NCBI GenBank assembly: GCA_030645235.1
Contig: JAUSMV010000032.1
Location: forward strand, 1 to 64,000
Source: Parvibaculum sp.
GTDB taxonomy: Bacteria > Pseudomonadota > Alphaproteobacteria > Parvibaculales > Parvibaculaceae
Direction of reading: 5' to 3'
DNA length: 64,000 bases
The first letter of the stretch is position 1; every line of letters begins with the position of its first letter. The notes under the pieces were generated by a model. It had not been told where the DNA came from. It searched no databases and worked only from the letters and a program-made list of their open reading frames with translations. Shown in pieces: positions 1 to 64,000 of this stretch. Made by a program: the position numbers and the translations under genes.

Positions 1-347
1 AAGCCGATCTGGTCCAGGATCAGCGCCAGCGAGCCGCTGCGCTTGCCGCCGCGCCAGCAATACACCAGCGGCTGCCATTCCCGGGGTTTGTCCAGCACGT
101 CGCGCTGAATGTGCGTGGCAATGTTCTGGGCCACCAGCGCCGCGCCCAGCTTTTTGGCCTCGAACTGGCTGATTTGTTTGTACCGGGTGCCGACGATTTT
201 GCGTTCCTCGTCATGCAGGCTGGGCCAGTTCACGGCGCCGGGCAGGTGGTCTTCGGCGTATTCGCCCTCGCTTCGGGCGTCAATGACCTCAGAAAAATTG
301 CCCAGCTGGCTGAGTGCGGCCTCAGCGGAAATGCGTTCGAGGCTCAC
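1..347 (-). CDS. mnmH: tRNA 2-selenouridine synthase, N-terminal rhodanese part (cut by window edge)
   Basis: The minus strand reads from a GTG at 347 and runs off the window at position 1, giving about 115 residues. It is a rhodanese domain: an early VIDARSEGEYAEDHLPGA segment and, near residue 95, YCWRGGKRSGSLA, whose Cys matches the catalytic cysteine of the MnmH/SelU family. MnmH converts 2-thiouridine to 2-selenouridine at the tRNA wobble position; its P-loop domain would lie outside the window. The GTG overlaps the arylesterase stop by four bases (GTGA), so the two are translationally coupled. The protein style and CTG/GCC-rich codons look betaproteobacterial rather than like the rest of the window. 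The gene lacks an ATG start, so it is easily missed. Confidence 0.85.
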   Translation of the reverse strand, partial: MSLERISAEAALSQLGNFSEVIDARSEGEYAEDHLPGAVNWPSLHDEERKIVGTRYKQISQFEAKKLGAALVAQNIATHIQRDVLDKPREWQPLVYCWRGGKRSGSLALILDQIG

Positions 348-1015
348 TTGATGAGTTTCTTCAGTTCGGGCCACACATTGGCCAGCATGCTGGCTTGTGA
401 CTGTTCGTTGGGGTGAATGCGGTCGGCCTGGAAGTTGCTGGTCGCGTCTTCTACATCGGCAATGCCTTTTAGGAAAAACGGCACCAGCGCCACCTTCTCG
501 GTCTTGGCGATCTGGGCAAAAAGACCCGCAAATTCGGCGCCATAGGCCGCGCCATAGTTGGGCGGCACCTGCATGCCGAGCAGCAGCACCTTGGCACCGG
601 CCTTTTTGGCGGCCTGCGTCATGGCAAGCAGATTGCTTTGGGTCATGCTCATGGGCAGACCGCGCAGGGCATCGTTGCCGCCCAGCTCAATCACCACCGT
701 GCTTGGCCGGTGCTGCGCCAGCAGGGCCGGCAGGCGCGAGCGCCCGCCCGAGGTGGTGTCGCCGCTGATGCTGGCGTTGACTACCTGCACGGCATTTTTC
801 TGTTTGGTGGCCAGTTGCTGTTCCAGCAACGCGACCCAGCCGGTGCCGCGCTTGAGGCCGTATTCGGCACTCAGCGAATCGCCCAGCACCAGAACGACCG
901 GGGTGCTTGGGGCCGCAGTTTTGGCGGCGGCGTTCGCGACCTGTCCGTGTGCCAGCCAGGGCGTGCCCAGCAGGGCCGCAAGCAGCAGCGCGCCGAAAGG
1001 TCTTAGCCCGCGCAT
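344..1015 (-). CDS. tesA: Arylesterase / lysophospholipase, SGNH hydrolase, exported
   Basis: About 223 residues from the ATG at 1015. A signal peptide with a Leu/Ala-rich core precedes LAHG-Q. Block I VLGDSLSAEYG carries the nucleophile Ser near residue 47, the oxyanion block ELGGNDALRG follows, and the catalytic Asp-His pair is in ADRIHPNEQ near the C-terminus. This is the TesA/arylesterase family, a periplasmic hydrolase of aryl or thioesters and lysophospholipids. In-frame starts further upstream (to 1294) would run into the divergent ABC gene and are not credible. It is divergent from the ABC exporter gene, a common arrangement in both beta- and alphaproteobacteria, and is followed with a 4-base overlap by mnmH. 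Sequence style is betaproteobacterial. Confidence 0.88.
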   Translation of the reverse strand: MRGLRPFGALLLAALLGTPWLAHGQVANAAAKTAAPSTPVVLVLGDSLSAEYGLKRGTGWVALLEQQLATKQKNAVQVVNASISGDTTSGGRSRLPALLAQHRPSTVVIELGGNDALRGLPMSMTQSNLLAMTQAAKKAGAKVLLLGMQVPPNYGAAYGAEFAGLFAQIAKTEKVALVPFFLKGIADVEDATSNFQADRIHPNEQSQASMLANVWPELKKLIK

Positions 1016-1082
1016 CCGCTTTGCAAGGCCAAGCTTGGTACATACTGACCGAGTGAGTTTCAAGTTTTCTGATAAGGCTGAC

Positions 1083-1835
1083 ATGTTTGAACCTGTGGTT
1101 TCCGTTTCTGGCGACGTTGCTGCAACGCCCGCCCTCTCTTCAATTATTTCCGTTGAGCATGTTTTCAAGTCGGTGACGGACTCAACGGGCACGTTGACCA
1201 TTTTGCGCGATATTGACTTTGCCCTGGCGCCGCGCGAAACCGCCGCCATTGTGGGCGCCTCCGGCTCGGGCAAAAGCACGCTGCTGTCCATCATCGCCGG
1301 TCTCGATACCCCTACAGAAGGTACGGTGCGGCTGGCAGGCCAGGATATTTTTGCCCTCAGTGAAGACGACCGTGCCGCCTTGCGCGCCCAGCAGGTCGGC
1401 TTTGTTTTTCAAAGCTTTCAGCTCATGGGCAACCTGACCGCGCTTGAAAACGTCATGCTGCCGCTCGAGTTGTCGGGCACCAAAAGCGCGCGGCAACTGG
1501 CCACCGAGATGCTCAAGCGCGACGGCTTGGGACAGCGGTTGGGGCATAACCCCAAGGAGCTGGCGGGCGGCGAGCAGCAGCGCGTGGCACTGGCGCGTGC
1601 CGTGGTGGGTGATCCTGAAATCCTGCTGGCGGACGAACCTACCGGCAATCTCGATCAGACAATAGGGGCTGATATTATCGAGTTGATGTTTGATCTCCAT
1701 ACCCGCAAGAACACGACCCTCCTGCTCATCACTCATGATGTGAAATTGGCCGAACGTTGTGAGCAGGTCGTGCACTTGCGTGATGGTCTTGTTGAGCGGA
1801 TTGATGTGGGTCTCGGTCAGAAAGCCAGCGCATGA
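1083..1835 (+). CDS. ABC transporter ATP-binding protein, YbbA/LolD type (possibly chimeric gene)
   Basis: 250 residues from ATG 1083. Walker A GASGSGKST sits near residue 58, the Q-loop in FVFQSFQLMGN, and Walker B is LLADEPTGNLD followed by the switch His in LLITHD. The signature reads LAGGEQQ instead of the usual LSGGEQQ. It is the ATPase partner of the FtsX-like permease that overlaps its stop by four bases (ATGA), together resembling E. coli YbbA/YbbP, a predicted exporter beside an esterase gene. An upstream in-frame extension to 558 is a shadow of the arylesterase. Residues up to about the signature look Comamonadaceae-like, while the last third (from about base 1600) looks alphaproteobacterial with CTT/CTC leucine codons. 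The gene may therefore be a hybrid. Confidence 0.88.
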   Translation: MFEPVVSVSGDVAATPALSSIISVEHVFKSVTDSTGTLTILRDIDFALAPRETAAIVGASGSGKSTLLSIIAGLDTPTEGTVRLAGQDIFALSEDDRAALRAQQVGFVFQSFQLMGNLTALENVMLPLELSGTKSARQLATEMLKRDGLGQRLGHNPKELAGGEQQRVALARAVVGDPEILLADEPTGNLDQTIGADIIELMFDLHTRKNTTLLLITHDVKLAERCEQVVHLRDGLVERIDVGLGQKASA

Positions 1836-4366
1836 GTGAGGCGTCGCTTGGTCTTGCTGTCCGTCTTGCGCGCCGCGAATTGCGCGGCGGCATTAAGGGA
1901 TTTCGCATTTTTCTAGCCTGCCTTGCGCTTGGAGTTGCCGCCATTGCCGGTGTCGGCTCGGTGTCGAGCGCCCTGACGCGTGGGCTGTCGGAACGCGGAC
2001 AAGATATTCTGGGCGGCGATCTCGACGTGCGGCTGTTGCAACGCGAAGCTAATGTCGCTGAAACTGCTGCCTTTGCGCGTGATAAAGGCGACGTCAGCCG
2101 CACCATTGAAATGCGCGCCATGGCGCGAACCGAGGCGACGCAAAGTCTTGTTGAGTTGAAATCGGTTGATCAGGCCTATCCGCTTTATGGTGTCATGAAA
2201 CTTGCGCCCGCAATGCCCACTGCCGACGCACTGGCGGCCAAAGACGGGGTCTATGGCGCTGTCGCCGAGCCCAATCTCATTGCGCGTTTGGGGCTTAAGA
2301 TCGGTGATCGTTTCAAAGTCGGTTCAGGTACATTCGAGCTCCGTGCCGAGATCGTCTCCGAGCCGGATCGCATCGGTGATGGTTTTGCGCTCGGTCCTCG
2401 TGTGATGATTGCTGCAGCCGCCTTGCCCGAAACGCAACTTTTGCAGCCTGGTAGCCTTGCGTCTTTCCATTACCGCATCAAACGCCCTGAAGCAGCGCGT
2501 GATTCCGCTGGGATCAAATCCTTCACAGAGAGCCTTCAGTCAGAATTCCCAGATGCGGGCTGGCGTATACAAGATCGTTCCGATAGTGCGCCGGGCTTGC
2601 GTCGTTTTGTTGAACGGGTCGCCCTGTTCCTCAGTTTTGTCGGCCTCACGGCCTTGGTCGTCGGCGGCGTCGGCGTGGCGAATGCCGTCAAATCTTATCT
2701 CGATCAAAAGCGCGACGTGATTGCGATCTTTAAATCGCTCGGTGCATCAGGCGCTTTGATCTTCCGGCTCTATCTTGTGCAGGTGATGGCGCTCGCGCTT
2801 TGCGGTATTACTTTGGGTCTCATGGTTGGCGCGGCCGTGCCGTTTCTGGTGCAGACATTTGCAGGCCATCTCATTCCGGTGCCAGCGGCGTTAGGTCTTT
2901 ATGCAGGTCCGCTGGTGCTTGCTGGCGCCTACGGTGTGCTCACTGCGCTTGCCTTTGCCATCTGGCCGCTGGGTCGGGCGCGTGACGTGCCGCCTACTGC
3001 GCTCTTTCGTGATATTATTGCGCCTGATCGTGCTTGGCCGCGTTGGTATTATGTGGCGGCAACTGTCTCGGCGCTTTTGATACTGGCGGCATTGGCGATT
3101 TTCACCGCTGAGCGCCCTACTTTTGCCTTGTGGTTTGTTGCGGGCGCATCCGCTGTTTTTCTCGTGTTGCGTGCGGCGGGCGCCGCCATCATGCAAATTG
3201 CTGAACGGATCACTGTGCGCTCTGCCGAATTGCGGCTTGCCCTTGCTAATCTTTACAGGCCGGGCGCGGCAACACCGGCCGTTATGTTATCATTGGGGTT
3301 GGGTCTCACGCTTCTCACCACTGTCTCGCTGGTTGACGGCAATTTGCGCTCTGAGATTGCCAAGGATCTGCCAGGCCGTGCGCCGTCCTTCTTCTTTGTC
3401 GATATTCAGCCCGATCAGATGGAGGCTTTTTCAAATTACGTGCAAGCAGCACCTGACGTGACAAAATTTGAGCGCGTGCCCATGCTCCGTGGGCGGATTG
3501 TGTCGGTGAACGGTGTGCCGTCCGAAGAAGTCAAACCCGCTGCCAATGCCGCTTGGGCTTTACAAGGTGACCGCGGCATTACTTATGCCAAGGTTGCGCC
3601 TGATAGTGCCAAGCTCGTGCAGGGCACGTGGTGGCCGGAAGATTATAAGGGCGAGCAGCTCGTCTCTTTTGACGAGGAACTCGCTAAAGGTTTGGGCTTG
3701 AAGCTCGGTGACACGATCACGGTCAATGTCTTGGGCCGTGAGCTCACCGCGAAGATTGCCAATACGCGCGCGGTTGATTGGCAGAGTATGGGGATTAATT
3801 TCATCATGATTTTTTCGCCGGGTGTCTTGGAGGGCGCGCCGCATAGTGCGCTTGCCACCGTCACCATGGAGACACGGGGAGAAGCAAATTTAGAGCGGGG
3901 ATTGGCGTCGGCCTTTCCGAATGTCACTTCAGTGCGCGTGAAGCTCGCTCTCGAACAGATATCTCTCGTTCTCTCGCAGTTTTCGCTTGCTGTGCGCTCG
4001 ACCGGCATTGTGACGCTTTTGTCCGGCGTGCTTGTTCTTGCCGGTGCGATGGCGGCGGGTTTTCGGGCAAGATTGCGGGACAGTGTGATCCTGAAGGTGC
4101 TCGGTGCCACCCGTATGAGGATTTTGGGCATCTATATGCGGGAGTATCTCGTGCTGGGACTCGCAACTGCTCTCATTGCGGCGGCGGCAGGTACTGTTGC
4201 AGCTTATGCGATTGTCGTTCAGATGATGCAGATGCCATGGCATTTTTTGCCCGTGACACTGCTCACAACCATCATCGTTGCGACGATTGCCACCATTGCC
4301 ATGGGATTGGCTGGGACATATGGGGCTTTGTCTGCGCCAGCTGCGCGCGGGTTGCGCGGGCAATAG
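1832..4366 (+). CDS. FtsX-like ABC transporter permease, YbbP type
   Basis: 844 residues, membrane permease. A first transmembrane helix follows the N-terminus, then a large periplasmic domain (about residues 50-255), three helices starting near FVERVALFLSFVGLTALVVG, a central pair of helices, a second periplasmic domain (about 480-680), and a C-terminal helical bundle. This duplicated MacB/FtsX architecture is typical of YbbP and of about 840-residue permeases. ATG 1832 overlaps the ATPase stop (ATGA), so the two are made together. Substrate is unknown; the family is suggested to move or extract envelope lipids or ligands, but that is inference. No clear terminator follows. Confidence 0.88.
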   Translation: MSEASLGLAVRLARRELRGGIKGFRIFLACLALGVAAIAGVGSVSSALTRGLSERGQDILGGDLDVRLLQREANVAETAAFARDKGDVSRTIEMRAMARTEATQSLVELKSVDQAYPLYGVMKLAPAMPTADALAAKDGVYGAVAEPNLIARLGLKIGDRFKVGSGTFELRAEIVSEPDRIGDGFALGPRVMIAAAALPETQLLQPGSLASFHYRIKRPEAARDSAGIKSFTESLQSEFPDAGWRIQDRSDSAPGLRRFVERVALFLSFVGLTALVVGGVGVANAVKSYLDQKRDVIAIFKSLGASGALIFRLYLVQVMALALCGITLGLMVGAAVPFLVQTFAGHLIPVPAALGLYAGPLVLAGAYGVLTALAFAIWPLGRARDVPPTALFRDIIAPDRAWPRWYYVAATVSALLILAALAIFTAERPTFALWFVAGASAVFLVLRAAGAAIMQIAERITVRSAELRLALANLYRPGAATPAVMLSLGLGLTLLTTVSLVDGNLRSEIAKDLPGRAPSFFFVDIQPDQMEAFSNYVQAAPDVTKFERVPMLRGRIVSVNGVPSEEVKPAANAAWALQGDRGITYAKVAPDSAKLVQGTWWPEDYKGEQLVSFDEELAKGLGLKLGDTITVNVLGRELTAKIANTRAVDWQSMGINFIMIFSPGVLEGAPHSALATVTMETRGEANLERGLASAFPNVTSVRVKLALEQISLVLSQFSLAVRSTGIVTLLSGVLVLAGAMAAGFRARLRDSVILKVLGATRMRILGIYMREYLVLGLATALIAAAAGTVAAYAIVVQMMQMPWHFLPVTLLTTIIVATIATIAMGLAGTYGALSAPAARGLRGQ

Positions 4367-4493
4367 GGTCAAATCTTTGGTTTTGTTACGATTTCGTCAC
4401 TTTGCCAGACGTGAGAGGGTGATTGTTTCACCTTGAATTTCAGGGGATTACCCCCGATATTGATTGGACGCACTATCAGGAGGGTGCATAAAA

Positions 4494-5252
4494 ATGGCCA
4501 ATTATGACCAGAACCGCATGCAGTCCGGCGCGACCGTAACGCGTGGCGACGCCGCCATCGATATGGGTCTGCGCAGCTATATGCTCAGTGTTTACAACTA
4601 CATGGCCGCTGGCCTCGCCATTACCGGCGTTGTCGCCTATGTGGCTTTTTCGATGGCCGTGACGCAGGCCGCTGACGGCAGCCTCGCTCTCACATCCTTG
4701 GGTGAAACGCTTTATCGCAGCCCGTTGAAGTGGGTTGTTATGCTCGCGCCGTTGGGTCTCGTGTTTTTCCTGAGCGCGCGGATTGCGTCGATGTCCGTAT
4801 CTGCCGCCCAGATTTCCTTTTGGACTTTTGCCGGTCTCATGGGCTTGTCGCTTTCGAGCATTTTCCTCATCTATACGGGCGGCTCGATCACGCAGGTCTT
4901 CTTCGTGACTGCGATCGCTTTTGGTGGCTTAAGTCTCTATGGCTACACGACAAAACGTGATCTGACCGCGATGGGTTCGTTCCTCATCATGGGTGTGATC
5001 GGTCTCATTGTGGCTTCGCTCGTCAACATTTTCCTCCAGAGCTCGGCGTTGCAGTTTGCAGTTTCCGCGCTTGGCGTACTGATTTTCGCAGGCCTCACGG
5101 CTTACGACACGCAGAAGATCAAGGAGATGTATTACGCGGGTGATGAAACATCGACCACGTCCAAGAAGGCGATTATGGGCGCCCTGTCGCTCTATCTCGA
5201 CTTCATCAACATGTTCATGTTCCTGCTGCAGCTTTTCGGCAATCGCCGCTAA
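4494..5252 (+). CDS. Bax inhibitor-1 / YccA family membrane protein
   Basis: 252 residues, seven hydrophobic segments, with the family pattern LGVLIFAGLTAYDTQ near the C-terminus and an aromatic-rich last helix. Members are TMBIM/BI-1 proteins; E. coli YccA modulates the FtsH protease and BsYetJ is a pH-dependent calcium leak, so either role is possible here. An in-frame ATG at 4464 exists, but an AGGAGGG at 4478-4484 sits at proper distance from ATG 4494, which I take as the start. It stands alone between the YbbP gene and a good terminator. Confidence 0.9.
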   Translation: MANYDQNRMQSGATVTRGDAAIDMGLRSYMLSVYNYMAAGLAITGVVAYVAFSMAVTQAADGSLALTSLGETLYRSPLKWVVMLAPLGLVFFLSARIASMSVSAAQISFWTFAGLMGLSLSSIFLIYTGGSITQVFFVTAIAFGGLSLYGYTTKRDLTAMGSFLIMGVIGLIVASLVNIFLQSSALQFAVSALGVLIFAGLTAYDTQKIKEMYYAGDETSTTSKKAIMGALSLYLDFINMFMFLLQLFGNRR

Positions 5253-5280
5253 GGCTCACGGGATCACCCAAATGATTAGA

Positions 5281-5308
5281 GCCCCGATGGAAACATCGGG
5301 GCTTTTCT
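5281..5308 (+). terminator. Rho-independent terminator after the YccA-like gene
   Basis: A GCCCCGATG / CATCGGGGC hairpin with a GAAA loop (5281-5302) is followed by TTTTCTT. It ends the YccA-like transcript just before the convergent DUF2794 gene. Confidence 0.9.
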
Positions 5309-5314
5309 TATGTT

Positions 5315-5686
5315 TCATGCGTCAATAAGGCGGAGCGTGCGCTTTTCAAATACCTTCAAAACCTGCGCGAGATCGTGCCCGCGTTTCATCACCAGACCTG
5401 ACGCCGCGATGACGCTGAACGCTCCCTGACGGCGGGCGAGCTTGGGGCGTTTTTCGATGCGGAAGAGGGGCTGTTCGCTTGCGCGCCTGTGGATTGCGAA
5501 GATCGCGACCTCACGCGTTGAGCCGATCGCATAATCGCGCCATTCGCCTTCAACGACCTTGCGGCCATAGAGCGACAGGATCGCCTCGAATTCAGAGCGG
5601 GTGAAGAAAATGTCGGGTTCGCGCGGTGTGGGTGCGCCGGGGAGGAGACTTATGGTGGATTGGCCGGTGTCGTGACTATCTGACAT
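5315..5686 (-). CDS. DUF2794 family protein
   Basis: 123 residues. The core FFTRSEFEAILSLYGRKV followed by EWRDYAI and the IEKRPKL block are what I recall of DUF2794, a small cytosolic family restricted largely to Alphaproteobacteria with no established function. There is no signal peptide or membrane segment. It is convergent with the YccA-like gene and transcribed away from the candidate RNA at 5.8-6.0 kb. Function is unknown. Confidence 0.8.
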   Translation of the reverse strand: MSDSHDTGQSTISLLPGAPTPREPDIFFTRSEFEAILSLYGRKVVEGEWRDYAIGSTREVAIFAIHRRASEQPLFRIEKRPKLARRQGAFSVIAASGLVMKRGHDLAQVLKVFEKRTLRLIDA

Positions 5687-5725
5687 GGCGCTCTGCGTCC
5701 TTCAATTGGCCTAATAACCCGCCAA

Positions 5726-5754
5726 TTGTCTCACCTTTTTGTGAGGTTTACGAA
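5726..5754 (+). promoter_or_regulatory. Candidate sigma-70-type promoter for the 5.8-6.0 kb RNA
   Basis: TTGTCT (5726-5731) and TACGAA (5749-5754) are spaced by 17 bases, upstream of a stretch that has no open reading frame but ends in a strong terminator. Predicted start is near 5761. Both boxes are imperfect, so this is only suggestive. Confidence 0.3.
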
Positions 5755-5760
5755 TTTTTC

Positions 5761-5990
5761 GGGATCACAAAAATGCCTTTTTTCAGCCCTTGGGTGAACA
5801 CATAGGACCTCCATATTTTGATCGTTGCCTCACGGCCCGATCCTCTTGACCTTCCGGTTTATCAGCCCCCCAGCCCCACCGGATCGACATATGAGGATCG
5901 GGCCACCCCCTACCGCCTCCTCTTGAGGCAACACCCTCCAAGACTGCCAAAATGGATCGCCGCATGTTCCCCCCATGCGGCGATTTTTTT
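5761..5990 (+). ncRNA. Candidate structured small RNA with C-rich loops
   Basis: No plausible protein is encoded here. A 9-bp helix (5824-5832 with 5924-5932) encloses a perfect 12-bp helix (5834-5845 with 5893-5904), which encloses a 5-bp CCGGT/ACCGG helix. The strand ends with an 11-bp terminator hairpin (5956-5966 with 5974-5984) and seven T. Unpaired stretches are strongly C-rich, with CCTCC at 5808, 5916 and 5935 and a TTCCCCC terminator loop. Such loops can pair with Shine-Dalgarno sequences, as in known C-rich riboregulators. It does not match the SRP RNA, tmRNA or RNase P motifs I know; a divergent 6S-like RNA is an alternative. The 5' end is a guess. Confidence 0.5.
5956..5990 (+). 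terminator. Strong rho-independent terminator of the candidate RNA
   Basis: ATCGCCGCATG pairs perfectly with CATGCGGCGAT around a TTCCCCC loop and is followed by a T run to 5990. The T run on the plus strand fixes the direction of the transcript. No coding gene immediately precedes it. Confidence 0.88.
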
Positions 5991-6164
5991 ATGCTCGAGG
6001 GTCAAAAGAGCATGAAACATCTTTCACTTGAGGACCGGTGTCTCCTGCCTTACACATCAAACAAAGACTAATCGGGGTAAGTTTGTTCGCGTGTATCGCG
6101 GCAGACGGGGAGAAGAACCATCACTGACATGTCAGCAAAGCCTGCGGGCTCCAGGAGTGCCGCA

Positions 6165-7169
6165 ATGAGTGAACCTATGATCGTCATAGACGGACTCACC
6201 AAACGCTTTGGACCTTTCACGGCGGTTGATGCGATCAGCTTTACGGTCGCGCGCGGTGAGGTTTTGGGCTTTCTCGGACCTAATGGCGCTGGGAAATCCA
6301 CGACCATGAAAATGGTCACCGGGTTCCTCTCGCCGAGCGAAGGTCGTGCAAGCGTTTGCGGGCATGATGTTGTGTCCGACACGCTAGCCGCGCAGCGTAC
6401 CATTGGCTATCTGCCAGAAGGCGCACCCGCTTACGGTGATATGACACCGCGTGCTTTCCTGCAATTCATCGCCCGCGTGCGCGCGCTGAAAGGCGCTGCT
6501 GCCGATCACGCGATTGCCGAAGCGGTCGCCGCCACTGAACTGCAAGGTGTACTTGATCAGCCGATTGATACGCTGTCCAAAGGGTTTCGCCGTCGTGTGG
6601 GTCTTGCGCAAGCTATCCTGCATAACCCGCCTGTTCTCATTATGGACGAGCCGACGGATGGGCTCGATCCCAATCAAAAGTTTGAAGTCCGAAAACTTAT
6701 TAAACGCATGTCAGCTGACAAGGCGATCATCATATCGACGCATATTCTTGAAGAAGTTGATGCCATCTGCTCGCGTGCGCTCATTATTGATCGCGGTCGT
6801 GTGGTGGCAGATGGTACGCCTGCCGAGCTAATTTCGCGTTCGCGCTATCATAATGCGGTGACGCTCACGGTTGAAGGGCAGCTTACTGTACAATCAGCTG
6901 AAATGCTTAAGGCTTTGCCAGGTGTTGTCAGCATGGATGTGACTGCTCGCGGACAAGAAACGGTTTTGACGCTCTTTACGGCACGCGCAACAGCAAGTGC
7001 CGCCGTCGCGGGTGATATCACATTGGTTGATGCGGTTGCGCGTGTGGCGCGTGAACAAGGTTGGATCGTGCGCGCTCTTTATGGTGAACCCGGTCGCCTT
7101 GATGAAGTGTTCCGTGCACTCACGCGATCAGATATTGACGCTACATTTAACGCAAAGAACGTCGCATGA
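6165..7169 (+). CDS. ABC transporter ATP-binding protein, GldA-like
   Basis: 334 residues. Walker A GPNGAGKST near residue 39, signature LSKGFRRRVGLAQ, Walker B VLIMDEPTDGLDP, switch His in IISTHILEEV, then a C-terminal extension of about 110 residues as in ABC-2 exporters (DrrA/NatA/GldA). ATG 6165 is chosen because an AGGAG lies seven bases upstream; an in-frame ATG at 6129 lacks a good site. It is the first gene of a tightly overlapped four-gene operon with a GldF-like permease, a GldG-like protein and a DUF4340 protein. Substrate is unknown. In Bacteroidetes the related GldAFG is needed for gliding, but no other gliding genes are seen here. Confidence 0.9.
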   Translation: MSEPMIVIDGLTKRFGPFTAVDAISFTVARGEVLGFLGPNGAGKSTTMKMVTGFLSPSEGRASVCGHDVVSDTLAAQRTIGYLPEGAPAYGDMTPRAFLQFIARVRALKGAAADHAIAEAVAATELQGVLDQPIDTLSKGFRRRVGLAQAILHNPPVLIMDEPTDGLDPNQKFEVRKLIKRMSADKAIIISTHILEEVDAICSRALIIDRGRVVADGTPAELISRSRYHNAVTLTVEGQLTVQSAEMLKALPGVVSMDVTARGQETVLTLFTARATASAAVAGDITLVDAVARVAREQGWIVRALYGEPGRLDEVFRALTRSDIDATFNAKNVA

Positions 7170-7900
7170 GAGAATTGTCAGCAATATTCCGCCGCGAATT
7201 AAGCGGCTATTTCGCGACGCCGCTCGCTTTCATTTTTATCGTTGTGTTTTTGTTCACGATGGGTGCGTTCACTTTTTATATGGGGGGCTATTTCGAAAGT
7301 GGTTCTGCAGATCTTGCGATCTTCTTCAACTTTCACCCTTGGCTTTATCTCTTTTTGATTCCCGCTATCTCTATGCGCCTTTGGGCCGAAGAGCGTCGCA
7401 CCGGTTCGATTGAACTGCTTTTGTCGCTGCCCGTCCCGCTCTGGGCCGCTGTGCTTGGCAAATTTCTTGCTGCCTGGGTCTTTTCAGGCCTTGCGCTCGC
7501 ACTCACCTTTCCGATGTGGATCACGGTCAATTACCTTGGCGACCCTGACAATGGTGTGATCCTTGCCGGTTATGTCGGTAGTTTCTTTTTGGCAGGCGGT
7601 TATCTCGCCATCGGCTCGTGCCTGTCGGCAACAACCAAAAATCAGGTCATCGCGTTTGTTGTCAGTGTTGTTGTATGCTTTCTTTTCACTGTGTCGGGTT
7701 TGCCACTGGTCATCGACTTTTTTTCCAGCTGGGCACCGCAACAGGTGCTGAACACGATTGCATCCTTCTCGTTCCTCACGCATTTCACGGCGATCACGCA
7801 GGGTGTTATTGACCTGCGCGACATTATCTATTTTGGATCGCTGATAACCGTCTGGCTTGTAGCCTGCGGCCTTGTCGTCGATATGAAAAAGGCAGGGTGA
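7166..7900 (+). CDS. ABC-2 type permease, GldF-like
   Basis: 244 residues with six hydrophobic segments. The start FRRELSGYFATPLAFIFIVV is the typical N-terminus of the GldF/NosY-like ABC-2 permease family, and the RLWAEERRTGSIELLLSLPV stretch after the second helix is the conserved cytoplasmic elbow. ATG 7166 overlaps the ATPase stop (ATGA). It should form the membrane channel with the ATPase encoded upstream. Confidence 0.88.
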   Translation: MRELSAIFRRELSGYFATPLAFIFIVVFLFTMGAFTFYMGGYFESGSADLAIFFNFHPWLYLFLIPAISMRLWAEERRTGSIELLLSLPVPLWAAVLGKFLAAWVFSGLALALTFPMWITVNYLGDPDNGVILAGYVGSFFLAGGYLAIGSCLSATTKNQVIAFVVSVVVCFLFTVSGLPLVIDFFSSWAPQQVLNTIASFSFLTHFTAITQGVIDLRDIIYFGSLITVWLVACGLVVDMKKAG

Positions 7901-7905
7901 TTATC

Positions 7906-9828
7906 ATGCAGCAATCTCACCTGCGTTCCGGCTACCGAATTGCTATGCTTGTGTTGCTGGCGATTTTCTTCCTCTCGATCAATCTCTTTTCCAATATCGT
8001 TTTTCGTTCCGCACAAGTTGACCTGACGCAAAGCAAGCTCTTTACGCTGTCACAAGGTAGTGAAAACGTGCTCGGCAAGATCGATGAGCCGGTTACACTC
8101 AAATTTTTCTTTTCAGAAAGCCTCGCTAACGAATATCCGCAAATCCGCACCTATGCAGGCCGCGTCCGCGATTTGTTGCAGGAGATCCGTGACCGCTCAC
8201 AGGGAAAGGTGATCCTTGAAGTCATCGACCCGGAGCCTTATTCAGGTGACGAAGATCTCGCCATGTCACTTGGTCTCAAAGGCGCGCGAACAACTGAAGG
8301 TGACATTATTTATTTTGGTCTTGTCGGCACCAATCTTGCCGACGGCATTGAGCAGATCCCATTCTTTGCAGATGAGCGTCAGCAATATCTTGAGTACGAC
8401 GTGACGCGCCTCATTCAGAACCTGAGCCGTTCGAAAAAACCTGTGCTTGGTATTGTGACCAACCTGCCGATGGATACGGGAGCCGGCGGTCTGATGGAGG
8501 CGATGCGCGGTCAGTCAAAGCCTTATATGATCTATGAGGAATTACGGAACCGTTTTGAGATCAATTTTCTTGAGCAGAATTTCGTGAAGGTGCCTTCAGA
8601 CGTTGACGTGCTGATGATCGCTCATCCGCGCCCGCTTAACGAAAGCACGCTCTACGCAATAGATCAGTTTGTCGTGCGTGGCGGCCGCGCGCTGGTCGCT
8701 GTTGATCCTCATTCGGAAGTAAGCCTCACATCGGGCGGTGACGGGACGCCGGTGCAAGGTTTTACTGAAGCGTCCAACCTTGAGCCCTTGCTCAAAGCTT
8801 GGGGCATTGACTTTAAACCCAACCATATTGTTGGCGACCGTAAACTTGCTATGCGTGTGGCCACGGGTCTTGATGCGCGCCGTCAGACGAGCGACTACGT
8901 GCTGTGGCTCACTGTGCCGCGTGACAATCTTGATCATGATGACATTGTTACCGCCAATATTGACCACCTCAATCTCGCGACAGTGGGAGAGCTTGCGCCG
9001 GTAAGTGGCGCGGCAACGCAATTTACGCCGCTCTTTTGGTCGTCCGATGAATCGGAGGTTTACGATCTGCCGTTCGTGAAATCAGGCCCGACACCGGATG
9101 AGTTGCTTGAAAACTTCAAATCATCCAATGCGCGCCATGTGATTGCTGCGCGGGTGTCCGGCCCGATCAAGAGTGCTTTTACGGCCGCACCTGCCGCTTC
9201 ATCCGGCCCCGATATTTCCAAACGCTCTGACAGCAGTGAGCAGCCCGAAGTTTACGAAGCGCAGACAAAGAGTGATGCCAATATTATTGTCGTTGCGGAC
9301 AGTGATCTTTTTGATGATCGCTTTTGGGTGCAGACACAGATCTATGAAAATGAGCGTGTGGCCGAGCCGATTGCTGATAATGCGCAGTTCGTTTTGTCGG
9401 CTATCGACAATTTAATGGGGTCGGATGATCTCATCTCGCTGCGCGCGCGCGAACGCACCGACAGGCCGTTTGTAGTAGTGGATAATCTGCGCCGCGCGGC
9501 GGATAGGCATTTTCTCGCCGAGCAGCAGCGTCTGAAGGCGAAGATAGCAGAAACCGAACAACGTCTCACGGCCTTGCAAACAGCGGCGGGTGAAACGCCT
9601 TCGGTCAATGCACAGGAAGAAGCAACGGCCTTCCGCGCCGAACTTCTTGCGAGTCGCAAGGCGCTACGTGATGTTCAGCGCGATCTGCGTCGCGATATCG
9701 ATACGCTTGCCGCACGTGTGCGCTTTGCCAATGTGGCACTTGTCCCCATTGCTGTTGCTTTCGTCGCTATAGGCTTTGCCATCTTGCGCCAGCGCCGCCG
9801 CAAAGCGCGTGCAGCCAAAGGAATTTGA
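7906..9828 (+). CDS. GldG-like protein (ABC-type uncharacterised transport system domain)
   Basis: About 640 residues. One transmembrane helix near residues 10-30 is followed by VDLTQSKLFTLSQGSENVLGK, typical of the GldG/ABC_transp_aux family. A long extracytoplasmic part follows, with a helical segment rich in Glu, Gln and Arg near residues 540-600 (probable coiled coil), a C-terminal transmembrane helix and a basic tail RQRRRKARAAK. An in-frame GTG at 7897 would overlap the permease stop; ATG 7906 has AGGG at workable distance and is preferred. The protein probably sits outside the membrane as a ligand- or peptidoglycan-facing accessory of the ABC-2 pump; its activity is unknown. Confidence 0.85.
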   Translation: MQQSHLRSGYRIAMLVLLAIFFLSINLFSNIVFRSAQVDLTQSKLFTLSQGSENVLGKIDEPVTLKFFFSESLANEYPQIRTYAGRVRDLLQEIRDRSQGKVILEVIDPEPYSGDEDLAMSLGLKGARTTEGDIIYFGLVGTNLADGIEQIPFFADERQQYLEYDVTRLIQNLSRSKKPVLGIVTNLPMDTGAGGLMEAMRGQSKPYMIYEELRNRFEINFLEQNFVKVPSDVDVLMIAHPRPLNESTLYAIDQFVVRGGRALVAVDPHSEVSLTSGGDGTPVQGFTEASNLEPLLKAWGIDFKPNHIVGDRKLAMRVATGLDARRQTSDYVLWLTVPRDNLDHDDIVTANIDHLNLATVGELAPVSGAATQFTPLFWSSDESEVYDLPFVKSGPTPDELLENFKSSNARHVIAARVSGPIKSAFTAAPAASSGPDISKRSDSSEQPEVYEAQTKSDANIIVVADSDLFDDRFWVQTQIYENERVAEPIADNAQFVLSAIDNLMGSDDLISLRARERTDRPFVVVDNLRRAADRHFLAEQQRLKAKIAETEQRLTALQTAAGETPSVNAQEEATAFRAELLASRKALRDVQRDLRRDIDTLAARVRFANVALVPIAVAFVAIGFAILRQRRRKARAAKGI

Positions 9829-9830
9829 GC

Positions 9831-10919
9831 ATGACATTTTCATTGGGCGCCATGCGGTCAAACAAACCTTTGCGTAATCTTGTCTTGTTGGGGGTTCTGA
9901 CGGGTCTCACAGTGGCGGCGTCAATTGCGGCGGTTTCGGTGCAGGAGCGTAGCGTGCAGGCGAAGTTTGTGCCTGAGCCGATGTATCCCGGTCTTGAGAC
10001 GGGACTCGATAAGGTTTCGAAGATTGTTTATATGCTGCCACGTGGCATGCGGGACCCCGAGAAAATCACGCTGACGCGTAATGCTAATAATCAATGGGTG
10101 GTCACGGAGCGTAAGGATTATCCCGCCGATCAGGACCTTGTGCGCAAAGCATTGATCGGTGTGTCGGAATTGCAGCTTTATCAGCCTCGCACGGCGCGCA
10201 AAGAATGGCTGCGGGAACTGGGACTTTTAGAGCCTGAGAATTTAGGTAAAGCCGTACGCGTTGAGTTTTTCGATAAGGATGGCGTAAAAGTTGTTTCGCT
10301 GCTTGCGGGTAAAGTGCCGGAGCAGACAACAGACGCACGCGGACAGGGTATGATTTATGTGCGTCGCGACGGTGAGGACCAGAGCTGGTTGGCGCGAGGG
10401 CGCCTGCCGTTGGCGCAGACCGCGCAGGACTGGCTTGATCAGAAATTTCTTGACGTGAAACGCGATGATATTCGTAAGCTGACTTTGTGGGAGGGTACGG
10501 ACCATCCGGTTGTTATGTCGCGCTTGTCGGCCGACGCTAATGATTTTTCTATCGAGAATGTACCAGCGGGACGCGTGACGCGGGGTGCGCCCATCGTCAA
10601 CGGATCGGCAACCGCGATTGTTGATATGAATTTTGAAGATGTGGTGCCGATTGCATCATTTGATTTTCCTGAGAGTTCGCCCAAAGCCGTTTTTGAACTT
10701 TTTGATGGGACAAAACTCACGCTCATCATCACGGGTGGTGGCGGGGCCTTGTGGACGAAGATCGTGGCGGAAGGTGCCCCGGATACGGAATCCGGTAAAC
10801 GCGCGGGCGTGCTCAATGCGCGTCTTGCACCCTGGGCTTATAAGCTCACGAAGGATGCGGGCGGGCAGCTCACGCAATCGATGGATCTGCTCACACATGA
10901 AGGCGGTTTGCCTGAATAG
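9831..10919 (+). CDS. DUF4340 domain-containing protein
   Basis: About 362 residues. An N-terminal membrane anchor (NLVLLGVLTGLTVAASIAA) precedes an extracytoplasmic region with the DUF4340 repeat pattern: LPRGMRDPEKITLTRNAN..WVVTERKDYPAD, and WLARGRLPLAQTAQDWLDQKFLDV. DUF4340 genes commonly follow GldG-like genes in proteobacteria, which fits this position. ATG 9831 follows AAAGGA at eight bases; TTG 9825 overlapping the previous stop is the alternative. Last gene of the operon, followed by a terminator. Role unknown, presumably a partner of the GldG-like protein. Confidence 0.85.
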   Translation: MTFSLGAMRSNKPLRNLVLLGVLTGLTVAASIAAVSVQERSVQAKFVPEPMYPGLETGLDKVSKIVYMLPRGMRDPEKITLTRNANNQWVVTERKDYPADQDLVRKALIGVSELQLYQPRTARKEWLRELGLLEPENLGKAVRVEFFDKDGVKVVSLLAGKVPEQTTDARGQGMIYVRRDGEDQSWLARGRLPLAQTAQDWLDQKFLDVKRDDIRKLTLWEGTDHPVVMSRLSADANDFSIENVPAGRVTRGAPIVNGSATAIVDMNFEDVVPIASFDFPESSPKAVFELFDGTKLTLIITGGGGALWTKIVAEGAPDTESGKRAGVLNARLAPWAYKLTKDAGGQLTQSMDLLTHEGGLPE

Positions 10920-10946
10920 TTTTTTTCGGTTTTATTAAGACACCAA

Positions 10947-10977
10947 AAAAGGCGCCTCCCGAAGGAAGCGCCTTTTC
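10947..10977. terminator. Bidirectional terminator between the DUF4340 gene and acnA
   Basis: AAAAGGCGC and GCGCCTTTT arms (about 10947-10955 and 10968-10976) flank a short interrupted inner stem. The A run on one side and T run on the other let it serve both convergent transcripts. Confidence 0.85.
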
Positions 10978-10995
10978 ATTTGTTTGCGTGTTGGC

Positions 10996-13900
10996 TTACG
11001 CCGCGAGACGACGCAACACGTATTGCAGGATGCCGCCATTGGCATAGTAGTCGAGCTCGTCTTGTGTATCGATGCGAGCGGTTACGTCGACCACTTGCTT
11101 GGAGCCATCGGTGCGTTCGATGATGAGCTTCACTTTGGCGCGCGGTGTGACGCCTTTGAGGCCTTCAACCGTGATGATTTCAGACCCATCAAGACCGAGG
11201 GTCTGCCAGCTCATATCGCCGATGAATTGCAAGGGTGCGATGCCCATGCCGACAAGGTTTGAGCGATGGATGCGCTCAAAGCTCTGGGCGATGACGGCTT
11301 TGACGCCGAGAAGCATCGTGCCTTTGGCGGCCCAGTCGCGCGACGAGCCCGTGCCGTATTCTTTGCCGGCAAAGATCACGAGCGATGTGCCGCGACGTTT
11401 ATATTCCATCGCTGCGTCATAGATCGGCATTTGCGTGCCTTCGGGCTCAAGCTTGGTGAGACCACCTTCAACGCCGTTCAGCATCTGGTTCTTGATGCGG
11501 ATATTGGCAAATGTGCCACGCATCATCACTTGATGGTTGCCGCGACGGGCGCCGTAGCCGTTGAAGTCCTGTGCGCCGACCTGTTTGGAAATCAGGTAGG
11601 AGCCAGCGGGGCTTGAGACTTTGATGTTACCAGCAGGTGAGATGTGGTCAGTTGTGATCGAGTCGGCAAAGAGACCTAGGATGCGCGCCTTGTTCACATC
11701 TTCAAGTGGTGTGAGAGTTTTCTTAAGACCTTCGAAATAGGGCGGGTTCTGAACGTAGGTTGATTCACCGTCCCAATCATAAGTCAGGCCGCCCGTGACT
11801 TTGATGCTCTGCCAGTTGGCATCGCCGTCAAAGACGTTGGCATAGCGGTTGCGGAACATTTCAGGTGTTACGCAGGCACGCACTGTGTCGGCGATTTCCT
11901 GTGTCGTTGGCCAGATGTCTTTCAAATAGACAGGCTGCCCATTGGAGCCGGTGCCAAGTGGCTCAGTGGTGAGGTCGATTTGCGTCGAGCCCGCGAGTGC
12001 ATAAGCGACAACGAGTGGTGGCGAGGCGAGATAATTTGCCTTCACATCCGGTGAGACGCGGCCTTCGAAGTTGCGGTTGCCGGAGAGTACGGCCGATGCC
12101 ACGAGATCGTGTTTCGCGATCGTCTGGCTGATTTCGACCGGCAGTGGGCCTGAATTGCCGATGCAGGTTGTGCAGCCGTAACCCACGAGATCAAAGCCCA
12201 ACGCGTCGAGATCGGCTTGCAGGCCTGACTTTGTGAGGTAGTCGGTAACAACCTGTGAACCAGGTGCGAGTGATGTTTTCACCCAAGGTTTCACCTGCAA
12301 GCCGAGCTTGCGTGCGTTGCGGGCGACGAGGCCTGCTGCCACGAGCACACTTGGGTTCGACGTGTTGGTGCAGGACGTGATCGCGGCAATGACGACGTCG
12401 CCATGACCGAGATCGTAGTCCTTGCCTTCAACAGCGACGCGTGTGGAGGCCTGGCCGGGCTTGCCGAATTCACCGGCAAGCGAGACGCCGAAGCTCTTGG
12501 CAACGTCGGTGAGGGCCACGCGGTCCTGCGGGCGCTTGGGGCCTGCAAGACTCGGAACGACAGATGAGAGGTCGAGTTCGAGCGTGTCAGTGAAGATCGG
12601 ATCGGGTGAGTTCTTTTCACGGAACATGCCCTGAGCTTTTGCATAGGCTTCGACAAGAGCGACGCGTTCTTCCGAGCGGCCCGTGGCGCGCAGGAACTTA
12701 AGTGTTTCACCGTCCACGGGGAAGAAGCCGCAAGTTGCGCCATATTCCGGGGCCATATTTGCGACGGTGGCGCGATCTTCGAGCGTGAGATTGTCGAGGC
12801 CGTTGCCGAAATATTCGACGAACTTGCCAACGACGCCCTTCTTGCGCAGCATCTGCGTGACGGTAAGGACCATGTCAGTTGCGGTTACACCTTCGGAGAG
12901 CTTGCCTGTGAGCTTGAAGCCGATGACCTCGGGAATGAGCATGGAGACGGGCTGGCCGAGCATGGCCGCTTCCGCTTCGATGCCGCCGACGCCCCAGCCG
13001 AGAACCGCAAGGCCGTTGATCATGGTCGTGTGACTGTCTGTGCCGACGCAGGTGTCGGGGTAGGCGATTTCTTCTTTGCCTTCGGTCTTGGTCCAGACAG
13101 TCTGTGCGAGATATTCGAGATTCACCTGATGGCAGATGCCTGTCCCCGGGGGAACCACGCGGAAATTATTGAAGGCTTTTGAACCCCAGCGCAGGAACTC
13201 ATAGCGCTCACGGTTGCGGCTATACTCAATTTCGGTATTCTCGTGAAAAGCCTGCGGTGTGCCGAACTTGTCCACCATGACCGAGTGATCGATAACAAGA
13301 TCGACGGGCACGAGCGGGTTGATCTTTGTCGGATCGCCTCCGAGTGTCTTCACAGCGTCGCGCATGGCAGCGAGGTCGACTACGGCGGGAACGCCGGTGA
13401 AGTCCTGCATCAGCACACGGGCGGGTCGATAGGCGATTTCACGATCAGAGGTGCGTGATTTCAGCCATGACTTTACAGCTTTGATGTCATCGGCAGTGAC
13501 CGTGCGACCGTCTTCAAAGCGCAAAAGGTTTTCGAGAAGCACTTTGAGCGAATAAGGAAGACGTGCTGTACCGGGCAGGCCGTTTTTCTCGGCGACTTTA
13601 AGGCTGTAATAAGTGTAGCTGCGCTTGCCGACTTTCAGAGTTTGTTTGGCACCATAGCTGTTGCTCATCGAAGCTTTGGCTTTTGTTGCCTTCTTGGCTG
13701 CAGGTTTTTTCGGAGCGGCTGATTTCGCGGCGATTTTCGATGCCACTTTCTTTGCAACTGATTTTTTAGGTGCTGCCTTTCGGGCGATTGCCTTTTTCGG
13801 CGCGGCCTTCTTTGCTGCGACTTTTTTCGGCGCTGCTTTTTTCACGGCTGACTTTTTAGGAGCGATTTTTTTTGCTGCCGGTTTTTTGGAAACGGGATTC

Positions 13901-14247
13901 TTCGCTATTACCCTCTTGGCGGCCGGCTTTGCCTTTTTTGCGATAGCTTTTTTAGCAACGGGCTTTTTCTTGGGGGTTATTTTTTTTACAGCTGCTTTTT
14001 TAGGAGCGGTTTTCTTTGGGGTGGCTTTTTTGCCGACGGCTTTCTTCGCAGTCGACTTTTTCACGGATATCTTCTTGGCGGCTGTCTTTTTTGCCGGTGC
14101 CTTCTTAGCCACGGGCTTTGCCGCTGTTTTTGCCTTCTTAGCGATTGGCTTCTTTGCCACAGGCTTTTTCGCAACGGGCTTTACTACCGGTTTTGCGCTT
14201 GCCTTTTTCGCTTTTGGTTTGGCCTTAGCCGGGGCCTTCTTCGCCAT
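10996..14247 (-). CDS. acnA: Aconitate hydratase A with a 193-residue histone-H1-like N-terminal tail
   Basis: From ATG 14247 the frame is open for 1083 residues. Residues 194-1083 (from Met at 13668) are a normal-length AcnA, about 890 residues. The [4Fe-4S] cysteines are in [13 protein letters not shown] and [13 protein letters not shown], and HALRF-like C-terminal swivel motifs [16 protein letters not shown] are present. It isomerises citrate to isocitrate in the TCA cycle. The first 193 residues are repeats of [12 protein letters not shown] type, over one third Lys, with no acidic or aromatic residue, like histone H1 or bacterial AlgP/Hc1 tails. GAGGAAC lies seven bases before ATG 14247, whereas Met 13668 has no clear ribosome site, so the tail is probably translated. 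An internal start giving plain AcnA remains possible. Confidence 0.9.
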
Positions 14248-14453
14248 GGATTGTTCCTCGATGATGCGTGCCTGAAGGGGGGTGATGAAGGGCGGCAATT
14301 TCAAATCGCTGCCGTTTTCGCTGCCTTTGGGCCTATATGCTTGACGAACGAGACTATAAAGTCTTTCCCATGTGAAGGCTATGGTTTGACCAGTCGCAAT
14401 CGCGTGATAATCGCTCACAATTAGAGCGATAAAAATGACAAGGGGGAATGACT
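14248..14453. promoter_or_regulatory. Divergent intergenic region between acnA and the crotonase gene
   Basis: 206 bases with no gene. It must carry promoters for both directions. The aconitase frame stays open to 14418 on the minus strand, but nothing supports translation from there. I see no clear operator. AGGGGG at 14441-14446 is the ribosome site of the crotonase gene. Confidence 0.4.
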
Positions 14454-15278
14454 ATGAGTGTCGTGCGCGTTGAAAAATCTGGTCCCGTGACGACTGTAAT
14501 CCTGTCGCGTCCCGATGTGCGTAATGCGGTGGACAGACCAACGGCGAAAGCTTTGGCTGACGCCTTCCTCTCATTTGAAGCAGATGAGGATGCGCTTGTT
14601 GCTGTATTTGCTGGAGACAATGGTGTTTTTTGTGCGGGTGCCGACCTCAAAGCTGCAGCAGCGGGTGGCGAAGGTGCCGACGGACGGCGTGGTAATCAGA
14701 TTAAGCAGCCGGGCATCTCGCTCGGCTTTGACCGTCTTGCCGCTGATGGTCCGATGGGACCGTCGCGTATGGTGCTTACAAAACCCGTAATTGGCGCGAT
14801 TGCCGGTTTTGCTGTCGCGGGTGGGCTTGAGCTAGCGCTTTGGTGCGATATGCGCGTGGTAGAGGAAGATGCGCAAATGGGTGTCTTTTGCAGGCGCTGG
14901 GGTGTGCCATTGATTGATGGTGGCACAGTGCGCCTTCCGCGCCTTATTGGTCATTCGCACGCGATGGATCTTATTCTGACTGGTCGCGCTGTGGGGGCCG
15001 CCGAAGCGCTTGCGATGGGCCTTGCCAATCGTGTGGTGGGTAAGGGGCAGGCGCGGGCCGAGGCTGAAAAGCTTGCCGCTGAGATTGCGCGCTTCCCGCA
15101 AAATTGTCTCAAGGGTGACCGGATGTCAGCTTATGAGCAGTGGGATTTGGCCTATGATCAGGCGATGGCCAATGAATTTGCGCATGGGATTGTCGTGCTT
15201 TCGACCGGTGAAACAGTGAAAGGCGCGGCGCGTTTTGCGGCGGGCAAGGGACGGGGCGGGCGGTTTGACGAAATCTGA
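14454..15278 (+). CDS. Crotonase / enoyl-CoA hydratase family protein
   Basis: 274 residues. Oxyanion-hole segments FCAGADLKAAA and AGFAVAGGLELALWCDM are present, the latter carrying the equivalent of Glu144 of rat enoyl-CoA hydratase. The segment aligned with GQPE164 reads GVFCRRWGVP, so the second catalytic Glu is absent (Cys at that place). The reaction may therefore not be simple hydration. ATG 14454 is taken because AGGGGG lies at proper spacing; ATG 14448 would be too close. Divergent from acnA, and its 3' end overlaps the probable TTG start of ccmA. Physiological substrate cannot be told. Confidence 0.85.
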   Translation: MSVVRVEKSGPVTTVILSRPDVRNAVDRPTAKALADAFLSFEADEDALVAVFAGDNGVFCAGADLKAAAAGGEGADGRRGNQIKQPGISLGFDRLAADGPMGPSRMVLTKPVIGAIAGFAVAGGLELALWCDMRVVEEDAQMGVFCRRWGVPLIDGGTVRLPRLIGHSHAMDLILTGRAVGAAEALAMGLANRVVGKGQARAEAEKLAAEIARFPQNCLKGDRMSAYEQWDLAYDQAMANEFAHGIVVLSTGETVKGAARFAAGKGRGGRFDEI

Positions 15279-15915
15279 GGCCCATACAAGTTCGACACTG
15301 CTGCGATTGAATGCGCGAGGGCTTACATGCCAACGGAGCGGTAGGACTGTGTTCAGGGACTTGGATTTTACCCTGCAAAGCGGATACGCGCTTATCGTTA
15401 CGGGGCCCAACGGGGTCGGCAAATCGAGCCTATTGCGTTTGTTGGCAGGGCTTGTTGATGTCGCACGAGGCTCACTCACGCTGGATGGTGGCGCACTCGA
15501 TACGACATTGAGCGAACAGGCGCATTATGTAGGCCATCTTGATGCACTGAAGGCGGCGATGTCGGTGCGTCAAACGGTTGAATTTTGGTCTGATTTTCTT
15601 GGTGGCGCTAAGGTAGATGTTGAACAGGCTTTGGTGGCGTTTGATCTTACGGACTTGGCTGAATTGCCTGTGACCTATCTCTCGGCCGGACAGCGTAGGC
15701 GCTTGAGTCTCACGCGCCTTCTCGTGACGCAACGCCCGCTCTGGCTTCTTGATGAGCCGAGCGTGGCGCTCGATGCGGCTAGTCTTGCGCGGCTTGTGAG
15801 CGTCATGGAAACGCATCTCACCAGTGGCGGGATGATTGTTGCAACGACGCATCAGACTTTAAACATTACTCCGCAGGTAGTGCTTGAGCTCGGTTCGCAA
15901 AAGGTGAGCGTATGA
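15265..15915 (+). CDS. ccmA: Haem exporter ATP-binding protein CcmA
   Basis: 216 residues if begun at TTG 15265, which overlaps the crotonase stop. The first in-frame ATG lies far too late, after Walker A, and a frame opening at 15235 lies inside the upstream gene. Walker A GPNGVGKSSLLRLLAG, signature LSAGQRRRLSL and Walker B LWLLDEPSVALDA are intact; the LSAGQ signature and short length mark CcmA. With CcmB and CcmC it forms the ATPase that releases haem-bound CcmE during cytochrome c maturation at the inner membrane. First gene of ccmABCDG. Confidence 0.9.
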   Translation: MTKSEAHTSSTLLRLNARGLTCQRSGRTVFRDLDFTLQSGYALIVTGPNGVGKSSLLRLLAGLVDVARGSLTLDGGALDTTLSEQAHYVGHLDALKAAMSVRQTVEFWSDFLGGAKVDVEQALVAFDLTDLAELPVTYLSAGQRRRLSLTRLLVTQRPLWLLDEPSVALDAASLARLVSVMETHLTSGGMIVATTHQTLNITPQVVLELGSQKVSV

Positions 15916-16583
15916 AGCGGGCCTTTGTGAGTCTCGTGCGACGTGATGTGGCGCTCGCCGTTCAGGTCGGTGGCGGCGGCGGTATGGCCGTTTTTTTCTT
16001 CTTTGTTACGGTTGCGCTCTTGCCTTTGGGCATCGGGCCCAACCTCAATTTGTTAGGACAGATAGCACCGGGCCTCTTGTGGGTAGCGCTTTTGCTGTCG
16101 TCGCTGCTCACGCTTGATCGTTTGTTTCAGGCTGACTTTGAGGACGGCACGCTTGACGTGCTGAGCATGGCTACGCTGCCGCTTGAACTGACTGTTGTTG
16201 CAAAAGTATTGAGCCATTGGCTCACTACTGGTTTGCCGCTTGTGGTCGCCGCGCCGTTTTTGGGTTTGTTGCTCAACCTCAGTGGTGATCAATTTCTGCC
16301 GCTCGTCTCTGCCATGCTGATCGGCACGCCTGCTTTAAGCCTGATGGGGGCCGTTGGGGCAGCCCTTACTGTTAGCGTCCGGCGTGGCGGGCTTTTGGCG
16401 TCATTGCTCGTAATACCTTTCTATATTCCCGTTTTGATCTTTGGAGTGGCGGCGGCGAGCTCCAACGTTATGCCCGCCGTTTCGACCCAAGCCATTGCGC
16501 TTCTCGGTGCCGTGACGCTGATGAGCTTTGTGGTCGGTCCATGGGCGGCGGCGGCGGCTTTGCGCGCAAACCTTAAAACATGA
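15912..16583 (+). CDS. ccmB: Haem exporter permease CcmB
   Basis: 223 residues, six transmembrane segments, N-terminal LVRRDVALAVQVGGGGGMAV and the central ADFEDGTLDVLSMATLPLEL segment typical of CcmB. ATG 15912 overlaps the ccmA stop by four bases. Inner-membrane partner of CcmA in holo-CcmE release. Confidence 0.93.
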   Translation: MKRAFVSLVRRDVALAVQVGGGGGMAVFFFFVTVALLPLGIGPNLNLLGQIAPGLLWVALLLSSLLTLDRLFQADFEDGTLDVLSMATLPLELTVVAKVLSHWLTTGLPLVVAAPFLGLLLNLSGDQFLPLVSAMLIGTPALSLMGAVGAALTVSVRRGGLLASLLVIPFYIPVLIFGVAAASSNVMPAVSTQAIALLGAVTLMSFVVGPWAAAAALRANLKT

Positions 16584-16636
16584 CGCGGCAAATTGCCTTA
16601 AAGCTGCACTTGCCACTGAAACCCTGTCACCGCTAA

Positions 16637-17392
16637 ATGAACCCCATGTCACACCTCACTCTTACCCAGCGCTTTCACGCTTTTGCTAATCCGGCTCGTT
16701 TTATGGCGCTGAGCGACAAGCTCATTGCACCGTTCGGATTTGTGACGGCTTTGCTGATTGGGGCAGGTCTTTGGTATGCGCTCTTCAATTCACCCGCTGA
16801 TTACCAACAGGGCGAAAGCGTGCGCATCATGTATGTGCATGTGCCGTCGGCTTGGCTTGGTATGATGGGATATATGATTATGGCCGGTGCGTCGCTGGTG
16901 GCGCTTGTATTCCGCCATCCGCTTGCCGATGTCTGCGCAAAATCTGCCGCGCCCATTGGGGCTGCCTTTTGTTTTCTGGCTCTCGTGACAGGCTCGCTTT
17001 GGGGCAAGCCCATGTGGGGAACTTGGTGGGAGTGGGACGCGCGGCTCACGTCTATGTTGATTCTTTTGTTTTTGTATCTCGGTTATATCGCGCTTTGGTC
17101 GACCATCGAAGAGCCACAACGTGCCGGCCGCGCGGCAGCCATATTGGCGTTGGTCGGGTCCATCAATGTGCCGATTGTCCATTATTCGGTTGTATGGTGG
17201 AACACATTGCATCAGCCTGCGAGCGTTTTCCGCGCGGACGGCCCGACGATTGCAAGCAGCATGCTCGTGCCGCTGTTGCTGATGGCATTGGGTTTTACGC
17301 TTTTCTTCATGACACTTCTGATGGTGCGGATGCGTGCCGAGATTTTGCGTCGCCGCGTTCGCGCACTTCAACTTGCGCTGAGTGAGGTGTGA
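16637..17392 (+). CDS. ccmC: Haem lyase/handling protein CcmC
   Basis: 251 residues with six membrane helices. The tryptophan-rich haem-binding WWD motif reads GTWWEWDARLTSMLILLFLY, and the flanking periplasmic His residues are present (YVHVPSAW and VHYSVVWWNTLHQ). CcmC loads haem onto CcmE. ATG 16637 or 16646 may be the start; neither has a convincing ribosome site. A 53-base gap separates it from ccmB, and its stop overlaps the ccmD start region. Confidence 0.93.
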   Translation: MNPMSHLTLTQRFHAFANPARFMALSDKLIAPFGFVTALLIGAGLWYALFNSPADYQQGESVRIMYVHVPSAWLGMMGYMIMAGASLVALVFRHPLADVCAKSAAPIGAAFCFLALVTGSLWGKPMWGTWWEWDARLTSMLILLFLYLGYIALWSTIEEPQRAGRAAAILALVGSINVPIVHYSVVWWNTLHQPASVFRADGPTIASSMLVPLLLMALGFTLFFMTLLMVRMRAEILRRRVRALQLALSEV

Positions 17393-17394
17393 GC

Positions 17395-17589
17395 ATGGCT
17401 GAATTTTTCGCGATGGGTGGTTACGCGGGCTATGTTTGGTCTGCTTATGGCGTGACCGCGATTGTTATAATTGCGTTAGTGCTTGTGACGGGTCTTGATC
17501 TGATCGCACAGCGCAAACAACTTGATGTGTTGGAGAGCGATGGCGCGCGCAAGCGGGCACCTGCTCGTCCTTCCGGTTCAAAATTATGA
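17395..17589 (+). CDS. ccmD: Haem exporter protein CcmD
   Basis: 64 residues: GGYAGYVWSAYGVTAIVI is the conserved CcmD N-terminus leading into its single membrane helix, followed by a basic tail. CcmD helps release CcmE from CcmC and CcmAB. A GTG at 17389 overlapping the ccmC stop (GTGA) is an alternative start. It overlaps ccmG by four bases. Confidence 0.9.
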   Translation: MAEFFAMGGYAGYVWSAYGVTAIVIIALVLVTGLDLIAQRKQLDVLESDGARKRAPARPSGSKL

Positions 17590-18140
17590 AATCGCTGTCA
17601 ATCAGGTGGAGCGCGCTTATTCCTGCCGCGTTTTTTCTCATTGTCGCCGGATTGTTTCTCGCCGCTGTCTTTCGCGGGGATGGGACGCTTGTGCCTTCGC
17701 CGCTCATCGGACGCGCGGTGCCCGTCTTTTCGCTACCAGCGATTGAGGGCGTGAGCCTTTCCGGATTTGCTGATACGGATTTTGGCAAAGGTGTGCCTGT
17801 CATCGTGAATGTCTGGGCGTCATGGTGTGTGCCCTGCCGTGATGAGCATGCGGTTTTGAGCGCATTGAAAACGAAAACAGACGTGGTGATCTTTGGTCTC
17901 AACTACAAAGACACGAGCGAAGGTGCATCACAGTTTTTGAGTGAGCTTGGTAATCCGTTCACGCGGCTTGGTGCAGATGCAAGCGGGCGCGTTGGCATAG
18001 ACTGGGGTGTCTATGGCGTTCCGGAAACTTATATTGTCGATGGCAAGGGGCGCATTGTTTACAAACATGTCGGTCCACTGACGATGCAAATCGTGGACGA
18101 TGAACTGCTGCCTGCGCTCCGCGCGGCATCTGCTCTCTGA
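17586..18140 (+). CDS. ccmG: Thiol:disulfide interchange protein CcmG/DsbE
   Basis: 184 residues: one N-terminal membrane anchor (SALIPAAFFLIVAGLFLAAV) and a periplasmic thioredoxin fold with active site WASWCVPCRDE and the cis-Pro region YGVPETYIVDG, hallmark of CcmG. It reduces apocytochrome c haem-binding cysteines. Overlaps ccmD. ccmE, ccmF and ccmH are not in this window, so the maturation genes are split in this genome. Confidence 0.93.
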   Translation: MKSLSIRWSALIPAAFFLIVAGLFLAAVFRGDGTLVPSPLIGRAVPVFSLPAIEGVSLSGFADTDFGKGVPVIVNVWASWCVPCRDEHAVLSALKTKTDVVIFGLNYKDTSEGASQFLSELGNPFTRLGADASGRVGIDWGVYGVPETYIVDGKGRIVYKHVGPLTMQIVDDELLPALRAASAL

Positions 18141-18179
18141 ACTCAGGAAACGACGCCGCGCGAAGGTTTATTGACAGCC

Positions 18180-18722
18180 TTACTTACGCTTGGGGGCGGC
18201 GCGCTTAGGTGTGGCGCGCTTCTTGGTGGGTGCCGCAGTGCGGGTTGCGCGTGCGGGTTTTTCTTCTTCTTTGACGCTGCCAATGGCGGATGCGAGATGC
18301 GTCAGACCTTTGATGAGGTCGGCTTGTGTTGACTTGGGCAGAAGCTCAAGGAGTGCCTTCTCAGCAGAAACGGCGCGCGGGAGGCTCGATGTCAGTGCGC
18401 GACGGCCCGATGCTGTGAGTCGCACTGAATTGGCGCGCGCATCTTCGGCGGTGCGCTTGCGCGCGAGTAGGCCGTTTTTAATCATGCGGCTGATCATGTC
18501 AGCCAGCGTTGAGCGGTCGATGCCTGTGCGATTGACGAGATCCGTCTGGCTCAGGCCTTCTGCGTCATTGACTGCAAACAGAACAATGAACTGGCGCGGT
18601 GTAATGGCGCTGTCGCCCATCTGCTGCACGAACTGGTCATAAGCAAACTGTTGCGCACGTCGCAGCAAGTGGCTGAGGGATGATTCCAGATCGTAGCTTC
18701 CCGCTGACTTCTTGCTCGCCAT
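18180..18722 (-). CDS. MarR family transcriptional regulator with basic C-terminal tail
   Basis: 180 residues. A winged helix of MarR type spans about residues 30-125, with recognition region SQTDLVNRTGIDRSTLADM and wing RKRTAEDARANSVRLT. The last ~28 residues, KPARATRTAAPTKKRATPKR and onward, are Lys/Arg/Ala/Pro-rich and absent from usual MarR proteins; they could add nonspecific DNA affinity. CCGGAGGAATTCA gives a strong ribosome site before ATG 18722. An imperfect palindrome overlaps its probable -10 region, suggesting self-repression. Ligand unknown. Convergent with ccmG. Confidence 0.88.
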   Translation of the reverse strand: MASKKSAGSYDLESSLSHLLRRAQQFAYDQFVQQMGDSAITPRQFIVLFAVNDAEGLSQTDLVNRTGIDRSTLADMISRMIKNGLLARKRTAEDARANSVRLTASGRRALTSSLPRAVSAEKALLELLPKSTQADLIKGLTHLASAIGSVKEEEKPARATRTAAPTKKRATPKRAAPKRK

Positions 18723-18754
18723 ATTGAATTCCTCCGGCTGATAATTTGGGGGCG

Positions 18755-18780
18755 GTATATACTAGCAATGCAATGCTAGA
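18755..18780. promoter_or_regulatory. Probable MarR operator in the marR promoter
   Basis: The inverted repeat CTAGCA-ATGCAA-TGCTAG occupies 18762-18779, next to TATATA (18756-18761), which could be the -10 element of the minus-strand marR promoter. MarR proteins usually bind 16-20 bp palindromes in their own promoters. A 12-base identical half (TGCAATGCTAGA) recurs at 42738-42749. Confidence 0.55.
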
Positions 18781-19152
18781 CCGGTGTCCACTGAATTTAG
18801 GGTGTGCTCGTCGTATGCGACGAAGTTTAGACATAACAGTTACGTTGATCTTTCATATGCACCCTTGAACGTTCTGAGGCAAGTCCGCATCGCAGAGGAA
18901 CAATGTCGCAGGGCCTTCCGGCTGCGGAAGATATCCAGCAACCGCAAGTTTCGGCATAATGCTTTTATCCATTACTGACCGTGCTTTGGTCGTGCTTATA
19001 CGAACGATCTAAATGTATTGGTAAATCCACGCACCATGTGCGTTCCGTGGGCTGATGAACAGAATGGTAAAATGGTAAATTCATCTGATTTGAACAAAAA
19101 CAAAGAGAATTCAGCTTTGCACGATGTTCCCGGGGCAACCAAACCAGGTCCG
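18781..19152. other. Intergenic region between the marR operator and the Nudix gene
   Basis: About 370 bases without a convincing gene. A short TCGTCG-TAT-GCGACGA hairpin lies near 18808-18824. The Nudix frame stays open back to a TTG at 19018, but the encoded residues do not look conserved. No tRNA or terminator seen. Confidence 0.4.
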
Positions 19153-19722
19153 ATGAAGCATCGTGAGCCTGGCGCGGGTCTTGATATGTCCTTTGTGCGC
19201 CGCTTGCCCGCAGGTGACAGCATGATGCGTGACATCTGCGACCACTGCGGGCTGATCAGCTACGACAATCCCAAAATTGTTGTGGGATCGGTCGTCACAT
19301 TTCGAAACCAGTTTCTCCTGTGTCGCCGTGCCATTGAGCCACGCAAAGGTTTCTGGACCTTACCAGCAGGCTTCATGGAAACTGGTGAGACTGTTGAGGA
19401 AGGCGCCATCCGCGAGGCGCGCGAAGAGGCCAATGTGACAATCCGTATTCGCGATCTTTTTGCTGTCTATAGCATTCCGCGTTTGTCCCAAGTGCAGCTG
19501 ATGTATCGAGCCGAAATGGTCACGCCTGATTATTCACCCGGCGTTGAAAGCCTCGAAGTGGGCTTGTTCGATTGGGATGACATTCCTTGGACTGAGCTTG
19601 CTTTCCCTAGCGTCTACTGGGCGTTGACGCAGTTTCAGGAGGTGACCGACTGTGCTGTTTTTGCGCCCTTTGGCAATCGGGACGGTGATTGGGGCTTAAG
19701 TTTTCAGGTGAAGCGTCCTTAA
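19153..19722 (+). CDS. Nudix hydrolase with N-terminal zinc-ribbon segment
   Basis: About 189 residues from ATG 19153. CDHCGLISYDNPKIVVGSVV is the short zinc-ribbon-like lead of this Nudix group. The Nudix box reads GFMETGETVEEGAIREAREE with Asn where the box usually has its last Gly. Such enzymes hydrolyse nucleoside diphosphates linked to another group (ADP-ribose, NADH, FAD); the substrate here is not deducible. The start is uncertain: similarity to relatives begins around MSFVRRLPAGD (19186), and starts back to TTG 19018 are open. It stands alone ahead of a transporter. Confidence 0.8.
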   Translation: MKHREPGAGLDMSFVRRLPAGDSMMRDICDHCGLISYDNPKIVVGSVVTFRNQFLLCRRAIEPRKGFWTLPAGFMETGETVEEGAIREAREEANVTIRIRDLFAVYSIPRLSQVQLMYRAEMVTPDYSPGVESLEVGLFDWDDIPWTELAFPSVYWALTQFQEVTDCAVFAPFGNRDGDWGLSFQVKRP

Positions 19723-19833
19723 AATGACAGTCACCCGGTTAATAGGAATTTTGTGCCGGATCCCCCTAGATTGAACCATCCGTTCGCGGCATTCTGCGGC
19801 GCGATTACGTGAGGGGCGGTGAGGGGGACTAAA

Positions 19834-21486
19834 GTGGCGAGAAATAAAGTGGCGCGGGTGCGCAAACCGGGCATGTCGAAGGATGAGCGGCGCGTCATTT
19901 TTGCCTCTTCACTCGGCACCATGTTTGAATGGTATGATTTTTTCGTTTATGGCGCTTTAGCTACCATTTTTTCCAAGCAGTTCTTTACCGGTGTCAATGA
20001 AACGGCAGCCTTTATTTTTGCGCTGCTTGTTTTTGCGGCGGGATTTGCTGTGCGTCCTTTCGGAGCGCTGGTCTTCGGTCGCCTCGGTGATCTTGTGGGA
20101 CGTAAATATACGTTCCTTGTCACCATTATTATCATGGGTCTATCGACCTTTCTGGTTGGTCTGTTGCCGACCTATGATTCCATCGGGATTGCTGCGCCGA
20201 TTATTCTTGTGCTGTTGCGTATGGCACAGGGGCTCGCCATTGGTGGCGAATATGGCGGGGCCGCCACTTATGTTGCGGAGCATGCTCCGCAGGGGAGTCG
20301 CGGTGCTTATACGTCCTGGATTCAAATGACTGCGACGGCAGGGCTCTTCCTCTCGCTTATTGTTATTATGATTTGTCGTGCATTTATTCCGGCTGAGGAT
20401 TTTGAGGCTTGGGGGTGGCGCATTCCCTTCCTTTTGTCGTTCTTGCTTTTGGGCATTTCGGTTTGGATTCGACTAAAGCTTGATGAATCGCCTGCCTTCA
20501 AAAAAATGCAGGCGGAAGGCAAAGGGTCCAAGCAACCGTTACGCGAAAGTTTTGCGCGCTGGCCTAATCTAAAGATCGTTCTGCTTGCGCTCTTTGGGTT
20601 GTCGATGGGCGAGGCCGTTGTTTGGTATACGGGCCAGTTTTATGCACTGATTTTTCTTACGCAGGTGCTGAAAGTTGATCCGTTGACGGCAAGTATTTTG
20701 GTGGCGGGCGGTCTGGTCATCGGCACGCCATTCTTTGTGATCTTCGGAGCGCTGTCGGACACGATCGGGCGCAAGCCCATCATCATGACGGGCTGCCTAC
20801 TTGGAGCGCTCACCTATATGCCGATTTTTCAGGCGATCACGCATTACGCCAATCCGGCATTGGAGCTGGCGCAAATGAGCGCGCCGGTTACCGTGTCGGC
20901 TGACCCTGACACCTGTTCGCTTCAATTTAATCCGGTCGGCGTTTCGGCGTTCACATCCCCTTGCGACGTTGCGAAATCGGCTCTTGTTAAACGCGGTGTG
21001 CCTTATGACAATGTAACGATCTCTGGTCCGGCGGCGGAGATTCATGTAGGCGGTGCTCGTATCGGCTCTTACGATGCCAAGATAGCGGATGCTGCCACTA
21101 AGACCGCTTTCGATAAGGCGCTGACGGCAGCATTATCCGAAGCGCAATATCCGGCTAAAGCTGTCGAATCCGAGATTAATAAAATGATGGTCGTGCTTTT
21201 GATCGGCGTGCTGGTGATCTTCGGCGCCATGACCTATGGGCCGATTGCGGCTATGCTGGTCGAACTCTTTCCAACACGTATCCGTTATTCATCATTGTCC
21301 CTGCCTTATCACATCGGTAATGGCTGGTTTGGAGGTTTTATGCCGCCTGTGGCATTCGCTATCATTGCGGCCACCGGCAGCATGTATGACGGGCTTTGGT
21401 ATCCGATTATTGTGGCAGGTGTGTGCTTTATTATCGGCATGATCTTTCTGCCTGAAACAAAGGATCGCGATATCCATCAAGGGTGA
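19834..21486 (+). CDS. MFS transporter, metabolite:H+ symporter (MHS) family, with a large extra loop
   Basis: 550 residues from GTG 19834, chosen because GAGGGGG lies six bases upstream. MHS family marks: ASSLGTMFEWYDFFVYG in helix 1, GRLGDLVGRKYTF in loop 2-3, and GGEYGGAATYVAEHAP. Such transporters (KgtP, ProP, ShiA) import organic acids or compatible solutes with protons. Between helices near residues 340 and 450 there is an insertion of roughly 90-100 residues with two cysteines (PDTCSLQF and TSPCDVAK), probably exposed to the periplasm. The C-terminus ends FLPETKDRDI, usual for MHS. Substrate unknown. Confidence 0.88.
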   Translation: MARNKVARVRKPGMSKDERRVIFASSLGTMFEWYDFFVYGALATIFSKQFFTGVNETAAFIFALLVFAAGFAVRPFGALVFGRLGDLVGRKYTFLVTIIIMGLSTFLVGLLPTYDSIGIAAPIILVLLRMAQGLAIGGEYGGAATYVAEHAPQGSRGAYTSWIQMTATAGLFLSLIVIMICRAFIPAEDFEAWGWRIPFLLSFLLLGISVWIRLKLDESPAFKKMQAEGKGSKQPLRESFARWPNLKIVLLALFGLSMGEAVVWYTGQFYALIFLTQVLKVDPLTASILVAGGLVIGTPFFVIFGALSDTIGRKPIIMTGCLLGALTYMPIFQAITHYANPALELAQMSAPVTVSADPDTCSLQFNPVGVSAFTSPCDVAKSALVKRGVPYDNVTISGPAAEIHVGGARIGSYDAKIADAATKTAFDKALTAALSEAQYPAKAVESEINKMMVVLLIGVLVIFGAMTYGPIAAMLVELFPTRIRYSSLSLPYHIGNGWFGGFMPPVAFAIIAATGSMYDGLWYPIIVAGVCFIIGMIFLPETKDRDIHQG

Positions 21487-21490
21487 ATAT

Positions 21491-21739
21491 GTGAAACACG
21501 CCCGCGACGACGCGCTGAACAAGCTTGAGCCGCTATTGGTGGAGTTGCGCCTCTTCAACTTGTTGAGTGAGCGGAAGAGAGGTATATTTTACTGGCGGGG
21601 CCGTGCGTTTTTGCATTTTCACGAAGATTCGACAGGACTCTATGCGGACTTGCGTGCGGATACTGATTTTGTGCGCTATCCGGTGCAAGGTCCAACCCAG
21701 CAGCGTACGTTTCTCAAAGCAGTGCGCGCCGCTCTCTGA
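21491..21739 (+). CDS. Conserved small protein of unknown function
   Basis: 82 residues from GTG 21491, four bases after the transporter stop, with AAGGG at seven bases. It contains ALNKLEPLLVELR, GIFYWRGRAFLHFHED and GLYADLRAD. The mix of a short helix and a beta-rich aromatic core looks like a small soluble fold. I recall similar hypothetical proteins in Alphaproteobacteria but know no function. It could be co-transcribed with the transporter. It abuts yciB tail to tail. Confidence 0.65.
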   Translation: MKHARDDALNKLEPLLVELRLFNLLSERKRGIFYWRGRAFLHFHEDSTGLYADLRADTDFVRYPVQGPTQQRTFLKAVRAAL

Positions 21740-22363
21740 TTATTCGGCGGCCGTTTGATTGTCCTCGGACTTATTCGCATAGCGTGTCAGCACGCCCATT
21801 TGTGCCATCGCAAAGACGATGGTAATTGGCATGATGCCGAAGAGCTTGAAGCCTGCCCAAAAGTCAGTTGAAAAATTCCGCCAGACGATTTCGTTGATGA
21901 GGGCGAGAAGAATAAAAAAGAAACCCCAGCGTTTTGTCAGTACCATCCAACCTTCATCTGTGAGATCAAAGGCGCCGTCGAATAATTGTTTCATCAACGG
22001 TTTGCCAAAATAAGCGGCGCCGAGAAGTCCGGCTGCAAAAAGTAGATTGACGAGTGTCGGTTTGATCTTGATGAATGTGTCGTCATGCAACACCAGTGTT
22101 AGTGTTCCGAAAATGAGGACGAAAACACCGGTGACGAGCGGCATTGTTGGGATGCGTCTGAATTTCGTGTAAGTGACAATGAGCGACAATGCGAAGGCGA
22201 CCATGAAGGCGCCGGTTGCGTAGAAGATGTTTTCCGACGGGTCATTGCCAAAGACGAGATTGGCTTTGGAGTTGCACAGAAAAAAGATGACGAGGGGTCC
22301 AAGTTCGAGGCCCATGCGTAGGAGTTGGCTGCCGCCGTTTTTCTTGCTGTCCTGTTCGCTCAT
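21740..22363 (-). CDS. yciB: Inner-membrane septation protein A (YciB/IspZ)
   Basis: 207 residues, five or six membrane helices. ELGPLVIFFLCN near the N-terminus, the KPTLVNLLFAAGLLGAAYF helix, and GWMVLTKRWGFFFILLALIN-EIVWR match the YciB/IspZ family, required for normal septation and envelope integrity in some proteobacteria. It overlaps the 3' end of ftsY by four bases, last of the dapF-mtaB-ftsY-yciB operon. Confidence 0.92.
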   Translation of the reverse strand: MSEQDSKKNGGSQLLRMGLELGPLVIFFLCNSKANLVFGNDPSENIFYATGAFMVAFALSLIVTYTKFRRIPTMPLVTGVFVLIFGTLTLVLHDDTFIKIKPTLVNLLFAAGLLGAAYFGKPLMKQLFDGAFDLTDEGWMVLTKRWGFFFILLALINEIVWRNFSTDFWAGFKLFGIMPITIVFAMAQMGVLTRYANKSEDNQTAAE

Positions 22364-23334
22364 TCTGTTTCATTCGCTCCGGTGATGGCGCGGGCAAAGG
22401 CCTTGGCACTGAAAGGTTGAAGGTCATCGATACCCTCGCCAATGCCGATCATATGAACGGGCATGCCGAAGCGCTTGGCAATAGCAACGAGAATGCCGCC
22501 GCGTGCTGTCCCGTCGAGCTTAGTCATTACGAGGCCTGTTACGCCGGCGGTCTTGCCGAAAATATCAACCTGATTGAGTGCGTTTTGACCTGTTGTCGCG
22601 TCGAGCACGAGGAGAGTCGCATGCGGCGCTTCTGGGTCGAGCTTACGCAATACACGCAGGATTTTCTCTAGTTCCGACATGAGGTCTGTTTTGTTTTGTA
22701 AGCGGCCGGCTGTGTCGATGAGTAGAAGGTCGGTCTTTTCCTCGCGCGCGCGAGCCAAGGCTTCATAGGCAAGGCCTGCGGCATCGCCACCGATTTTGGT
22801 GGAGATGACCGGCACATTGAGACGTTCGCCCCAGACTTTAAGTTGCTCGACAGCGGCGGCGCGGAAGGTGTCGCCTGCCGCCAGCATCACGCTCTTGCCT
22901 TGGGCCTTTGCTTGTGACGCGATTTTGGCCGCAGTTGTTGTTTTGCCTGCGCCATTGACGCCGACCATCAGTACACAAAAAGGTTTTTTGCTGTCGTTAA
23001 TTACGAAAGGTTTGGCGACTGAATCGAGGACTACAGAAATTTCGTCAGCGACGATGGTGCGGATTTCGTCACCTGTCACCTCCTTATCGTGGCGCCCCTT
23101 GCTGATGGCGGCAACAATATCGGCGGCGACATCAAGGCCAAGGTCAGCAGAGATCAAAAGTTCTTCAAGCTCATCGAGTGTTGCGCGGTCGAGCTTCCTT
23201 TTTGTGAAGATGCCGGTTATACCATCTGAGATGGTGCGGGTTGAGCGGGTTAGTCCCTCTTTCATGCGCTGAAAGAGCGATCGCTTTTTTGATTCGCTGG
23301 CTAGTTCAGCGGCATTGCTGTCGGCATCATTCAT
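22360..23334 (-). CDS. ftsY: Signal recognition particle receptor FtsY
   Basis: 324 residues. A short N-terminal acidic region (not the long E. coli A domain) leads to the N domain, then the G domain with GVNGAGKTTTAAKIA (G1), DTFRAAAVEQL, LLIDTAGRLQNK (G3), TKLDGTARGG (G4) and a closing GIGEGIDDLQPF. It docks Ffh-ribosome complexes at the membrane. Overlaps mtaB upstream and yciB downstream by four bases each. Ffh is encoded nearby at 27 kb. Confidence 0.96.
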   Translation of the reverse strand: MNDADSNAAELASESKKRSLFQRMKEGLTRSTRTISDGITGIFTKRKLDRATLDELEELLISADLGLDVAADIVAAISKGRHDKEVTGDEIRTIVADEISVVLDSVAKPFVINDSKKPFCVLMVGVNGAGKTTTAAKIASQAKAQGKSVMLAAGDTFRAAAVEQLKVWGERLNVPVISTKIGGDAAGLAYEALARAREEKTDLLLIDTAGRLQNKTDLMSELEKILRVLRKLDPEAPHATLLVLDATTGQNALNQVDIFGKTAGVTGLVMTKLDGTARGGILVAIAKRFGMPVHMIGIGEGIDDLQPFSAKAFARAITGANETE

Positions 23335-24599
23335 CGTGTTACTTGGCCTTCAAAGCTTTGTCCGTCATGTGCGAACAAATGCACCGGCAAAATATCGCCC
23401 GCACGCAAACCACTGGCCGCAAGGCGCACTGGTGTAAACTGATGCGTACGACCGAGGACTTCACTTTCCATCAGCACAGGTTTCGTCGCGCCCAATCCCT
23501 CATCGAGATGTGTGGTGAGACGGGCCGCTCCCTTGAGGCGCAGGCGTTCGGCGCGTGATTTGATGAGACCGCGATCAAGCTGCGGCATGCGGGCCGCTGG
23601 CGTGCCGGGGCGTGGCGAATAGGGAAACACATGCAACCAGGTGAGTCCGCATTCGTCAGCGAGCCGCATCGTGTTCTCAAACATCTCGTCGGTTTCAGTG
23701 GGAAAGCCCGCAATGAAGTCAGCGCCAAAGGCAATATCTGGACGCAGGCGGCGGGCCTCTTCACAGAATTTGATGGAGTCTTCACGCGCATGACGACGCT
23801 TCATGCGCTTCAAAATCATGTTGTCGCCGGACTGGAGCGACAGATGCAGATGGGGCATCAGGCGTTCTTCGTCGGCGATCAAGCGCATCAGCGCGTCGTC
23901 GGCCTCAATCGAATCAATGGACGAGATGCGCAGACGCCGTAACTCAGGCACGAGCTTCAGAATGCGTGTGGCGAGATTGCCGAGTGACGGTGTACCCGGC
24001 AGGTCAGAACCATAAGACGTGATGTCAACGCCCGTGAGGACGACTTCGCGGTAGCCGTTTTCAACAAGCACGCGGATCTGATTGATGATCTCGCCTGCCG
24101 GCACGCTTCGTGAATTGCCGCGACCGTAAGGGATAATGCAGAAGGTGCAGCGGTGGTCGCAACCGTTCTGGACCTGAACGAAAGCGCGCGCGCGGCCTTC
24201 GAGACCCTGGACAAGATGACCTGCGGTTTCTGTCACCGACATGATGTCATTGACGCGGACGCGTTCATTTGTCTGGAGTGCCAAGGCGGGTGTCCAGCTT
24301 TCTGCCTTCATCTTTTCATCATTGCCGATGACGAGATCAACTTCGGTCATTTCAGAAAAATCGGCGGGCGCGACTTGAGCGGCGCAACCGGTGACGATGA
24401 TGCGTGCATCGGGATTTTCGCGGCGCGCTTTGCGGATTGCCTGGCGGGCCTGACGTACGGCTTCGTTAGTGACAGCGCATGTGTTGAAGACGATGGCGCC
24501 GCTCAGGCCTGCATTTTCGGCATGATCCTTCATCACTTCGGATTCATACATGTTGAGTCGGCAGCCGAAGGTGACAATTTCTGTAGGCTTTGCAGTCAT
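23331..24599 (-). CDS. mtaB: tRNA t6A37 methylthiotransferase MtaB
   Basis: 422 residues. The N-terminal UPF0004 domain has its three cluster cysteines (FGCRLNMYES, FNTCAVTNEA, VTGCAAQ). The radical-SAM domain has C-DHR-C-TF-C (GCDHRCTFCIIPYGRG) and a TRAM-like end. It adds a methylthio group to t6A37 in tRNA. The sequence FGCRLN and the CAVT form favour MtaB over MiaB/RimO. Overlaps dapF and ftsY by four bases. Confidence 0.93.
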   Translation of the reverse strand: MTAKPTEIVTFGCRLNMYESEVMKDHAENAGLSGAIVFNTCAVTNEAVRQARQAIRKARRENPDARIIVTGCAAQVAPADFSEMTEVDLVIGNDEKMKAESWTPALALQTNERVRVNDIMSVTETAGHLVQGLEGRARAFVQVQNGCDHRCTFCIIPYGRGNSRSVPAGEIINQIRVLVENGYREVVLTGVDITSYGSDLPGTPSLGNLATRILKLVPELRRLRISSIDSIEADDALMRLIADEERLMPHLHLSLQSGDNMILKRMKRRHAREDSIKFCEEARRLRPDIAFGADFIAGFPTETDEMFENTMRLADECGLTWLHVFPYSPRPGTPAARMPQLDRGLIKSRAERLRLKGAARLTTHLDEGLGATKPVLMESEVLGRTHQFTPVRLAASGLRAGDILPVHLFAHDGQSFEGQVTR

Positions 24600-25465
24600 G
24601 TCAAAGCCCCGTTGATGAAGCGCTGATCTAACACGCCTTCAAAATCGAGCGTCGCGGGACCGGTCATGTAGATGTGGTTGTTGCTTTCGCGCCATTCGAG
24701 ATCAAGATCGCCGCCGGGCAGGCTCACGGTGATGTGACGGTCTGTGAGGCGACGACGAACGGCGGCAACAACAGTGGCACAAGCCGCAGTGCCGCAGGCA
24801 AGCGTGAGACCCGCGCCACGTTCCCAGACCTTGAGCTTCACATGTGTACGGTCGAGAACCTGTGCGACTGAAATATTGGCGCGTTCGGGAAAGAGCGGAT
24901 GGTTTTCGAGCATCGCGCCGATGCGGCCAAGGTCGATTGTGTCGGGGTCTTTGACAAAAAAGATCGCATGCGGATTACCGACATTGACGACAGCAGGCGA
25001 ATGCATGAGCGGTGCGCCGAGTGGTCCGACTTCAAGTTCGATCGCGCGCGTGTCGCGGAACTCTTCCGATAACGGAATTTCATTCCACTTGAGGCGCGGC
25101 TCGCCCATGTCGACGGTGATTGTTGCGGCAGGGCCGTGGCTTGCCACTGTGTCACCGCCCAATGTTTCGATGGTGACGGTGTCTTTGCCGGTCTCGTCTA
25201 GTATAATCTGACCGATACAGCGCGCAGCGTTACCGCAAGCTTCAACAAGACTGCCGTCCTGATTGCGGATGCCCATGAACGCATCGCCGCCATTGCGCGC
25301 GTGCTCGATGGTGATGAACTGATCGCAGCCGATGCCGGTGTCGCGGTTGGCGATGGCGCGGATGATGCTTTCGCTCAAATGCAGCGCATGGGCGCGCAGG
25401 TCCAGCACAACGAAGTCGTTGCCAAGGCCGTTCATCTTGCGAAAGGGAATGCCGCTTGTTGTCAT
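24596..25465 (-). CDS. dapF: Diaminopimelate epimerase
   Basis: 289 residues from ATG 25465, matching DapF length; an open frame back to 25561 adds a non-conserved extension. Start FRKMNGLGNDFVVLD, first active Cys in EACGNAARCIG and second in LACGTAACA. It converts LL- to meso-diaminopimelate for lysine and peptidoglycan. First gene of the minus-strand operon, divergent from the pncC-like gene. Confidence 0.95.
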   Translation of the reverse strand: MTTSGIPFRKMNGLGNDFVVLDLRAHALHLSESIIRAIANRDTGIGCDQFITIEHARNGGDAFMGIRNQDGSLVEACGNAARCIGQIILDETGKDTVTIETLGGDTVASHGPAATITVDMGEPRLKWNEIPLSEEFRDTRAIELEVGPLGAPLMHSPAVVNVGNPHAIFFVKDPDTIDLGRIGAMLENHPLFPERANISVAQVLDRTHVKLKVWERGAGLTLACGTAACATVVAAVRRRLTDRHITVSLPGGDLDLEWRESNNHIYMTGPATLDFEGVLDQRFINGALT

Positions 25466-25576
25466 GGTCGCCGGTATATGGTCCTTTTTGCGCCAGATTT
25501 CCACTGGTTTGGGAAAGCATCGGGCATTTGTCGCACCGGCGCTGTTTCCTGAGATTAGCATTAGGGCGCCGACATT

Positions 25577-26074
25577 ATGCAGACACTTCTCCCACTGGCC
25601 GAAGAGATTGCCGTTCTTTTGAAAGCGCGCGGCGAGACGGTTGCCGTTTCGGAAAGCTCAACCGGCGGGCTAGTTTCAGCTGCCCTTCTCTCGGTGCCGG
25701 GTGCGTCGGCCTATTATCTGGGCGGAGCGGTCGTCTATACCAAGAAAGCGCGCGAAGTGCTGATTGACCTTCCTGCAGACAAGCTCATTGCGGCGGGTGC
25801 TCAAAAGCCGCTGAGCGAAGCATTCGTCACGTTGTTGTCGGGTGTTTTGCGGGATCAGTTTACAGCCACTTGGGCGCTGGCGGAAATCGGCGCAACAGGC
25901 CCTGCAGGTAGTCGCTATGGTGACCCCGCCGGCACGGCCTGTCTTGCGCTTGCCGGTCCTAATGGATTGGTCGAGGCCATGACGGTGAGCACAGGCGTTT
26001 TGGACAACCGGATTAGCAATATGCGGGTTTTTGCGGCTGAAAGTCTCAGGCTCTTGCTCAAAAATCTCAAGTAA
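25577..26074 (+). CDS. pncC: CinA C-terminal family, nicotinamide-nucleotide amidohydrolase
   Basis: 165 residues, the stand-alone CinA C-terminal domain. VAVSESSTGGLVSAALLSVPGASAYYLGG has the family's nucleophile-bearing SxSxTGG segment, and EIGATGPAGSRYGDPAG is the second conserved block. PncC recycles NMN to nicotinic acid mononucleotide. The usual ATGPxGG-type second block is present with small changes. Divergent from dapF, alone. Confidence 0.85.
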   Translation: MQTLLPLAEEIAVLLKARGETVAVSESSTGGLVSAALLSVPGASAYYLGGAVVYTKKAREVLIDLPADKLIAAGAQKPLSEAFVTLLSGVLRDQFTATWALAEIGATGPAGSRYGDPAGTACLALAGPNGLVEAMTVSTGVLDNRISNMRVFAAESLRLLLKNLK

Positions 26075-26082
26075 TCGGTGGA

Positions 26083-26439
26083 TTACGAGACCTTTTTGGT
26101 GTTCTCCGGCAGAACCCAGCCGAGTGCTTCTACCAGTGTTTTTTGCAGTTCATGTAGCATTTCGACTGCTTTGAGACTCGCTTCATAAGCGCGTGCGGCC
26201 TGCTGAAATTCGGTCACGCCCTGCAAAGGGTCATCAGTCTGACCTTTGCCGACGTCATTAATAACGGCCGGACTGTCAGCAAGGTTTGATGACGAAGATG
26301 CCGATGCGGGGGGAGGTGCGGGCGCTGGTGCGACCACGGCGGTTGCGAGGTTTGAACGGGCGACCATGTCGGCGGCTTCGCTCGCTTTAGTGGAGGCTTC
26401 CTGCATACCGCCGAAGGCTGCCTGAATGGCGTTACTCAT
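26083..26439 (-). CDS. Unknown small protein with a flagellar-rod-like C-terminal helix
   Basis: 118 residues. The N-terminal helix contains AFGGMQEASTKASEAADMV, followed by an Ala/Pro/Ser-rich linker. The C-terminal part, LQGVTEFQQAARAYEASLKA, resembles the last helix of flagellar rod proteins (FlgB/FlgC type, where a ...ARAYEAN... helix is usual). It overlaps the upstream gene by four bases. No other flagellar genes lie nearby. I cannot assign a function; the likeness may be coincidental. Confidence 0.6.
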   Translation of the reverse strand: MSNAIQAAFGGMQEASTKASEAADMVARSNLATAVVAPAPAPPPASASSSSNLADSPAVINDVGKGQTDDPLQGVTEFQQAARAYEASLKAVEMLHELQKTLVEALGWVLPENTKKVS

Positions 26440-26705
26440 GGATTACTGCCCTGACTGCGTCCGGAGCTATCATAATTGGACAGGTTTGGCTGCACTTGCG
26501 CGACAGGATGCGCCGTGTTTTGCGCTGTTTCGTTGATTGCCGATATGGCAGCACCTGACAGTTTCGGTGTGGGTGTAATCACGGCTGGACCGAAGCTGTC
26601 GGCTTGATTTTGCGCGGTGTTGACGCTGCTGTTTGCATTGGCGGCATATTTATATGCGGTGATGAGGGCAGCGGAAGGGGTTGAAATACCTGTCATATCT
26701 GTCAT
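26436..26705 (-). CDS. Unknown small protein, Ala/Ser/Asn/Pro-rich
   Basis: 89 residues from ATG 26705 (AAGG eight bases upstream; an ATG at 26726 is possible). The N-terminal MTGISTPSAALITAYKYAAN is helical and the rest is low-complexity. It ends in the overlapping ATGA with the rod-like gene, so the two are probably made together. No known domain recognised. Confidence 0.5.
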   Translation of the reverse strand: MTDMTGISTPSAALITAYKYAANANSSVNTAQNQADSFGPAVITPTPKLSGAAISAINETAQNTAHPVAQVQPNLSNYDSSGRSQGSNP

Positions 26706-27028
26706 GGGATGGCCTTGGGTAAACATTTACGCAACAAACGATGACCCATTGAACCATGGGGGCTTTAAGCCCTTGTAAAGAAATAGGAATGTTATTGACT
26801 AAAATGTCAGCTATTTACCTTGTGCGCAGGAAGACACTAGCCTGCGGTTAAATGGAGTGGGTGAGCGGTTGACTAAGGCGTGAGCAAGCCCTAGGTTCCG
26901 CCTCAACTTTCGGGATATTTGAGCATACCCGACCCGCCCGAGGCACTGAGCCCGGGTCAACATCCGCCGGCGATATTCGCTCGCGGGTGCGTTTGTGCTT
27001 TGAGCTTTTGGGACTTTAGACCGCGCAT
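26706..27028. other. Leader region upstream of ffh
   Basis: 323 bases between a divergent small gene and ffh. A GACCCG (26931-26936) / CGGGTC (26953-26958) hairpin with a further CCCG/CGGG-type inner pairing lies about 70 bases before ffh. No open frame of note, no tRNA and no SRP RNA core seen. It must hold promoters in both directions. Confidence 0.4.
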
Positions 27029-28537
27029 ATGTTTGAAAACCTCACAGGTCGCTTGGGCGACGTCTTCAGTAAGCTTCGGGGGCGCGGTGCGCTTTCGGAA
27101 GCGGATGTTGACGATGCTTTGCGTGAAGTGCGCCGAGCACTTCTTGAGGCCGACGTCGCGCTCTCTGTGGTCAAAGACTTCGTCGACAAGGTGAAGCCGC
27201 GCGCCATTGGCGCGGAAGTTCTGAAATCCATCACGCCCGGTCAGCAGGTTATTAAGATCGTCCATGACGAGCTTGTCGAAATGCTCGGTGGCGCGGTTGA
27301 TAATTCGATCTCGCTGCAAGCTGTCGCGCCGGTTGCGATCATGATGGTCGGTCTACAGGGTTCGGGCAAGACGACGTCGACTGCGAAAATCGCCAAGCGG
27401 TTTGAAATGCGTGACAAGCGCCGCGTGTTGATGGCCTCTCTCGATACGCGCCGTCCTGCTGCGCAAGAGCAGTTGAAAATTCTCGGCGAGCAAACAGGCG
27501 TCGCGACGTTGCCGATTGTGGCGGGTCAGCAGCCTGTTCAGATCGCACGCCGCGCGATTGAAGCCGCCAAGCTCGGTGGTTTCGATATTGTTATGCTCGA
27601 CACGGCGGGCCGCATCCATATCGATGAAGCACTGATGGCTGAAGTTGCTGAAGTGCGCGACGTTACCAATCCGCATGAGACCCTTCTCGTTGCTGACAGT
27701 CTGACCGGTCAGGACGCTGTCAATGTCGCGATGCAATTTAACGATCGCATCGGTGTCACGGGTATTGTCCTTACACGGACAGACGGCGATGGACGTGGTG
27801 GTGCGGCACTGTCGATGCGCGCTGTTACGGGTGTTCCGATTAAAATGCTCGGCACGGGCGAAAAGCTCGATGCGTTGGAAGATTTCCGCGCTGATCGTGT
27901 GGCAGGCCGCATTCTCGGTATGGGCGACGTCGTAAGCCTTGTCGAAAAAGCTGCCGAGACTATCGACGCTGAAAAAGCAAACGCCATTGCCGCCAAAATG
28001 AAAAAGGGTCAGTTTGACCTTGATGATATGGCAGAACAGCTCGCTCAGATGAAGCGTATGGGCGGTATGAAGGGCGTGCTCGGCATGTTGCCTGGCGTTG
28101 CCAAAGCGCAAGCTGCTGCCGCCAACGCTCATCTTGATGATAGCGTCGTGCGCCGTCAGGCAGCAATCATTTCATCGATGACAAAAGCAGAGCGTCGCAA
28201 TCCGGCTTTGCTTAATGCGAGCCGCAAACGCCGCGTAGCAGCGGGTTCGGGCACTGAAGTGCAGGAGATCAATCGTCTTCTCAAATTGCATCGCCAGATG
28301 GCCGACATGATGAAGACCATGGCGCGCCAGAAGGGTGGCGGGTTGCTCGGCAAATTGTTTGGCGGCGGTGGCGGTGCGATGCCTGATTTGCCGCCTGAGA
28401 TTGCGAACAATCCTGATGCGCTGAAAAACATGCTGCCCAAAGGTGGATTTCCCAGCGGGTTACCGGGTCTTCCCGGCGCAGGTCAGCGCGGCGGGTTTCC
28501 GGGATTGCCTGGGCTTCCCGGCGGCAAGAAGAAATAG
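27029..28537 (+). CDS. ffh: Signal recognition particle protein Ffh
   Basis: 502 residues. N domain, then G domain with GLQGSGKTTSTAKIA, DTRRPAAQEQL, DTAGRIHIDE and TRTDGDGRGG. A methionine-rich M domain follows (MKRMGGMKGVLGMLPG and SSMTKAERRNP). The C-terminus is an unusual Gly/Pro/Phe/Leu-rich tail with repeats of GFPGLPG ending in KKK. Ffh binds 4.5S RNA and signal sequences and delivers ribosomes to FtsY. It heads the ffh-rpsP-rimM-trmD-rplS cluster usual in Alphaproteobacteria. Confidence 0.96.
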   Translation: MFENLTGRLGDVFSKLRGRGALSEADVDDALREVRRALLEADVALSVVKDFVDKVKPRAIGAEVLKSITPGQQVIKIVHDELVEMLGGAVDNSISLQAVAPVAIMMVGLQGSGKTTSTAKIAKRFEMRDKRRVLMASLDTRRPAAQEQLKILGEQTGVATLPIVAGQQPVQIARRAIEAAKLGGFDIVMLDTAGRIHIDEALMAEVAEVRDVTNPHETLLVADSLTGQDAVNVAMQFNDRIGVTGIVLTRTDGDGRGGAALSMRAVTGVPIKMLGTGEKLDALEDFRADRVAGRILGMGDVVSLVEKAAETIDAEKANAIAAKMKKGQFDLDDMAEQLAQMKRMGGMKGVLGMLPGVAKAQAAAANAHLDDSVVRRQAAIISSMTKAERRNPALLNASRKRRVAAGSGTEVQEINRLLKLHRQMADMMKTMARQKGGGLLGKLFGGGGGAMPDLPPEIANNPDALKNMLPKGGFPSGLPGLPGAGQRGGFPGLPGLPGGKKK

Positions 28538-28597
28538 GTTTTACGAGTTCTCTTGGGTTTTCGAAGTTTCTACGTTTCACTAGAAGGTAATAGAACA

Positions 28598-28981
28598 ATG
28601 TCTCTCAAAATTCGTCTTGCCCGTGGCGGTGCCAAGAAGCGCCCTTACTACCGTATCGTGATCGCTGACACGCGTTCACCGCGCGATGGCCGCTTCATCG
28701 AAAAAATCGGTTCGTTCAATCCGCTTCTGCCCAAGGATCGCGCCGATCGCATCGTGCTTGATCTTGAACGCGCCAAGCATTGGCTCTCAGTTGGCGCTCT
28801 GCCGACAGACCGCGTCGCCCGTTTCCTTGACGCTGCTGGTGTTGTGAAGCGTGTTGCGTCGAACAACCCGACACAGGGCAAGCCGAAAGCGAAAGCTCAG
28901 GAACGTCTTGAAGCGGCCCGTCTTGCTGCTGAAGCTGCCGTCGCCGCTGCGGCCGCTCCTGCTGAAGAAGCAACGGCCTAA
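28598..28981 (+). CDS. rpsP: 30S ribosomal protein S16
   Basis: 127 residues: [20 protein letters not shown] and [17 protein letters not shown] are diagnostic. Alphaproteobacterial S16 has the Ala/Glu-rich C-terminal extension seen here. ATG 28598 has AAGG upstream; the open frame back to 28553 is not conserved. Confidence 0.97.
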
Positions 28982-28998
28982 GACTTCGGTTGAACCCG

Positions 28999-29547
28999 AT
29001 GGCCGATACGTCTTTGGATCGTAACCGCGTTTGTCTTGGTGTCATCGTTGGTGCTCAAGGCGTGCGGGGCGCTGTGCGGGTCAAACCCTTCACAGAAGAT
29101 CCGATGGCGGTGGGTGATTACGGACCGGTCGAGACTAAAGATGGTGCGCGTCGTTTCAAGATCGAAGCAACGGGCGTCGCCAAAGGTGTGGTGATCTGCA
29201 AGTTGCAGGGCATCACGGACCGCGATGTGGCTGAAGCGATGCGTGGCACGGAACTCTATGTGGACCGTGAGGCGCTGCCTGATGTCGATGAAGATGAGGA
29301 GGGCTACTATCACGCCGACCTTATCGGGCTTGAAGCTAGGGGCCCCGACGGCACGCTCTATGGGCGTGTGCTGAGCGTGCAGAATTTCGGGGCAGGTGAT
29401 CTTCTGGAGATCGCACGGCCCGAAGATGGTCATACGGTCCTAGTGCCTTTCACCGACGACAATGTGCCGCTGGTTGATCTGGAGGCTCAGTGTCTCACGC
29501 TTGATCCGCCAGCGGGCTTGTTTGACGAGGGCGAGGCCGATGAGTGA
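28999..29547 (+). CDS. rimM: Ribosome maturation factor RimM
   Basis: 182 residues from ATG 28999. [20 protein letters not shown] is the RimM N-terminus, and the PRC-barrel part contains [12 protein letters not shown] and [15 protein letters not shown]. It assists 30S head assembly via S19. TTG 28990 is in frame but less likely. It overlaps trmD by eight bases. Confidence 0.95.
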
Positions 29548-30277
29548 GGCCGTAGCAGGTAAGGGTTTTCAGGCAAGAGTTCTGACACTCTTTCCTGAGA
29601 TGTTTCCGGGTTCGCTGGGTCTGTCGCTTGCGGGCCGCGCGCTAGCCACGGGTCTCTGGTCGCTTGAGGCGACAGACATCCGTGATTTCGCCGAGGACAA
29701 GCATCGCTCGGTCGACGACACGCCCTCGGGCGGCGGAGCAGGCATGGTGATGCGGGCCGACGTCGTGGCGAAAGCCGTCGATGCGGTGCACCTGAGCGGC
29801 CAGCCGCTCATCTATTTGTCCCCACGGGGCAAACCTCTGACGCAAGAGCGCGTCAGAGAATTGGCGGCGGGGCCGGGCGTTACGCTCCTTTGCGGGCGCT
29901 TTGAGGGTTTGGATCAGCGTGTGATCGAGGCTCGCGTTATGGAAGAAATTAGTCTGGGAGATTTTATTCTCTCAGGCGGCGAACCGGCGGCTCTGGCGCT
30001 GCTCGACGCCATTATCCGGCTCCTGCCCGGCGTCATGGGCAAGGAATTGTCGGGTGAGGATGAAAGTTTTGAAGGCGGATTGCTTGAATATCCGCATTAC
30101 ACACGACCTCAGGTTTTTGAGGGCCGTGAAATACCTGCGGTTCTCACGTCAGGGGATCATGGGCGCATCAAAGCCTGGCGTCGTGTCGAGGCTGAAGAGG
30201 CAACGAAATCAAGGCGTTCTGATCTCTGGGAAAAATTTCTCAGATTCAGGAGCAAAGACAGTCGCAAGTCCGACTGA
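29540..30277 (+). CDS. trmD: tRNA (guanine37-N1)-methyltransferase TrmD
   Basis: 245 residues from ATG 29540, inside the end of rimM. The trefoil-knot SPOUT motifs [15 protein letters not shown] and [21 protein letters not shown] are intact, with an early [10 protein letters not shown]. It makes m1G37 in tRNA to prevent +1 frameshifts. The frame is open upstream to 29462, but that part is a shadow of rimM. Confidence 0.96.
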
Positions 30278-30302
30278 AGTATGTTAGTGAAGCCCGCTTC
30301 CG

Positions 30303-30320
30303 GATGAGGTCCTCCTCATC
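30303..30320 (+). promoter_or_regulatory. Hairpin in the trmD-rplS spacer
   Basis: GATGAGG (30303-30309) pairs with CCTCATC (30314-30320) around a TCCT loop, 48 bases before rplS, with no T run. It may tune L19 translation or mRNA processing; that is speculation. Confidence 0.35.
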
Positions 30321-30367
30321 AAGGTCAGAACAGACCGCCGGACGCCTGCAATTCCGAGGTTTTAGAT

Positions 30368-30757
30368 ATGAATATCATCGAGCAGATTGATCAGGCCCAG
30401 ATGGGTGTCCTTACCACCGGTAAGGTGATCCCCGATTTCGCGCCCGGCGACACTCTGATCGTCAACGTGAAGGTCGTCGAAGGCGAACGTTCGCGCGTCC
30501 AGGCCTATGAAGGTGTCTGCATCGCGCGTGCTGGCGGCGGCATCAACCAGAACTTCACAGTTCGCAAAATTTCCTACGGCGAAGGCGTTGAACGCGTATT
30601 CCCGCTGTTCAGCCCGCTCGTCGATAGCATTAAGGTGCTTCGCCGTGGCCGTGTGCGCCGCGCGAAGCTTTATTACCTTCGTGGTCGTCGTGGTAAGTCC
30701 GCTCGCATCGTTGAGAAGCAGGATTTCAAGCGCCGCGAAACGTCCGGCGCGGCCTAA
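30368..30757 (+). CDS. rplS: 50S ribosomal protein L19
   Basis: 129 residues. [40 protein letters not shown] and the C-terminal [20 protein letters not shown] are canonical L19, located at the 30S-50S interface. Last gene of the cluster, followed by a terminator. Confidence 0.97.
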
Positions 30758-30792
30758 GCTTTCATCCGACCTATTCGGATCGAGACGCAAGA

Positions 30793-30828
30793 AGCGGGCA
30801 GGGCCTCACGCCCCGTCCCGCTTTTTTG
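30793..30828 (+). terminator. Rho-independent terminator after rplS
   Basis: AGCGGG-CA-GGG (30793-30803) pairs with CCCC-GT-CCCGCT (30811-30822), followed by a run of T to 30827. It closes the ffh-rplS cluster. Confidence 0.85.
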
Positions 30829-30919
30829 CATTTTTTAGCTTCATAGCCGCTCATTGCATTTGATTTGAGACTTCGCGACGCCCATCAAAAATAGGCACCG
30901 CGCGAAACAGGAGAGAAAA

Positions 30920-32326
30920 ATGGCTGCACCGCGCACCATGTACGACAAAATCTGGGATGCTCACCTCGTCGAGATGAAGGAGGACGGCACTGGTCTCCTC
31001 TATATCGACCGTCATCTCGTCCATGAAGTGACCAGCCCGCAGGCCTTTGAAGGTTTGCGTATGGCGGGCCGCAAAGTACATGCGCCGCAAAAGACGCTGG
31101 CCGTTGCCGACCATAACGTGCCGACGACTGACCGTGCGCACGGCATCGCCGACGAAGAGAGCCGCATTCAGGTTCAGACGCTTGACGACAATGCTAAGAG
31201 CTTTGGCATCCAGTATCTCGAAATGGATGACAAGCGTCAGGGGATCGTGCACATCGTCGGCCCTGAGCAGGGTTTCACATTGCCCGGAACAACCATCGTT
31301 TGCGGCGACAGCCACACGTCAACACATGGCGCTTTCGGTGCGCTTGCCCACGGCATCGGCACGTCGGAAGTTGAGCATGTGCTCGCGACGCAGACGCTCA
31401 TTCAGGGTAAAGCCAAAAACCTGCGCATCAATGTTGTAGGCAAAGCCCCTGAAGGTTTCACTGCTAAAGACATTGCGCTTGCCATCATCGGCCATATCGG
31501 CACGGCGGGCGGCACGGGCTATGTCATCGAATATGCAGGCGAAGCGATCCGCGATCTTTCCATGGAAGGCCGCATGACCGTCTGCAATATGACGATTGAA
31601 GCGGGCGCGCGCGCAGGTCTCATTGCACCGGATGAAAAGACGGTTGCTTATTTCAAAGGTCGCCCGATGGCACCCTCAGGTGCGAACTGGGACAAGGCCG
31701 TGGCCTACTGGCTCACCTTGCCGTCTGACGAAGGCGCGCATTTCGATAAAGAAGTGAATCTCGATATTGCCAATCTGCCGCCAATGATCACTTGGGGTAC
31801 AAGCCCTGAAAACGTCATCAAGATCACAGACCGTGTGCCGGACCCTGCTAAAGTTGCCGACGAAGGCAAGCGCAACGCGATGGAACGTTCGCTTGCCTAT
31901 ATGGGTCTCACCGCCGGTACGCTGATCACGGACGTGAAGATCGACCGTGTGTTTATCGGTTCCTGTACCAATGGCCGCATCGAAGATTTGCGCGCCGCTG
32001 CTGCTGTCGCCAAAGGCCATAAGGTTGCGTCCACCGTCAGCGCGATGGTTGTGCCGGGATCGGGTCTCGTCAAAGAGCAGGCGGAAGCTGAGGGTCTCGA
32101 TAAGATTTTTGTCGAAGCGGGTTTTGAATGGCGCGAGCCTGGCTGTTCGATGTGCTTGGCCATGAATGCTGACAAGCTCGCACCGGGCGAGCGTTGTGCC
32201 TCGACGTCCAACCGCAACTTCGAAGGACGTCAGGGTCGTGGTGGCCGCACGCATCTCGTCTCGCCGCAAATGGCGGCAGCCGCCGCGATTGCCGGCCATT
32301 TTGTCGATTTCCGTGAGATGAATTGA
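30920..32326 (+). CDS. leuC: 3-isopropylmalate dehydratase large subunit
   Basis: 468 residues. Fe-S ligand regions are [36 protein letters not shown] and GCSMCLAMN. With LeuD it isomerises 2- to 3-isopropylmalate in leucine synthesis. AGGAGA lies eight bases before ATG 30920. First gene of leuCDB, 12 bases ahead of leuD. Confidence 0.97.
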
Positions 32327-32338
32327 GGAGACACCACA

Positions 32339-32944
32339 ATGGATAAATTCAATATACTCACGGGCGTTGCGGCTCCGATGCCGCTCATCAATATCGACAC
32401 CGATATGATCATCCCGAAGCAGTTTCTGAAGACGATCAAGCGTACAGGCTTGGGTAAGAATCTGTTTGACGAAATGCGCTACGATGATCATGGCAACGAG
32501 ATTCCAACTTTCGTGCTGAACAAGCCTGCTTATCGCAAAGCGCAGATCCTTGTGACGGGCGAGAATTTTGGTTGCGGTTCGTCGCGCGAGCATGCGCCTT
32601 GGGCGCTTGCTGACTTCGGCATCAAATGTGTGATCGCCGCGTCCTTCGCTGATATCTTCTACAACAATTGTTTCCAGAACGGCATCTTGCCGATTGTGTT
32701 GCCGCAGTCCGAAGTCGACAAGTTGATGGATGATGCTGAACGCGGTCAGAACGCGGTCGTGACTATTGATCTTGAAGCACAGGAAATTCGCGGACCCGAT
32801 GGCGGCGTCATCAAGTTTGATCTCGACCCGTTCCGCAAGCATTGCATGCTTGAAGGTCTCGATGGTGTTGGCCTCACGATGAAAAAGGAAGCTGAGATCG
32901 CGGCTTACGAGACGCGTCACGCCGCCGAGCAGCCCTGGCTCTAA
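32339..32944 (+). CDS. leuD: 3-isopropylmalate dehydratase small subunit
   Basis: 201 residues. [16 protein letters not shown] and [17 protein letters not shown] are the LeuD substrate-binding swivel motifs. Follows leuC closely and precedes leuB by 30 bases. Confidence 0.97.
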
Positions 32945-32974
32945 TTCTATACTCACGAGAAAAGTTCAAAACAA

Positions 32975-34084
32975 ATGAGCACTAAGAAAATTCTGATCGT
33001 CGCTGGCGACGGCATCGGCCCGGAAGTGATGGGTCAGGTTGAGCGCGTCATTGCGTGGTTCGGCGAGAAGCGTAAATTCAACGTTGAGATCGACCGTGAT
33101 CTCGTCGGCGGCTGTTGTTATGACGTGCATGGCGTCGCGGTGACGGATGCGACGATTGAAAAGGCACTTGCCGCTGACGCGGTGTTCCTTGGTGCTGTCG
33201 GCGGACCTAAATGGGATAACGTGCCTTATGAGGGTCGCCCTGAAGCGGGTCTCTTGCGTCTGCGTAAAGATCTCGAACTTTTTGCCAACCTTCGCCCCGC
33301 GCTTTGCTTTGCGGCGCTTGCTGACGCTTCATCGCTGAAGCGTGAGTTGGTCGAAGGTCTTGACATCATGATCGTGCGTGAACTCACGGGTGGTGTTTAT
33401 TTCGGTGAACCTAAAATTATCGAGACCCTCCCCAACGGCGAACGCCGCGGCATCGACACGCAAGTTTATACAACGAGCGAAATCCGTCGCATCGCGTCTG
33501 TGGCCTTTGAACTTGCTCGCAAGCGCGGCAACCGCGTCATGTCGGTTGAGAAGCGCAATGTGATGAAGTCCGGTGTGCTGTGGTACGAAGAGGTCATCAA
33601 GCTGCACAAAGAACAATATTCTGACGTGAAGCTTGAGCATATGCTCGCCGACAACTGCGCCATGCAGCTCGTGCGTAACCCCAAGCAGTTTGACGTCATC
33701 GTTACAGACAATCTTTTCGGTGACGTGCTGTCTGATATTGCGTCGATGCTCACAGGCTCGCTCGGCATGCTGCCGTCGGCGTCATTGGGTGCGAAGGATG
33801 CAAACGGCAAGGCGAAAGCCATGTATGAACCCGTACACGGGTCCGCCCCTGATATTGCCGGCACGGGTGCAGCCAATCCCATCGCCTCTGTGCTCTCATT
33901 TGCGATGGCGCTGCGCTACACATTTGATCGTGGTGCTTGCGCTGATCTTCTTGAAAAAGCAGTGGATGCTGTGCTCGCAAGTGGCCTTCGTACCGGCGAC
34001 ATCATGCAAGCTGGTATGACCAAAGTCGGTACTGTCGAAATGGGCAATGCGATTTTGAAAGAACTCGATCGCCTGAACGCTTAA
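32975..34084 (+). CDS. leuB: 3-isopropylmalate dehydrogenase
   Basis: 369 residues. [13 protein letters not shown] at the start, GGPKWDNVP, then the metal and substrate residues in [19 protein letters not shown] and [18 protein letters not shown]. Oxidative decarboxylation step of leucine synthesis with NAD. Ends 25 bases before asd. Confidence 0.97.
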
Positions 34085-34109
34085 ACCGCCTTCGCTTCGG
34101 AGTATGACC

Positions 34110-35132
34110 ATGGGTTACAAAGTTGCTGTTGTCGGCGCCACAGGCAATGTCGGGCGCGAGATGCTCAACATTCTGGAAGAGCGCCTGTTTCCGGCTGATG
34201 AAGTGGTTGCGCTTGCCTCGCGTCGTAGTCAAGGCACGGAAGTTTCCTATGGCAATAAGACGCTTAAGGTGAAGGCGCTTGAGAACTACGACTTCAAGGG
34301 TACGGATATTTGCCTGATGTCGGCGGGCTCAAAAGTTGCTGAAGAATGGTCGGGCCGGATTGCAGCGGCGGGCTGTGTGATGATCGACAATTCATCACGC
34401 TATCGCATGGACCCTGATGTGCCGCTTATCGTGCCGGAAGTGAATGCAGCCGCGATCGCGGGCTATACGAAGAAAATGATTATTGCGAACCCCAATTGCT
34501 CGACGGCGCAGATGGTTGTTGCGTTGAAGCCTTTGCATGATCTTGCCAAGATTAAACGCGTGGTTGTCTCGACCTATCAATCGACATCAGGTGCGGGCAA
34601 AGAAGGCATGGACGAACTTTTCGAACAGACCCGCGCCATCTATGTGAACGATCCGGTCGAGAAGAGAAAATTCACCAAGCAGATCGCCTTCAACGTCATT
34701 CCGCACATTGATGTGTTCATGGAAGACGGTTACACGAAGGAAGAGTGGAAGATGGTGGTCGAAACTAAAAAAATTCTCGACCCTAAAATTCTTGTGACCG
34801 CAACCTGCGTTCGCGTTCCTGTTTTTGTCGGACATTCGGAATCCATCAATATCGAATTTGAAAATCCGATTTCGGATGATGAAGCGCGTGAAGTGCTGCG
34901 CGAATCTCCTGGCTGCCTTGTCGTTGATAAACGCGAGGACGGCGGCTATGTGACGCCGCTCGAATGTGTCGGTGATTTCGCGACCTATATCAGCCGCATT
35001 CGTACGGACCCGACCGTCGAAAACGGTATCGCCATGTGGGTTGTCTCTGACAATCTGCGTAAGGGTGCTGCACTCAATGCCGTTCAGATTGCCGAAATTC
35101 TCGGTACGCGCTATTTGAAGAAAGCCGCCTGA
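34110..35132 (+). CDS. asd: Aspartate-semialdehyde dehydrogenase
   Basis: 340 residues from ATG 34110, with CGGAG at seven bases; ATG 34104 is too close to that site. VVGATGNVGREML binds NADP, and the catalytic Cys is in NPNCSTAQM. Makes aspartate semialdehyde for lysine/DAP, threonine and methionine, upstream of DapF (also in this window). Confidence 0.96.
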   Translation: MGYKVAVVGATGNVGREMLNILEERLFPADEVVALASRRSQGTEVSYGNKTLKVKALENYDFKGTDICLMSAGSKVAEEWSGRIAAAGCVMIDNSSRYRMDPDVPLIVPEVNAAAIAGYTKKMIIANPNCSTAQMVVALKPLHDLAKIKRVVVSTYQSTSGAGKEGMDELFEQTRAIYVNDPVEKRKFTKQIAFNVIPHIDVFMEDGYTKEEWKMVVETKKILDPKILVTATCVRVPVFVGHSESINIEFENPISDDEAREVLRESPGCLVVDKREDGGYVTPLECVGDFATYISRIRTDPTVENGIAMWVVSDNLRKGAALNAVQIAEILGTRYLKKAA

Positions 35133-35151
35133 TTTACTGAAAGAGAATTCA

Positions 35152-36036
35152 ATGCCCGACATCATCGCCCGCCCGCGCCGCAGTGTTCTCTACATGCCGG
35201 GTTCAAACGCCCGGGCGATGGAAAAGGCGCGTGACATTCCCGCCGACGCTCTGATCCTCGATCTTGAAGACGCGGTGGCGCCCGATGCCAAAGACGAAGC
35301 ACGTACGCAGGTGATTTCAGCCGTGAATGCCGGTGGTTACGGTAAACGTGAGATCGTCATTCGTGTGAACGGTCTCGATACGCCTTGGGGTATGGCAGAC
35401 ATCAAAGCGGCGGTCGCGGCCAAACCCGACGCGATCCTCGTTCCCAAAATCAATTCCGCCGAAGACGTTTTGCGCGCGGACAAGGCTCTCTCCGATGCCG
35501 GTGCGTCTGCGTCTTTGCAGCTCTGGTGCATGATCGAGACACCGATTGCCATCCTCAACATTCAGGCGATTGCTGCTAAGGCCTCGTCCACACGTATGAG
35601 TGTGTGGGTCATGGGCACCAATGATATTGCGAAGGAACTGCGCGCGGCCCATACGGCTGACCGTGTGCCGATGCTCACATCACTTGGTCTTTCAATCATT
35701 GCTGCACGCGCTTACGGGCTTGTGGCACTTGATGGCGTTTACAATGACATCAAAAATGAAGAAGGCTTTGTCGCGATTTGCGAACAAGGCCGCGACATGG
35801 GTTTTGACGGTAAGACGCTTATTCATCCGAGTCAGGTTCTTCCCTGCAATAAAATTTTCTCGCCTGATCCCGAGGCTATCGCTTTTGCGCGTCTTACAAT
35901 TGACGCCTTCAAACTGCCGGAAAACGTTGGTAAGGGTGTTCTGAAAGTCGAAGGTCGTATGGTTGAAATTCTCCATGCTGAAATCGCTAAACGCACAGTC
36001 GCTATAGCTGATGCCATTACGGAGCTTGAGGCATGA
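35152..36036 (+). CDS. HpcH/HpaI aldolase / CitE-like CoA-ester lyase
   Basis: 294 residues. RRSVLYMPGSNARAMEKA, LILDLEDAVAPDAKDEAR and IKAAVAAKPDAILVPKI carry the CoA- and Mg-binding Arg/Asp/Glu residues of the citrate-lyase-beta fold. Members act as malyl-CoA/beta-methylmalyl-CoA lyase, malyl-CoA thioesterase or citramalyl-CoA lyase, and sequence alone does not separate these. It overlaps the MaoC-like hydratase gene by four bases, a pairing that suits C4/C5 hydroxyacyl-CoA chemistry. Sits just upstream of sdhCDAB. Confidence 0.85.
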   Translation: MPDIIARPRRSVLYMPGSNARAMEKARDIPADALILDLEDAVAPDAKDEARTQVISAVNAGGYGKREIVIRVNGLDTPWGMADIKAAVAAKPDAILVPKINSAEDVLRADKALSDAGASASLQLWCMIETPIAILNIQAIAAKASSTRMSVWVMGTNDIAKELRAAHTADRVPMLTSLGLSIIAARAYGLVALDGVYNDIKNEEGFVAICEQGRDMGFDGKTLIHPSQVLPCNKIFSPDPEAIAFARLTIDAFKLPENVGKGVLKVEGRMVEILHAEIAKRTVAIADAITELEA

Positions 36037-37082
36037 GCAAAACCAACACGGGCAATTTCTTTGAAGACTTCAAAGTCGGCCAGGTTTTGACTCATGCGAC
36101 GCCGCGCACGCTGACCGATGGTGATCGCGCACTCTATCAGGCGTTGTTCGGTTCGCGCTTCAGCCTGCAATCATCTGACGAAGTGGCACGTGCCGTAGGC
36201 TATGCGCAATCGCCCGTTGATGATCTTCTGGCCTTCCACGTGGTTTTTGGCAAAACCGTACCCGACGTGTCGCTCAACGCGGTGGCAAATCTTGGCTATG
36301 CCGATTGTCGTTTTCTGAAACCCGTCTTTCCCGGCGATACGCTGTCGACCATTTCAAAAGTCATTGGTCTTAAAGAAAATTCAGACGGTACGACAGGTGT
36401 TGTCTATGTGCGCTCGACAGGCCGCAATCAACGTGACGAGATCGTGCTCGATTATGTGCGTTGGGTAATGGTGCGTAAGCGCGACAAAGCCTCGCCCGCA
36501 CCTGAAACTGATGTACCTAAGTTGCCTGCTACCGTTGATGTCGCTTTCCTTGAAGTGCCTGCTCATACGAATTTCAAGAATTTTGTTCTTGCCGCATCGG
36601 GATCCGAGCACCTCTGGGATGATTATGCGGTCGGTGAAAAGATCGATCATGTTGATGGCGTGACGATTGAAGAGGCCGAGCACATGATGGCGACGCGGCT
36701 CTATCAGAACACGGCCAAGGTTCATTTCAACCAGTTCACCGAAGGTCAGGGTCGTTTCGGTCGCCGCTTGATCTACGGCGGTCACGTAATTTCGCTGGCG
36801 CGGTCGCTCTCGTTCAATGGACTTGGCAATGCGCAGCTTGTGGCAGCGATCAATGGTGGGCGTCATGTTGCGCCCTGCTTTGCAGGTGACACGATTTTTG
36901 CGTGGTCAGAGGTTCTCGACAGTGCGCCTCTTGAGGGTCGAGATGATCTCGGTGCGCTGCGTCTGCGCACTATCGCGACGAAGAATCTACTTTGTGCAAA
37001 CTTCCCCGGCGCGCTCGAAAAGGGCTATGTCGAAGGTGTTATCCTTGATCTTGATTACTGGGTCTTGATTCCGCGACGTTAG
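36033..37082 (+). CDS. MaoC-family double-hotdog hydratase, mesaconyl-CoA hydratase-like
   Basis: 349 residues forming two hotdog halves: the first (about 1-150) with FFEDFKVGQVLTHATPRTLT, the second (about 180-349) with HLWDDYAVGEKIDHVDGVTI and the hydratase-like FGRRLIYGGHVISLARSLS. Length and layout agree with mesaconyl-CoA (2-methylfumaryl-CoA) hydratases of the ethylmalonyl-CoA pathway, which work next to beta-methylmalyl-CoA lyase. That specific assignment is inference; I see no ethylmalonyl-CoA mutase or crotonyl-CoA carboxylase in the window. Confidence 0.78.
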   Translation: MSKTNTGNFFEDFKVGQVLTHATPRTLTDGDRALYQALFGSRFSLQSSDEVARAVGYAQSPVDDLLAFHVVFGKTVPDVSLNAVANLGYADCRFLKPVFPGDTLSTISKVIGLKENSDGTTGVVYVRSTGRNQRDEIVLDYVRWVMVRKRDKASPAPETDVPKLPATVDVAFLEVPAHTNFKNFVLAASGSEHLWDDYAVGEKIDHVDGVTIEEAEHMMATRLYQNTAKVHFNQFTEGQGRFGRRLIYGGHVISLARSLSFNGLGNAQLVAAINGGRHVAPCFAGDTIFAWSEVLDSAPLEGRDDLGALRLRTIATKNLLCANFPGALEKGYVEGVILDLDYWVLIPRR

Positions 37083-37230
37083 TCCCGGCAAATATTTCGC
37101 AGGGAGCACGACAATCTTTGAGAACTGTTCGCAGATGATGATTTTGGCGGCTCTCCTGATTGCCTTCACGGGCAACGCGGGCTAAACAACATCATTCCAT
37201 CCGCCCGTCGTAATTCCGGGAACAAATGAC

Positions 37231-37635
37231 ATGGCTGCACCGCGACAGGTAGAGCGTCCGCTTTCGCCGCATCTCCAGATTTATCGCTTCACCATCACCA
37301 TGGCGATGTCGATCATCCACCGTATTACCGGCGTCGGTCTTTATGGCGGTACCGCGCTTCTGGCCTGGTGGCTTATCGCGCTTGCGACCGGACCGGACGC
37401 TTATGCGATGTTTATGTCGGTTGCGGGATCATGGATCGGCAAGCTCGTGCTTTTCGGCTTCACCTGGGCGCTTGTTAATCATCTCCTGAGCGGCTTGCGC
37501 TATTTCTGGTGGGACGCTGTTTTGGCGTTTGAGAAGAAGACCGCCGATCTCATCAGTTGGTCGGCAGCCATTGGCGGGGTGTTGCTCACGGTTGCTATTT
37601 GGGCAGCTGCAATCTGCCTGCGGGGGGCATTGTAA
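37231..37635 (+). CDS. sdhC: Succinate dehydrogenase cytochrome b556 subunit
   Basis: 134 residues, three membrane helices. RPLSPHLQIYRF and SIIHRITGVGLYGG are the quinone-site N-terminal motifs. The haem ligand His is retained at residue 84 in LVNHLLSGLRYFWWD, but the second conserved His of the usual GIRH motif is Tyr. Preceded by 148 bases of non-coding sequence with the sdh promoter. Confidence 0.95.
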   Translation: MAAPRQVERPLSPHLQIYRFTITMAMSIIHRITGVGLYGGTALLAWWLIALATGPDAYAMFMSVAGSWIGKLVLFGFTWALVNHLLSGLRYFWWDAVLAFEKKTADLISWSAAIGGVLLTVAIWAAAICLRGAL

Positions 37636-38024
37636 TGTCCAAACAAGACATGCGTACACCTCTGGCCAAAATCCTCCATCTGGGTTCAGCGAAATCGGGC
37701 ACTGAGGATCATGTGATCCAGCGCGCAACGGCTTTGGCCATCGCGCCGCTCAGTGTCTTTGCCATCGTCTCGGTCGTGGCGCTTATTGGCGCTGACTATG
37801 AGACAGCGCGCGCCTATGTTGGCCATCCGCTGATCTCGATTCTTCTCATCGCACTTATCAGCGCATTCGTGCTTCACATGCGCATCGGTGTGAAAATCAC
37901 GATTGAGGACTATGTGCATTCTGAAGGTCTTAAGCATTATTCGCTTCTGGCCAATTCCTTCTTTTCCTACGGCATCGGTCTGGCCTGCATTTATGCAGCA
38001 CTCAAGATCGGCTTTGGTTCCTGA
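37635..38024 (+). CDS. sdhD: Succinate dehydrogenase membrane anchor subunit
   Basis: 129 residues from ATG 37635, which shares one base with the sdhC stop. GSAKSGTEDHVIQRATALAI and the haem-side LHMRIGVKITIEDYVHSEGL are typical of SdhD. Three helices. The open frame from 37557 is a shadow of sdhC. Confidence 0.95.
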   Translation: MSKQDMRTPLAKILHLGSAKSGTEDHVIQRATALAIAPLSVFAIVSVVALIGADYETARAYVGHPLISILLIALISAFVLHMRIGVKITIEDYVHSEGLKHYSLLANSFFSYGIGLACIYAALKIGFGS

Positions 38025-38048
38025 TATTTAACGCGTCGAGACAAGACC

Positions 38049-39848
38049 ATGTCAGCATCGCAATCTTATACGTTCATCGACCATACCTTCGACGCGGTTG
38101 TCGTCGGCGCGGGTGGCGCGGGACTTCGCGCGACGCTTGGCTGCGTTGAAAAAGGTTTGAAGACGGCAAACATCACCAAGGTGTTTCCGACGCGCAGTCA
38201 TACGGTTGCGGCTCAAGGCGGCGTTGCCGCCTCGCTCGGCAATATGGGTCCCGATGACTGGCGCTGGCATATGTATGACACGGTCAAAGGGTCAGACTGG
38301 CTCGGCGATCAAGATGCGATCGAGTATCTCTGCCGTCATGCGCCGGAAGCTGTTTATGAGCTTGAGCACTTTGGTGTGCCCTTCTCGCGCACCGAAGACG
38401 GTAAGATTTATCAACGCCCCTTTGGCGGCATGACAACGAATTTCGGCGAAGGTATTGCCCAGCGCACCTGCGCTGCTGCCGACCGTACCGGTCATGCGAT
38501 GCTCCACACGCTTTACGGTCAGTCGCTGCGCCACAACGCTGAATTCTATATTGAGTATTTTGCCATCGACCTCATCATGGACGAAAGCGGCGTATGCCGC
38601 GGTGTTGTGGCGATCGATATGGCGACGGGCGAAATCCATCGTTTCCGTTCATCGCTCGTGATTTTGGCGACAGGTGGTTATGGCCGTGCTTATTTCTCAG
38701 CGACATCGGCCCATACCTGCACAGGTGACGGCAATGCGATGGTGTTGCGTGCCGGTCTGCCGCTGCAAGACATGGAATTTGTGCAGTTCCATCCGACCGG
38801 CATTTATGGGTCCGGCTGTCTCATCACGGAAGGCTCGCGCGGCGAAGGTGGCTATCTCGTCAATTCCGCAGGCGAGCGTTTCATGGAGCGCTATGCGCCG
38901 TCAGCCAAAGACCTGGCTTCGCGTGACGTGGTGAGCCGCGCCATGACGATTGAAATCCGCGAAGGTCGCGGCGTTGGTCCAGACAAGGATCATATTTTCC
39001 TGCATCTTGATCATCTCGATCCGAAAATCCTTGCTGAACGTCTGCCCGGCATTTCTGAATCTGCCCGCATCTTTGCAGGTGTTGATGTGACGAAGGAGCC
39101 GATCCCTGTGCTCCCGACCGTGCATTACAATATGGGTGGTATCCCGACCAATTATCACGGTCAGGTTCTGACGTTGAAAGACGGCAATCCCGATACCGTC
39201 GTGCCGGGCCTCATGGCTATCGGCGAAGCAGCTTGCGTGTCGGTTCACGGCGCCAATCGTCTTGGTTCCAATTCGCTCATTGATCTTGTTGTGTTTGGCC
39301 GCGCCGCTGGCATTAAAGCCGCCGAGCTCGTAACGCCCGGTGCGCGTCAGCCGGAATTCAAGAAGGGTGACGGTGACAATGCGCTCGCCCGTCTCGATCA
39401 TTTCCGCAATGCCAATGGCTCGACGCCAACCTCGGTGTTGCGTGGCCGCATGCAGCGCGTGATGCAGGATGATGTGGCTGTGTTCCGCACCGGTGAAACA
39501 CTTGAGCAGGGCCGCAAGCGTATTGCTGAAGTTCATGCTGCGATGCCCGACATTCGTGTCTCGGATCGTTCACTCGTCTGGAACTCAGACCTCATTGAAA
39601 CGCTTGAGTTCGACAATCTCATCGTGCAGGCCATTGCGACCGTTGAGGGCGCGGTGGGCCGCAAGGAAAGCCGCGGCGCGCATGCGCGTGAAGATTATCC
39701 GGATCGTGATGATGAAAACTGGATGAAGCACACGCTCTGCTGGGTCGATGACAAATCGGGCAAGCCGCGCGTCGATTACCGTCCGGTCCATACTTACACG
39801 ATGTCGAACGATATCGATTACATCAAACCAAAGGCACGCGTTTACTGA
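38049..39848 (+). CDS. sdhA: Succinate dehydrogenase flavoprotein subunit
   Basis: 599 residues. [15 protein letters not shown] binds [19 protein letters not shown] holds the His for covalent flavin attachment, [21 protein letters not shown] and the catalytic Arg in [18 protein letters not shown] follow. Oxidises succinate to fumarate, complex II. 24 bases after sdhD. Confidence 0.97.
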
Positions 39849-39867
39849 CGCGCTAAAGGGTTGAAAC

Positions 39868-40644
39868 ATGGTTCAATTTACGCTGCCAAAAAATTCAAAG
39901 CCCACTGAAGGCCGTACCTTCAAGGCCGAGGGCGCAAAGCGCGTCAAAAACTTCCGCGTTTATCGCTGGTCGCCAGATGATGACAAAAATCCGAGCATCG
40001 ACACGTTCGAGGTTGATCTAGATAAGTGCGGACCGATGGTGCTCGATGCGCTCATCAAGATCAAAAATGAAGTCGATCAGACGCTGACGTTCCGTCGCTC
40101 ATGCCGTGAAGGCATTTGCGGCTCTTGCGCCATGAATATCGATGGTCAGAACACGCTCGCTTGCACTAAAGGCATCGACGAGTGCAAAGGCGACGTCAAA
40201 ATCTACCCGTTACCCAGCATGGGCGTGATCAAGGACCTCGTACCTGATCTTACTGGCTTTTATGCGCAGCATGCTTCGATTGAGCCGTGGCTTCAGACGA
40301 AATCGCCGACACCTGAAAAAGAGTGGAAGCAATCCCATGATGACCGCGAAAAGCTCGACGGGCTTTATGAGTGCATTCTCTGCGCCTGCTGCACCACGTC
40401 CTGCCCGTCCTATTGGTGGAACGGTGACCGCTATCTCGGCCCCGCGACATTGTTGCAGGCCTATCGCTGGCTTGCCGACAGCCGCGACGAAGCCAAGGGT
40501 GAACGCCTTGATAATCTTGAAGATCCGTTCCGTCTTTATCGCTGCCACACGATCATGAACTGCGCCAAGACCTGCCCCAAGGGTTTGAACCCAGCCAAGG
40601 CTATTGCCGAAATTAAAAAGATGATGGTCGAACGCCAGGCGTAA
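39868..40644 (+). CDS. sdhB: Succinate dehydrogenase iron-sulfur subunit
   Basis: 258 residues. [2Fe-2S] ligands in [20 protein letters not shown], [4Fe-4S] in [18 protein letters not shown] and [3Fe-4S] in [20 protein letters not shown]. Last gene of sdhCDAB, followed by a terminator. Confidence 0.97.
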
Positions 40645-40663
40645 ATTTACGCGCATAGAAATT

Positions 40664-40696
40664 CAAAAGGCCGTCTCGTTGAGGCGGCCTTTTTGT
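40664..40696 (+). terminator. Rho-independent terminator after sdhB
   Basis: AAAGGCCGTCTC pairs with GAGGCGGCCTTT (one wobble) around GTT, followed by TTTTTG. It lies between sdhB and the GFA-like gene. Confidence 0.88.
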
Positions 40697-40710
40697 TTTA
40701 GGATCACGCC

Positions 40711-41106
40711 ATGAACGAAATGGAAAAACATCAGGGCCAATGCCATTGCGGCGCGGTGCGGTTTGAAGTCGAGACGATGCATGATGTTGTCATCGATGAT
40801 TGCAATTGCTCGGTCTGCACCAAGACGGGTTTCCTGCATCTGATCGTGCCAGCCTCGCGCTTTCATATTTTGCAGGGCGAGGATCAGCTCACCACCTACA
40901 CGTTCAACACGGGCGTGGCCAAGCACCTCTTTTGCAAAATCTGCGGCGTCAAACCGTTCTATGTGCCGCGGTCAAACCCCGATGGCTGGAGCGTTAATTT
41001 TCGTTGTCTCAACCGCGATGAATTTGGCGTGGTTGATATCCGACCTTTTGATGGTCAGAACTGGGAAGCGAATGCGGGCGTCTTAAGCGATCTCAGCAAA
41101 GATTAA
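40711..41106 (+). CDS. GFA / CENP-V domain zinc protein
   Basis: 131 residues. Zinc-binding cysteine pairs are QCHCGAVRFEV, CNCSVCTKTG and FCKICGVKPFY, the fingerprint of the glutathione-dependent formaldehyde-activating (GFA) fold. Most such proteins have no proven formaldehyde role. Single gene after the sdh terminator, convergent with a lipoprotein gene six bases away. Confidence 0.85.
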   Translation: MNEMEKHQGQCHCGAVRFEVETMHDVVIDDCNCSVCTKTGFLHLIVPASRFHILQGEDQLTTYTFNTGVAKHLFCKICGVKPFYVPRSNPDGWSVNFRCLNRDEFGVVDIRPFDGQNWEANAGVLSDLSKD

Positions 41107-41112
41107 GCTGAC

Positions 41113-41664
41113 CTACTCGACCACATATTCGGAACTCGGCGGTGTGTATTCGGCGAGGAAGAGTAGCGCGTATTTCAGGTCGGAATAGGTTTTGAAGCGG
41201 CAATCGCTGTCTGTTTTTTCGATATGAAAATCGCTGAGTTTCTTGCCGTGGGCTTTGGCGACATCGTTAAAGTCGGAGCAGACGGGCGCGTAAGCAAACC
41301 AGCTTTTTCCCTTCTGACGAAAAAGCCCATACATCGGGTTGCCCGTGATGCCATCCGGCATAGCGACACCGACGAAGTCACCTTGCCTCATATCGTCAAA
41401 CATGGCGCGGAAAGGTTTGTCATCCTGCGGCGTAAACAGATAGCCAACATCAAGACGTTTGACGCTAGCCTCGCTCGGTTTGTCGTGAGTCCGCTTGCCC
41501 TCTTCGTCAAGCGTATAGAGCCTGAGCTTTGTCCCGTCAGCGAGCGGATAGTCCGCATCGTCAGGTCCGAAAAGCGGCATCACGGAGACAAAGCAACCGG
41601 AGAGAAGAACAGCTACAGAGGCGAGGGCAAACCATCTGGCAAATGGCATCCGTGTAAGGGACAT
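41113..41664 (-). CDS. Predicted lipoprotein of unknown function
   Basis: 183 residues. The signal LASVAVLLSGC has a lipobox with Cys near residue 23, so the mature protein is acylated. The rest is soluble, with GTKLRLYTLDEEGKRTHDKP and a Cys pair (APVCSDF and DSDCRFKTY) that could form a disulfide. No family recognised. Confidence 0.75.
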   Translation of the reverse strand: MSLTRMPFARWFALASVAVLLSGCFVSVMPLFGPDDADYPLADGTKLRLYTLDEEGKRTHDKPSEASVKRLDVGYLFTPQDDKPFRAMFDDMRQGDFVGVAMPDGITGNPMYGLFRQKGKSWFAYAPVCSDFNDVAKAHGKKLSDFHIEKTDSDCRFKTYSDLKYALLFLAEYTPPSSEYVVE

Positions 41665-41721
41665 GGGGGAGCTCCTTGCGATGACCTTTGAATGCTGCTC
41701 TAGCCGTTCATCTGAAGCAAA

Positions 41722-41763
41722 CGAAAAGAAAAGGCCCGTATCAGAGGAGTGACACGGGCCTTA
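41722..41763 (-). terminator. Rho-independent terminator, minus strand
   Basis: The ACGGGCCTT and AAGGCCCGT arms (41731-41739 and 41754-41762) are followed on the minus strand by TTTTCTTTTC. The plus-strand side reads only TTATG, so the minus direction is meant. Confidence 0.75.
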
Positions 41764-41930
41764 TGAAACAGGGCAAGAGATATGCCGGGGCCTGACTAGG
41801 CTTAACGGGGCTCTGCCCATACACTACTGAACATGAAATCAACACGTTCAAACTTTGCACCACGCCGTGTGTGACGGCGTGGGGGCAAGTTTAAGGACTG
41901 AAGTTGAATGCTAAGTGAACAGAGCGGAAT
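41728..41930 (-). ncRNA. Candidate structured RNA or long structured 3' leader on the minus strand
   Basis: On the minus strand, a CACGCCGTC/GACGGCGTG-type hairpin (41861-41881), then GGGCA-GAG...CTC-T-TGCCC pairing (41771-41818), end in a terminator hairpin AAGGCCCGT/ACGGGCCTT followed by TTTTCTTTTC (41722-41763). No protein is encoded. It could be an independent small RNA or the 3' UTR of the ABM monooxygenase gene (41973-42281), which runs in the same direction. Ends are uncertain. Confidence 0.4.
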
Positions 41931-41972
41931 GAGACCTAAAAATTTCGGTTACTATTTTGTAACGTTGAAAAA

Positions 41973-42281
41973 TTAAGTCTGCGGTTTTGCGGGCTTTTCC
42001 GCGATGGTGCGGATATGCATGTCGGGCTTTGCGCTCGTGAGATCGCGCAGTTTTTTCACGAAGTCGAGGCAATAGTCCTGTTCGAAATGGAAACTGACGG
42101 CGTCGTGGTCCTTCCATTCTTCATAGAAAAAGAATGTGCCTGGTTCCATGACGTCTTCAAAATACCAATAGTTGAGACAGCCTGCTTCCTTACGCGACAA
42201 CAGGACCTGCCGTTCTGAAATCTCAAAGAATGCTTGTTGTTTGTCACTGGGTATTGTCATGCGCCCGGTAATAACAATCAT
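41973..42281 (-). CDS. Antibiotic biosynthesis monooxygenase (ABM/YgiN-like) domain protein
   Basis: 102 residues, a single dimeric alpha-beta ABM fold: VITGRMTIPSDKQQAFFEI at the start, LSRKEAGCLNYWYFED in the middle and FFFYEEWKDHDAVSFHFEQ, which matches the conserved E-W-x(n)-H pattern. Members include quinol monooxygenase YgiN and many of unknown role. Single gene. Confidence 0.85.
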   Translation of the reverse strand: MIVITGRMTIPSDKQQAFFEISERQVLLSRKEAGCLNYWYFEDVMEPGTFFFYEEWKDHDAVSFHFEQDYCLDFVKKLRDLTSAKPDMHIRTIAEKPAKPQT

Positions 42282-42309
42282 TATTGTGTCCTGTTGCGTT
42301 TTATCTCAA

Positions 42310-42345
42310 AGAAAAACCCGCGCACCTGTGGAGGTGCGCGGGTTT
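42310..42345 (-). terminator. Strong terminator after the Ala/Pro/Glu-repeat gene
   Basis: A perfect 14-bp stem (42314-42327 with 42332-42345) with a four-base loop; on the minus strand it is followed by TTTTCTTTG. It ends the 42369-42656 gene. Confidence 0.88.
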
Positions 42346-42368
42346 GACTTCTACTGCCGTGATTTATC

Positions 42369-42656
42369 TTACGGCTTTGTTTGTTCTTCGGGCGCTGCCG
42401 GTGTCATTTCAGACGGCGCGGCATCGACAGGAGCAGCTTCGGGCGCGGCCGGTGTTTCAGCAGCCGGTGCTTCAGCAGCTGGTGCTTCGGCAGCGGGAGC
42501 TTCTGCAGCAGGGGCTTCAGCCGCTGGCGCCATTTCGCTTGTCGGTGCCATAGCATCAGCCGGAGCTGCTGCTTCTTTGTTGGTCATGTTGTAGCCGAAA
42601 TACAAAACGCCTGCGATTACGATCACGGCAACAATCAGTTTAACGGTATTGGACAT
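42369..42656 (-). CDS. Membrane-anchored protein with EAPAA repeats
   Basis: 95 residues from ATG 42656. One N-terminal membrane helix (KLIVAVIVIAGVLYFGYNM), then a periplasmic tail made almost entirely of Ala/Pro/Glu, with four or five tandem EAPAA units and no globular part. Such tails are extended and may span the periplasm or bind a partner. The open frame extends to 42770, but that part crosses hairpins and is unlikely to be coding. Function unknown. Confidence 0.65.
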   Translation of the reverse strand: MSNTVKLIVAVIVIAGVLYFGYNMTNKEAAAPADAMAPTSEMAPAAEAPAAEAPAAEAPAAEAPAAETPAAPEAAPVDAAPSEMTPAAPEEQTKP

Positions 42657-42978
42657 TGTAATTCCTCTTCCCCAGAGTTCCCTGGCCCTAGTTGGACCAC
42701 AGGTGGTCCTGCTCCGGTCACCCCGGAGTTTCCAACTTGCAATGCTAGAGCATGGACTGATTTGTGCCACTTACAAACAGGATCAAAATGCGTGATTTTG
42801 TGACCTTGCATGCAAGCCCCCCTCCCAGCTTGCAAAAATGCAACGCTTAAGGGCGTTTCGGGCTATGCCAAGCCTTGCCCCTGAGGGGTGCCAGGGGCTA
42901 ACTAATGCCACAAAAAGCGCCAAAACCGGCTTTGACCGGAGGCGTATGAACAACAGTGAGCGCGAGGGACGACGGGTC
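42657..42978. promoter_or_regulatory. Divergent region between the repeat-protein gene and mmsA, with hairpins
   Basis: 322 bases with no gene. Two clean inverted repeats lie close together, GGACCAC-AG-GTGGTCC (42694-42709) and CTCCGG/CCGGAG (42712-42728). TGCAATGCTAGA (42738-42749) repeats half of the MarR operator at 18.77 kb. These could be control elements for either gene. Confidence 0.4.
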
Positions 42979-44478
42979 ATGGTCAAGGAACTGACGCATT
43001 TTATCGGCGGCAAGCATGTCAAAGGCACAAGCGGTCGCTTCCTTGATGTGACGAACCCCAACACGGGCGAAGTTACCGCCCGCACGCCGCTCGCCACCAC
43101 CGCTGAACTGCGTGCCGCCGTTGCCGTTGCTGCTGCCGCTTTTCCTGAATGGGCCGCCACCAACCCGCAGCGCCGCGCACGCGTGATGTTCGAGTTCAAG
43201 CGGCTCCTTGAAGCCAATATGAACGAGCTTGCCATGATGCTCTCGCTTGAGCATGGCAAAGTGCTGGCGGACGCGCGCGGCGACGTGCAGCGCGGTCTTG
43301 AGGTCATCGAATTTGCCTGCGGTATCCCGCATCTCCAGAAAGGCGAATTCACCGAAGGTGCCGGTCCCGGTATCGACATGTATTCAATGCGTCAACCTCT
43401 GGGTGTCGGCGCAGGCATCACACCGTTCAACTTCCCCGCTATGATCCCGATGTGGATGTTCGGCGTCGCCATTGCCTGCGGCAACACCTTTATCCTGAAG
43501 CCGTCGGAAAAAGATCCGTCAGTGCCGATCCGTTTGGCTGAACTTCTCCTCGAAGCGGGCGCCCCTGCCGGTGTGCTCAATGTTGTGAACGGCGACAAGG
43601 AAGCGGTCGATGCGATCCTCACTGACCCGACCATTCAGGCTGTGAGCTTTGTGGGTTCCTCCGACATCGCGCAATACATCTATGCGACGGGTGCGGCGAA
43701 CGGCAAACGTGTGCAGGCGATGGGTGGCGCGAAGAACCACGCGATCATCATGCCGGATGCCGATATGGATCAGGTCGTGAACGATCTCATCGGTTCGGCC
43801 TATGGCTCGGCGGGCGAGCGCTGCATGGCGCTGCCGGTGGCGGTGCCTGTGGGCGAAGAAACCGCTGACCGCCTCATCGAAAAACTCATCCCCCGCGTGC
43901 AGGCCTTGAAGATCGGCACATCGACCGATCCCGAAAGCGATTACGGTCCGCTCGTTTCGCGCGCTCATATGGAAAAAGTGCGTGGCTACATTGATCTTGC
44001 CGTCAAAGAAGGCGCGAAGCTCGTCGTCGATGGCCGTGGCTTCAAATTGCAGGGCTATGAAAACGGTTTCTTCCTTGGCGGGTGCCTGTTCGACAATGTG
44101 ACGCCCGACATGAAGACCTATAAGGAAGAAATCTTTGGGCCGGTGCTTCAGATCGTGCGTGCGAAAACCTTTGAAGAGGCCGCAGAGCTCCCCACTAAAC
44201 ATCAGTATGGCAATGGTGTTGCGATCTTCACACGTGACGGCGATGCGGCACGCTCGTTTGCGGCGCGTGTGCAGGTCGGCATGGTCGGCATCAACGTGCC
44301 GATCCCGGTGCCGCTGGCATACCATAGCTTCGGCGGCTGGAAGCGGTCTGCCTTTGGCGATACCAACCAGCACGGCACTGAGGGCGTGAAATTCTGGACC
44401 AAAGTTAAAACCGTCACGTCGCGTTGGCCCACCGGCGTCAAGGAAGGTTCGTCTTTCGTCATTCCTACAATGGGATAG
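42979..44478 (+). CDS. mmsA: CoA-acylating methylmalonate-semialdehyde dehydrogenase
   Basis: 499 residues from ATG 42979 (GAGGGA upstream); the frame is open to 42838 but unconserved there. LTHFIGGKHVKGTSGRFLDV at the start and the catalytic Cys in GSAGERCMALPVAVPVG are MmsA marks; most aldehyde dehydrogenases have GQ.C at that spot. FNFPAMIPMWMF and KPSEKDPSVPIRLAELL bind NAD. It converts (methyl)malonate semialdehyde to propionyl- or acetyl-CoA in valine, beta-alanine or inositol breakdown. Confidence 0.93.
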   Translation: MVKELTHFIGGKHVKGTSGRFLDVTNPNTGEVTARTPLATTAELRAAVAVAAAAFPEWAATNPQRRARVMFEFKRLLEANMNELAMMLSLEHGKVLADARGDVQRGLEVIEFACGIPHLQKGEFTEGAGPGIDMYSMRQPLGVGAGITPFNFPAMIPMWMFGVAIACGNTFILKPSEKDPSVPIRLAELLLEAGAPAGVLNVVNGDKEAVDAILTDPTIQAVSFVGSSDIAQYIYATGAANGKRVQAMGGAKNHAIIMPDADMDQVVNDLIGSAYGSAGERCMALPVAVPVGEETADRLIEKLIPRVQALKIGTSTDPESDYGPLVSRAHMEKVRGYIDLAVKEGAKLVVDGRGFKLQGYENGFFLGGCLFDNVTPDMKTYKEEIFGPVLQIVRAKTFEEAAELPTKHQYGNGVAIFTRDGDAARSFAARVQVGMVGINVPIPVPLAYHSFGGWKRSAFGDTNQHGTEGVKFWTKVKTVTSRWPTGVKEGSSFVIPTMG

Positions 44479-44498
44479 GTTTTGGCAGAATGAGATGA

Positions 44499-44536
44499 CA
44501 AATGGCGCTTCCATATGGTCGCGCCATTTGCTTTTC
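44499..44536 (+). terminator. Rho-independent terminator after mmsA
   Basis: CAAATGGCGC (44499-44508) pairs with GCGCCATTTG (44521-44530), followed by CTTTTC. It lies just before the NAT ribosome site. Confidence 0.75.
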
Positions 44537-44560
44537 TGGCGGCCCCTTAAGGAGACGTTC

Positions 44561-45412
44561 ATGTCCGACCTCATCGACCTCGACGCTTATTTTCAGCGTA
44601 TCGGCTACACAGGCTCGCGCGTACCGACGCTTGAGACATTGCGCGCGCTTCATTTTGCGCATTCAACATCGATCCCGTTTGAAAATCTCACCGTGCTGGC
44701 AGGTGAGCCTGTGCTGATTGATCTCGTGTCACTGCAAAAGAAAATCGTTGGCAATAATCGCGGTGGTTATTGCTTCGAGGTCAACGGTCTCTTTGCTGCC
44801 GTGCTGCGCGCGCTGGGCTTTAAGGTGACGACGCTGATCGGTCGTGTGCGCTGGAAAGCGCCCGAAGAAATTGAATCCAACCGCTCGCATATGATGAGCC
44901 TCATCGATCTGCCGGAAGGCCGCTTCCTCGCTGATATCGGTTTTGGCGGCCTCACCATGACGGGACCCGTGCCTTTCGTACTTGATGAAGAGTTGCCGAC
45001 GCCGCATGAGCCGCGCCGTCTTCTTGCCCGCGATGTGTCGGGGAGCGCAGGGTTTGAGTTGCAGGCCAAACTCGGTCCCGACAATTGGGCACCGATCTAC
45101 CGCTTTACGTTGGAGCCAAATGGCCCGGTTGATTACGAACAGGCAAGCTGGTTCACCTCGACGCATCCGGGATCGATCTTCAAACAATTCCTGATCGTGG
45201 GCCGTCCGACACCGACGGAGCGCAAGACGCTCTTCAACACGCTTTTTACGATCCGTGATCTTGCGGGCAATGGCGACACGCGCGTTCTCAAAACTGTCGA
45301 TGAGATTGCCGACGTACTTGCTGAGCATTTCGACTTGCGCCTGAGCGACGCGGACAAGGCCGTAATGCTCGCGCCTTATTTCAAAGCCTGGCAGGCGATG
45401 GAAGGCAGTTAG
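44561..45412 (+). CDS. nat: Arylamine N-acetyltransferase
   Basis: 283 residues from ATG 44561, with AAGGAG nine bases upstream. The catalytic triad is visible: Cys in RGGYCFEVNGLFAAVL, His in NRSHMMSLIDL and Asp in ADIGFGG. N-terminal YFQRIGYTGSR is usual. Transfers acetyl from acetyl-CoA to arylamines or hydrazines. Its 3' end overlaps that of the convergent MazG-like gene by four bases. Confidence 0.92.
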   Translation: MSDLIDLDAYFQRIGYTGSRVPTLETLRALHFAHSTSIPFENLTVLAGEPVLIDLVSLQKKIVGNNRGGYCFEVNGLFAAVLRALGFKVTTLIGRVRWKAPEEIESNRSHMMSLIDLPEGRFLADIGFGGLTMTGPVPFVLDEELPTPHEPRRLLARDVSGSAGFELQAKLGPDNWAPIYRFTLEPNGPVDYEQASWFTSTHPGSIFKQFLIVGRPTPTERKTLFNTLFTIRDLAGNGDTRVLKTVDEIADVLAEHFDLRLSDADKAVMLAPYFKAWQAMEGS

Positions 45413-45735
45413 TCGCCTGTTGGATCAAAACGCCATTTGCGTGTGATGGCGGGGGCGAGATCGATCTGATGCCGATGCGCAAAGAGCAGAATGTGACCGA
45501 GGAGGTCTGCTGTTTCATCCGCCAGATCATGGCTGAGGTCTTCATCCGAACGCCCGCGCTTGCGGCCTCGCTCTGTCAGCTTCATCCAAACTTGCGTAAG
45601 CTCGCCAAGCTCTTCCTGCATTTTCAGGATGAACCAATCGTCGTTTCGCGTTATGCCGTTGCCTTCGGCATAAGAGATAGAGGCTTTTTCAAAACGGGCG
45701 GCGAGGTCGGCCAAGGCCTTCATGAGCTTCTCCAT
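45409..45735 (-). CDS. MazG-like nucleotide pyrophosphohydrolase
   Basis: 108 residues from ATG 45735. The motif KMQEELGELTQVWMKL, followed by EDLSHDLADETADLLGHILL, supplies the EExxE and ExxD metal ligands of the MazG/phosphoribosyl-ATP pyrophosphohydrolase-like fold. A much longer minus frame (to 46602) is a shadow of zapE. Probably house-cleans non-canonical nucleotides; substrate unknown. Confidence 0.8.
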   Translation of the reverse strand: MEKLMKALADLAARFEKASISYAEGNGITRNDDWFILKMQEELGELTQVWMKLTERGRKRGRSDEDLSHDLADETADLLGHILLFAHRHQIDLAPAITRKWRFDPTGD

Positions 45736-45801
45736 GATATTTGGATACGATAATAGGCTTGTGATGTTCTTGCAATGTTCCATCGATGTGGCGGCGGGTT
45801 T

Positions 45802-46923
45802 ATGAGCGCCGGCCCGACCTTTTTTTATCGCGCCAAGATCGAGGCGGGCGAGATCGCCGCTGATGCCGCGCAGGGTCGCGCCGCGCAGCGTTTGCAGCAT
45901 TTGCATGATGATTTGGCTGACTGGCAGCCCGGCAAGAAAGTCGGGACGTTTGCCATGCTCGGTTTTGGCCGTGCCGTAACGCCGCCTGAAGGTATTTACA
46001 TCTGGGGCGGGGTCGGGCGCGGCAAGTCGATGCTGATGGACCTGTTCTTCGATCATGCGCCGGTCGCGCATAAGCGTCGCGTCCATTTTCATGCCTTCAT
46101 GCAGGATGTGCATGAGCGGATTTTCCAATGGCGTCAGCGTGAGAAGGCGGGCGAGGTTAAGGGCGGCGATCCCATTCCGCCTGTTGCCCGTTCTCTGGCC
46201 AAAGAGGCGGCGCTTCTTTGCTTTGACGAGTTTCAGGTGCAGGACATTGCCGATGCTTCGATCCTGGGGCGTTTGTTCACGCAGCTTTTTGATCTCGGTG
46301 TTGTCGTCGTGGCGACGTCGAACATCGCGCCTGATGATCTCTATGCGGGTGGTCTTAATCGTCAGCGCTTGTTGCCGTTCATAGCACTCGTGAAAGAGCG
46401 CATGGATGTGGTCCATCTTGATAGTGCAACGGACTACCGGCTTGATCGTTTGATGGGATTGCCGGTCTATCACACCCCGGCGGACGGTTCTGCGCGCGCG
46501 GCGCTTGATGAAACTTTCAAGCGGTTGACGGATGTGGCGCATGGTGAACCGCAAGTGTTGGCCTTGAAAGGCCGTGCGCTCCATGTGCCGCAGGCGGCTC
46601 ACGGTGTTGCGCGGTTTAGCTTCAATGATCTTTGTGCAAAGCCTTTAGGGGCTGCCGACTACCTCAAAATTGCGCAATGTTTTCACACGGTCTTGATCGA
46701 TGATGTGCCGGTGATGTCGCCTGAGCGGCGTAATGAGGCCAAGCGGTTTGTCACTCTTATCGACGCGCTTTATGAAGGCAAAACAAAACTCATTCTCTCA
46801 GCCGCAGCGGCACCACAAGGACTTTATCCCATCGGTGACGGAGCCTTTGCCTTTGAGCGCACAGTCTCAAGGCTTATGGAAATGCAGAGCCTCGACTATA
46901 TGAATTTGCGTGCTGCCGACTAG
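45802..46923 (+). CDS. zapE: Cell division ATPase ZapE (AFG1 family)
   Basis: About 373 residues. IYIWGGVGRGKSMLMDLFFD is Walker A and LLCFDEFQVQDIADASILGR is Walker B of the AFG1/ZapE family; RRVHFHAFMQDVHERI lies between. ZapE is linked to Z-ring constriction; eukaryotic AFG1 acts in mitochondrial protein quality control. ATG 45775 is an alternative start. Abuts the convergent methyltransferase gene. Confidence 0.92.
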   Translation: MSAGPTFFYRAKIEAGEIAADAAQGRAAQRLQHLHDDLADWQPGKKVGTFAMLGFGRAVTPPEGIYIWGGVGRGKSMLMDLFFDHAPVAHKRRVHFHAFMQDVHERIFQWRQREKAGEVKGGDPIPPVARSLAKEAALLCFDEFQVQDIADASILGRLFTQLFDLGVVVVATSNIAPDDLYAGGLNRQRLLPFIALVKERMDVVHLDSATDYRLDRLMGLPVYHTPADGSARAALDETFKRLTDVAHGEPQVLALKGRALHVPQAAHGVARFSFNDLCAKPLGAADYLKIAQCFHTVLIDDVPVMSPERRNEAKRFVTLIDALYEGKTKLILSAAAAPQGLYPIGDGAFAFERTVSRLMEMQSLDYMNLRAAD

Positions 46924-47580
46924 TCAGCGTTTGCGCACCAGCATTAAGCCGTCGCCGATCGTGAGCAAAGAGCAATCAACTCGGGCATCATTGCTGATCT
47001 TGGTGTTGAGGGCACGAAGTGCCTCTGTGTCTGCATCAGTTCTTGATGCGTCGGCGACCGCACCTGACCACAGAACATTGTCGATGGCGATGAGACCGTT
47101 GGGGCGCAGCAGTTTCAAACAGGCTTCATAGTAAGCGTCATAGCCCGTCTTATCGGCGTCGATGAAAGCAAAATCAAACGTACCGTCGCGACCTTTGCCA
47201 ATGAGGCCTTCCAATGTTTCAAGCGCGGGCGCGATTTTCAGCTCGATACGCTTATCAAGCTGTGCTTCCTTCCAATAACGCTGCGCAATTGCGGTCCATT
47301 CTTCGCTGATATCACAGCAAATGAGTTTGCCGTTCTTTGGCAGCGCGCGGGCAATCGCAAGCGCGCTGTAGCCGGTGAAGGTGCCGATTTCAATTGCATT
47401 GGTTGCTTTGATAGCCGCGACGATGAGGCTTAGAAAAGTGCCTTGATCGGCGCTGATCTGCATCATGGCAAACGGGTGTTTTGCCGTCTCATCGCGCAGG
47501 CGGCGTTGCACGTCGGTCTCTGTCGCGATGAGGCTGGTGACATAATCGGTGATCGGTTCGGCGAGAAGTGGGCGTCCCAA
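46924..47580 (-). CDS. SAM-dependent O-methyltransferase, caffeoyl-CoA OMT-like
   Basis: 218 residues from TTG 47580, which has AAAGGA seven bases upstream. AIEIGTFTGYSALAIARALP binds SAM, FDFAFIDADKTGYDAYYE and IAIDNVLWSGAVAD are metal-binding motifs of the class I cation-dependent family. Acts on catechol-like hydroxyls; substrate unknown. It follows padR by 14 bases, so the PadR protein probably controls it. Confidence 0.88.
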   Translation of the reverse strand: MGRPLLAEPITDYVTSLIATETDVQRRLRDETAKHPFAMMQISADQGTFLSLIVAAIKATNAIEIGTFTGYSALAIARALPKNGKLICCDISEEWTAIAQRYWKEAQLDKRIELKIAPALETLEGLIGKGRDGTFDFAFIDADKTGYDAYYEACLKLLRPNGLIAIDNVLWSGAVADASRTDADTEALRALNTKISNDARVDCSLLTIGDGLMLVRKR

Positions 47581-47594
47581 TTTTCGATCCTTTC

Positions 47595-48134
47595 TTATGC
47601 GCGTTCGACAGCGGCGGCGGCGTCATCAATTGCTTTGGCGATGTTCGCGATGGTTTCCTTGCTCACGTTTTCGCTACCGAGGCGAAGCTCGAACGCGGCG
47701 CGGAAGTTCTCGAGGGCGCGGCGGATTTCAGGCGCGAGACCACCGCCGAAGGTGCGCTGTGCTGTGGACATGCGCTCGTAAAGCGCGTCAACGGTGGCTT
47801 TGTTCGCTTCAAGAAAAGCGCGGCCTTCCGGTGTCACAGTATAGAGCTTCTTTGTGCCTTCCTGCGCGACGGTGGCAAAGCCCTGATCGTCCAGCAAGGT
47901 GAGCGTGGGATAGACAACGCCGGGGCTGGGGCTGTAGGTGCCGCCGAATGTGGCTTCGATGGCTTTGATGATGTCATAGCCGTGGCGGGGTTCCTCGGCG
48001 ATGAGCTTGAGGATGACGATGCGAAGATCGCCCTGCTCGAAGGCGCGGCGGCGGCCGCCCCTGTGGTGGTGATCGCGTCCGCGACCCCAGATTTTATGAT
48101 GATCGCGATGGCGACCTTTTAAGTGTCCAAACAT
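47595..48134 (-). CDS. PadR family transcriptional regulator
   Basis: 179 residues. A His/Arg-rich N-terminus (HRDHHKIWGRGRDHHHRGGR) could bind metal. The winged helix follows: LRIVILKLIAEEPRHGYDII and YSPSPGVVYPTLTLLDDQG, with a C-terminal dimerisation helix. PadR proteins repress via ligand-sensitive binding to their own promoter; a clear inverted repeat lies just upstream. Forms a small operon with the methyltransferase gene. Confidence 0.92.
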   Translation of the reverse strand: MFGHLKGRHRDHHKIWGRGRDHHHRGGRRRAFEQGDLRIVILKLIAEEPRHGYDIIKAIEATFGGTYSPSPGVVYPTLTLLDDQGFATVAQEGTKKLYTVTPEGRAFLEANKATVDALYERMSTAQRTFGGGLAPEIRRALENFRAAFELRLGSENVSKETIANIAKAIDDAAAAVERA

Positions 48135-48156
48135 ATAGTGTTGTATCTCCGTTGTT

Positions 48157-48189
48157 CTAAGATATATCGAAGATAAAGATATATCTTAG
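48157..48189. promoter_or_regulatory. Probable PadR operator
   Basis: CTAAGATATATC (48157-48168) and GATATATCTTAG (48178-48189) form a perfect 12-bp inverted repeat with a nine-base spacer, 23 bases upstream of the padR start. The AT-rich ATATC/GATAT character suits PadR sites. It probably overlaps the padR promoter, implying autoregulation. Confidence 0.65.
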
Positions 48190-48259
48190 ATGCTCAGATA
48201 CAAGGGGGTTCGCTCAATAAATTGAGACCCTCTAAAATATGGCCGAATTGTTGAGTTTC

Positions 48260-48790
48260 TTAGTGGCTGGTGCGGAGCGTTTGCGTGGTGGACGAGAGCA
48301 TTGCCACTTTTTTGGCTTTCGGATCCGTGCCGTCGCGCATTTTCACGTTGTAGGAATAGGACGGTAGGTTGGAGGCCGAGATCATGCCGAAAGCGAGCAT
48401 GGGGGCGTCGATACCGGCATTCTGCTGGCGGGCGATTTCGAGCGAGAAGTCGGCGGCCGCGCGGCGGTCAACGGGGGCAAAGCCCAGGAGGTCGGGATCG
48501 GTCTCAATGCCGGCGACCTGTATGAGGGCGGGTTCGGTGATGGCGGCAGTGGTGGTGCTGCTTTTATCGCAGTAGCTCGCGCCATTGCGGATGAGGGTGC
48601 TTAAGGTACGGCAGTCTCTACCGCTGAGGGCTGAGACCGTGAAGTCGCCGGACATGATGGCGGCGCTGATGCTGGCAAGGGTTTCGCTGATGGTGTGGCC
48701 GCCAACGGTGGGCGCGGCGCAACCTGTAAGGCCAAGCGTCATAACCAGTGCCACGCAATGCGTCCGAAAAAAGCTTACTGAATTCGGCAT
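48260..48790 (-). CDS. Predicted lipoprotein of unknown function
   Basis: 176 residues. Signal CVALVMTLGLTGCAAP has a lipobox with Cys near residue 24. Mature part has SGRDCRTLSTLIRNGASYCD with two Cys and a DFSLEIARQQNAG helix. No known family. Single gene, upstream of the divergent mdh with 276 bases between them. Confidence 0.7.
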   Translation of the reverse strand: MPNSVSFFRTHCVALVMTLGLTGCAAPTVGGHTISETLASISAAIMSGDFTVSALSGRDCRTLSTLIRNGASYCDKSSTTTAAITEPALIQVAGIETDPDLLGFAPVDRRAAADFSLEIARQQNAGIDAPMLAFGMISASNLPSYSYNVKMRDGTDPKAKKVAMLSSTTQTLRTSH

Positions 48791-49027
48791 CTTCTTGTCC
48801 CACTCACAACGCTACATAAGCAACATCGCCGTCCCCGCGACGGGTCAGGGCCAAGCAGGTTAATGCTTGCCTAATGACCTGTACCAAAATGAGAGACTGC
48901 GCTTGGGTTTCCCGAGCGTCAACAAACTTAGCAAAACTTGGTTAACGAAGTGGTCGCGCGATTGCGATTCCGGCGGATTCGCGCTATGTCCGCCCCCAGT
49001 ATTCCATCCGGCGCTTATGTGACCTGA

Positions 49028-50074
<1,047 letters not shown>

Positions 50075-50129
50075 GCTCGAAACACTCTGTATTTCTTGCA
50101 AGAGATCGAGTGTTTTCGAGTAGAGATCG

Positions 50130-50166
50130 AGCGGACGGTGTGTGAGCACCGTCCGCTTTTTCTTTT
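50130..50166 (+). terminator. Rho-independent terminator after mdh
   Basis: AGCGGACGGTG (50130-50140) pairs with CACCGTCCGCT (50147-50157) around TGTGAG, followed by TTTTTCTTTTT. It uncouples mdh from the genes that follow. Confidence 0.92.
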
Positions 50167-50203
50167 TGGGAAATCCCCACCCTTGATTTATGTCCAATTT
50201 TGG

Positions 50204-50220
50204 TTAATGTATTCCATTAA
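50204..50220. promoter_or_regulatory. Inverted repeat TTAATG-N5-CATTAA
   Basis: A perfect six-base inverted repeat with spacer TATTC, about 190 bases before the metallo-beta-lactamase gene. Possible operator or promoter element; too short to be sure. Confidence 0.3.
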
Positions 50221-50242
50221 TCTGGGATGGAGCGGGGATAAG

Positions 50243-50339
50243 TTGCGGTTGGTCTTTTGCGGCACGGGGTCGCCCAATCCTGAGCGTTCACGCGCGTCGG
50301 CCTGGTGGTGTGGTGATGATCCGGGATGGGCTGGTGCCG
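50243..50339 (+). pseudogene. Remnant of a second metallo-beta-lactamase gene
   Basis: The frame from 50243 encodes LRLVFCGTGSPNPERSRASA, close to LHVLLCGTGSPMPDPTRANA of the intact gene downstream. The likeness resumes after a +1 shift as VVMIRDGLV (from 50310) and then stops. No start, no HxHxDH motif and no further homologous sequence remain. It is most likely the decayed N-terminal end of a tandem paralogue. Confidence 0.6.
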
Positions 50340-50413
50340 GAATCACGACTGGCTCAAAAGACTTCAAGCGAATTGATCTGCGCTAAAGCTTCAAAATAAA
50401 GGGAGAGACGCTG

Positions 50414-51568
50414 ATGAATAAAATCACAAAGATTATCGGGGCTGCTGTTGCCGGTGTGGTTCTTGTCGGTGCCGTTGCAACGGCTGTCGTGTGGAGCGTG
50501 CCGAGCGTGCAGGACCGGCTGATGGCGCGTGTCATTGAAGGGCGTATCGCATCGAATGATACGCAGGCCTTGCTGAATGATGGTGGACTGCATGTGCTTT
50601 TATGCGGCACAGGTTCTCCCATGCCGGACCCCACGCGGGCTAACGCTTGCGCGGCGGTGATTGCGGGCGGCCATATTGTTATTATTGATACAGGTCCTGG
50701 TTCGTGGAAAAAATTTGCGCAATCGCGTCTGCCCGCGTCGGCCATTGATGCGGTGCTGCTCACGCATCTCCATTCCGATCATATCGGTGATCTGGGTGAG
50801 TTCGGTGTGCAGACATGGATCGGCGGCCGCACCAAGCCATTGAGTGTATTTGGACCGACCGCGCTGCCGGAACCGACCGAGGCGGCGGATGCAAACGGAC
50901 ATCAGTTTGGCACCAAAGGCACGGAAGATGTTGTGGCGGGGATGACGCTTGCCTATGACGCGGACGCGGCCTACCGCATTCTTCATCATGGTGCGGATTA
51001 TCTGCTGCCGGACGGCGCCATGCTTCAGGGTCATAATATTGCGACGCCACAGAAGAATGAGCTTGTGACGGTCTATGACAAAGACGGGTTGAAGATTTCA
51101 GCTTTTCTTGTCGATCATATGCCGGTGCAACCTGCCTATGGATTCCGTGTTGAATATAAAGGCCGTGTGGCGGTTATCAGCGGCGATACGGCTAAAGTTG
51201 AAAGCATTGAGCTTTTTTCCAAGGATGCCGATCTTCTCGTTCATGAAGCTCTTAACAATGAGATGGTGCAGCTCATCACGAACGCGCTGAATAAAGCGGG
51301 CGGCGAGCGGCTCGGCAAGATGGCGCATGATACGCTCGACTATCACGTCTCGCCTGTTGATGCGGCCATGATAGCCAGGGATGCCAATGTGAAGCTTCTG
51401 GTGTTTACGCATATCGTGCCACCGCTGCCGACAGCACTGTCGGAACATATGTTCATGCGCGGTGTGGCAGAGGTGCGCGGAGCGGGCGATACAAAACTCG
51501 GGCATGACGGGATGCTGATTTCGATGCCTGCGGGTTCGGATAAGATTGTGGTTTCGGATTTGAAGTGA
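50414..51568 (+). CDS. Exported metallo-beta-lactamase-fold hydrolase
   Basis: 384 residues. One N-terminal hydrophobic segment (IIGAAVAGVVLVGAVATAVV), probably an uncleaved anchor or signal, puts the domain in the periplasm. CGTGSPMPDPTRANACAAV, the metal motif LLTHLHSDHIGD and the later ISGDTAKVESIELF and FTHIVPP segments place it near the RNase Z/arylsulfatase-like branch, though export argues against an RNase role. Strong AGGGAGAG ribosome site. Substrate unknown. A relic of a relative lies just upstream. Confidence 0.85.
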   Translation: MNKITKIIGAAVAGVVLVGAVATAVVWSVPSVQDRLMARVIEGRIASNDTQALLNDGGLHVLLCGTGSPMPDPTRANACAAVIAGGHIVIIDTGPGSWKKFAQSRLPASAIDAVLLTHLHSDHIGDLGEFGVQTWIGGRTKPLSVFGPTALPEPTEAADANGHQFGTKGTEDVVAGMTLAYDADAAYRILHHGADYLLPDGAMLQGHNIATPQKNELVTVYDKDGLKISAFLVDHMPVQPAYGFRVEYKGRVAVISGDTAKVESIELFSKDADLLVHEALNNEMVQLITNALNKAGGERLGKMAHDTLDYHVSPVDAAMIARDANVKLLVFTHIVPPLPTALSEHMFMRGVAEVRGAGDTKLGHDGMLISMPAGSDKIVVSDLK

Positions 51569-51588
51569 GCTTGCTTTTGTAAAAAAGA

Positions 51589-51630
51589 AACCCCGGCATC
51601 TTCGATAGGATGCCGGGGTTTTTTGTTTTG
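51589..51630. terminator. Bidirectional terminator between the MBL gene and the sulfatase gene
   Basis: AACCCCGGCATC (51589-51600) pairs with GATGCCGGGGTT (51609-51620); T-rich on the plus side (TTTTTTGTTTTG) and A-rich upstream (TTTCTTTTTT on the minus strand). Confidence 0.9.
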
Positions 51631-51636
51631 TTTAAT

Positions 51637-53670
51637 TCAGCGCAGGTGGGTGTCGGTTGCGTTGCTGCTGCCGGCGATGGCGTCGGATGGCGGGGTGTAG
51701 GTCGGCCATTTTCCGTCCGCAGGCATGTGGACTTCACGCGCGTAGAACATGTGATGGGCGATTTGCGTGAGGGCAATCGCGTCGCGCATGGTTTCCGTGT
51801 CGGGCTTTTCAGGCGTGAGCGGCGTGAGCCCGGCCTCGAATGTGTAGCCCAGTGTCGGTTCGTTGGGGAGCAGCACGGCGACGTGGCCGGGTTTGGCAAA
51901 GGCGACCGAGAAATTATGCGCCGTTGAACTCCATCCGCCATTGGAGGGCTCGATGGTGAGATCCTTGCCGAAGAAGGGGCTCACATAAGAGAAGCCCAAT
52001 TCGCCGAGCAGGGTCGGGATCAGGTCGATCTGTGCGCCCATTGTGGTGATGGTGCGGGGGGCGATGTTTTTCGGGCTGTAGATCACAACGGGAATGCGCA
52101 TGTCCTGCAAAGGCACTTGCGCGGCACCGTTGATCTTCTCGCTGTGGTCGGCGACGAAAACAAACACCGTATTGTCGAACCATTTGTGCGTTTTGGCGCG
52201 TTCGATGAAATCGCCGTAAGCCCAATCAGCATAATGCGCAGAATTGTAACGCTGTTGCCAATCGGGATTTTGCTTCACGTGATTCTCGGGGAAGCGATAG
52301 GGGCGGTGATTGGAAACCGTCATCATGGTGAGAAGGATCGGCTTGCCTGACGCCTGCATATCATCCATGCGGGCGAGCGCCTCGGTGTAGAGATCCTCGT
52401 CGGAGACGCCCCATGCGGTTGTGTAGCTGTCATGGCGGATGAAGCTCTGATCCCAGACGGGGTTGAAGCCGATGCTGGACCAATAGGTGCCCATATTGTC
52501 GAAAATGGCATGACCGCCATAAAGCACGGATGTCTGATAGCCGAAGCTCTGCAGGAGGAAGGGCAGCGAATACATGTCTTTGGATTCGTCACGCCGCGCT
52601 GTTGAGATGCCCGGAATGGGGGTGAAGCCTGTTTCTGTTGCTTCCAGCCCGCGCACGGTGCGGTCGCCTGAGGCATAGATATTGGTGAAGGAGAGACTTT
52701 CTTTTGAAAGCTTGTCCAAAGCCGGTGTGAGGGTGAGGCCGGTTTTATTGTCGAGCACATCGACGAATTTCGAGCCGAAGCTTTCATTCGTCACGATGAC
52801 GATGTTGAGTTTCTTCGGCGCGGTGCCGTTGTTGACGTAGCGCAGGATCGACCGTTTGGTATCGGGGTCGAGGAAGGTTGTGTTTTTCTGGGCGACCAGC
52901 GCGCGGGTGCGGATGATGGCCTCATGCTCGTCAATGGTCGGGTAGATGCCGTCATATTCCTGATCATTGGTCATGCTGGCCGAGATGATCGTGCGCCAGC
53001 CATTGTCAGAGAGCTGATTGATTTCGCGATTGGCGCTGACCGAGAAGGGGAGTGCCGAGGCCGCGCCGTAAGTGGCAAGGACAAGAACGGCGCCGATACC
53101 AAGCTCGCGCAGGCGTGTGCCTTTTGGCATGGGTGTTTGCAGCGCGGCAGAGACGGGGCGGCGGATGAACCAGATGACGGCGAGCGTCGCGGCAATGACC
53201 ATCGGCAGATAGAGCGCGATGTTGAAGGATTGTTGCAGATTGCCGATCACTTCGCGCGGGAACATGAGGTAGTAGAGCGCGATGCCGTTGAGGCGGCTGT
53301 CGAACTCATCCCAGAAAAGCACTTCGGCAATGGCGCTGAACATCAGAAGGAAGATGCCAAGCGCGACAAAGCCGATGAGCACACCGCGACCCCAGCGCGA
53401 GGGCCAGGCCTGACCGCGCAGGTTGAAGAGGACAGCAAAGACGAGAGCGAAAATGGCGGCGACTGCGAGATCATGAACTGCGCCGGCGGCAAGGGCCTCG
53501 AAGATGTCGCCTGAGCTGCGTTCACTTGCCTTGGTGGCCAGCACCGTCAGAAGGAAGAGGCGGAGCACTGTGAAAGAGGCAAAGGCAGCAAGGCCCAACT
53601 GAAGGGCGAGGCGCGCGCGCGGGCTGATGTGAGCAAAACGGGCGCGCAGGCCGGAAACGAAACGCGACAT
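51637..53670 (-). CDS. LTA synthase family protein (membrane sulfatase/phosphotransferase)
   Basis: 677 residues. Five membrane helices in the first ~210 residues are followed by a periplasmic alkaline-phosphatase-fold domain. NIVIVTNESFGSKF has the metal Glu, GDRTVRGLEATE the catalytic Thr, and VFVFVADHSEKINGA the Asp-His metal ligands. Relatives transfer phosphoglycerol to lipoteichoic acid (LtaS) or to periplasmic glucans (OpgB/MdoB); in a Gram-negative the latter or an envelope-lipid modification is likelier. Lies minus-strand between the MBL gene and sucC, interrupting the mdh-suc block. Confidence 0.88.
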   Translation of the reverse strand: MSRFVSGLRARFAHISPRARLALQLGLAAFASFTVLRLFLLTVLATKASERSSGDIFEALAAGAVHDLAVAAIFALVFAVLFNLRGQAWPSRWGRGVLIGFVALGIFLLMFSAIAEVLFWDEFDSRLNGIALYYLMFPREVIGNLQQSFNIALYLPMVIAATLAVIWFIRRPVSAALQTPMPKGTRLRELGIGAVLVLATYGAASALPFSVSANREINQLSDNGWRTIISASMTNDQEYDGIYPTIDEHEAIIRTRALVAQKNTTFLDPDTKRSILRYVNNGTAPKKLNIVIVTNESFGSKFVDVLDNKTGLTLTPALDKLSKESLSFTNIYASGDRTVRGLEATETGFTPIPGISTARRDESKDMYSLPFLLQSFGYQTSVLYGGHAIFDNMGTYWSSIGFNPVWDQSFIRHDSYTTAWGVSDEDLYTEALARMDDMQASGKPILLTMMTVSNHRPYRFPENHVKQNPDWQQRYNSAHYADWAYGDFIERAKTHKWFDNTVFVFVADHSEKINGAAQVPLQDMRIPVVIYSPKNIAPRTITTMGAQIDLIPTLLGELGFSYVSPFFGKDLTIEPSNGGWSSTAHNFSVAFAKPGHVAVLLPNEPTLGYTFEAGLTPLTPEKPDTETMRDAIALTQIAHHMFYAREVHMPADGKWPTYTPPSDAIAGSSNATDTHLR

Positions 53671-54113
53671 GGTACATCCTTCAACAATGGTTCCGCCCAG
53701 GGTTTCGCCTGGGGGGCCCCCGGCGAAGTTCCTCCCGGAACCCGTACCGCTCTGAGACAGTCGAGAGCAACGCCGGTATTTGTGCTCCTACTGTCACTTG
53801 AATGCAACGGTTGAAAATAAAATTTTCGGGTTTGGTGAAAATGTCGCTGGTCCGGCGCAGGACGGGCGCGGTGCGGCGGATGCGGACGCAGGGTCAGGCT
53901 CCCTCCCTCATTTACCGGCCTATCTGCTTCAATTAATTGATGGTTCTGTCAGTAGATCTGCGGTATCGAAGAAGTGAACCTAAATTCACCACTTTGCGAT
54001 TGCATGCGACATTTTGGATGCTATAACCGCTGCCAATAAGGTCCACGCCTTCGGGCGCTTTTATTATGCGGCGTCCGGGCAGCCACCCTTCCCGACAGAT
54101 TGGGCACACGAGA
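53671..54113. promoter_or_regulatory. Intergenic region upstream of sucC and the LTA-synthase-like gene
   Basis: 443 bases, divergent promoters expected. A CCCAGG-N6-CCTGGG hairpin (53696-53713) followed by GGGGGCCCCCGG-rich sequence lies 5' of the sulfatase gene. The rest has no open frame of note and no tRNA. The sucC frame is open back to 54066, without support. Confidence 0.4.
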
Positions 54114-55283
54114 ATGAATATCCACGAATATCAGGCGAAAGCCGTGCTTGCGAAATATGGCGTGCCGGTTCCCAAGGGCGGGGCGGCGTTCAGCGCCGAT
54201 GAGGCGGTGGCAGAAGCCAAGAAGCTCGGTGGTCCGGTCTATGTCGTGAAGGCGCAGATCCATGCCGGTGGTCGCGGCAAGGGCGGCGGCGTCAAGGTCG
54301 TGAAATCGATCGATGATGTGAAGGCGGAAGCAACCCGCATGCTGGGTATGACGCTCGTCACACATCAGACCGGCCCTGCCGGCAAGCTCGTGCAGCGCAT
54401 TTATGTGGAAGAGGGTTCCGACATTAAGCGCGAACTTTATCTCTCCATCGTTGTGGACCGCGAAACATCGCGCGTCTCGTTCATTGCCTCGACCGAAGGC
54501 GGCATGGACATTGAAGAAGTGGCGCATAAGACACCTGAGAAAATTCTCTCTTTCTCGGTTGATCCGGCCTCCGGCATCCAGGCGTTTCATGGTCGCAAGA
54601 TTGCCTATGCTCTGGGCCTGGACGGCGATCAGGTGAAGCAGGGCGTCGCGCTCATCCAGAACCTCTACAAAGCTTTCACCAGCGAAGATATGTCGATGCT
54701 GGAAATCAATCCGCTTGTCGTGACCGGCGCGGGTGATCTCATCTGCCTTGATGCGAAAATCGGTTTCGATTCAAACGCGCTCTACCGCCACAAGGATATT
54801 CTGGCGCTGCGTGATTTGACGGAAGAAGATCCGGCTGAAGTTGAAGCGTCGAAATATGATCTCAACTATATCAAGCTTGACGGTCAGATCGGCTGCATGG
54901 TGAACGGCGCAGGCCTTGCCATGGCGACGATGGATATTATCAAGCTCTATGGATCGGCACCCGCGAACTTCCTCGATGTGGGTGGCGGCGCGACCAAAGA
55001 AAAAGTCACCGAAGCGTTCAAGATCATTCTGTCGGACAAGAATGTCGAAGGCATTCTCGTCAACATTTTCGGCGGCATTATGCGTTGCGATATCATCGCG
55101 GAAGGTGTTGTGGCAGCGGCCAAAGAAGTGAAGCTTTCGGTGCCGCTCGTTGTGCGCCTTGAAGGCACCAACGTTGATCTCGGCAAGAAGATCATGGCTG
55201 AGAGCGGCCTTCCCATTATTTCTGCAGACAACCTCGCCGACGCGGCTGAGAAGATCGTCAAAGCCGTGAAGGAGGCCGCATAA
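54114..55283 (+). CDS. sucC: Succinyl-CoA synthetase beta subunit (ADP-forming)
   Basis: 389 residues from ATG 54114. [20 protein letters not shown] and [19 protein letters not shown] form the ATP-grasp N-terminus; [20 protein letters not shown] and [16 protein letters not shown] are the CoA-ligase part. With SucD it makes succinate and ATP from succinyl-CoA. Stop overlaps the sucD start (TAATG). Confidence 0.97.
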
Positions 55284-56161
55284 TGTCGGTTCTGGTTGGT
55301 AAGAATACGAAAGTCATTTGTCAGGGCTTTACGGGTAATCAAGGCACGTTCCATTCAGAGCAAGCCATTGCCTATGGTACCAAGATGGTCGGCGGGACCT
55401 CGCCCGGCAAAGGCGGCACGACGCATCTCGGCCTTCCCGTTTTCAACACAGTCGGCGAAGCGGTTGAGCGCACGGGCGCGACGGCGTCCGCCATTTATGT
55501 GCCGCCGCCATTTGCGGCTGATGCGATTTTGGAAGCGATCGATGCGGGCATCGAGCTTGCCGTTTGCATCACCGAAGGCATTCCGGTGCTCGACATGGTG
55601 CGTGTGAAGCGCGCGTTGCAGGGCTCCAAGACACGCCTTGTCGGTCCGAATTGCCCCGGCGTCATCACGCCCGGCGAATGCAAGATCGGCATTATGCCCG
55701 GTCACATTCACAAGCGCGGCTCGGTCGGCATTGTCTCGCGTTCGGGCACGCTGACCTATGAAGCCGTGGCGCAGACCACAGCGGCGGGTCTCGGCCAGAC
55801 CACCTGCATCGGCATTGGCGGCGATCCCGTCAACGGCACGAACTTTATTGATTGCCTCGACTTGTTCCTTGGCGACGACGAGACCACATCTATCATCATG
55901 ATTGGTGAAATCGCCGGCTCGGCGGAAGAAGACGCGGCTGAATTTCTGAAACGCTCGAAAGTGAAAAAGCCGGTTGTGGGCTTTATCGCGGGCGTGACGG
56001 CTCCTCCCGGACGCCGCATGGGTCATGCGGGCGCCATTATTTCAGGCGGCAAGGGCGGCGCGGGCGACAAGATGGAGGCGATGAAGTCGGCGGGTATCCG
56101 TGTGGCCTCATCACCGGCATCGCTGGGAACGACTCTGGTTGAGCTGCTCGCCGGTCGCTGA
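55283..56161 (+). CDS. sucD: Succinyl-CoA synthetase alpha subunit
   Basis: 292 residues. [19 protein letters not shown] binds Co[21 protein letters not shown] follows and the phosphorylated His is in [16 protein letters not shown]. The last codons VELLAGR-stop are followed by two further tandem copies of the same end (see repeat at 56138). Confidence 0.97.
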
Positions 56162-56245
56162 AGGGCGACGGCGAGGGGGGTTGATCTGCTCGCCGGTCGC
56201 TGAAGGGCGACGGCGAGGGGCGTTGAGTTGTTGGCAGGTCGTTAA
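56138..56245 (+). repeat. Tandem 42-bp repeat that re-encodes the sucD C-terminus
   Basis: Three units start at 56138, 56180 and 56222, exactly 42 bases apart and so in one frame. Unit 1 is the real sucD end (VELLAGR-TGA). Unit 2 differs at two of 42 bases and reads VDLLAGR-TGA. Unit 3 reads VELLAGR-TAA with synonymous changes in several codons (TTG TTG GCA GGT CGT). Only units 1 and 2 share the 18-base linker after the stop. Confidence 0.9.
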
Positions 56246-56470
56246 CATCTACCCATACGGAGCAATGCCGAAGTTCGGGTTTGCAGGCCGTGTGGTGCTA
56301 ATGCTTGGCGAATCATCGCTAAAGGGTGAGGATTCGTCTGAGTAAAATAAAGAGCTTGTTGATCTTGTTGGCGTAGCTTGACGCCCAAGATTGGCAAAGG
56401 AATTGCGCCTTATTCACCAGGTGGCCTTCGGGATGAAGCCCGGAGCCCTGCCGACGATAGGCTGAAAGAC
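56246..56470 (+). other. Leader before sucA
   Basis: 225 bases after the sucD repeats with no terminator. An open frame continuous with sucA begins at 56378, but its residues are not conserved. It may hold a separate sucA promoter or merely a long spacer. Confidence 0.35.
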
Positions 56471-59419
56471 ATGACGGAAGACAGCGCCCGTAACAGGGCC
56501 GAACAAAGCTCCTTTCTCAGCGGTGCCAATGCCGCCTTTGTGGAGGAGCTTTATGCGCGCTTCACAGAGAATCCCAATTCAGTGGATGCCGAATGGCAGA
56601 CCTTCTTTGGCTCGCTCGGCGATGCGCAAGAGACAGTGCTCAACGAAGTTAAGGGTCCCTCATGGGAACGCGCTGACTGGCCGCTTCATGCGAACGGCGA
56701 ATTGGTCAATGCACTCGATGGCAACTGGCCGGAGCCTGACCAGAAAATCGGTGAAAAAATTGTAACCCGCGCTGCAAAAACGGGTGGCGCTTCGGAATCT
56801 GAAATTCGCGCCGCGACACTCGACTCGGTCCGCGCGCTGATGATGATCCGCGCTTACCGTATTCGCGGGCATCTCGACGCTGACGTTGATCCGCTGCAGC
56901 TGCGCCCCAAATCACAGCATCCGGAATTGCAGCCGGAGAGCTACGGCTTCGGGCCGGATGATCTGGATCGCCCGATCTTTATCGATCATGTGCTCGGGCT
57001 TGAGACGGCGACGATCCGCCAGATGCTCGATATTTTGCGCCGGACCTATTGCGGCACGATCGGCGTCGAGTTCATGCATATCGGGGACCCCGAAGAAAAA
57101 GCATGGATTCAGGAACGCATTGAAGGACCGGACAAGGAAGTCACCTTCACCGATATGGGCCGTATCGCGATTTTCGATAAGCTGATTGCGGCGGAAGGCT
57201 TTGAGCGTTTTTCCGGTGTCAAATATATCGGCACCAAACGCTTTGGTCTTGATGGCGCGGAAGCGATGATCCCGGCGCTTGAACAGATCATCAAGCGCGG
57301 CGGCAATCTCGGCGTCAAAGAAATCGTGCTCGGCATGGCGCATCGCGGCCGTCTGAACGTGCTCGTTAATGTGATGTCGAAACCTTACCGTGCGATTTTC
57401 CATGAGTTCAAAGGCGGCTCGGCGAATCCTGAGGATGTCGATGGCTCCGGCGACGTGAAGTATCACTTGGGTGCTTCATCGGATCGTGAGTTTGACGGCA
57501 ACAAGGTTCATCTGTCGCTGACAGCGAACCCCTCGCATCTCGAAATCGTTGATCCGGTTGTGCTCGGTAAAGCGCGCGCGAAACAGGACCAGTTGCATGA
57601 CGGCGCACGCGGTTCGGTGATCCCGCTGCTCATTCACGGCGACGCGGCCTTTGCGGGTCAGGGCGTTGTGGCCGAGTGTCTCGGTCTTTCGGGTTTGAAG
57701 GGGCACCGCACCGGCGGCTCCATCCATTTCATCATCAACAATCAGATCGGTTTCACGACGAGCCCGATTTTCTCGCGCTCGTCGCCTTATCCCTCTGACG
57801 TTGCCAAGATGGTGCAGGCACCGATTTTCCATGTGAACGGGGACGATCCGGAAGCCGTGGTGCATGCGACAAAGATCGCGACGGAGTTCCGTCAGCGCTT
57901 CAACAAGCCGGTTGTGGTGGACATGTTCTGCTATCGCCGCTTTGGTCACAATGAAAGCGATGAGCCGAGCTTCACGCAGCCGCTCATGTATAAGAAAATC
58001 CGCAGTCATCCGACGACGCTGGAAATCTATACCAAGCGCATCGTGGAGAGCGGGCTTCTTACGCAGGAGCAGGCGGATCAGCATATCGAAGCGTTCCGCG
58101 CCGAGCTTGAAACTGAATATGAAGCGTCGAACAATTTTCGCCCCAACAAAGCCGACTGGCTTGACGGGCGCTGGGCGGGGCTTGGCCGCGCCGAGGGCGA
58201 AGCGCATCGCGGCGAGACGGGCGTTGATCTCAAATTGCTGAAAGAGATCGGCACGAAACTCGCGACGGTGCCTGAAGGGTTCAACATCCACAAAACCATC
58301 CAGCGTTTCATGGATAACCGCGCCAAGATGATCGAGACCGGCGAGGGGATCGACTGGGGCATGGCCGAGGCGCTCGCTTTCGCCACGCTGATGCAGGAAG
58401 GGTTCAAGGTTCGTCTGTCGGGTCAGGATTCTGAACGCGGGACTTTTGTGCAGCGTCATTCAGTGTTGAACGATCAGGAAACCGAAGACCGCTACATCCC
58501 GCTCAATCATGTGGCCGAAGGTCAGGCGCAATACGAAGTCATCAATTCGATGCTGTCTGAAAATGCCGTGCTCGGATTTGAATATGGCTATTCACTCGCC
58601 GAACCCAATGCGCTCACGCTTTGGGAAGCGCAGTATGGCGACTTTGCCAATGGCGCGCAGGTTGTGGTCGATCAGTTCATCTCATCGGGTGAACGCAAGT
58701 GGCTGCGTATGTGCGGTCTCGTGATGCTCTTGCCGCATGGCTATGAAGGGGCGGGACCGGAACATTCGTCAGCCCGCCTTGAGCGCTATCTGCAGATGTG
58801 CGCGGAAGACAATATGCAGGTCGCAAACTGCACGACGCCGATGAACTATTTTCACATCTTGCGTCGGCAGATGCACCGCAAATTCCGCAAGCCGCTTATC
58901 ATCATGACGCCGAAGAGCTTGCTGCGTCACAAGCGCGTGCATTCAAAGATTGAAGAGTTCGGCCCTGACAGCACCTTCCACCGCGTGCTCTGGGACGATG
59001 CGCAGATGCTGAAAGGCGAGAAGATCAAACTCGTCAGCGACGACAAGATCAAGCGTGTCGTCCTGTGCACGGGTAAGGTCTATTACGATCTTTATGAAGA
59101 GCGCGAGAACCGCGAGATCAACGATGTGTATCTGATGCGCGTTGAGCAGCTTTATCCGTTCCCGGCAAAATCGCTGATGACGGAATTGTCGCGCTTCAAA
59201 CAGGCTGAAATTGTCTGGTGTCAGGAAGAGCCCAAGAACATGGGGGCCTGGCAATTCATGGAACCCAATATTGAATGGGTTCTTGATCAGGTCGGCGCAC
59301 GCTATCGCCGCGCAAAATATACGGGCCGTCCGGCCTCAGCGGCGACCGCTGTGGGCCTTATGAGCAAACATATCCAACAGCTCAATCAGCTTCTGGCTGA
59401 TGCGCTGAAGGTCGATTGA
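56471..59419 (+). CDS. sucA: 2-oxoglutarate dehydrogenase E1 component
   Basis: 982 residues from ATG 56471. N-terminal FLSGANAAFVEELYARFTEN, thiamine-diphosphate motifs around HRGRLNVLVNVM and HGDAAFAGQGVVAECLGLSG, and catalytic FCYRRFGHNESDEPSFTQP. Decarboxylates 2-oxoglutarate and hands succinyl to SucB. 26 bases before sucB. Confidence 0.96.
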   Translation: MTEDSARNRAEQSSFLSGANAAFVEELYARFTENPNSVDAEWQTFFGSLGDAQETVLNEVKGPSWERADWPLHANGELVNALDGNWPEPDQKIGEKIVTRAAKTGGASESEIRAATLDSVRALMMIRAYRIRGHLDADVDPLQLRPKSQHPELQPESYGFGPDDLDRPIFIDHVLGLETATIRQMLDILRRTYCGTIGVEFMHIGDPEEKAWIQERIEGPDKEVTFTDMGRIAIFDKLIAAEGFERFSGVKYIGTKRFGLDGAEAMIPALEQIIKRGGNLGVKEIVLGMAHRGRLNVLVNVMSKPYRAIFHEFKGGSANPEDVDGSGDVKYHLGASSDREFDGNKVHLSLTANPSHLEIVDPVVLGKARAKQDQLHDGARGSVIPLLIHGDAAFAGQGVVAECLGLSGLKGHRTGGSIHFIINNQIGFTTSPIFSRSSPYPSDVAKMVQAPIFHVNGDDPEAVVHATKIATEFRQRFNKPVVVDMFCYRRFGHNESDEPSFTQPLMYKKIRSHPTTLEIYTKRIVESGLLTQEQADQHIEAFRAELETEYEASNNFRPNKADWLDGRWAGLGRAEGEAHRGETGVDLKLLKEIGTKLATVPEGFNIHKTIQRFMDNRAKMIETGEGIDWGMAEALAFATLMQEGFKVRLSGQDSERGTFVQRHSVLNDQETEDRYIPLNHVAEGQAQYEVINSMLSENAVLGFEYGYSLAEPNALTLWEAQYGDFANGAQVVVDQFISSGERKWLRMCGLVMLLPHGYEGAGPEHSSARLERYLQMCAEDNMQVANCTTPMNYFHILRRQMHRKFRKPLIIMTPKSLLRHKRVHSKIEEFGPDSTFHRVLWDDAQMLKGEKIKLVSDDKIKRVVLCTGKVYYDLYEERENREINDVYLMRVEQLYPFPAKSLMTELSRFKQAEIVWCQEEPKNMGAWQFMEPNIEWVLDQVGARYRRAKYTGRPASAATAVGLMSKHIQQLNQLLADALKVD

Positions 59420-59445
59420 TTTATCTCTGAAAGGCGAAGACGAGC

Positions 59446-60687
59446 ATGGCCACCGAAGTCAAAGTGCCGGCACTGGGCGAAAGCGTGACGGAAGCAACTG
59501 TTGCGCAATGGTTCAAGAAGCCCGGCGATCAGGTCACTGTGGACGAGCCGCTGGTGGAACTTGAAACCGACAAAGTGACGGTGGAAGTGCCGGCACCGGC
59601 GTCCGGCGTTTTGTCCGAGCTGCTGATTGAGAGCGGCACCACCGTTGAGATCGGCGCCATTCTCGCGACCATCGGCGAAGGCACGGGCAAAGTGTCCGCC
59701 GGTAAACCTGCGCCGAAGAAAGCGGAAATTGCACCGGCGCCTGCGCCCGCGCCCGTTGCAGCAAAACCTGTTGCGACACCGCCAGCCCCAGTGGCTGCTG
59801 CGGTAGCTGTGCCCGCTTCCGCACAAGCGCCTGCCGTGCGTCGTCTTGTTGAAGAAAACAATCTTGATGCGTCAAAGATTGCAGGCACGGGCCGCGATGG
59901 CCGCGTGACGAAGGGCGATGCGATGGCTGCTGCTGCCGCGCCCGCACCTGCTGCACCGCTTGCGGTTCGTGCGCCTGTCGAACAAAGCGCACGCGAAGAA
60001 CGCGTGAAGATGACGCGTCTGCGCAAGACCATCGCGACGCGTCTGAAAGAAGCGCAGAACACGGCTGCCATGCTCACCACATTCAATGAAGTGGACATGT
60101 CGGCGATCATGGCGCTTCGGAATGAATACAAAGCCGTGTTTGAAAAGAAGCATGGCGTGCGCGTCGGCTTCATGGGCTTCTTTGTGAAGGCCTGCGTCGC
60201 CGCGCTCAAAGAAATTCCCGCCGTCAACGGTCTCATCGACGGCGACGATATTGTTTATAAAAACTATTACAATATCGGCGTGGCGGTCGGCACGGATAAA
60301 GGTCTTGTCGTTCCTGTTTTGAAAGAAGCGCAGGATTATTCCTTCGCGGATATTGAAAAAGCGATCAATGACTTTGGCAAGCGTGCGCGCGATGGCGCGT
60401 TGAAGCTCGAAGAATTGCAGGGCGGCACGTTCACGATTTCAAACGGCGGCGTCTATGGTTCGCTGATGTCAACGCCCATTCTCAATGCGCCGCAATCAGG
60501 TGTTTTGGGTATGCACAAGATTCAGGATCGCCCGATGGTGGTTGGTGGTCAGATTGTGGTGCGTCCGATGATGTATCTGGCGCTTTCCTACGATCACCGC
60601 ATTGTGGACGGCAAAGAGGCTGTGACATTCCTTGTGCGCGTTAAAGAAACATTGGAAGACCCGCAGCGCCTGTTGCTCGATCTTTGA
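59446..60687 (+). CDS. sucB: Dihydrolipoyl succinyltransferase, E2 of 2-oxoglutarate dehydrogenase
   Basis: 413 residues. One lipoyl domain with the lipoylated Lys in [13 protein letters not shown] near residue 43, an Ala/Pro-rich linker, E3-binding domain [20 protein letters not shown] and a catalytic core ending [32 protein letters not shown] precedes the ATG. 36 bases before lpd. Confidence 0.96.
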
Positions 60688-60723
60688 TTTTCTACTTTTT
60701 TGATATTTTCCGGAGCAAATAAA

Positions 60724-62115
60724 ATGGCCGATCAGTTTGACCTCGTCGTGATCGGTGCCGGACCCGGTGGCTATGAATGTGCGATCAAGGCCGCGCAGCT
60801 TGGATTGTCGGTCGCCTGCGTTGAAAAGAATCCGACGTTGGGCGGTACCTGTCTCAATGTCGGCTGCATTCCTTCAAAAGCGCTGCTGCATGCGTCTGAG
60901 CTTTTCGCAGAAGTGACACATGCGTTTCCGGGCATGGGCATTGAAGTCGGCACGCCGAAGATCAACATCAAACAATTTCTCGCCTTCAAGGATGAAGCGG
61001 TTGACGGCAACACCAAGGGTATCGAGTTCCTCTTCAAGAAGAACAAGATCGAATGGGTGAAGGGCGAAGGCTCGGTTGTCGGCACTGGCAAAGTGAAGGT
61101 CGGTACGCGGACACTTGAAGCCAAGCATATTGTCATCGCCACGGGGTCTGACGTGGCGCGTCTGCCCGGTATTGAAATTGATGAGAAGCAAATCGTGTCA
61201 TCGACCGGCGCGTTGCTGCTCGACAAAGTGCCGGAGCGCCTGCTTGTGATTGGCGGCGGTGTCATCGGGCTTGAGCTTGGTTCTGTCTGGGGTCGTCTCG
61301 GCGCGAAGGTTCAGGTCGTTGAATTTCTCGATGCGATCCTGCCCGGCATGGACGGCGAAGTTGTCAAAAACTTCACGCGCATTCTGAAAAAGCAGGGCTT
61401 TGATTTTAAGCTCGGCTCGAAAGTCACCAAGGTTGAAAAGACCAAAGCCGGATTGAAGGTGAGCGTTGAGCCTGCCGCCGGTGGCGCTGCCACTGTGCTT
61501 GAAGCTGATGTTGTGCTTGTGGCCGTGGGTCGTATGGCTTTCACCAAAGGTTTGGGATTGGAAGCGGCTGGCATTGCAACAGACAAGCGCGGGCGCGTTG
61601 TGGTCGATGCGGCGTATCAGACAAATGTGGCAGGTGTTTATGCGATCGGCGATGTGATCGCGGGTCCGATGCTCGCGCATAAAGCGATGGAAGAGGGCGT
61701 CGCTCTTGCTGAGCGTTTGGCCGGTCACTACGGCGCGGTCAACTATGATGTCATTCCGGGTGTTGTGTACACGTCACCCGAAGTCGCTTCTGTCGGCAAG
61801 ACGGAAGAGGCGCTGAAAGCCGAAGGCGTCGACTATAATGTCGGCAAGTTTCCCTTCACGGCCAATGGTCGCGCGAAGGCGAACAAGACCACCGAAGGCT
61901 TTGTCAAAATCATTGCGGATAAGGTCACAGACCGCGTGCTCGGTGTTCACATCATCGGCACGAATGCGGGCGAGCTGATCCAGGAAGCTGTGATCGCGAT
62001 GGAGTTCGCAGGCTCGTCTGAAGATATTGCCCGTATGTGCTTTGCGCATCCGACATTGTCGGAAGCGGTGAAGGAAGCGGCGCTCGCGGTGACGGGGTCG
62101 CCGATCCATATGTAA
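60724..62115 (+). CDS. lpd: Dihydrolipoyl dehydrogenase (E3)
   Basis: 463 residues from ATG 60724, with CGGAG upstream. [20 protein letters not shown] binds FAD, the redox disulfide is in [36 protein letters not shown] binds NAD and the catalytic His-Glu pair is in [14 protein letters not shown]. Reoxidises lipoamide of SucB. Last gene of the suc operon. Confidence 0.96.
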
Positions 62116-62123
62116 AGAAGTAA

Positions 62124-62187
62124 GACCCTCACCCAACCCTCTCCCACTCGCGCGTAAGCGCGAACAGGAAGGAGGGGGAGAGGACTT
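62124..62187. repeat. REP-like palindromic repeat between lpd and the recombinase gene
   Basis: CCCTCACCCAACCCTCTCCC ... GGAGGGGGAGAGG surrounds a GCGCG-TAA-GCGC core. This CCCTCACCC/CCCTCTCCC intergenic element is common in alphaproteobacterial genomes between convergent genes and may act as a terminator or mRNA stabiliser here. I have not seen a second copy in the window. Confidence 0.65.
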
Positions 62188-63168
62188 TTACCTCGCGCGC
62201 GGATGGGCCTTGTCATAAACGTCGAGGAGGCGTGTCGCATCGACCTCGGTGTAGATCTGCGTGGTTTTGAGCGACGCGTGGCCCAGCAATTCCTGAATGG
62301 TGCGGAGATCGCCGCCGCCTGAGAGAAGGTGGGTGGCGAAGCTGTGGCGCAATGCATGAGGCGTCACGCTGTCTGGCAGTTGCAAGCGGCGGCGCAGATG
62401 CGCGACGAGGCCGGAGACTTCGCGCGGGTTGAGGCGGCCGCCGCGAATGCCGGTGAACAAAGGATCGTTCGGGCCGAGACCGTGGGGCGTGAGTTCCAGA
62501 TATTTTTCAACAGCGTCGCGTGCGACGGGGAGCACGGGCACGAGGCGTTCTTTATTGCCTTTGCCCGTGATGCGCATTGTGTCGGGCAAAGGCGCCAGTC
62601 CGCGATGGAGGCTCAGGGCTTCTGCGATGCGCAAGCCGCAGCCATAGAGCAAAGTGAGGATCGCGGCATTGCGGGCGGCGACCCATGGCAGGTCGTCATT
62701 TTCGTCTGTTTCGGCGATGAGTTGTTTTGCGTCGCGCGGTGAGAGCGCCTTCGGGATGGCATGCGGGATTTTTGGCGTGCGTAGCGCTTTGAGTGCGGCG
62801 GATGAGGCGATGCCGTTGCGGTCGAGATAGCGGAAGAGGGAGCGCAGGGATGATGTGACGCGGGCAAGCGAGCGGCTGGTCAGCCCGTCACGGCGACGCT
62901 TGGCGAGGAAGCTGCGGAAATCGCGTAAATGAAGTTCGCGGATCGCGGTCAGGTCAGCGGGGCCGCCCTGGTGGTCGCACAGAAATTCAAAGAAGCTCGC
63001 AACGTCGCGGGTGTAGGCGATGAGGCTCAAGGCCGCCAATCGCTTTTCACCCATGAGATGCGCATACCAGTTGCGGAGTTCAGCGCGCAGGTCGGCGCTG
63101 GCGACAATCGAGGCTGCCGCCTCGTCGGGTGTTGGCGGAATTAAAGTTGCGGCGGCAGGTCGAGCCAT
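62188..63168 (-). CDS. xerC: Tyrosine recombinase XerC-like
   Basis: 326 residues from ATG 63168 (TTG 63180 is possible). SAM-like N-terminal core-binding domain with YTRDVASFFEFL, then the catalytic residues: Arg in YGCGLRIAEALSL, Lys in TGKGNKERLVPV, His-Arg in HALRHSFATHLLS, His in LGHASL and Tyr in TTQIYTEVD. Chromosome dimer resolution at dif is the expected job. Start overlaps the end of the DUF484 gene, a conserved pairing (yigA-xerC type). Confidence 0.9.
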   Translation of the reverse strand: MARPAAATLIPPTPDEAAASIVASADLRAELRNWYAHLMGEKRLAALSLIAYTRDVASFFEFLCDHQGGPADLTAIRELHLRDFRSFLAKRRRDGLTSRSLARVTSSLRSLFRYLDRNGIASSAALKALRTPKIPHAIPKALSPRDAKQLIAETDENDDLPWVAARNAAILTLLYGCGLRIAEALSLHRGLAPLPDTMRITGKGNKERLVPVLPVARDAVEKYLELTPHGLGPNDPLFTGIRGGRLNPREVSGLVAHLRRRLQLPDSVTPHALRHSFATHLLSGGGDLRTIQELLGHASLKTTQIYTEVDATRLLDVYDKAHPRAR

Positions 63169-63881
63169 AGGCGCACGCAACGCTCGACGATCCGGGCGAG
63201 AAATTCCAGAAGGTCGGCGGCTTGATCGGGGTGGAACTGATCCATGTCGCGGCCACCGAGTGCCAGAAGGCCGGGCGGTGTGACGCGGCTGAATTCGAGA
63301 CGCACGAGTGCTTCGGAGCGCACTTCATCGGCGCGGTCGCCATAGAGACCGGCTGAGCCCTGCACATTGGCGACGAGGCGATAATCATGTGTGCCGCCCA
63401 TCATGCGGGCAACGCCGCCGCGCTCAAGCAGGCGAATGCCGATTGTGTCGGCGCGGCTCACATTGCCTGTCGCTTCCATGCAGATGGTGGCAGAGGCCAG
63501 ACCAAGTGTGCGGGCAAGACCATCGGGCAGCGTGATATATTCAACAAGCGCATCGAAGCTCGGCGCATCAAGCATCGAGAGGGCGGCGGCATGCACCTGT
63601 TCGCGTGCGAGTGAATTGAGCGATGACGCTTCGATCAAATCGGTCTGGATGTCGCGCAACGTGCGGACCTGACGCTGCAATTTCGTGATGACGAAAGACT
63701 GCATATCGACGACGTTTTCGCCATCGTCGCGCTTGGGCATGAGCTGCGTCAGCAATTCAGAATCATGGAGAACGAAATCAGGATTGAGTAACAGGAAGGC
63801 GCGCACGTCACTCGCGTCAAGGCTCGGTGTTGAGCGTTTGATCGGGGCGGCGTCTGCACGGTCGTTATTAAACTCAATCAT
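63141..63881 (-). CDS. DUF484 family protein
   Basis: 246 residues from ATG 63881 with AGGAG seven bases upstream. VRAFLLLNPDFVLHDSELL at the start, a coiled segment VITKLQRQVRTLRDIQ, and a GAF-like second half with GLLALGGRDMDQFHPDQ are typical of DUF484, the companion of XerC. Function is not established. Confidence 0.9.
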   Translation of the reverse strand: MIEFNNDRADAAPIKRSTPSLDASDVRAFLLLNPDFVLHDSELLTQLMPKRDDGENVVDMQSFVITKLQRQVRTLRDIQTDLIEASSLNSLAREQVHAAALSMLDAPSFDALVEYITLPDGLARTLGLASATICMEATGNVSRADTIGIRLLERGGVARMMGGTHDYRLVANVQGSAGLYGDRADEVRSEALVRLEFSRVTPPGLLALGGRDMDQFHPDQAADLLEFLARIVERCVRLWLDLPPQL

Positions 63882-63985
63882 ACTTTTCTCCTGAAGGCCG
63901 GAAACACATACAAGGCAAATCACTTATGCCCGATCCGGTTCTGCGCGTATCTTGTCAGCAAACCACTTTTTAGAAGTTAAAAGGC

Positions 63986-64000
63986 ATGGTTTACATCGTC
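63986..64000 (+). CDS. Possible start of a gene cut by the window edge
   Basis: ATG 63986 preceded by AAAAGG reads MVYIV before the window ends. It is divergent from the DUF484 gene and plausibly placed. Too short to identify. Confidence 0.3.

Follow-up and report, generated by a model that had tools for sequence, protein, structure and literature searches.

The closest described systems, as given in the accessible parts of the papers cited here, are proteins with histone H1-like tails on the one hand and nucleic-acid-binding or fused aconitases on the other. The AlgP and PhaF proteins of Pseudomonas resemble the AcnA reported here in that a long, disordered and strongly positive Lys/Ala/Pro tail is fused to another domain; peptides of the AlgP tail bind DNA, and PhaF is thought to do the same (PMC9239181). 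In AlgP and PhaF, however, it is the C terminus that bears the tail, and the domain joined to it is no metabolic enzyme, whereas the AcnA tail is N-terminal on an enzyme, and AlgP has 25 perfect KPAA units (PMC9239181) against 3 in the AcnA tail. In actinobacterial TopA, H1-like lysine repeats are likewise appended to an enzyme and stabilise it on DNA, and such repeats have been noted for the TopA of Caulobacter and Bordetella as well (PMC7398561); TopA, however, acts on DNA and carries its tail at the C terminus, while aconitase does not act on DNA and carries it at the N terminus. The closest functional parallel comes from yeast mitochondria, where two metabolic enzymes are linked to the nucleoid: the aconitase Aco1 has an mtDNA-binding function separate from catalysis, and Ilv5, which belongs to amino-acid biosynthesis, can bind DNA in vitro (PMC7463775). 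The accessible part of that source does not mention an H1-like tail for Aco1 or Ilv5, whereas the AcnA described here is tailed. Moreover, fission yeast Aco2, in which aconitase is fused to the mitochondrial ribosomal protein bL21 (PMC11431987), shares with the present AcnA a naturally fused partner linked to nucleic acid, but that partner is a ribosomal protein instead of a disordered H1-like tail. Hc2 and separate H1-like proteins (PF07382) have the composition of the AcnA tail, but are separate proteins.

H1-like tails and DNA- or RNA-binding aconitases are thus both known; what appears to be new, in the literature searched, is their combination, its conservation throughout a family and the presence of a second tailed enzyme, ArgJ. 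No AcnA with an H1-like tail was found described in the open-licence literature (articles without their supplements), which agrees with the original prediction, whose author knew of none.

The tailed acnA gene and its product

The window, which is the whole 64,000-nucleotide stretch of Parvibaculum DNA that was analysed, contains the following features:

10996..14247, minus strand: acnA coding sequence, 1083 amino acids plus stop (from translation; the relatives read agree on the start)
14254..14259, minus strand: Shine-Dalgarno-like GAGGAA ahead of ATG 14247 (from sequence; duplex energy -5.9 kcal/mol)
13669..14247, minus strand: N-terminal H1-like tail, residues 1-193, rich in Lys/Ala/Pro, net charge +74, predicted to be disordered (composition, Pfam HC2, pLDDT)
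13666..13668, minus strand: ATG within the frame where the tail meets the enzyme (residue 194), with no ribosome site; the other 31 sequences checked lack it
10999..13668, minus strand: AcnA enzyme body, residues 194-1083 (TIGR01341, alignment with 3sn2, invariant Cys)
10945..10977, no strand assigned: inverted repeat flanked by runs of A and T, in the gap that separates acnA from the convergent gene at 9825-10919 (read from sequence)

The acnA frame (14247-10996, minus strand) is free of stops over 1083 residues, and its translation start is predicted at ATG 14247, where the ribosome-site duplex energy is -5.9 kcal/mol, compared with -0.1 at Met 13668; the start codons of 32 tailed acnA genes have energies of -5.4 to -9.3. 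An ATG no more than 15 codons from the tail/enzyme junction was found in one of the 32 genes, that of the window's genome alone, and 16 of them have neither ATG, GTG nor TTG within 15 codons of the border. Since start codons at the border are mostly missing, the enzyme could hardly be made without its tail. Translation beginning only at Met 13668, which would have undone the proposed fusion, was rejected because the ribosome site is missing there and the ATG is lost in 31 of the 32 genes. GTG 14418, the mechanical start of the open reading frame, was rejected as well, as the upstream frame is not common to the relatives read whereas ATG 14247 is, and a sequencing error as the source of the fusion was ruled out by the same frame in 34 genomes.

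At the other end of the gene, the inverted repeat at 10945-10977 is perhaps a terminator common to both convergent genes. A terminator-like site was also called at 10968-10956 on the minus strand, in a scan that counted 9 sites over the region, where shuffled sequences gave 6.4 (sd 2.5), while the promoter scan gave no sigma-70-like promoter in 10900-14500. Antisense to the tail, the plus strand of the window (13661-14275) contains a 204-residue open frame rich in Phe and Ala, which is probably a mirror of the Lys/Ala codons and not a gene.

Residues 194-1083 are a complete AcnA, predicted to have aconitase activity. The protein matches TIGR01341 over residues 210-1081 with 1379.6 bits (cut-off 945), residues 228-1082 align with the cytoplasmic aconitase 3sn2, and Cys 626, 692 and 695, which we take to be the Fe-S cluster ligands, are invariant in a 25-sequence alignment. 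The body also aligns to IRP1 entries, as would any AcnA; the yeast Aco1 is an aconitase of the mitochondrial type and not of this AcnA/IRP1 type. In the window's genome (86 contigs), two PF00330 proteins were found, AcnA and LeuC (TIGR00170, 815.4 bits against 560.25), which leaves AcnA as the sole aconitase found there.

The tail (residues 1-193) consists of 37% Lys, 29% Ala and 11% Pro, and a composition count gave no D/E, no F/W/Y and no Cys. In the AlphaFold2 model, which is modest overall (mean pLDDT 66.1, 25 sequences), the pLDDT of residues 1-190, taken in blocks of ten, is 29-34, and these residues have no secondary structure. Pfam HC2 (PF07382) scores 57.1 bits for the tail alone and 47 for the whole protein, passing the gathering cut-off of 40, although this score possibly comes from composition alone. 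The cut-off of the NCBIfam Hc2 model (NF038052) was missed (44.4 against 135 bits), so the tail is not filed as Hc2, and that of the NCBIfam Burkholderia H1 model was missed too (38.5 against 80). Apart from HC2 and two aconitase domains, no domain was found in the protein by Pfam. The original prediction of a 193-residue H1-like tail, more than one third lysine and devoid of acidic and aromatic residues, joined in frame to a complete AcnA behind a good ribosome site therefore holds for this gene.

Conservation and recurrence of the AcnA tail

A search of AcnA homologues for N-terminal lysine tails, as had been proposed together with the original prediction, was carried out in 38 genomes of the family (f1, taken as Parvibaculaceae, with five genera), comprising 27 of the Parvibaculum genus (26 matched) and 11 of g2-g5 (11 matched). 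All 34 readable acnA genes, from five genera, have the in-frame tail, and neither a stop nor a separate gene between tail and enzyme, an arrangement that would have spoken against the fusion, occurs in any of these 34. The other family genomes are G009, G019 and G020, which gave fragments without a start, and G014, without a match at the threshold. Tails were measured in 32 genomes, with G029 (start in unread bases) and G027 (a change of frame within the enzyme body) set aside. These 32 tails range from 145 to 275 aa and together comprise 6,595 residues, with 39% Lys, 33% Ala, 10% Pro, 11 acidic residues, no aromatic residue and net charges of +58 to +112. The tail of G027, measured apart, has 227 aa, 4 acidic residues and a net charge of +67. 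In this genome, the only one of g2, the frame changes inside acnA (L294, near 2000), with the tail and the first 222 enzyme residues in one frame, which reflects either an assembly error or a mutation. Parvibaculaceae was the only family to appear in an order-level AcnA search of 29 genomes.

Both the sequence and the length of the tail drift fast among relatives. Among the 32 tails, the 16 closest pairs show 141/94/660 differences by codon position and a dN/dS of 0.03-0.24, values drawn from pairs that are not independent and from a protein-guided alignment that lowers dN. The sole ungapped pair, G007/G013, has 9, 6 and 22 differences by codon position and a dN/dS of 0.19. For the enzyme bodies, long enough for comparison in 15 of the 16 pairs, dN/dS was 0.028-0.073, and the tails thus evolve faster than the bodies. 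These patterns show that the amino-acid make-up of the tail is under selection and kept as protein, with a looser constraint than on the enzyme.

Outside the family, 13 of 80 named loci (L045-L057) are tailed and 66 are untailed, while L058 starts within the gene; the last 40 upstream residues contain at most two Lys in the untailed loci, against at least nine in the tailed ones. The untailed loci come from Roseibium, Stappia, Pelagibacterium, Mesorhizobium, Brucella/Ochrobactrum, Methylocystaceae, Beijerinckiaceae and others, and 12 of the 13 tailed loci are records of family genomes already counted. The thirteenth, L057, lies on a contig that is labelled Phenylobacterium and has a Parvibaculum-like tailed AcnA; this contig is probably mis-binned.

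Tailed AcnA was also found in f68, a distant alphaproteobacterial family, in 11 of the 14 readable genomes (16 searched). These tails have 37-127 aa and occur in all nine genomes of genus g137 as well as in G506 and G501, while G104, G500 and G509 are without a tail; G507, without a start, and G508, without a match, were unreadable. In a tree of 31 AcnA bodies, Parvibaculaceae forms one clade (100/98) that sits in a group with nine untailed relatives (100/100), f68 falls outside that group, and within f68 the tail needs three changes (midpoint root). Two separate gains, one in f68 and one in Parvibaculaceae, are the simplest reading and probably the right one, and one gain followed by many losses is a possible alternative.

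Class-level and phylum-level N-termini were chosen among the matches listed and not at random, so rarer tailed cases could be missed. A set of 20 class-level N-termini, picked among the matches listed and most of them for long frames, contained 4 full tails (all f68), 1 short one (f13) and 15 without any; a long open frame alone was accordingly rejected as a sign of a tail. In 20 further class-level N-termini, picked for upstream reach or high score, there were no full tails, 4 short Lys-rich starts (G148 and G278 of f13; G127 and G266 of f91), 1 minimal start (G049) and 15 without. At the phylum level, 332 of 396 genomes matched, and the 8 N-termini chosen among the matches listed were without a tail. 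The short Lys-rich AcnA starts of families f13 and f91 have about 20-40 residues; short or minimal starts of this kind were seen at L138, L246, L247 and L263 (f13) and at L251 and L252 (f91), and are possibly early stages of a tail or separate gains.

Other tailed proteins

A filter for 30-residue stretches rich in Lys and poor in acidic and aromatic residues was applied to 429 ORFs of at least 100 aa, from 464 kb (12%) of the window's genome. AcnA, RsfS and CarD were the three that passed, which rules out tails on every protein and, together with the in-frame tail in 34 of 34 readable family genes, indicates that the AcnA tail is not a product of chance. RsfS (L285:11954-12748) and CarD (L281:7987-9324) of this genome have long N-terminal extensions rich in Lys/Ala/Pro, TopA is tailed at its C terminus, and an H1-like protein encoded separately is present as well. 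In addition, ArgJ (C24, L182:20-1513) carries an 88-residue N-terminal Lys/Ala/Pro tail. ArgJ was matched in 36 of the 38 family genomes, and in all of the 30 loci fetched and read, Lys makes up at least 20% of the 35 residues preceding the body. The Lys-rich stretches of ArgJ span 36-114 residues, with the start chosen roughly, and the shortest (36-47) belong to the three g3/g4 loci read.

Further cases were met in single genomes. In G035 (L195, L203, L213), trigger factor and a wax-ester synthase/DGAT have C-terminal Lys-rich tails, and CarD has an N-terminal one that spans unread bases. The PPDK of G186 in f68 (L190:1-1644) has an N-terminal Lys-rich tail, and the same genome has a tailed AcnA. 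In this partial survey, nine kinds of tailed protein were counted, five linked to DNA, RNA polymerase or the ribosome and four metabolic, namely AcnA, ArgJ, the wax-ester synthase/DGAT and PPDK. The TCA-cycle genes of the window, sdhA, sdhB, mdh, sucA, sucB, sucC and sucD, are untailed; none of the seven passes the filter, and Lys accounts for at most 12% of the first 60 residues of their products.

This selective occurrence bears on the suggestion that Lys/Ala/Pro repeats merely grow by slippage and are tolerated at exposed ends, with little function beyond solubility or stability. Such growth would suit the tails on several proteins of the window's genome, the range of AcnA tail lengths (145-275) and the lysine repeats in TopA of other GC-rich bacteria (PMC7398561, accessible part). 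It nevertheless appears rather unlikely, given that the AcnA tail is kept in 34 of 34 readable genomes of five genera, that acidic residues amount to 11 in 6,595 and changes are mostly synonymous, that AcnA's own ATG is lost in 31 of 32 genes, and that the seven TCA-cycle genes are untailed and only three of the 429 sampled ORFs pass the filter.

The tail alone also looks like the H1-like proteins that these genomes encode separately, as would be expected if the chain were cut after translation, one gene thereby yielding an H1-like peptide and an ordinary aconitase. We hold this to be very improbable, for many of these genomes already possess separate H1-like genes and the border sequences, judged by eye, vary.

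Possible roles of the tail

The reading that we prefer, with a probability of roughly one half, is that the tail, a disordered polycation, attaches aconitase to nucleic acid, and probably to the nucleoid. The tail would bind nucleic acid through charge, without sequence preference, and would hold aconitase, and the similarly tailed ArgJ, on the nucleoid or on RNA/polysomes; the docked aconitase would work in place, where it may also shield DNA or make it more compact, a role that yeast Aco1 fills in a different way. Docking is suggested because the tail is H1-like in composition and matches HC2, and because like tails are present on TopA, CarD, RsfS and trigger factor. The nucleic-acid affinity of the original prediction thus gains indirect support, from composition, from the 57.1 bits of HC2 and from these tailed companions, while the binding itself keeps the standing of a proposal; no binding, localisation or proteomic data for a tailed AcnA were found in the open-licence literature. 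Several observations count against docking: a polycation will bind polyanions of every sort, which gives DNA no special place, four of the nine tailed kinds are metabolic, so the company points more than one way, and 3 of the 14 readable f68 genomes are tailless. Furthermore, the fast drift of the tail suits a loose as well as a specific function, and the tails on DGAT and PPDK speak somewhat against a purely nucleic-acid role.

The same charge might instead make the tail a general polyanion anchor for polyphosphate/PHB granules or condensates, and both aconitase and ArgJ would then collect at storage granules. AlgP, which has a KPAA tail similar to that of AcnA, is located on polyphosphate granules and needs its tail for their spacing (PMC9239181); like PhaF, it connects granules with DNA. 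PHB storage is predicted for P. lavamentivorans (PMC3368416), and the wax-ester synthase/DGAT of G035 is tailed. We nonetheless regard a granule anchor as unlikely, as five of the nine tailed kinds are linked to DNA, RNA polymerase or the ribosome and the Pfam domains of AcnA are confined to the two aconitase domains and HC2.

An RNA-binding arm, through which aconitase would become a post-transcriptional regulator upon loss of its cluster, would follow the idea raised with the original prediction, drawn from IRP1 and bacterial AcnA. The body is of the IRP1/AcnA type, and both AcnA and AcnB of Escherichia coli bind RNA. Cytosolic aconitase in its apo form, IRP-1, binds mRNAs (PMC11431987). A permanent, sequence-indifferent polycation, however, gives by itself neither cluster-dependent nor message-specific binding. 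In addition, the tail of ArgJ is similar, and ArgJ has no Fe-S cluster, which makes such a regulatory arm doubtful and, in our view, quite improbable.

Returning to docking on nucleic acid, a broader and more tentative extension, which we put at clearly less than an even chance, is that Parvibaculaceae and, independently, f68 could dock chosen central enzymes on the chromosome or polysomes via H1-like tails (aconitase and ArgJ; aconitase and PPDK in f68). This would be a bacterial counterpart of the yeast mitochondrial Aco1/Ilv5, and might couple citrate and arginine metabolism to the state of the nucleoid through a modifiable lysine tail.

It is difficult to study metabolic enzymes that moonlight on DNA or RNA, since a single fold serves both binding and catalysis. 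In this protein, the putative binding part is a separate, removable tail on what is apparently the sole aconitase of the organism; an enzyme stripped of the tail should still be intact, and it thus becomes directly testable whether a TCA-cycle enzyme is located on the nucleoid, and for what reason. The tail is kept across a family with cultured members, including P. indicum and P. sedimenti, and it recurs in f68 and on ArgJ, as one would expect of a device and not of an accident.
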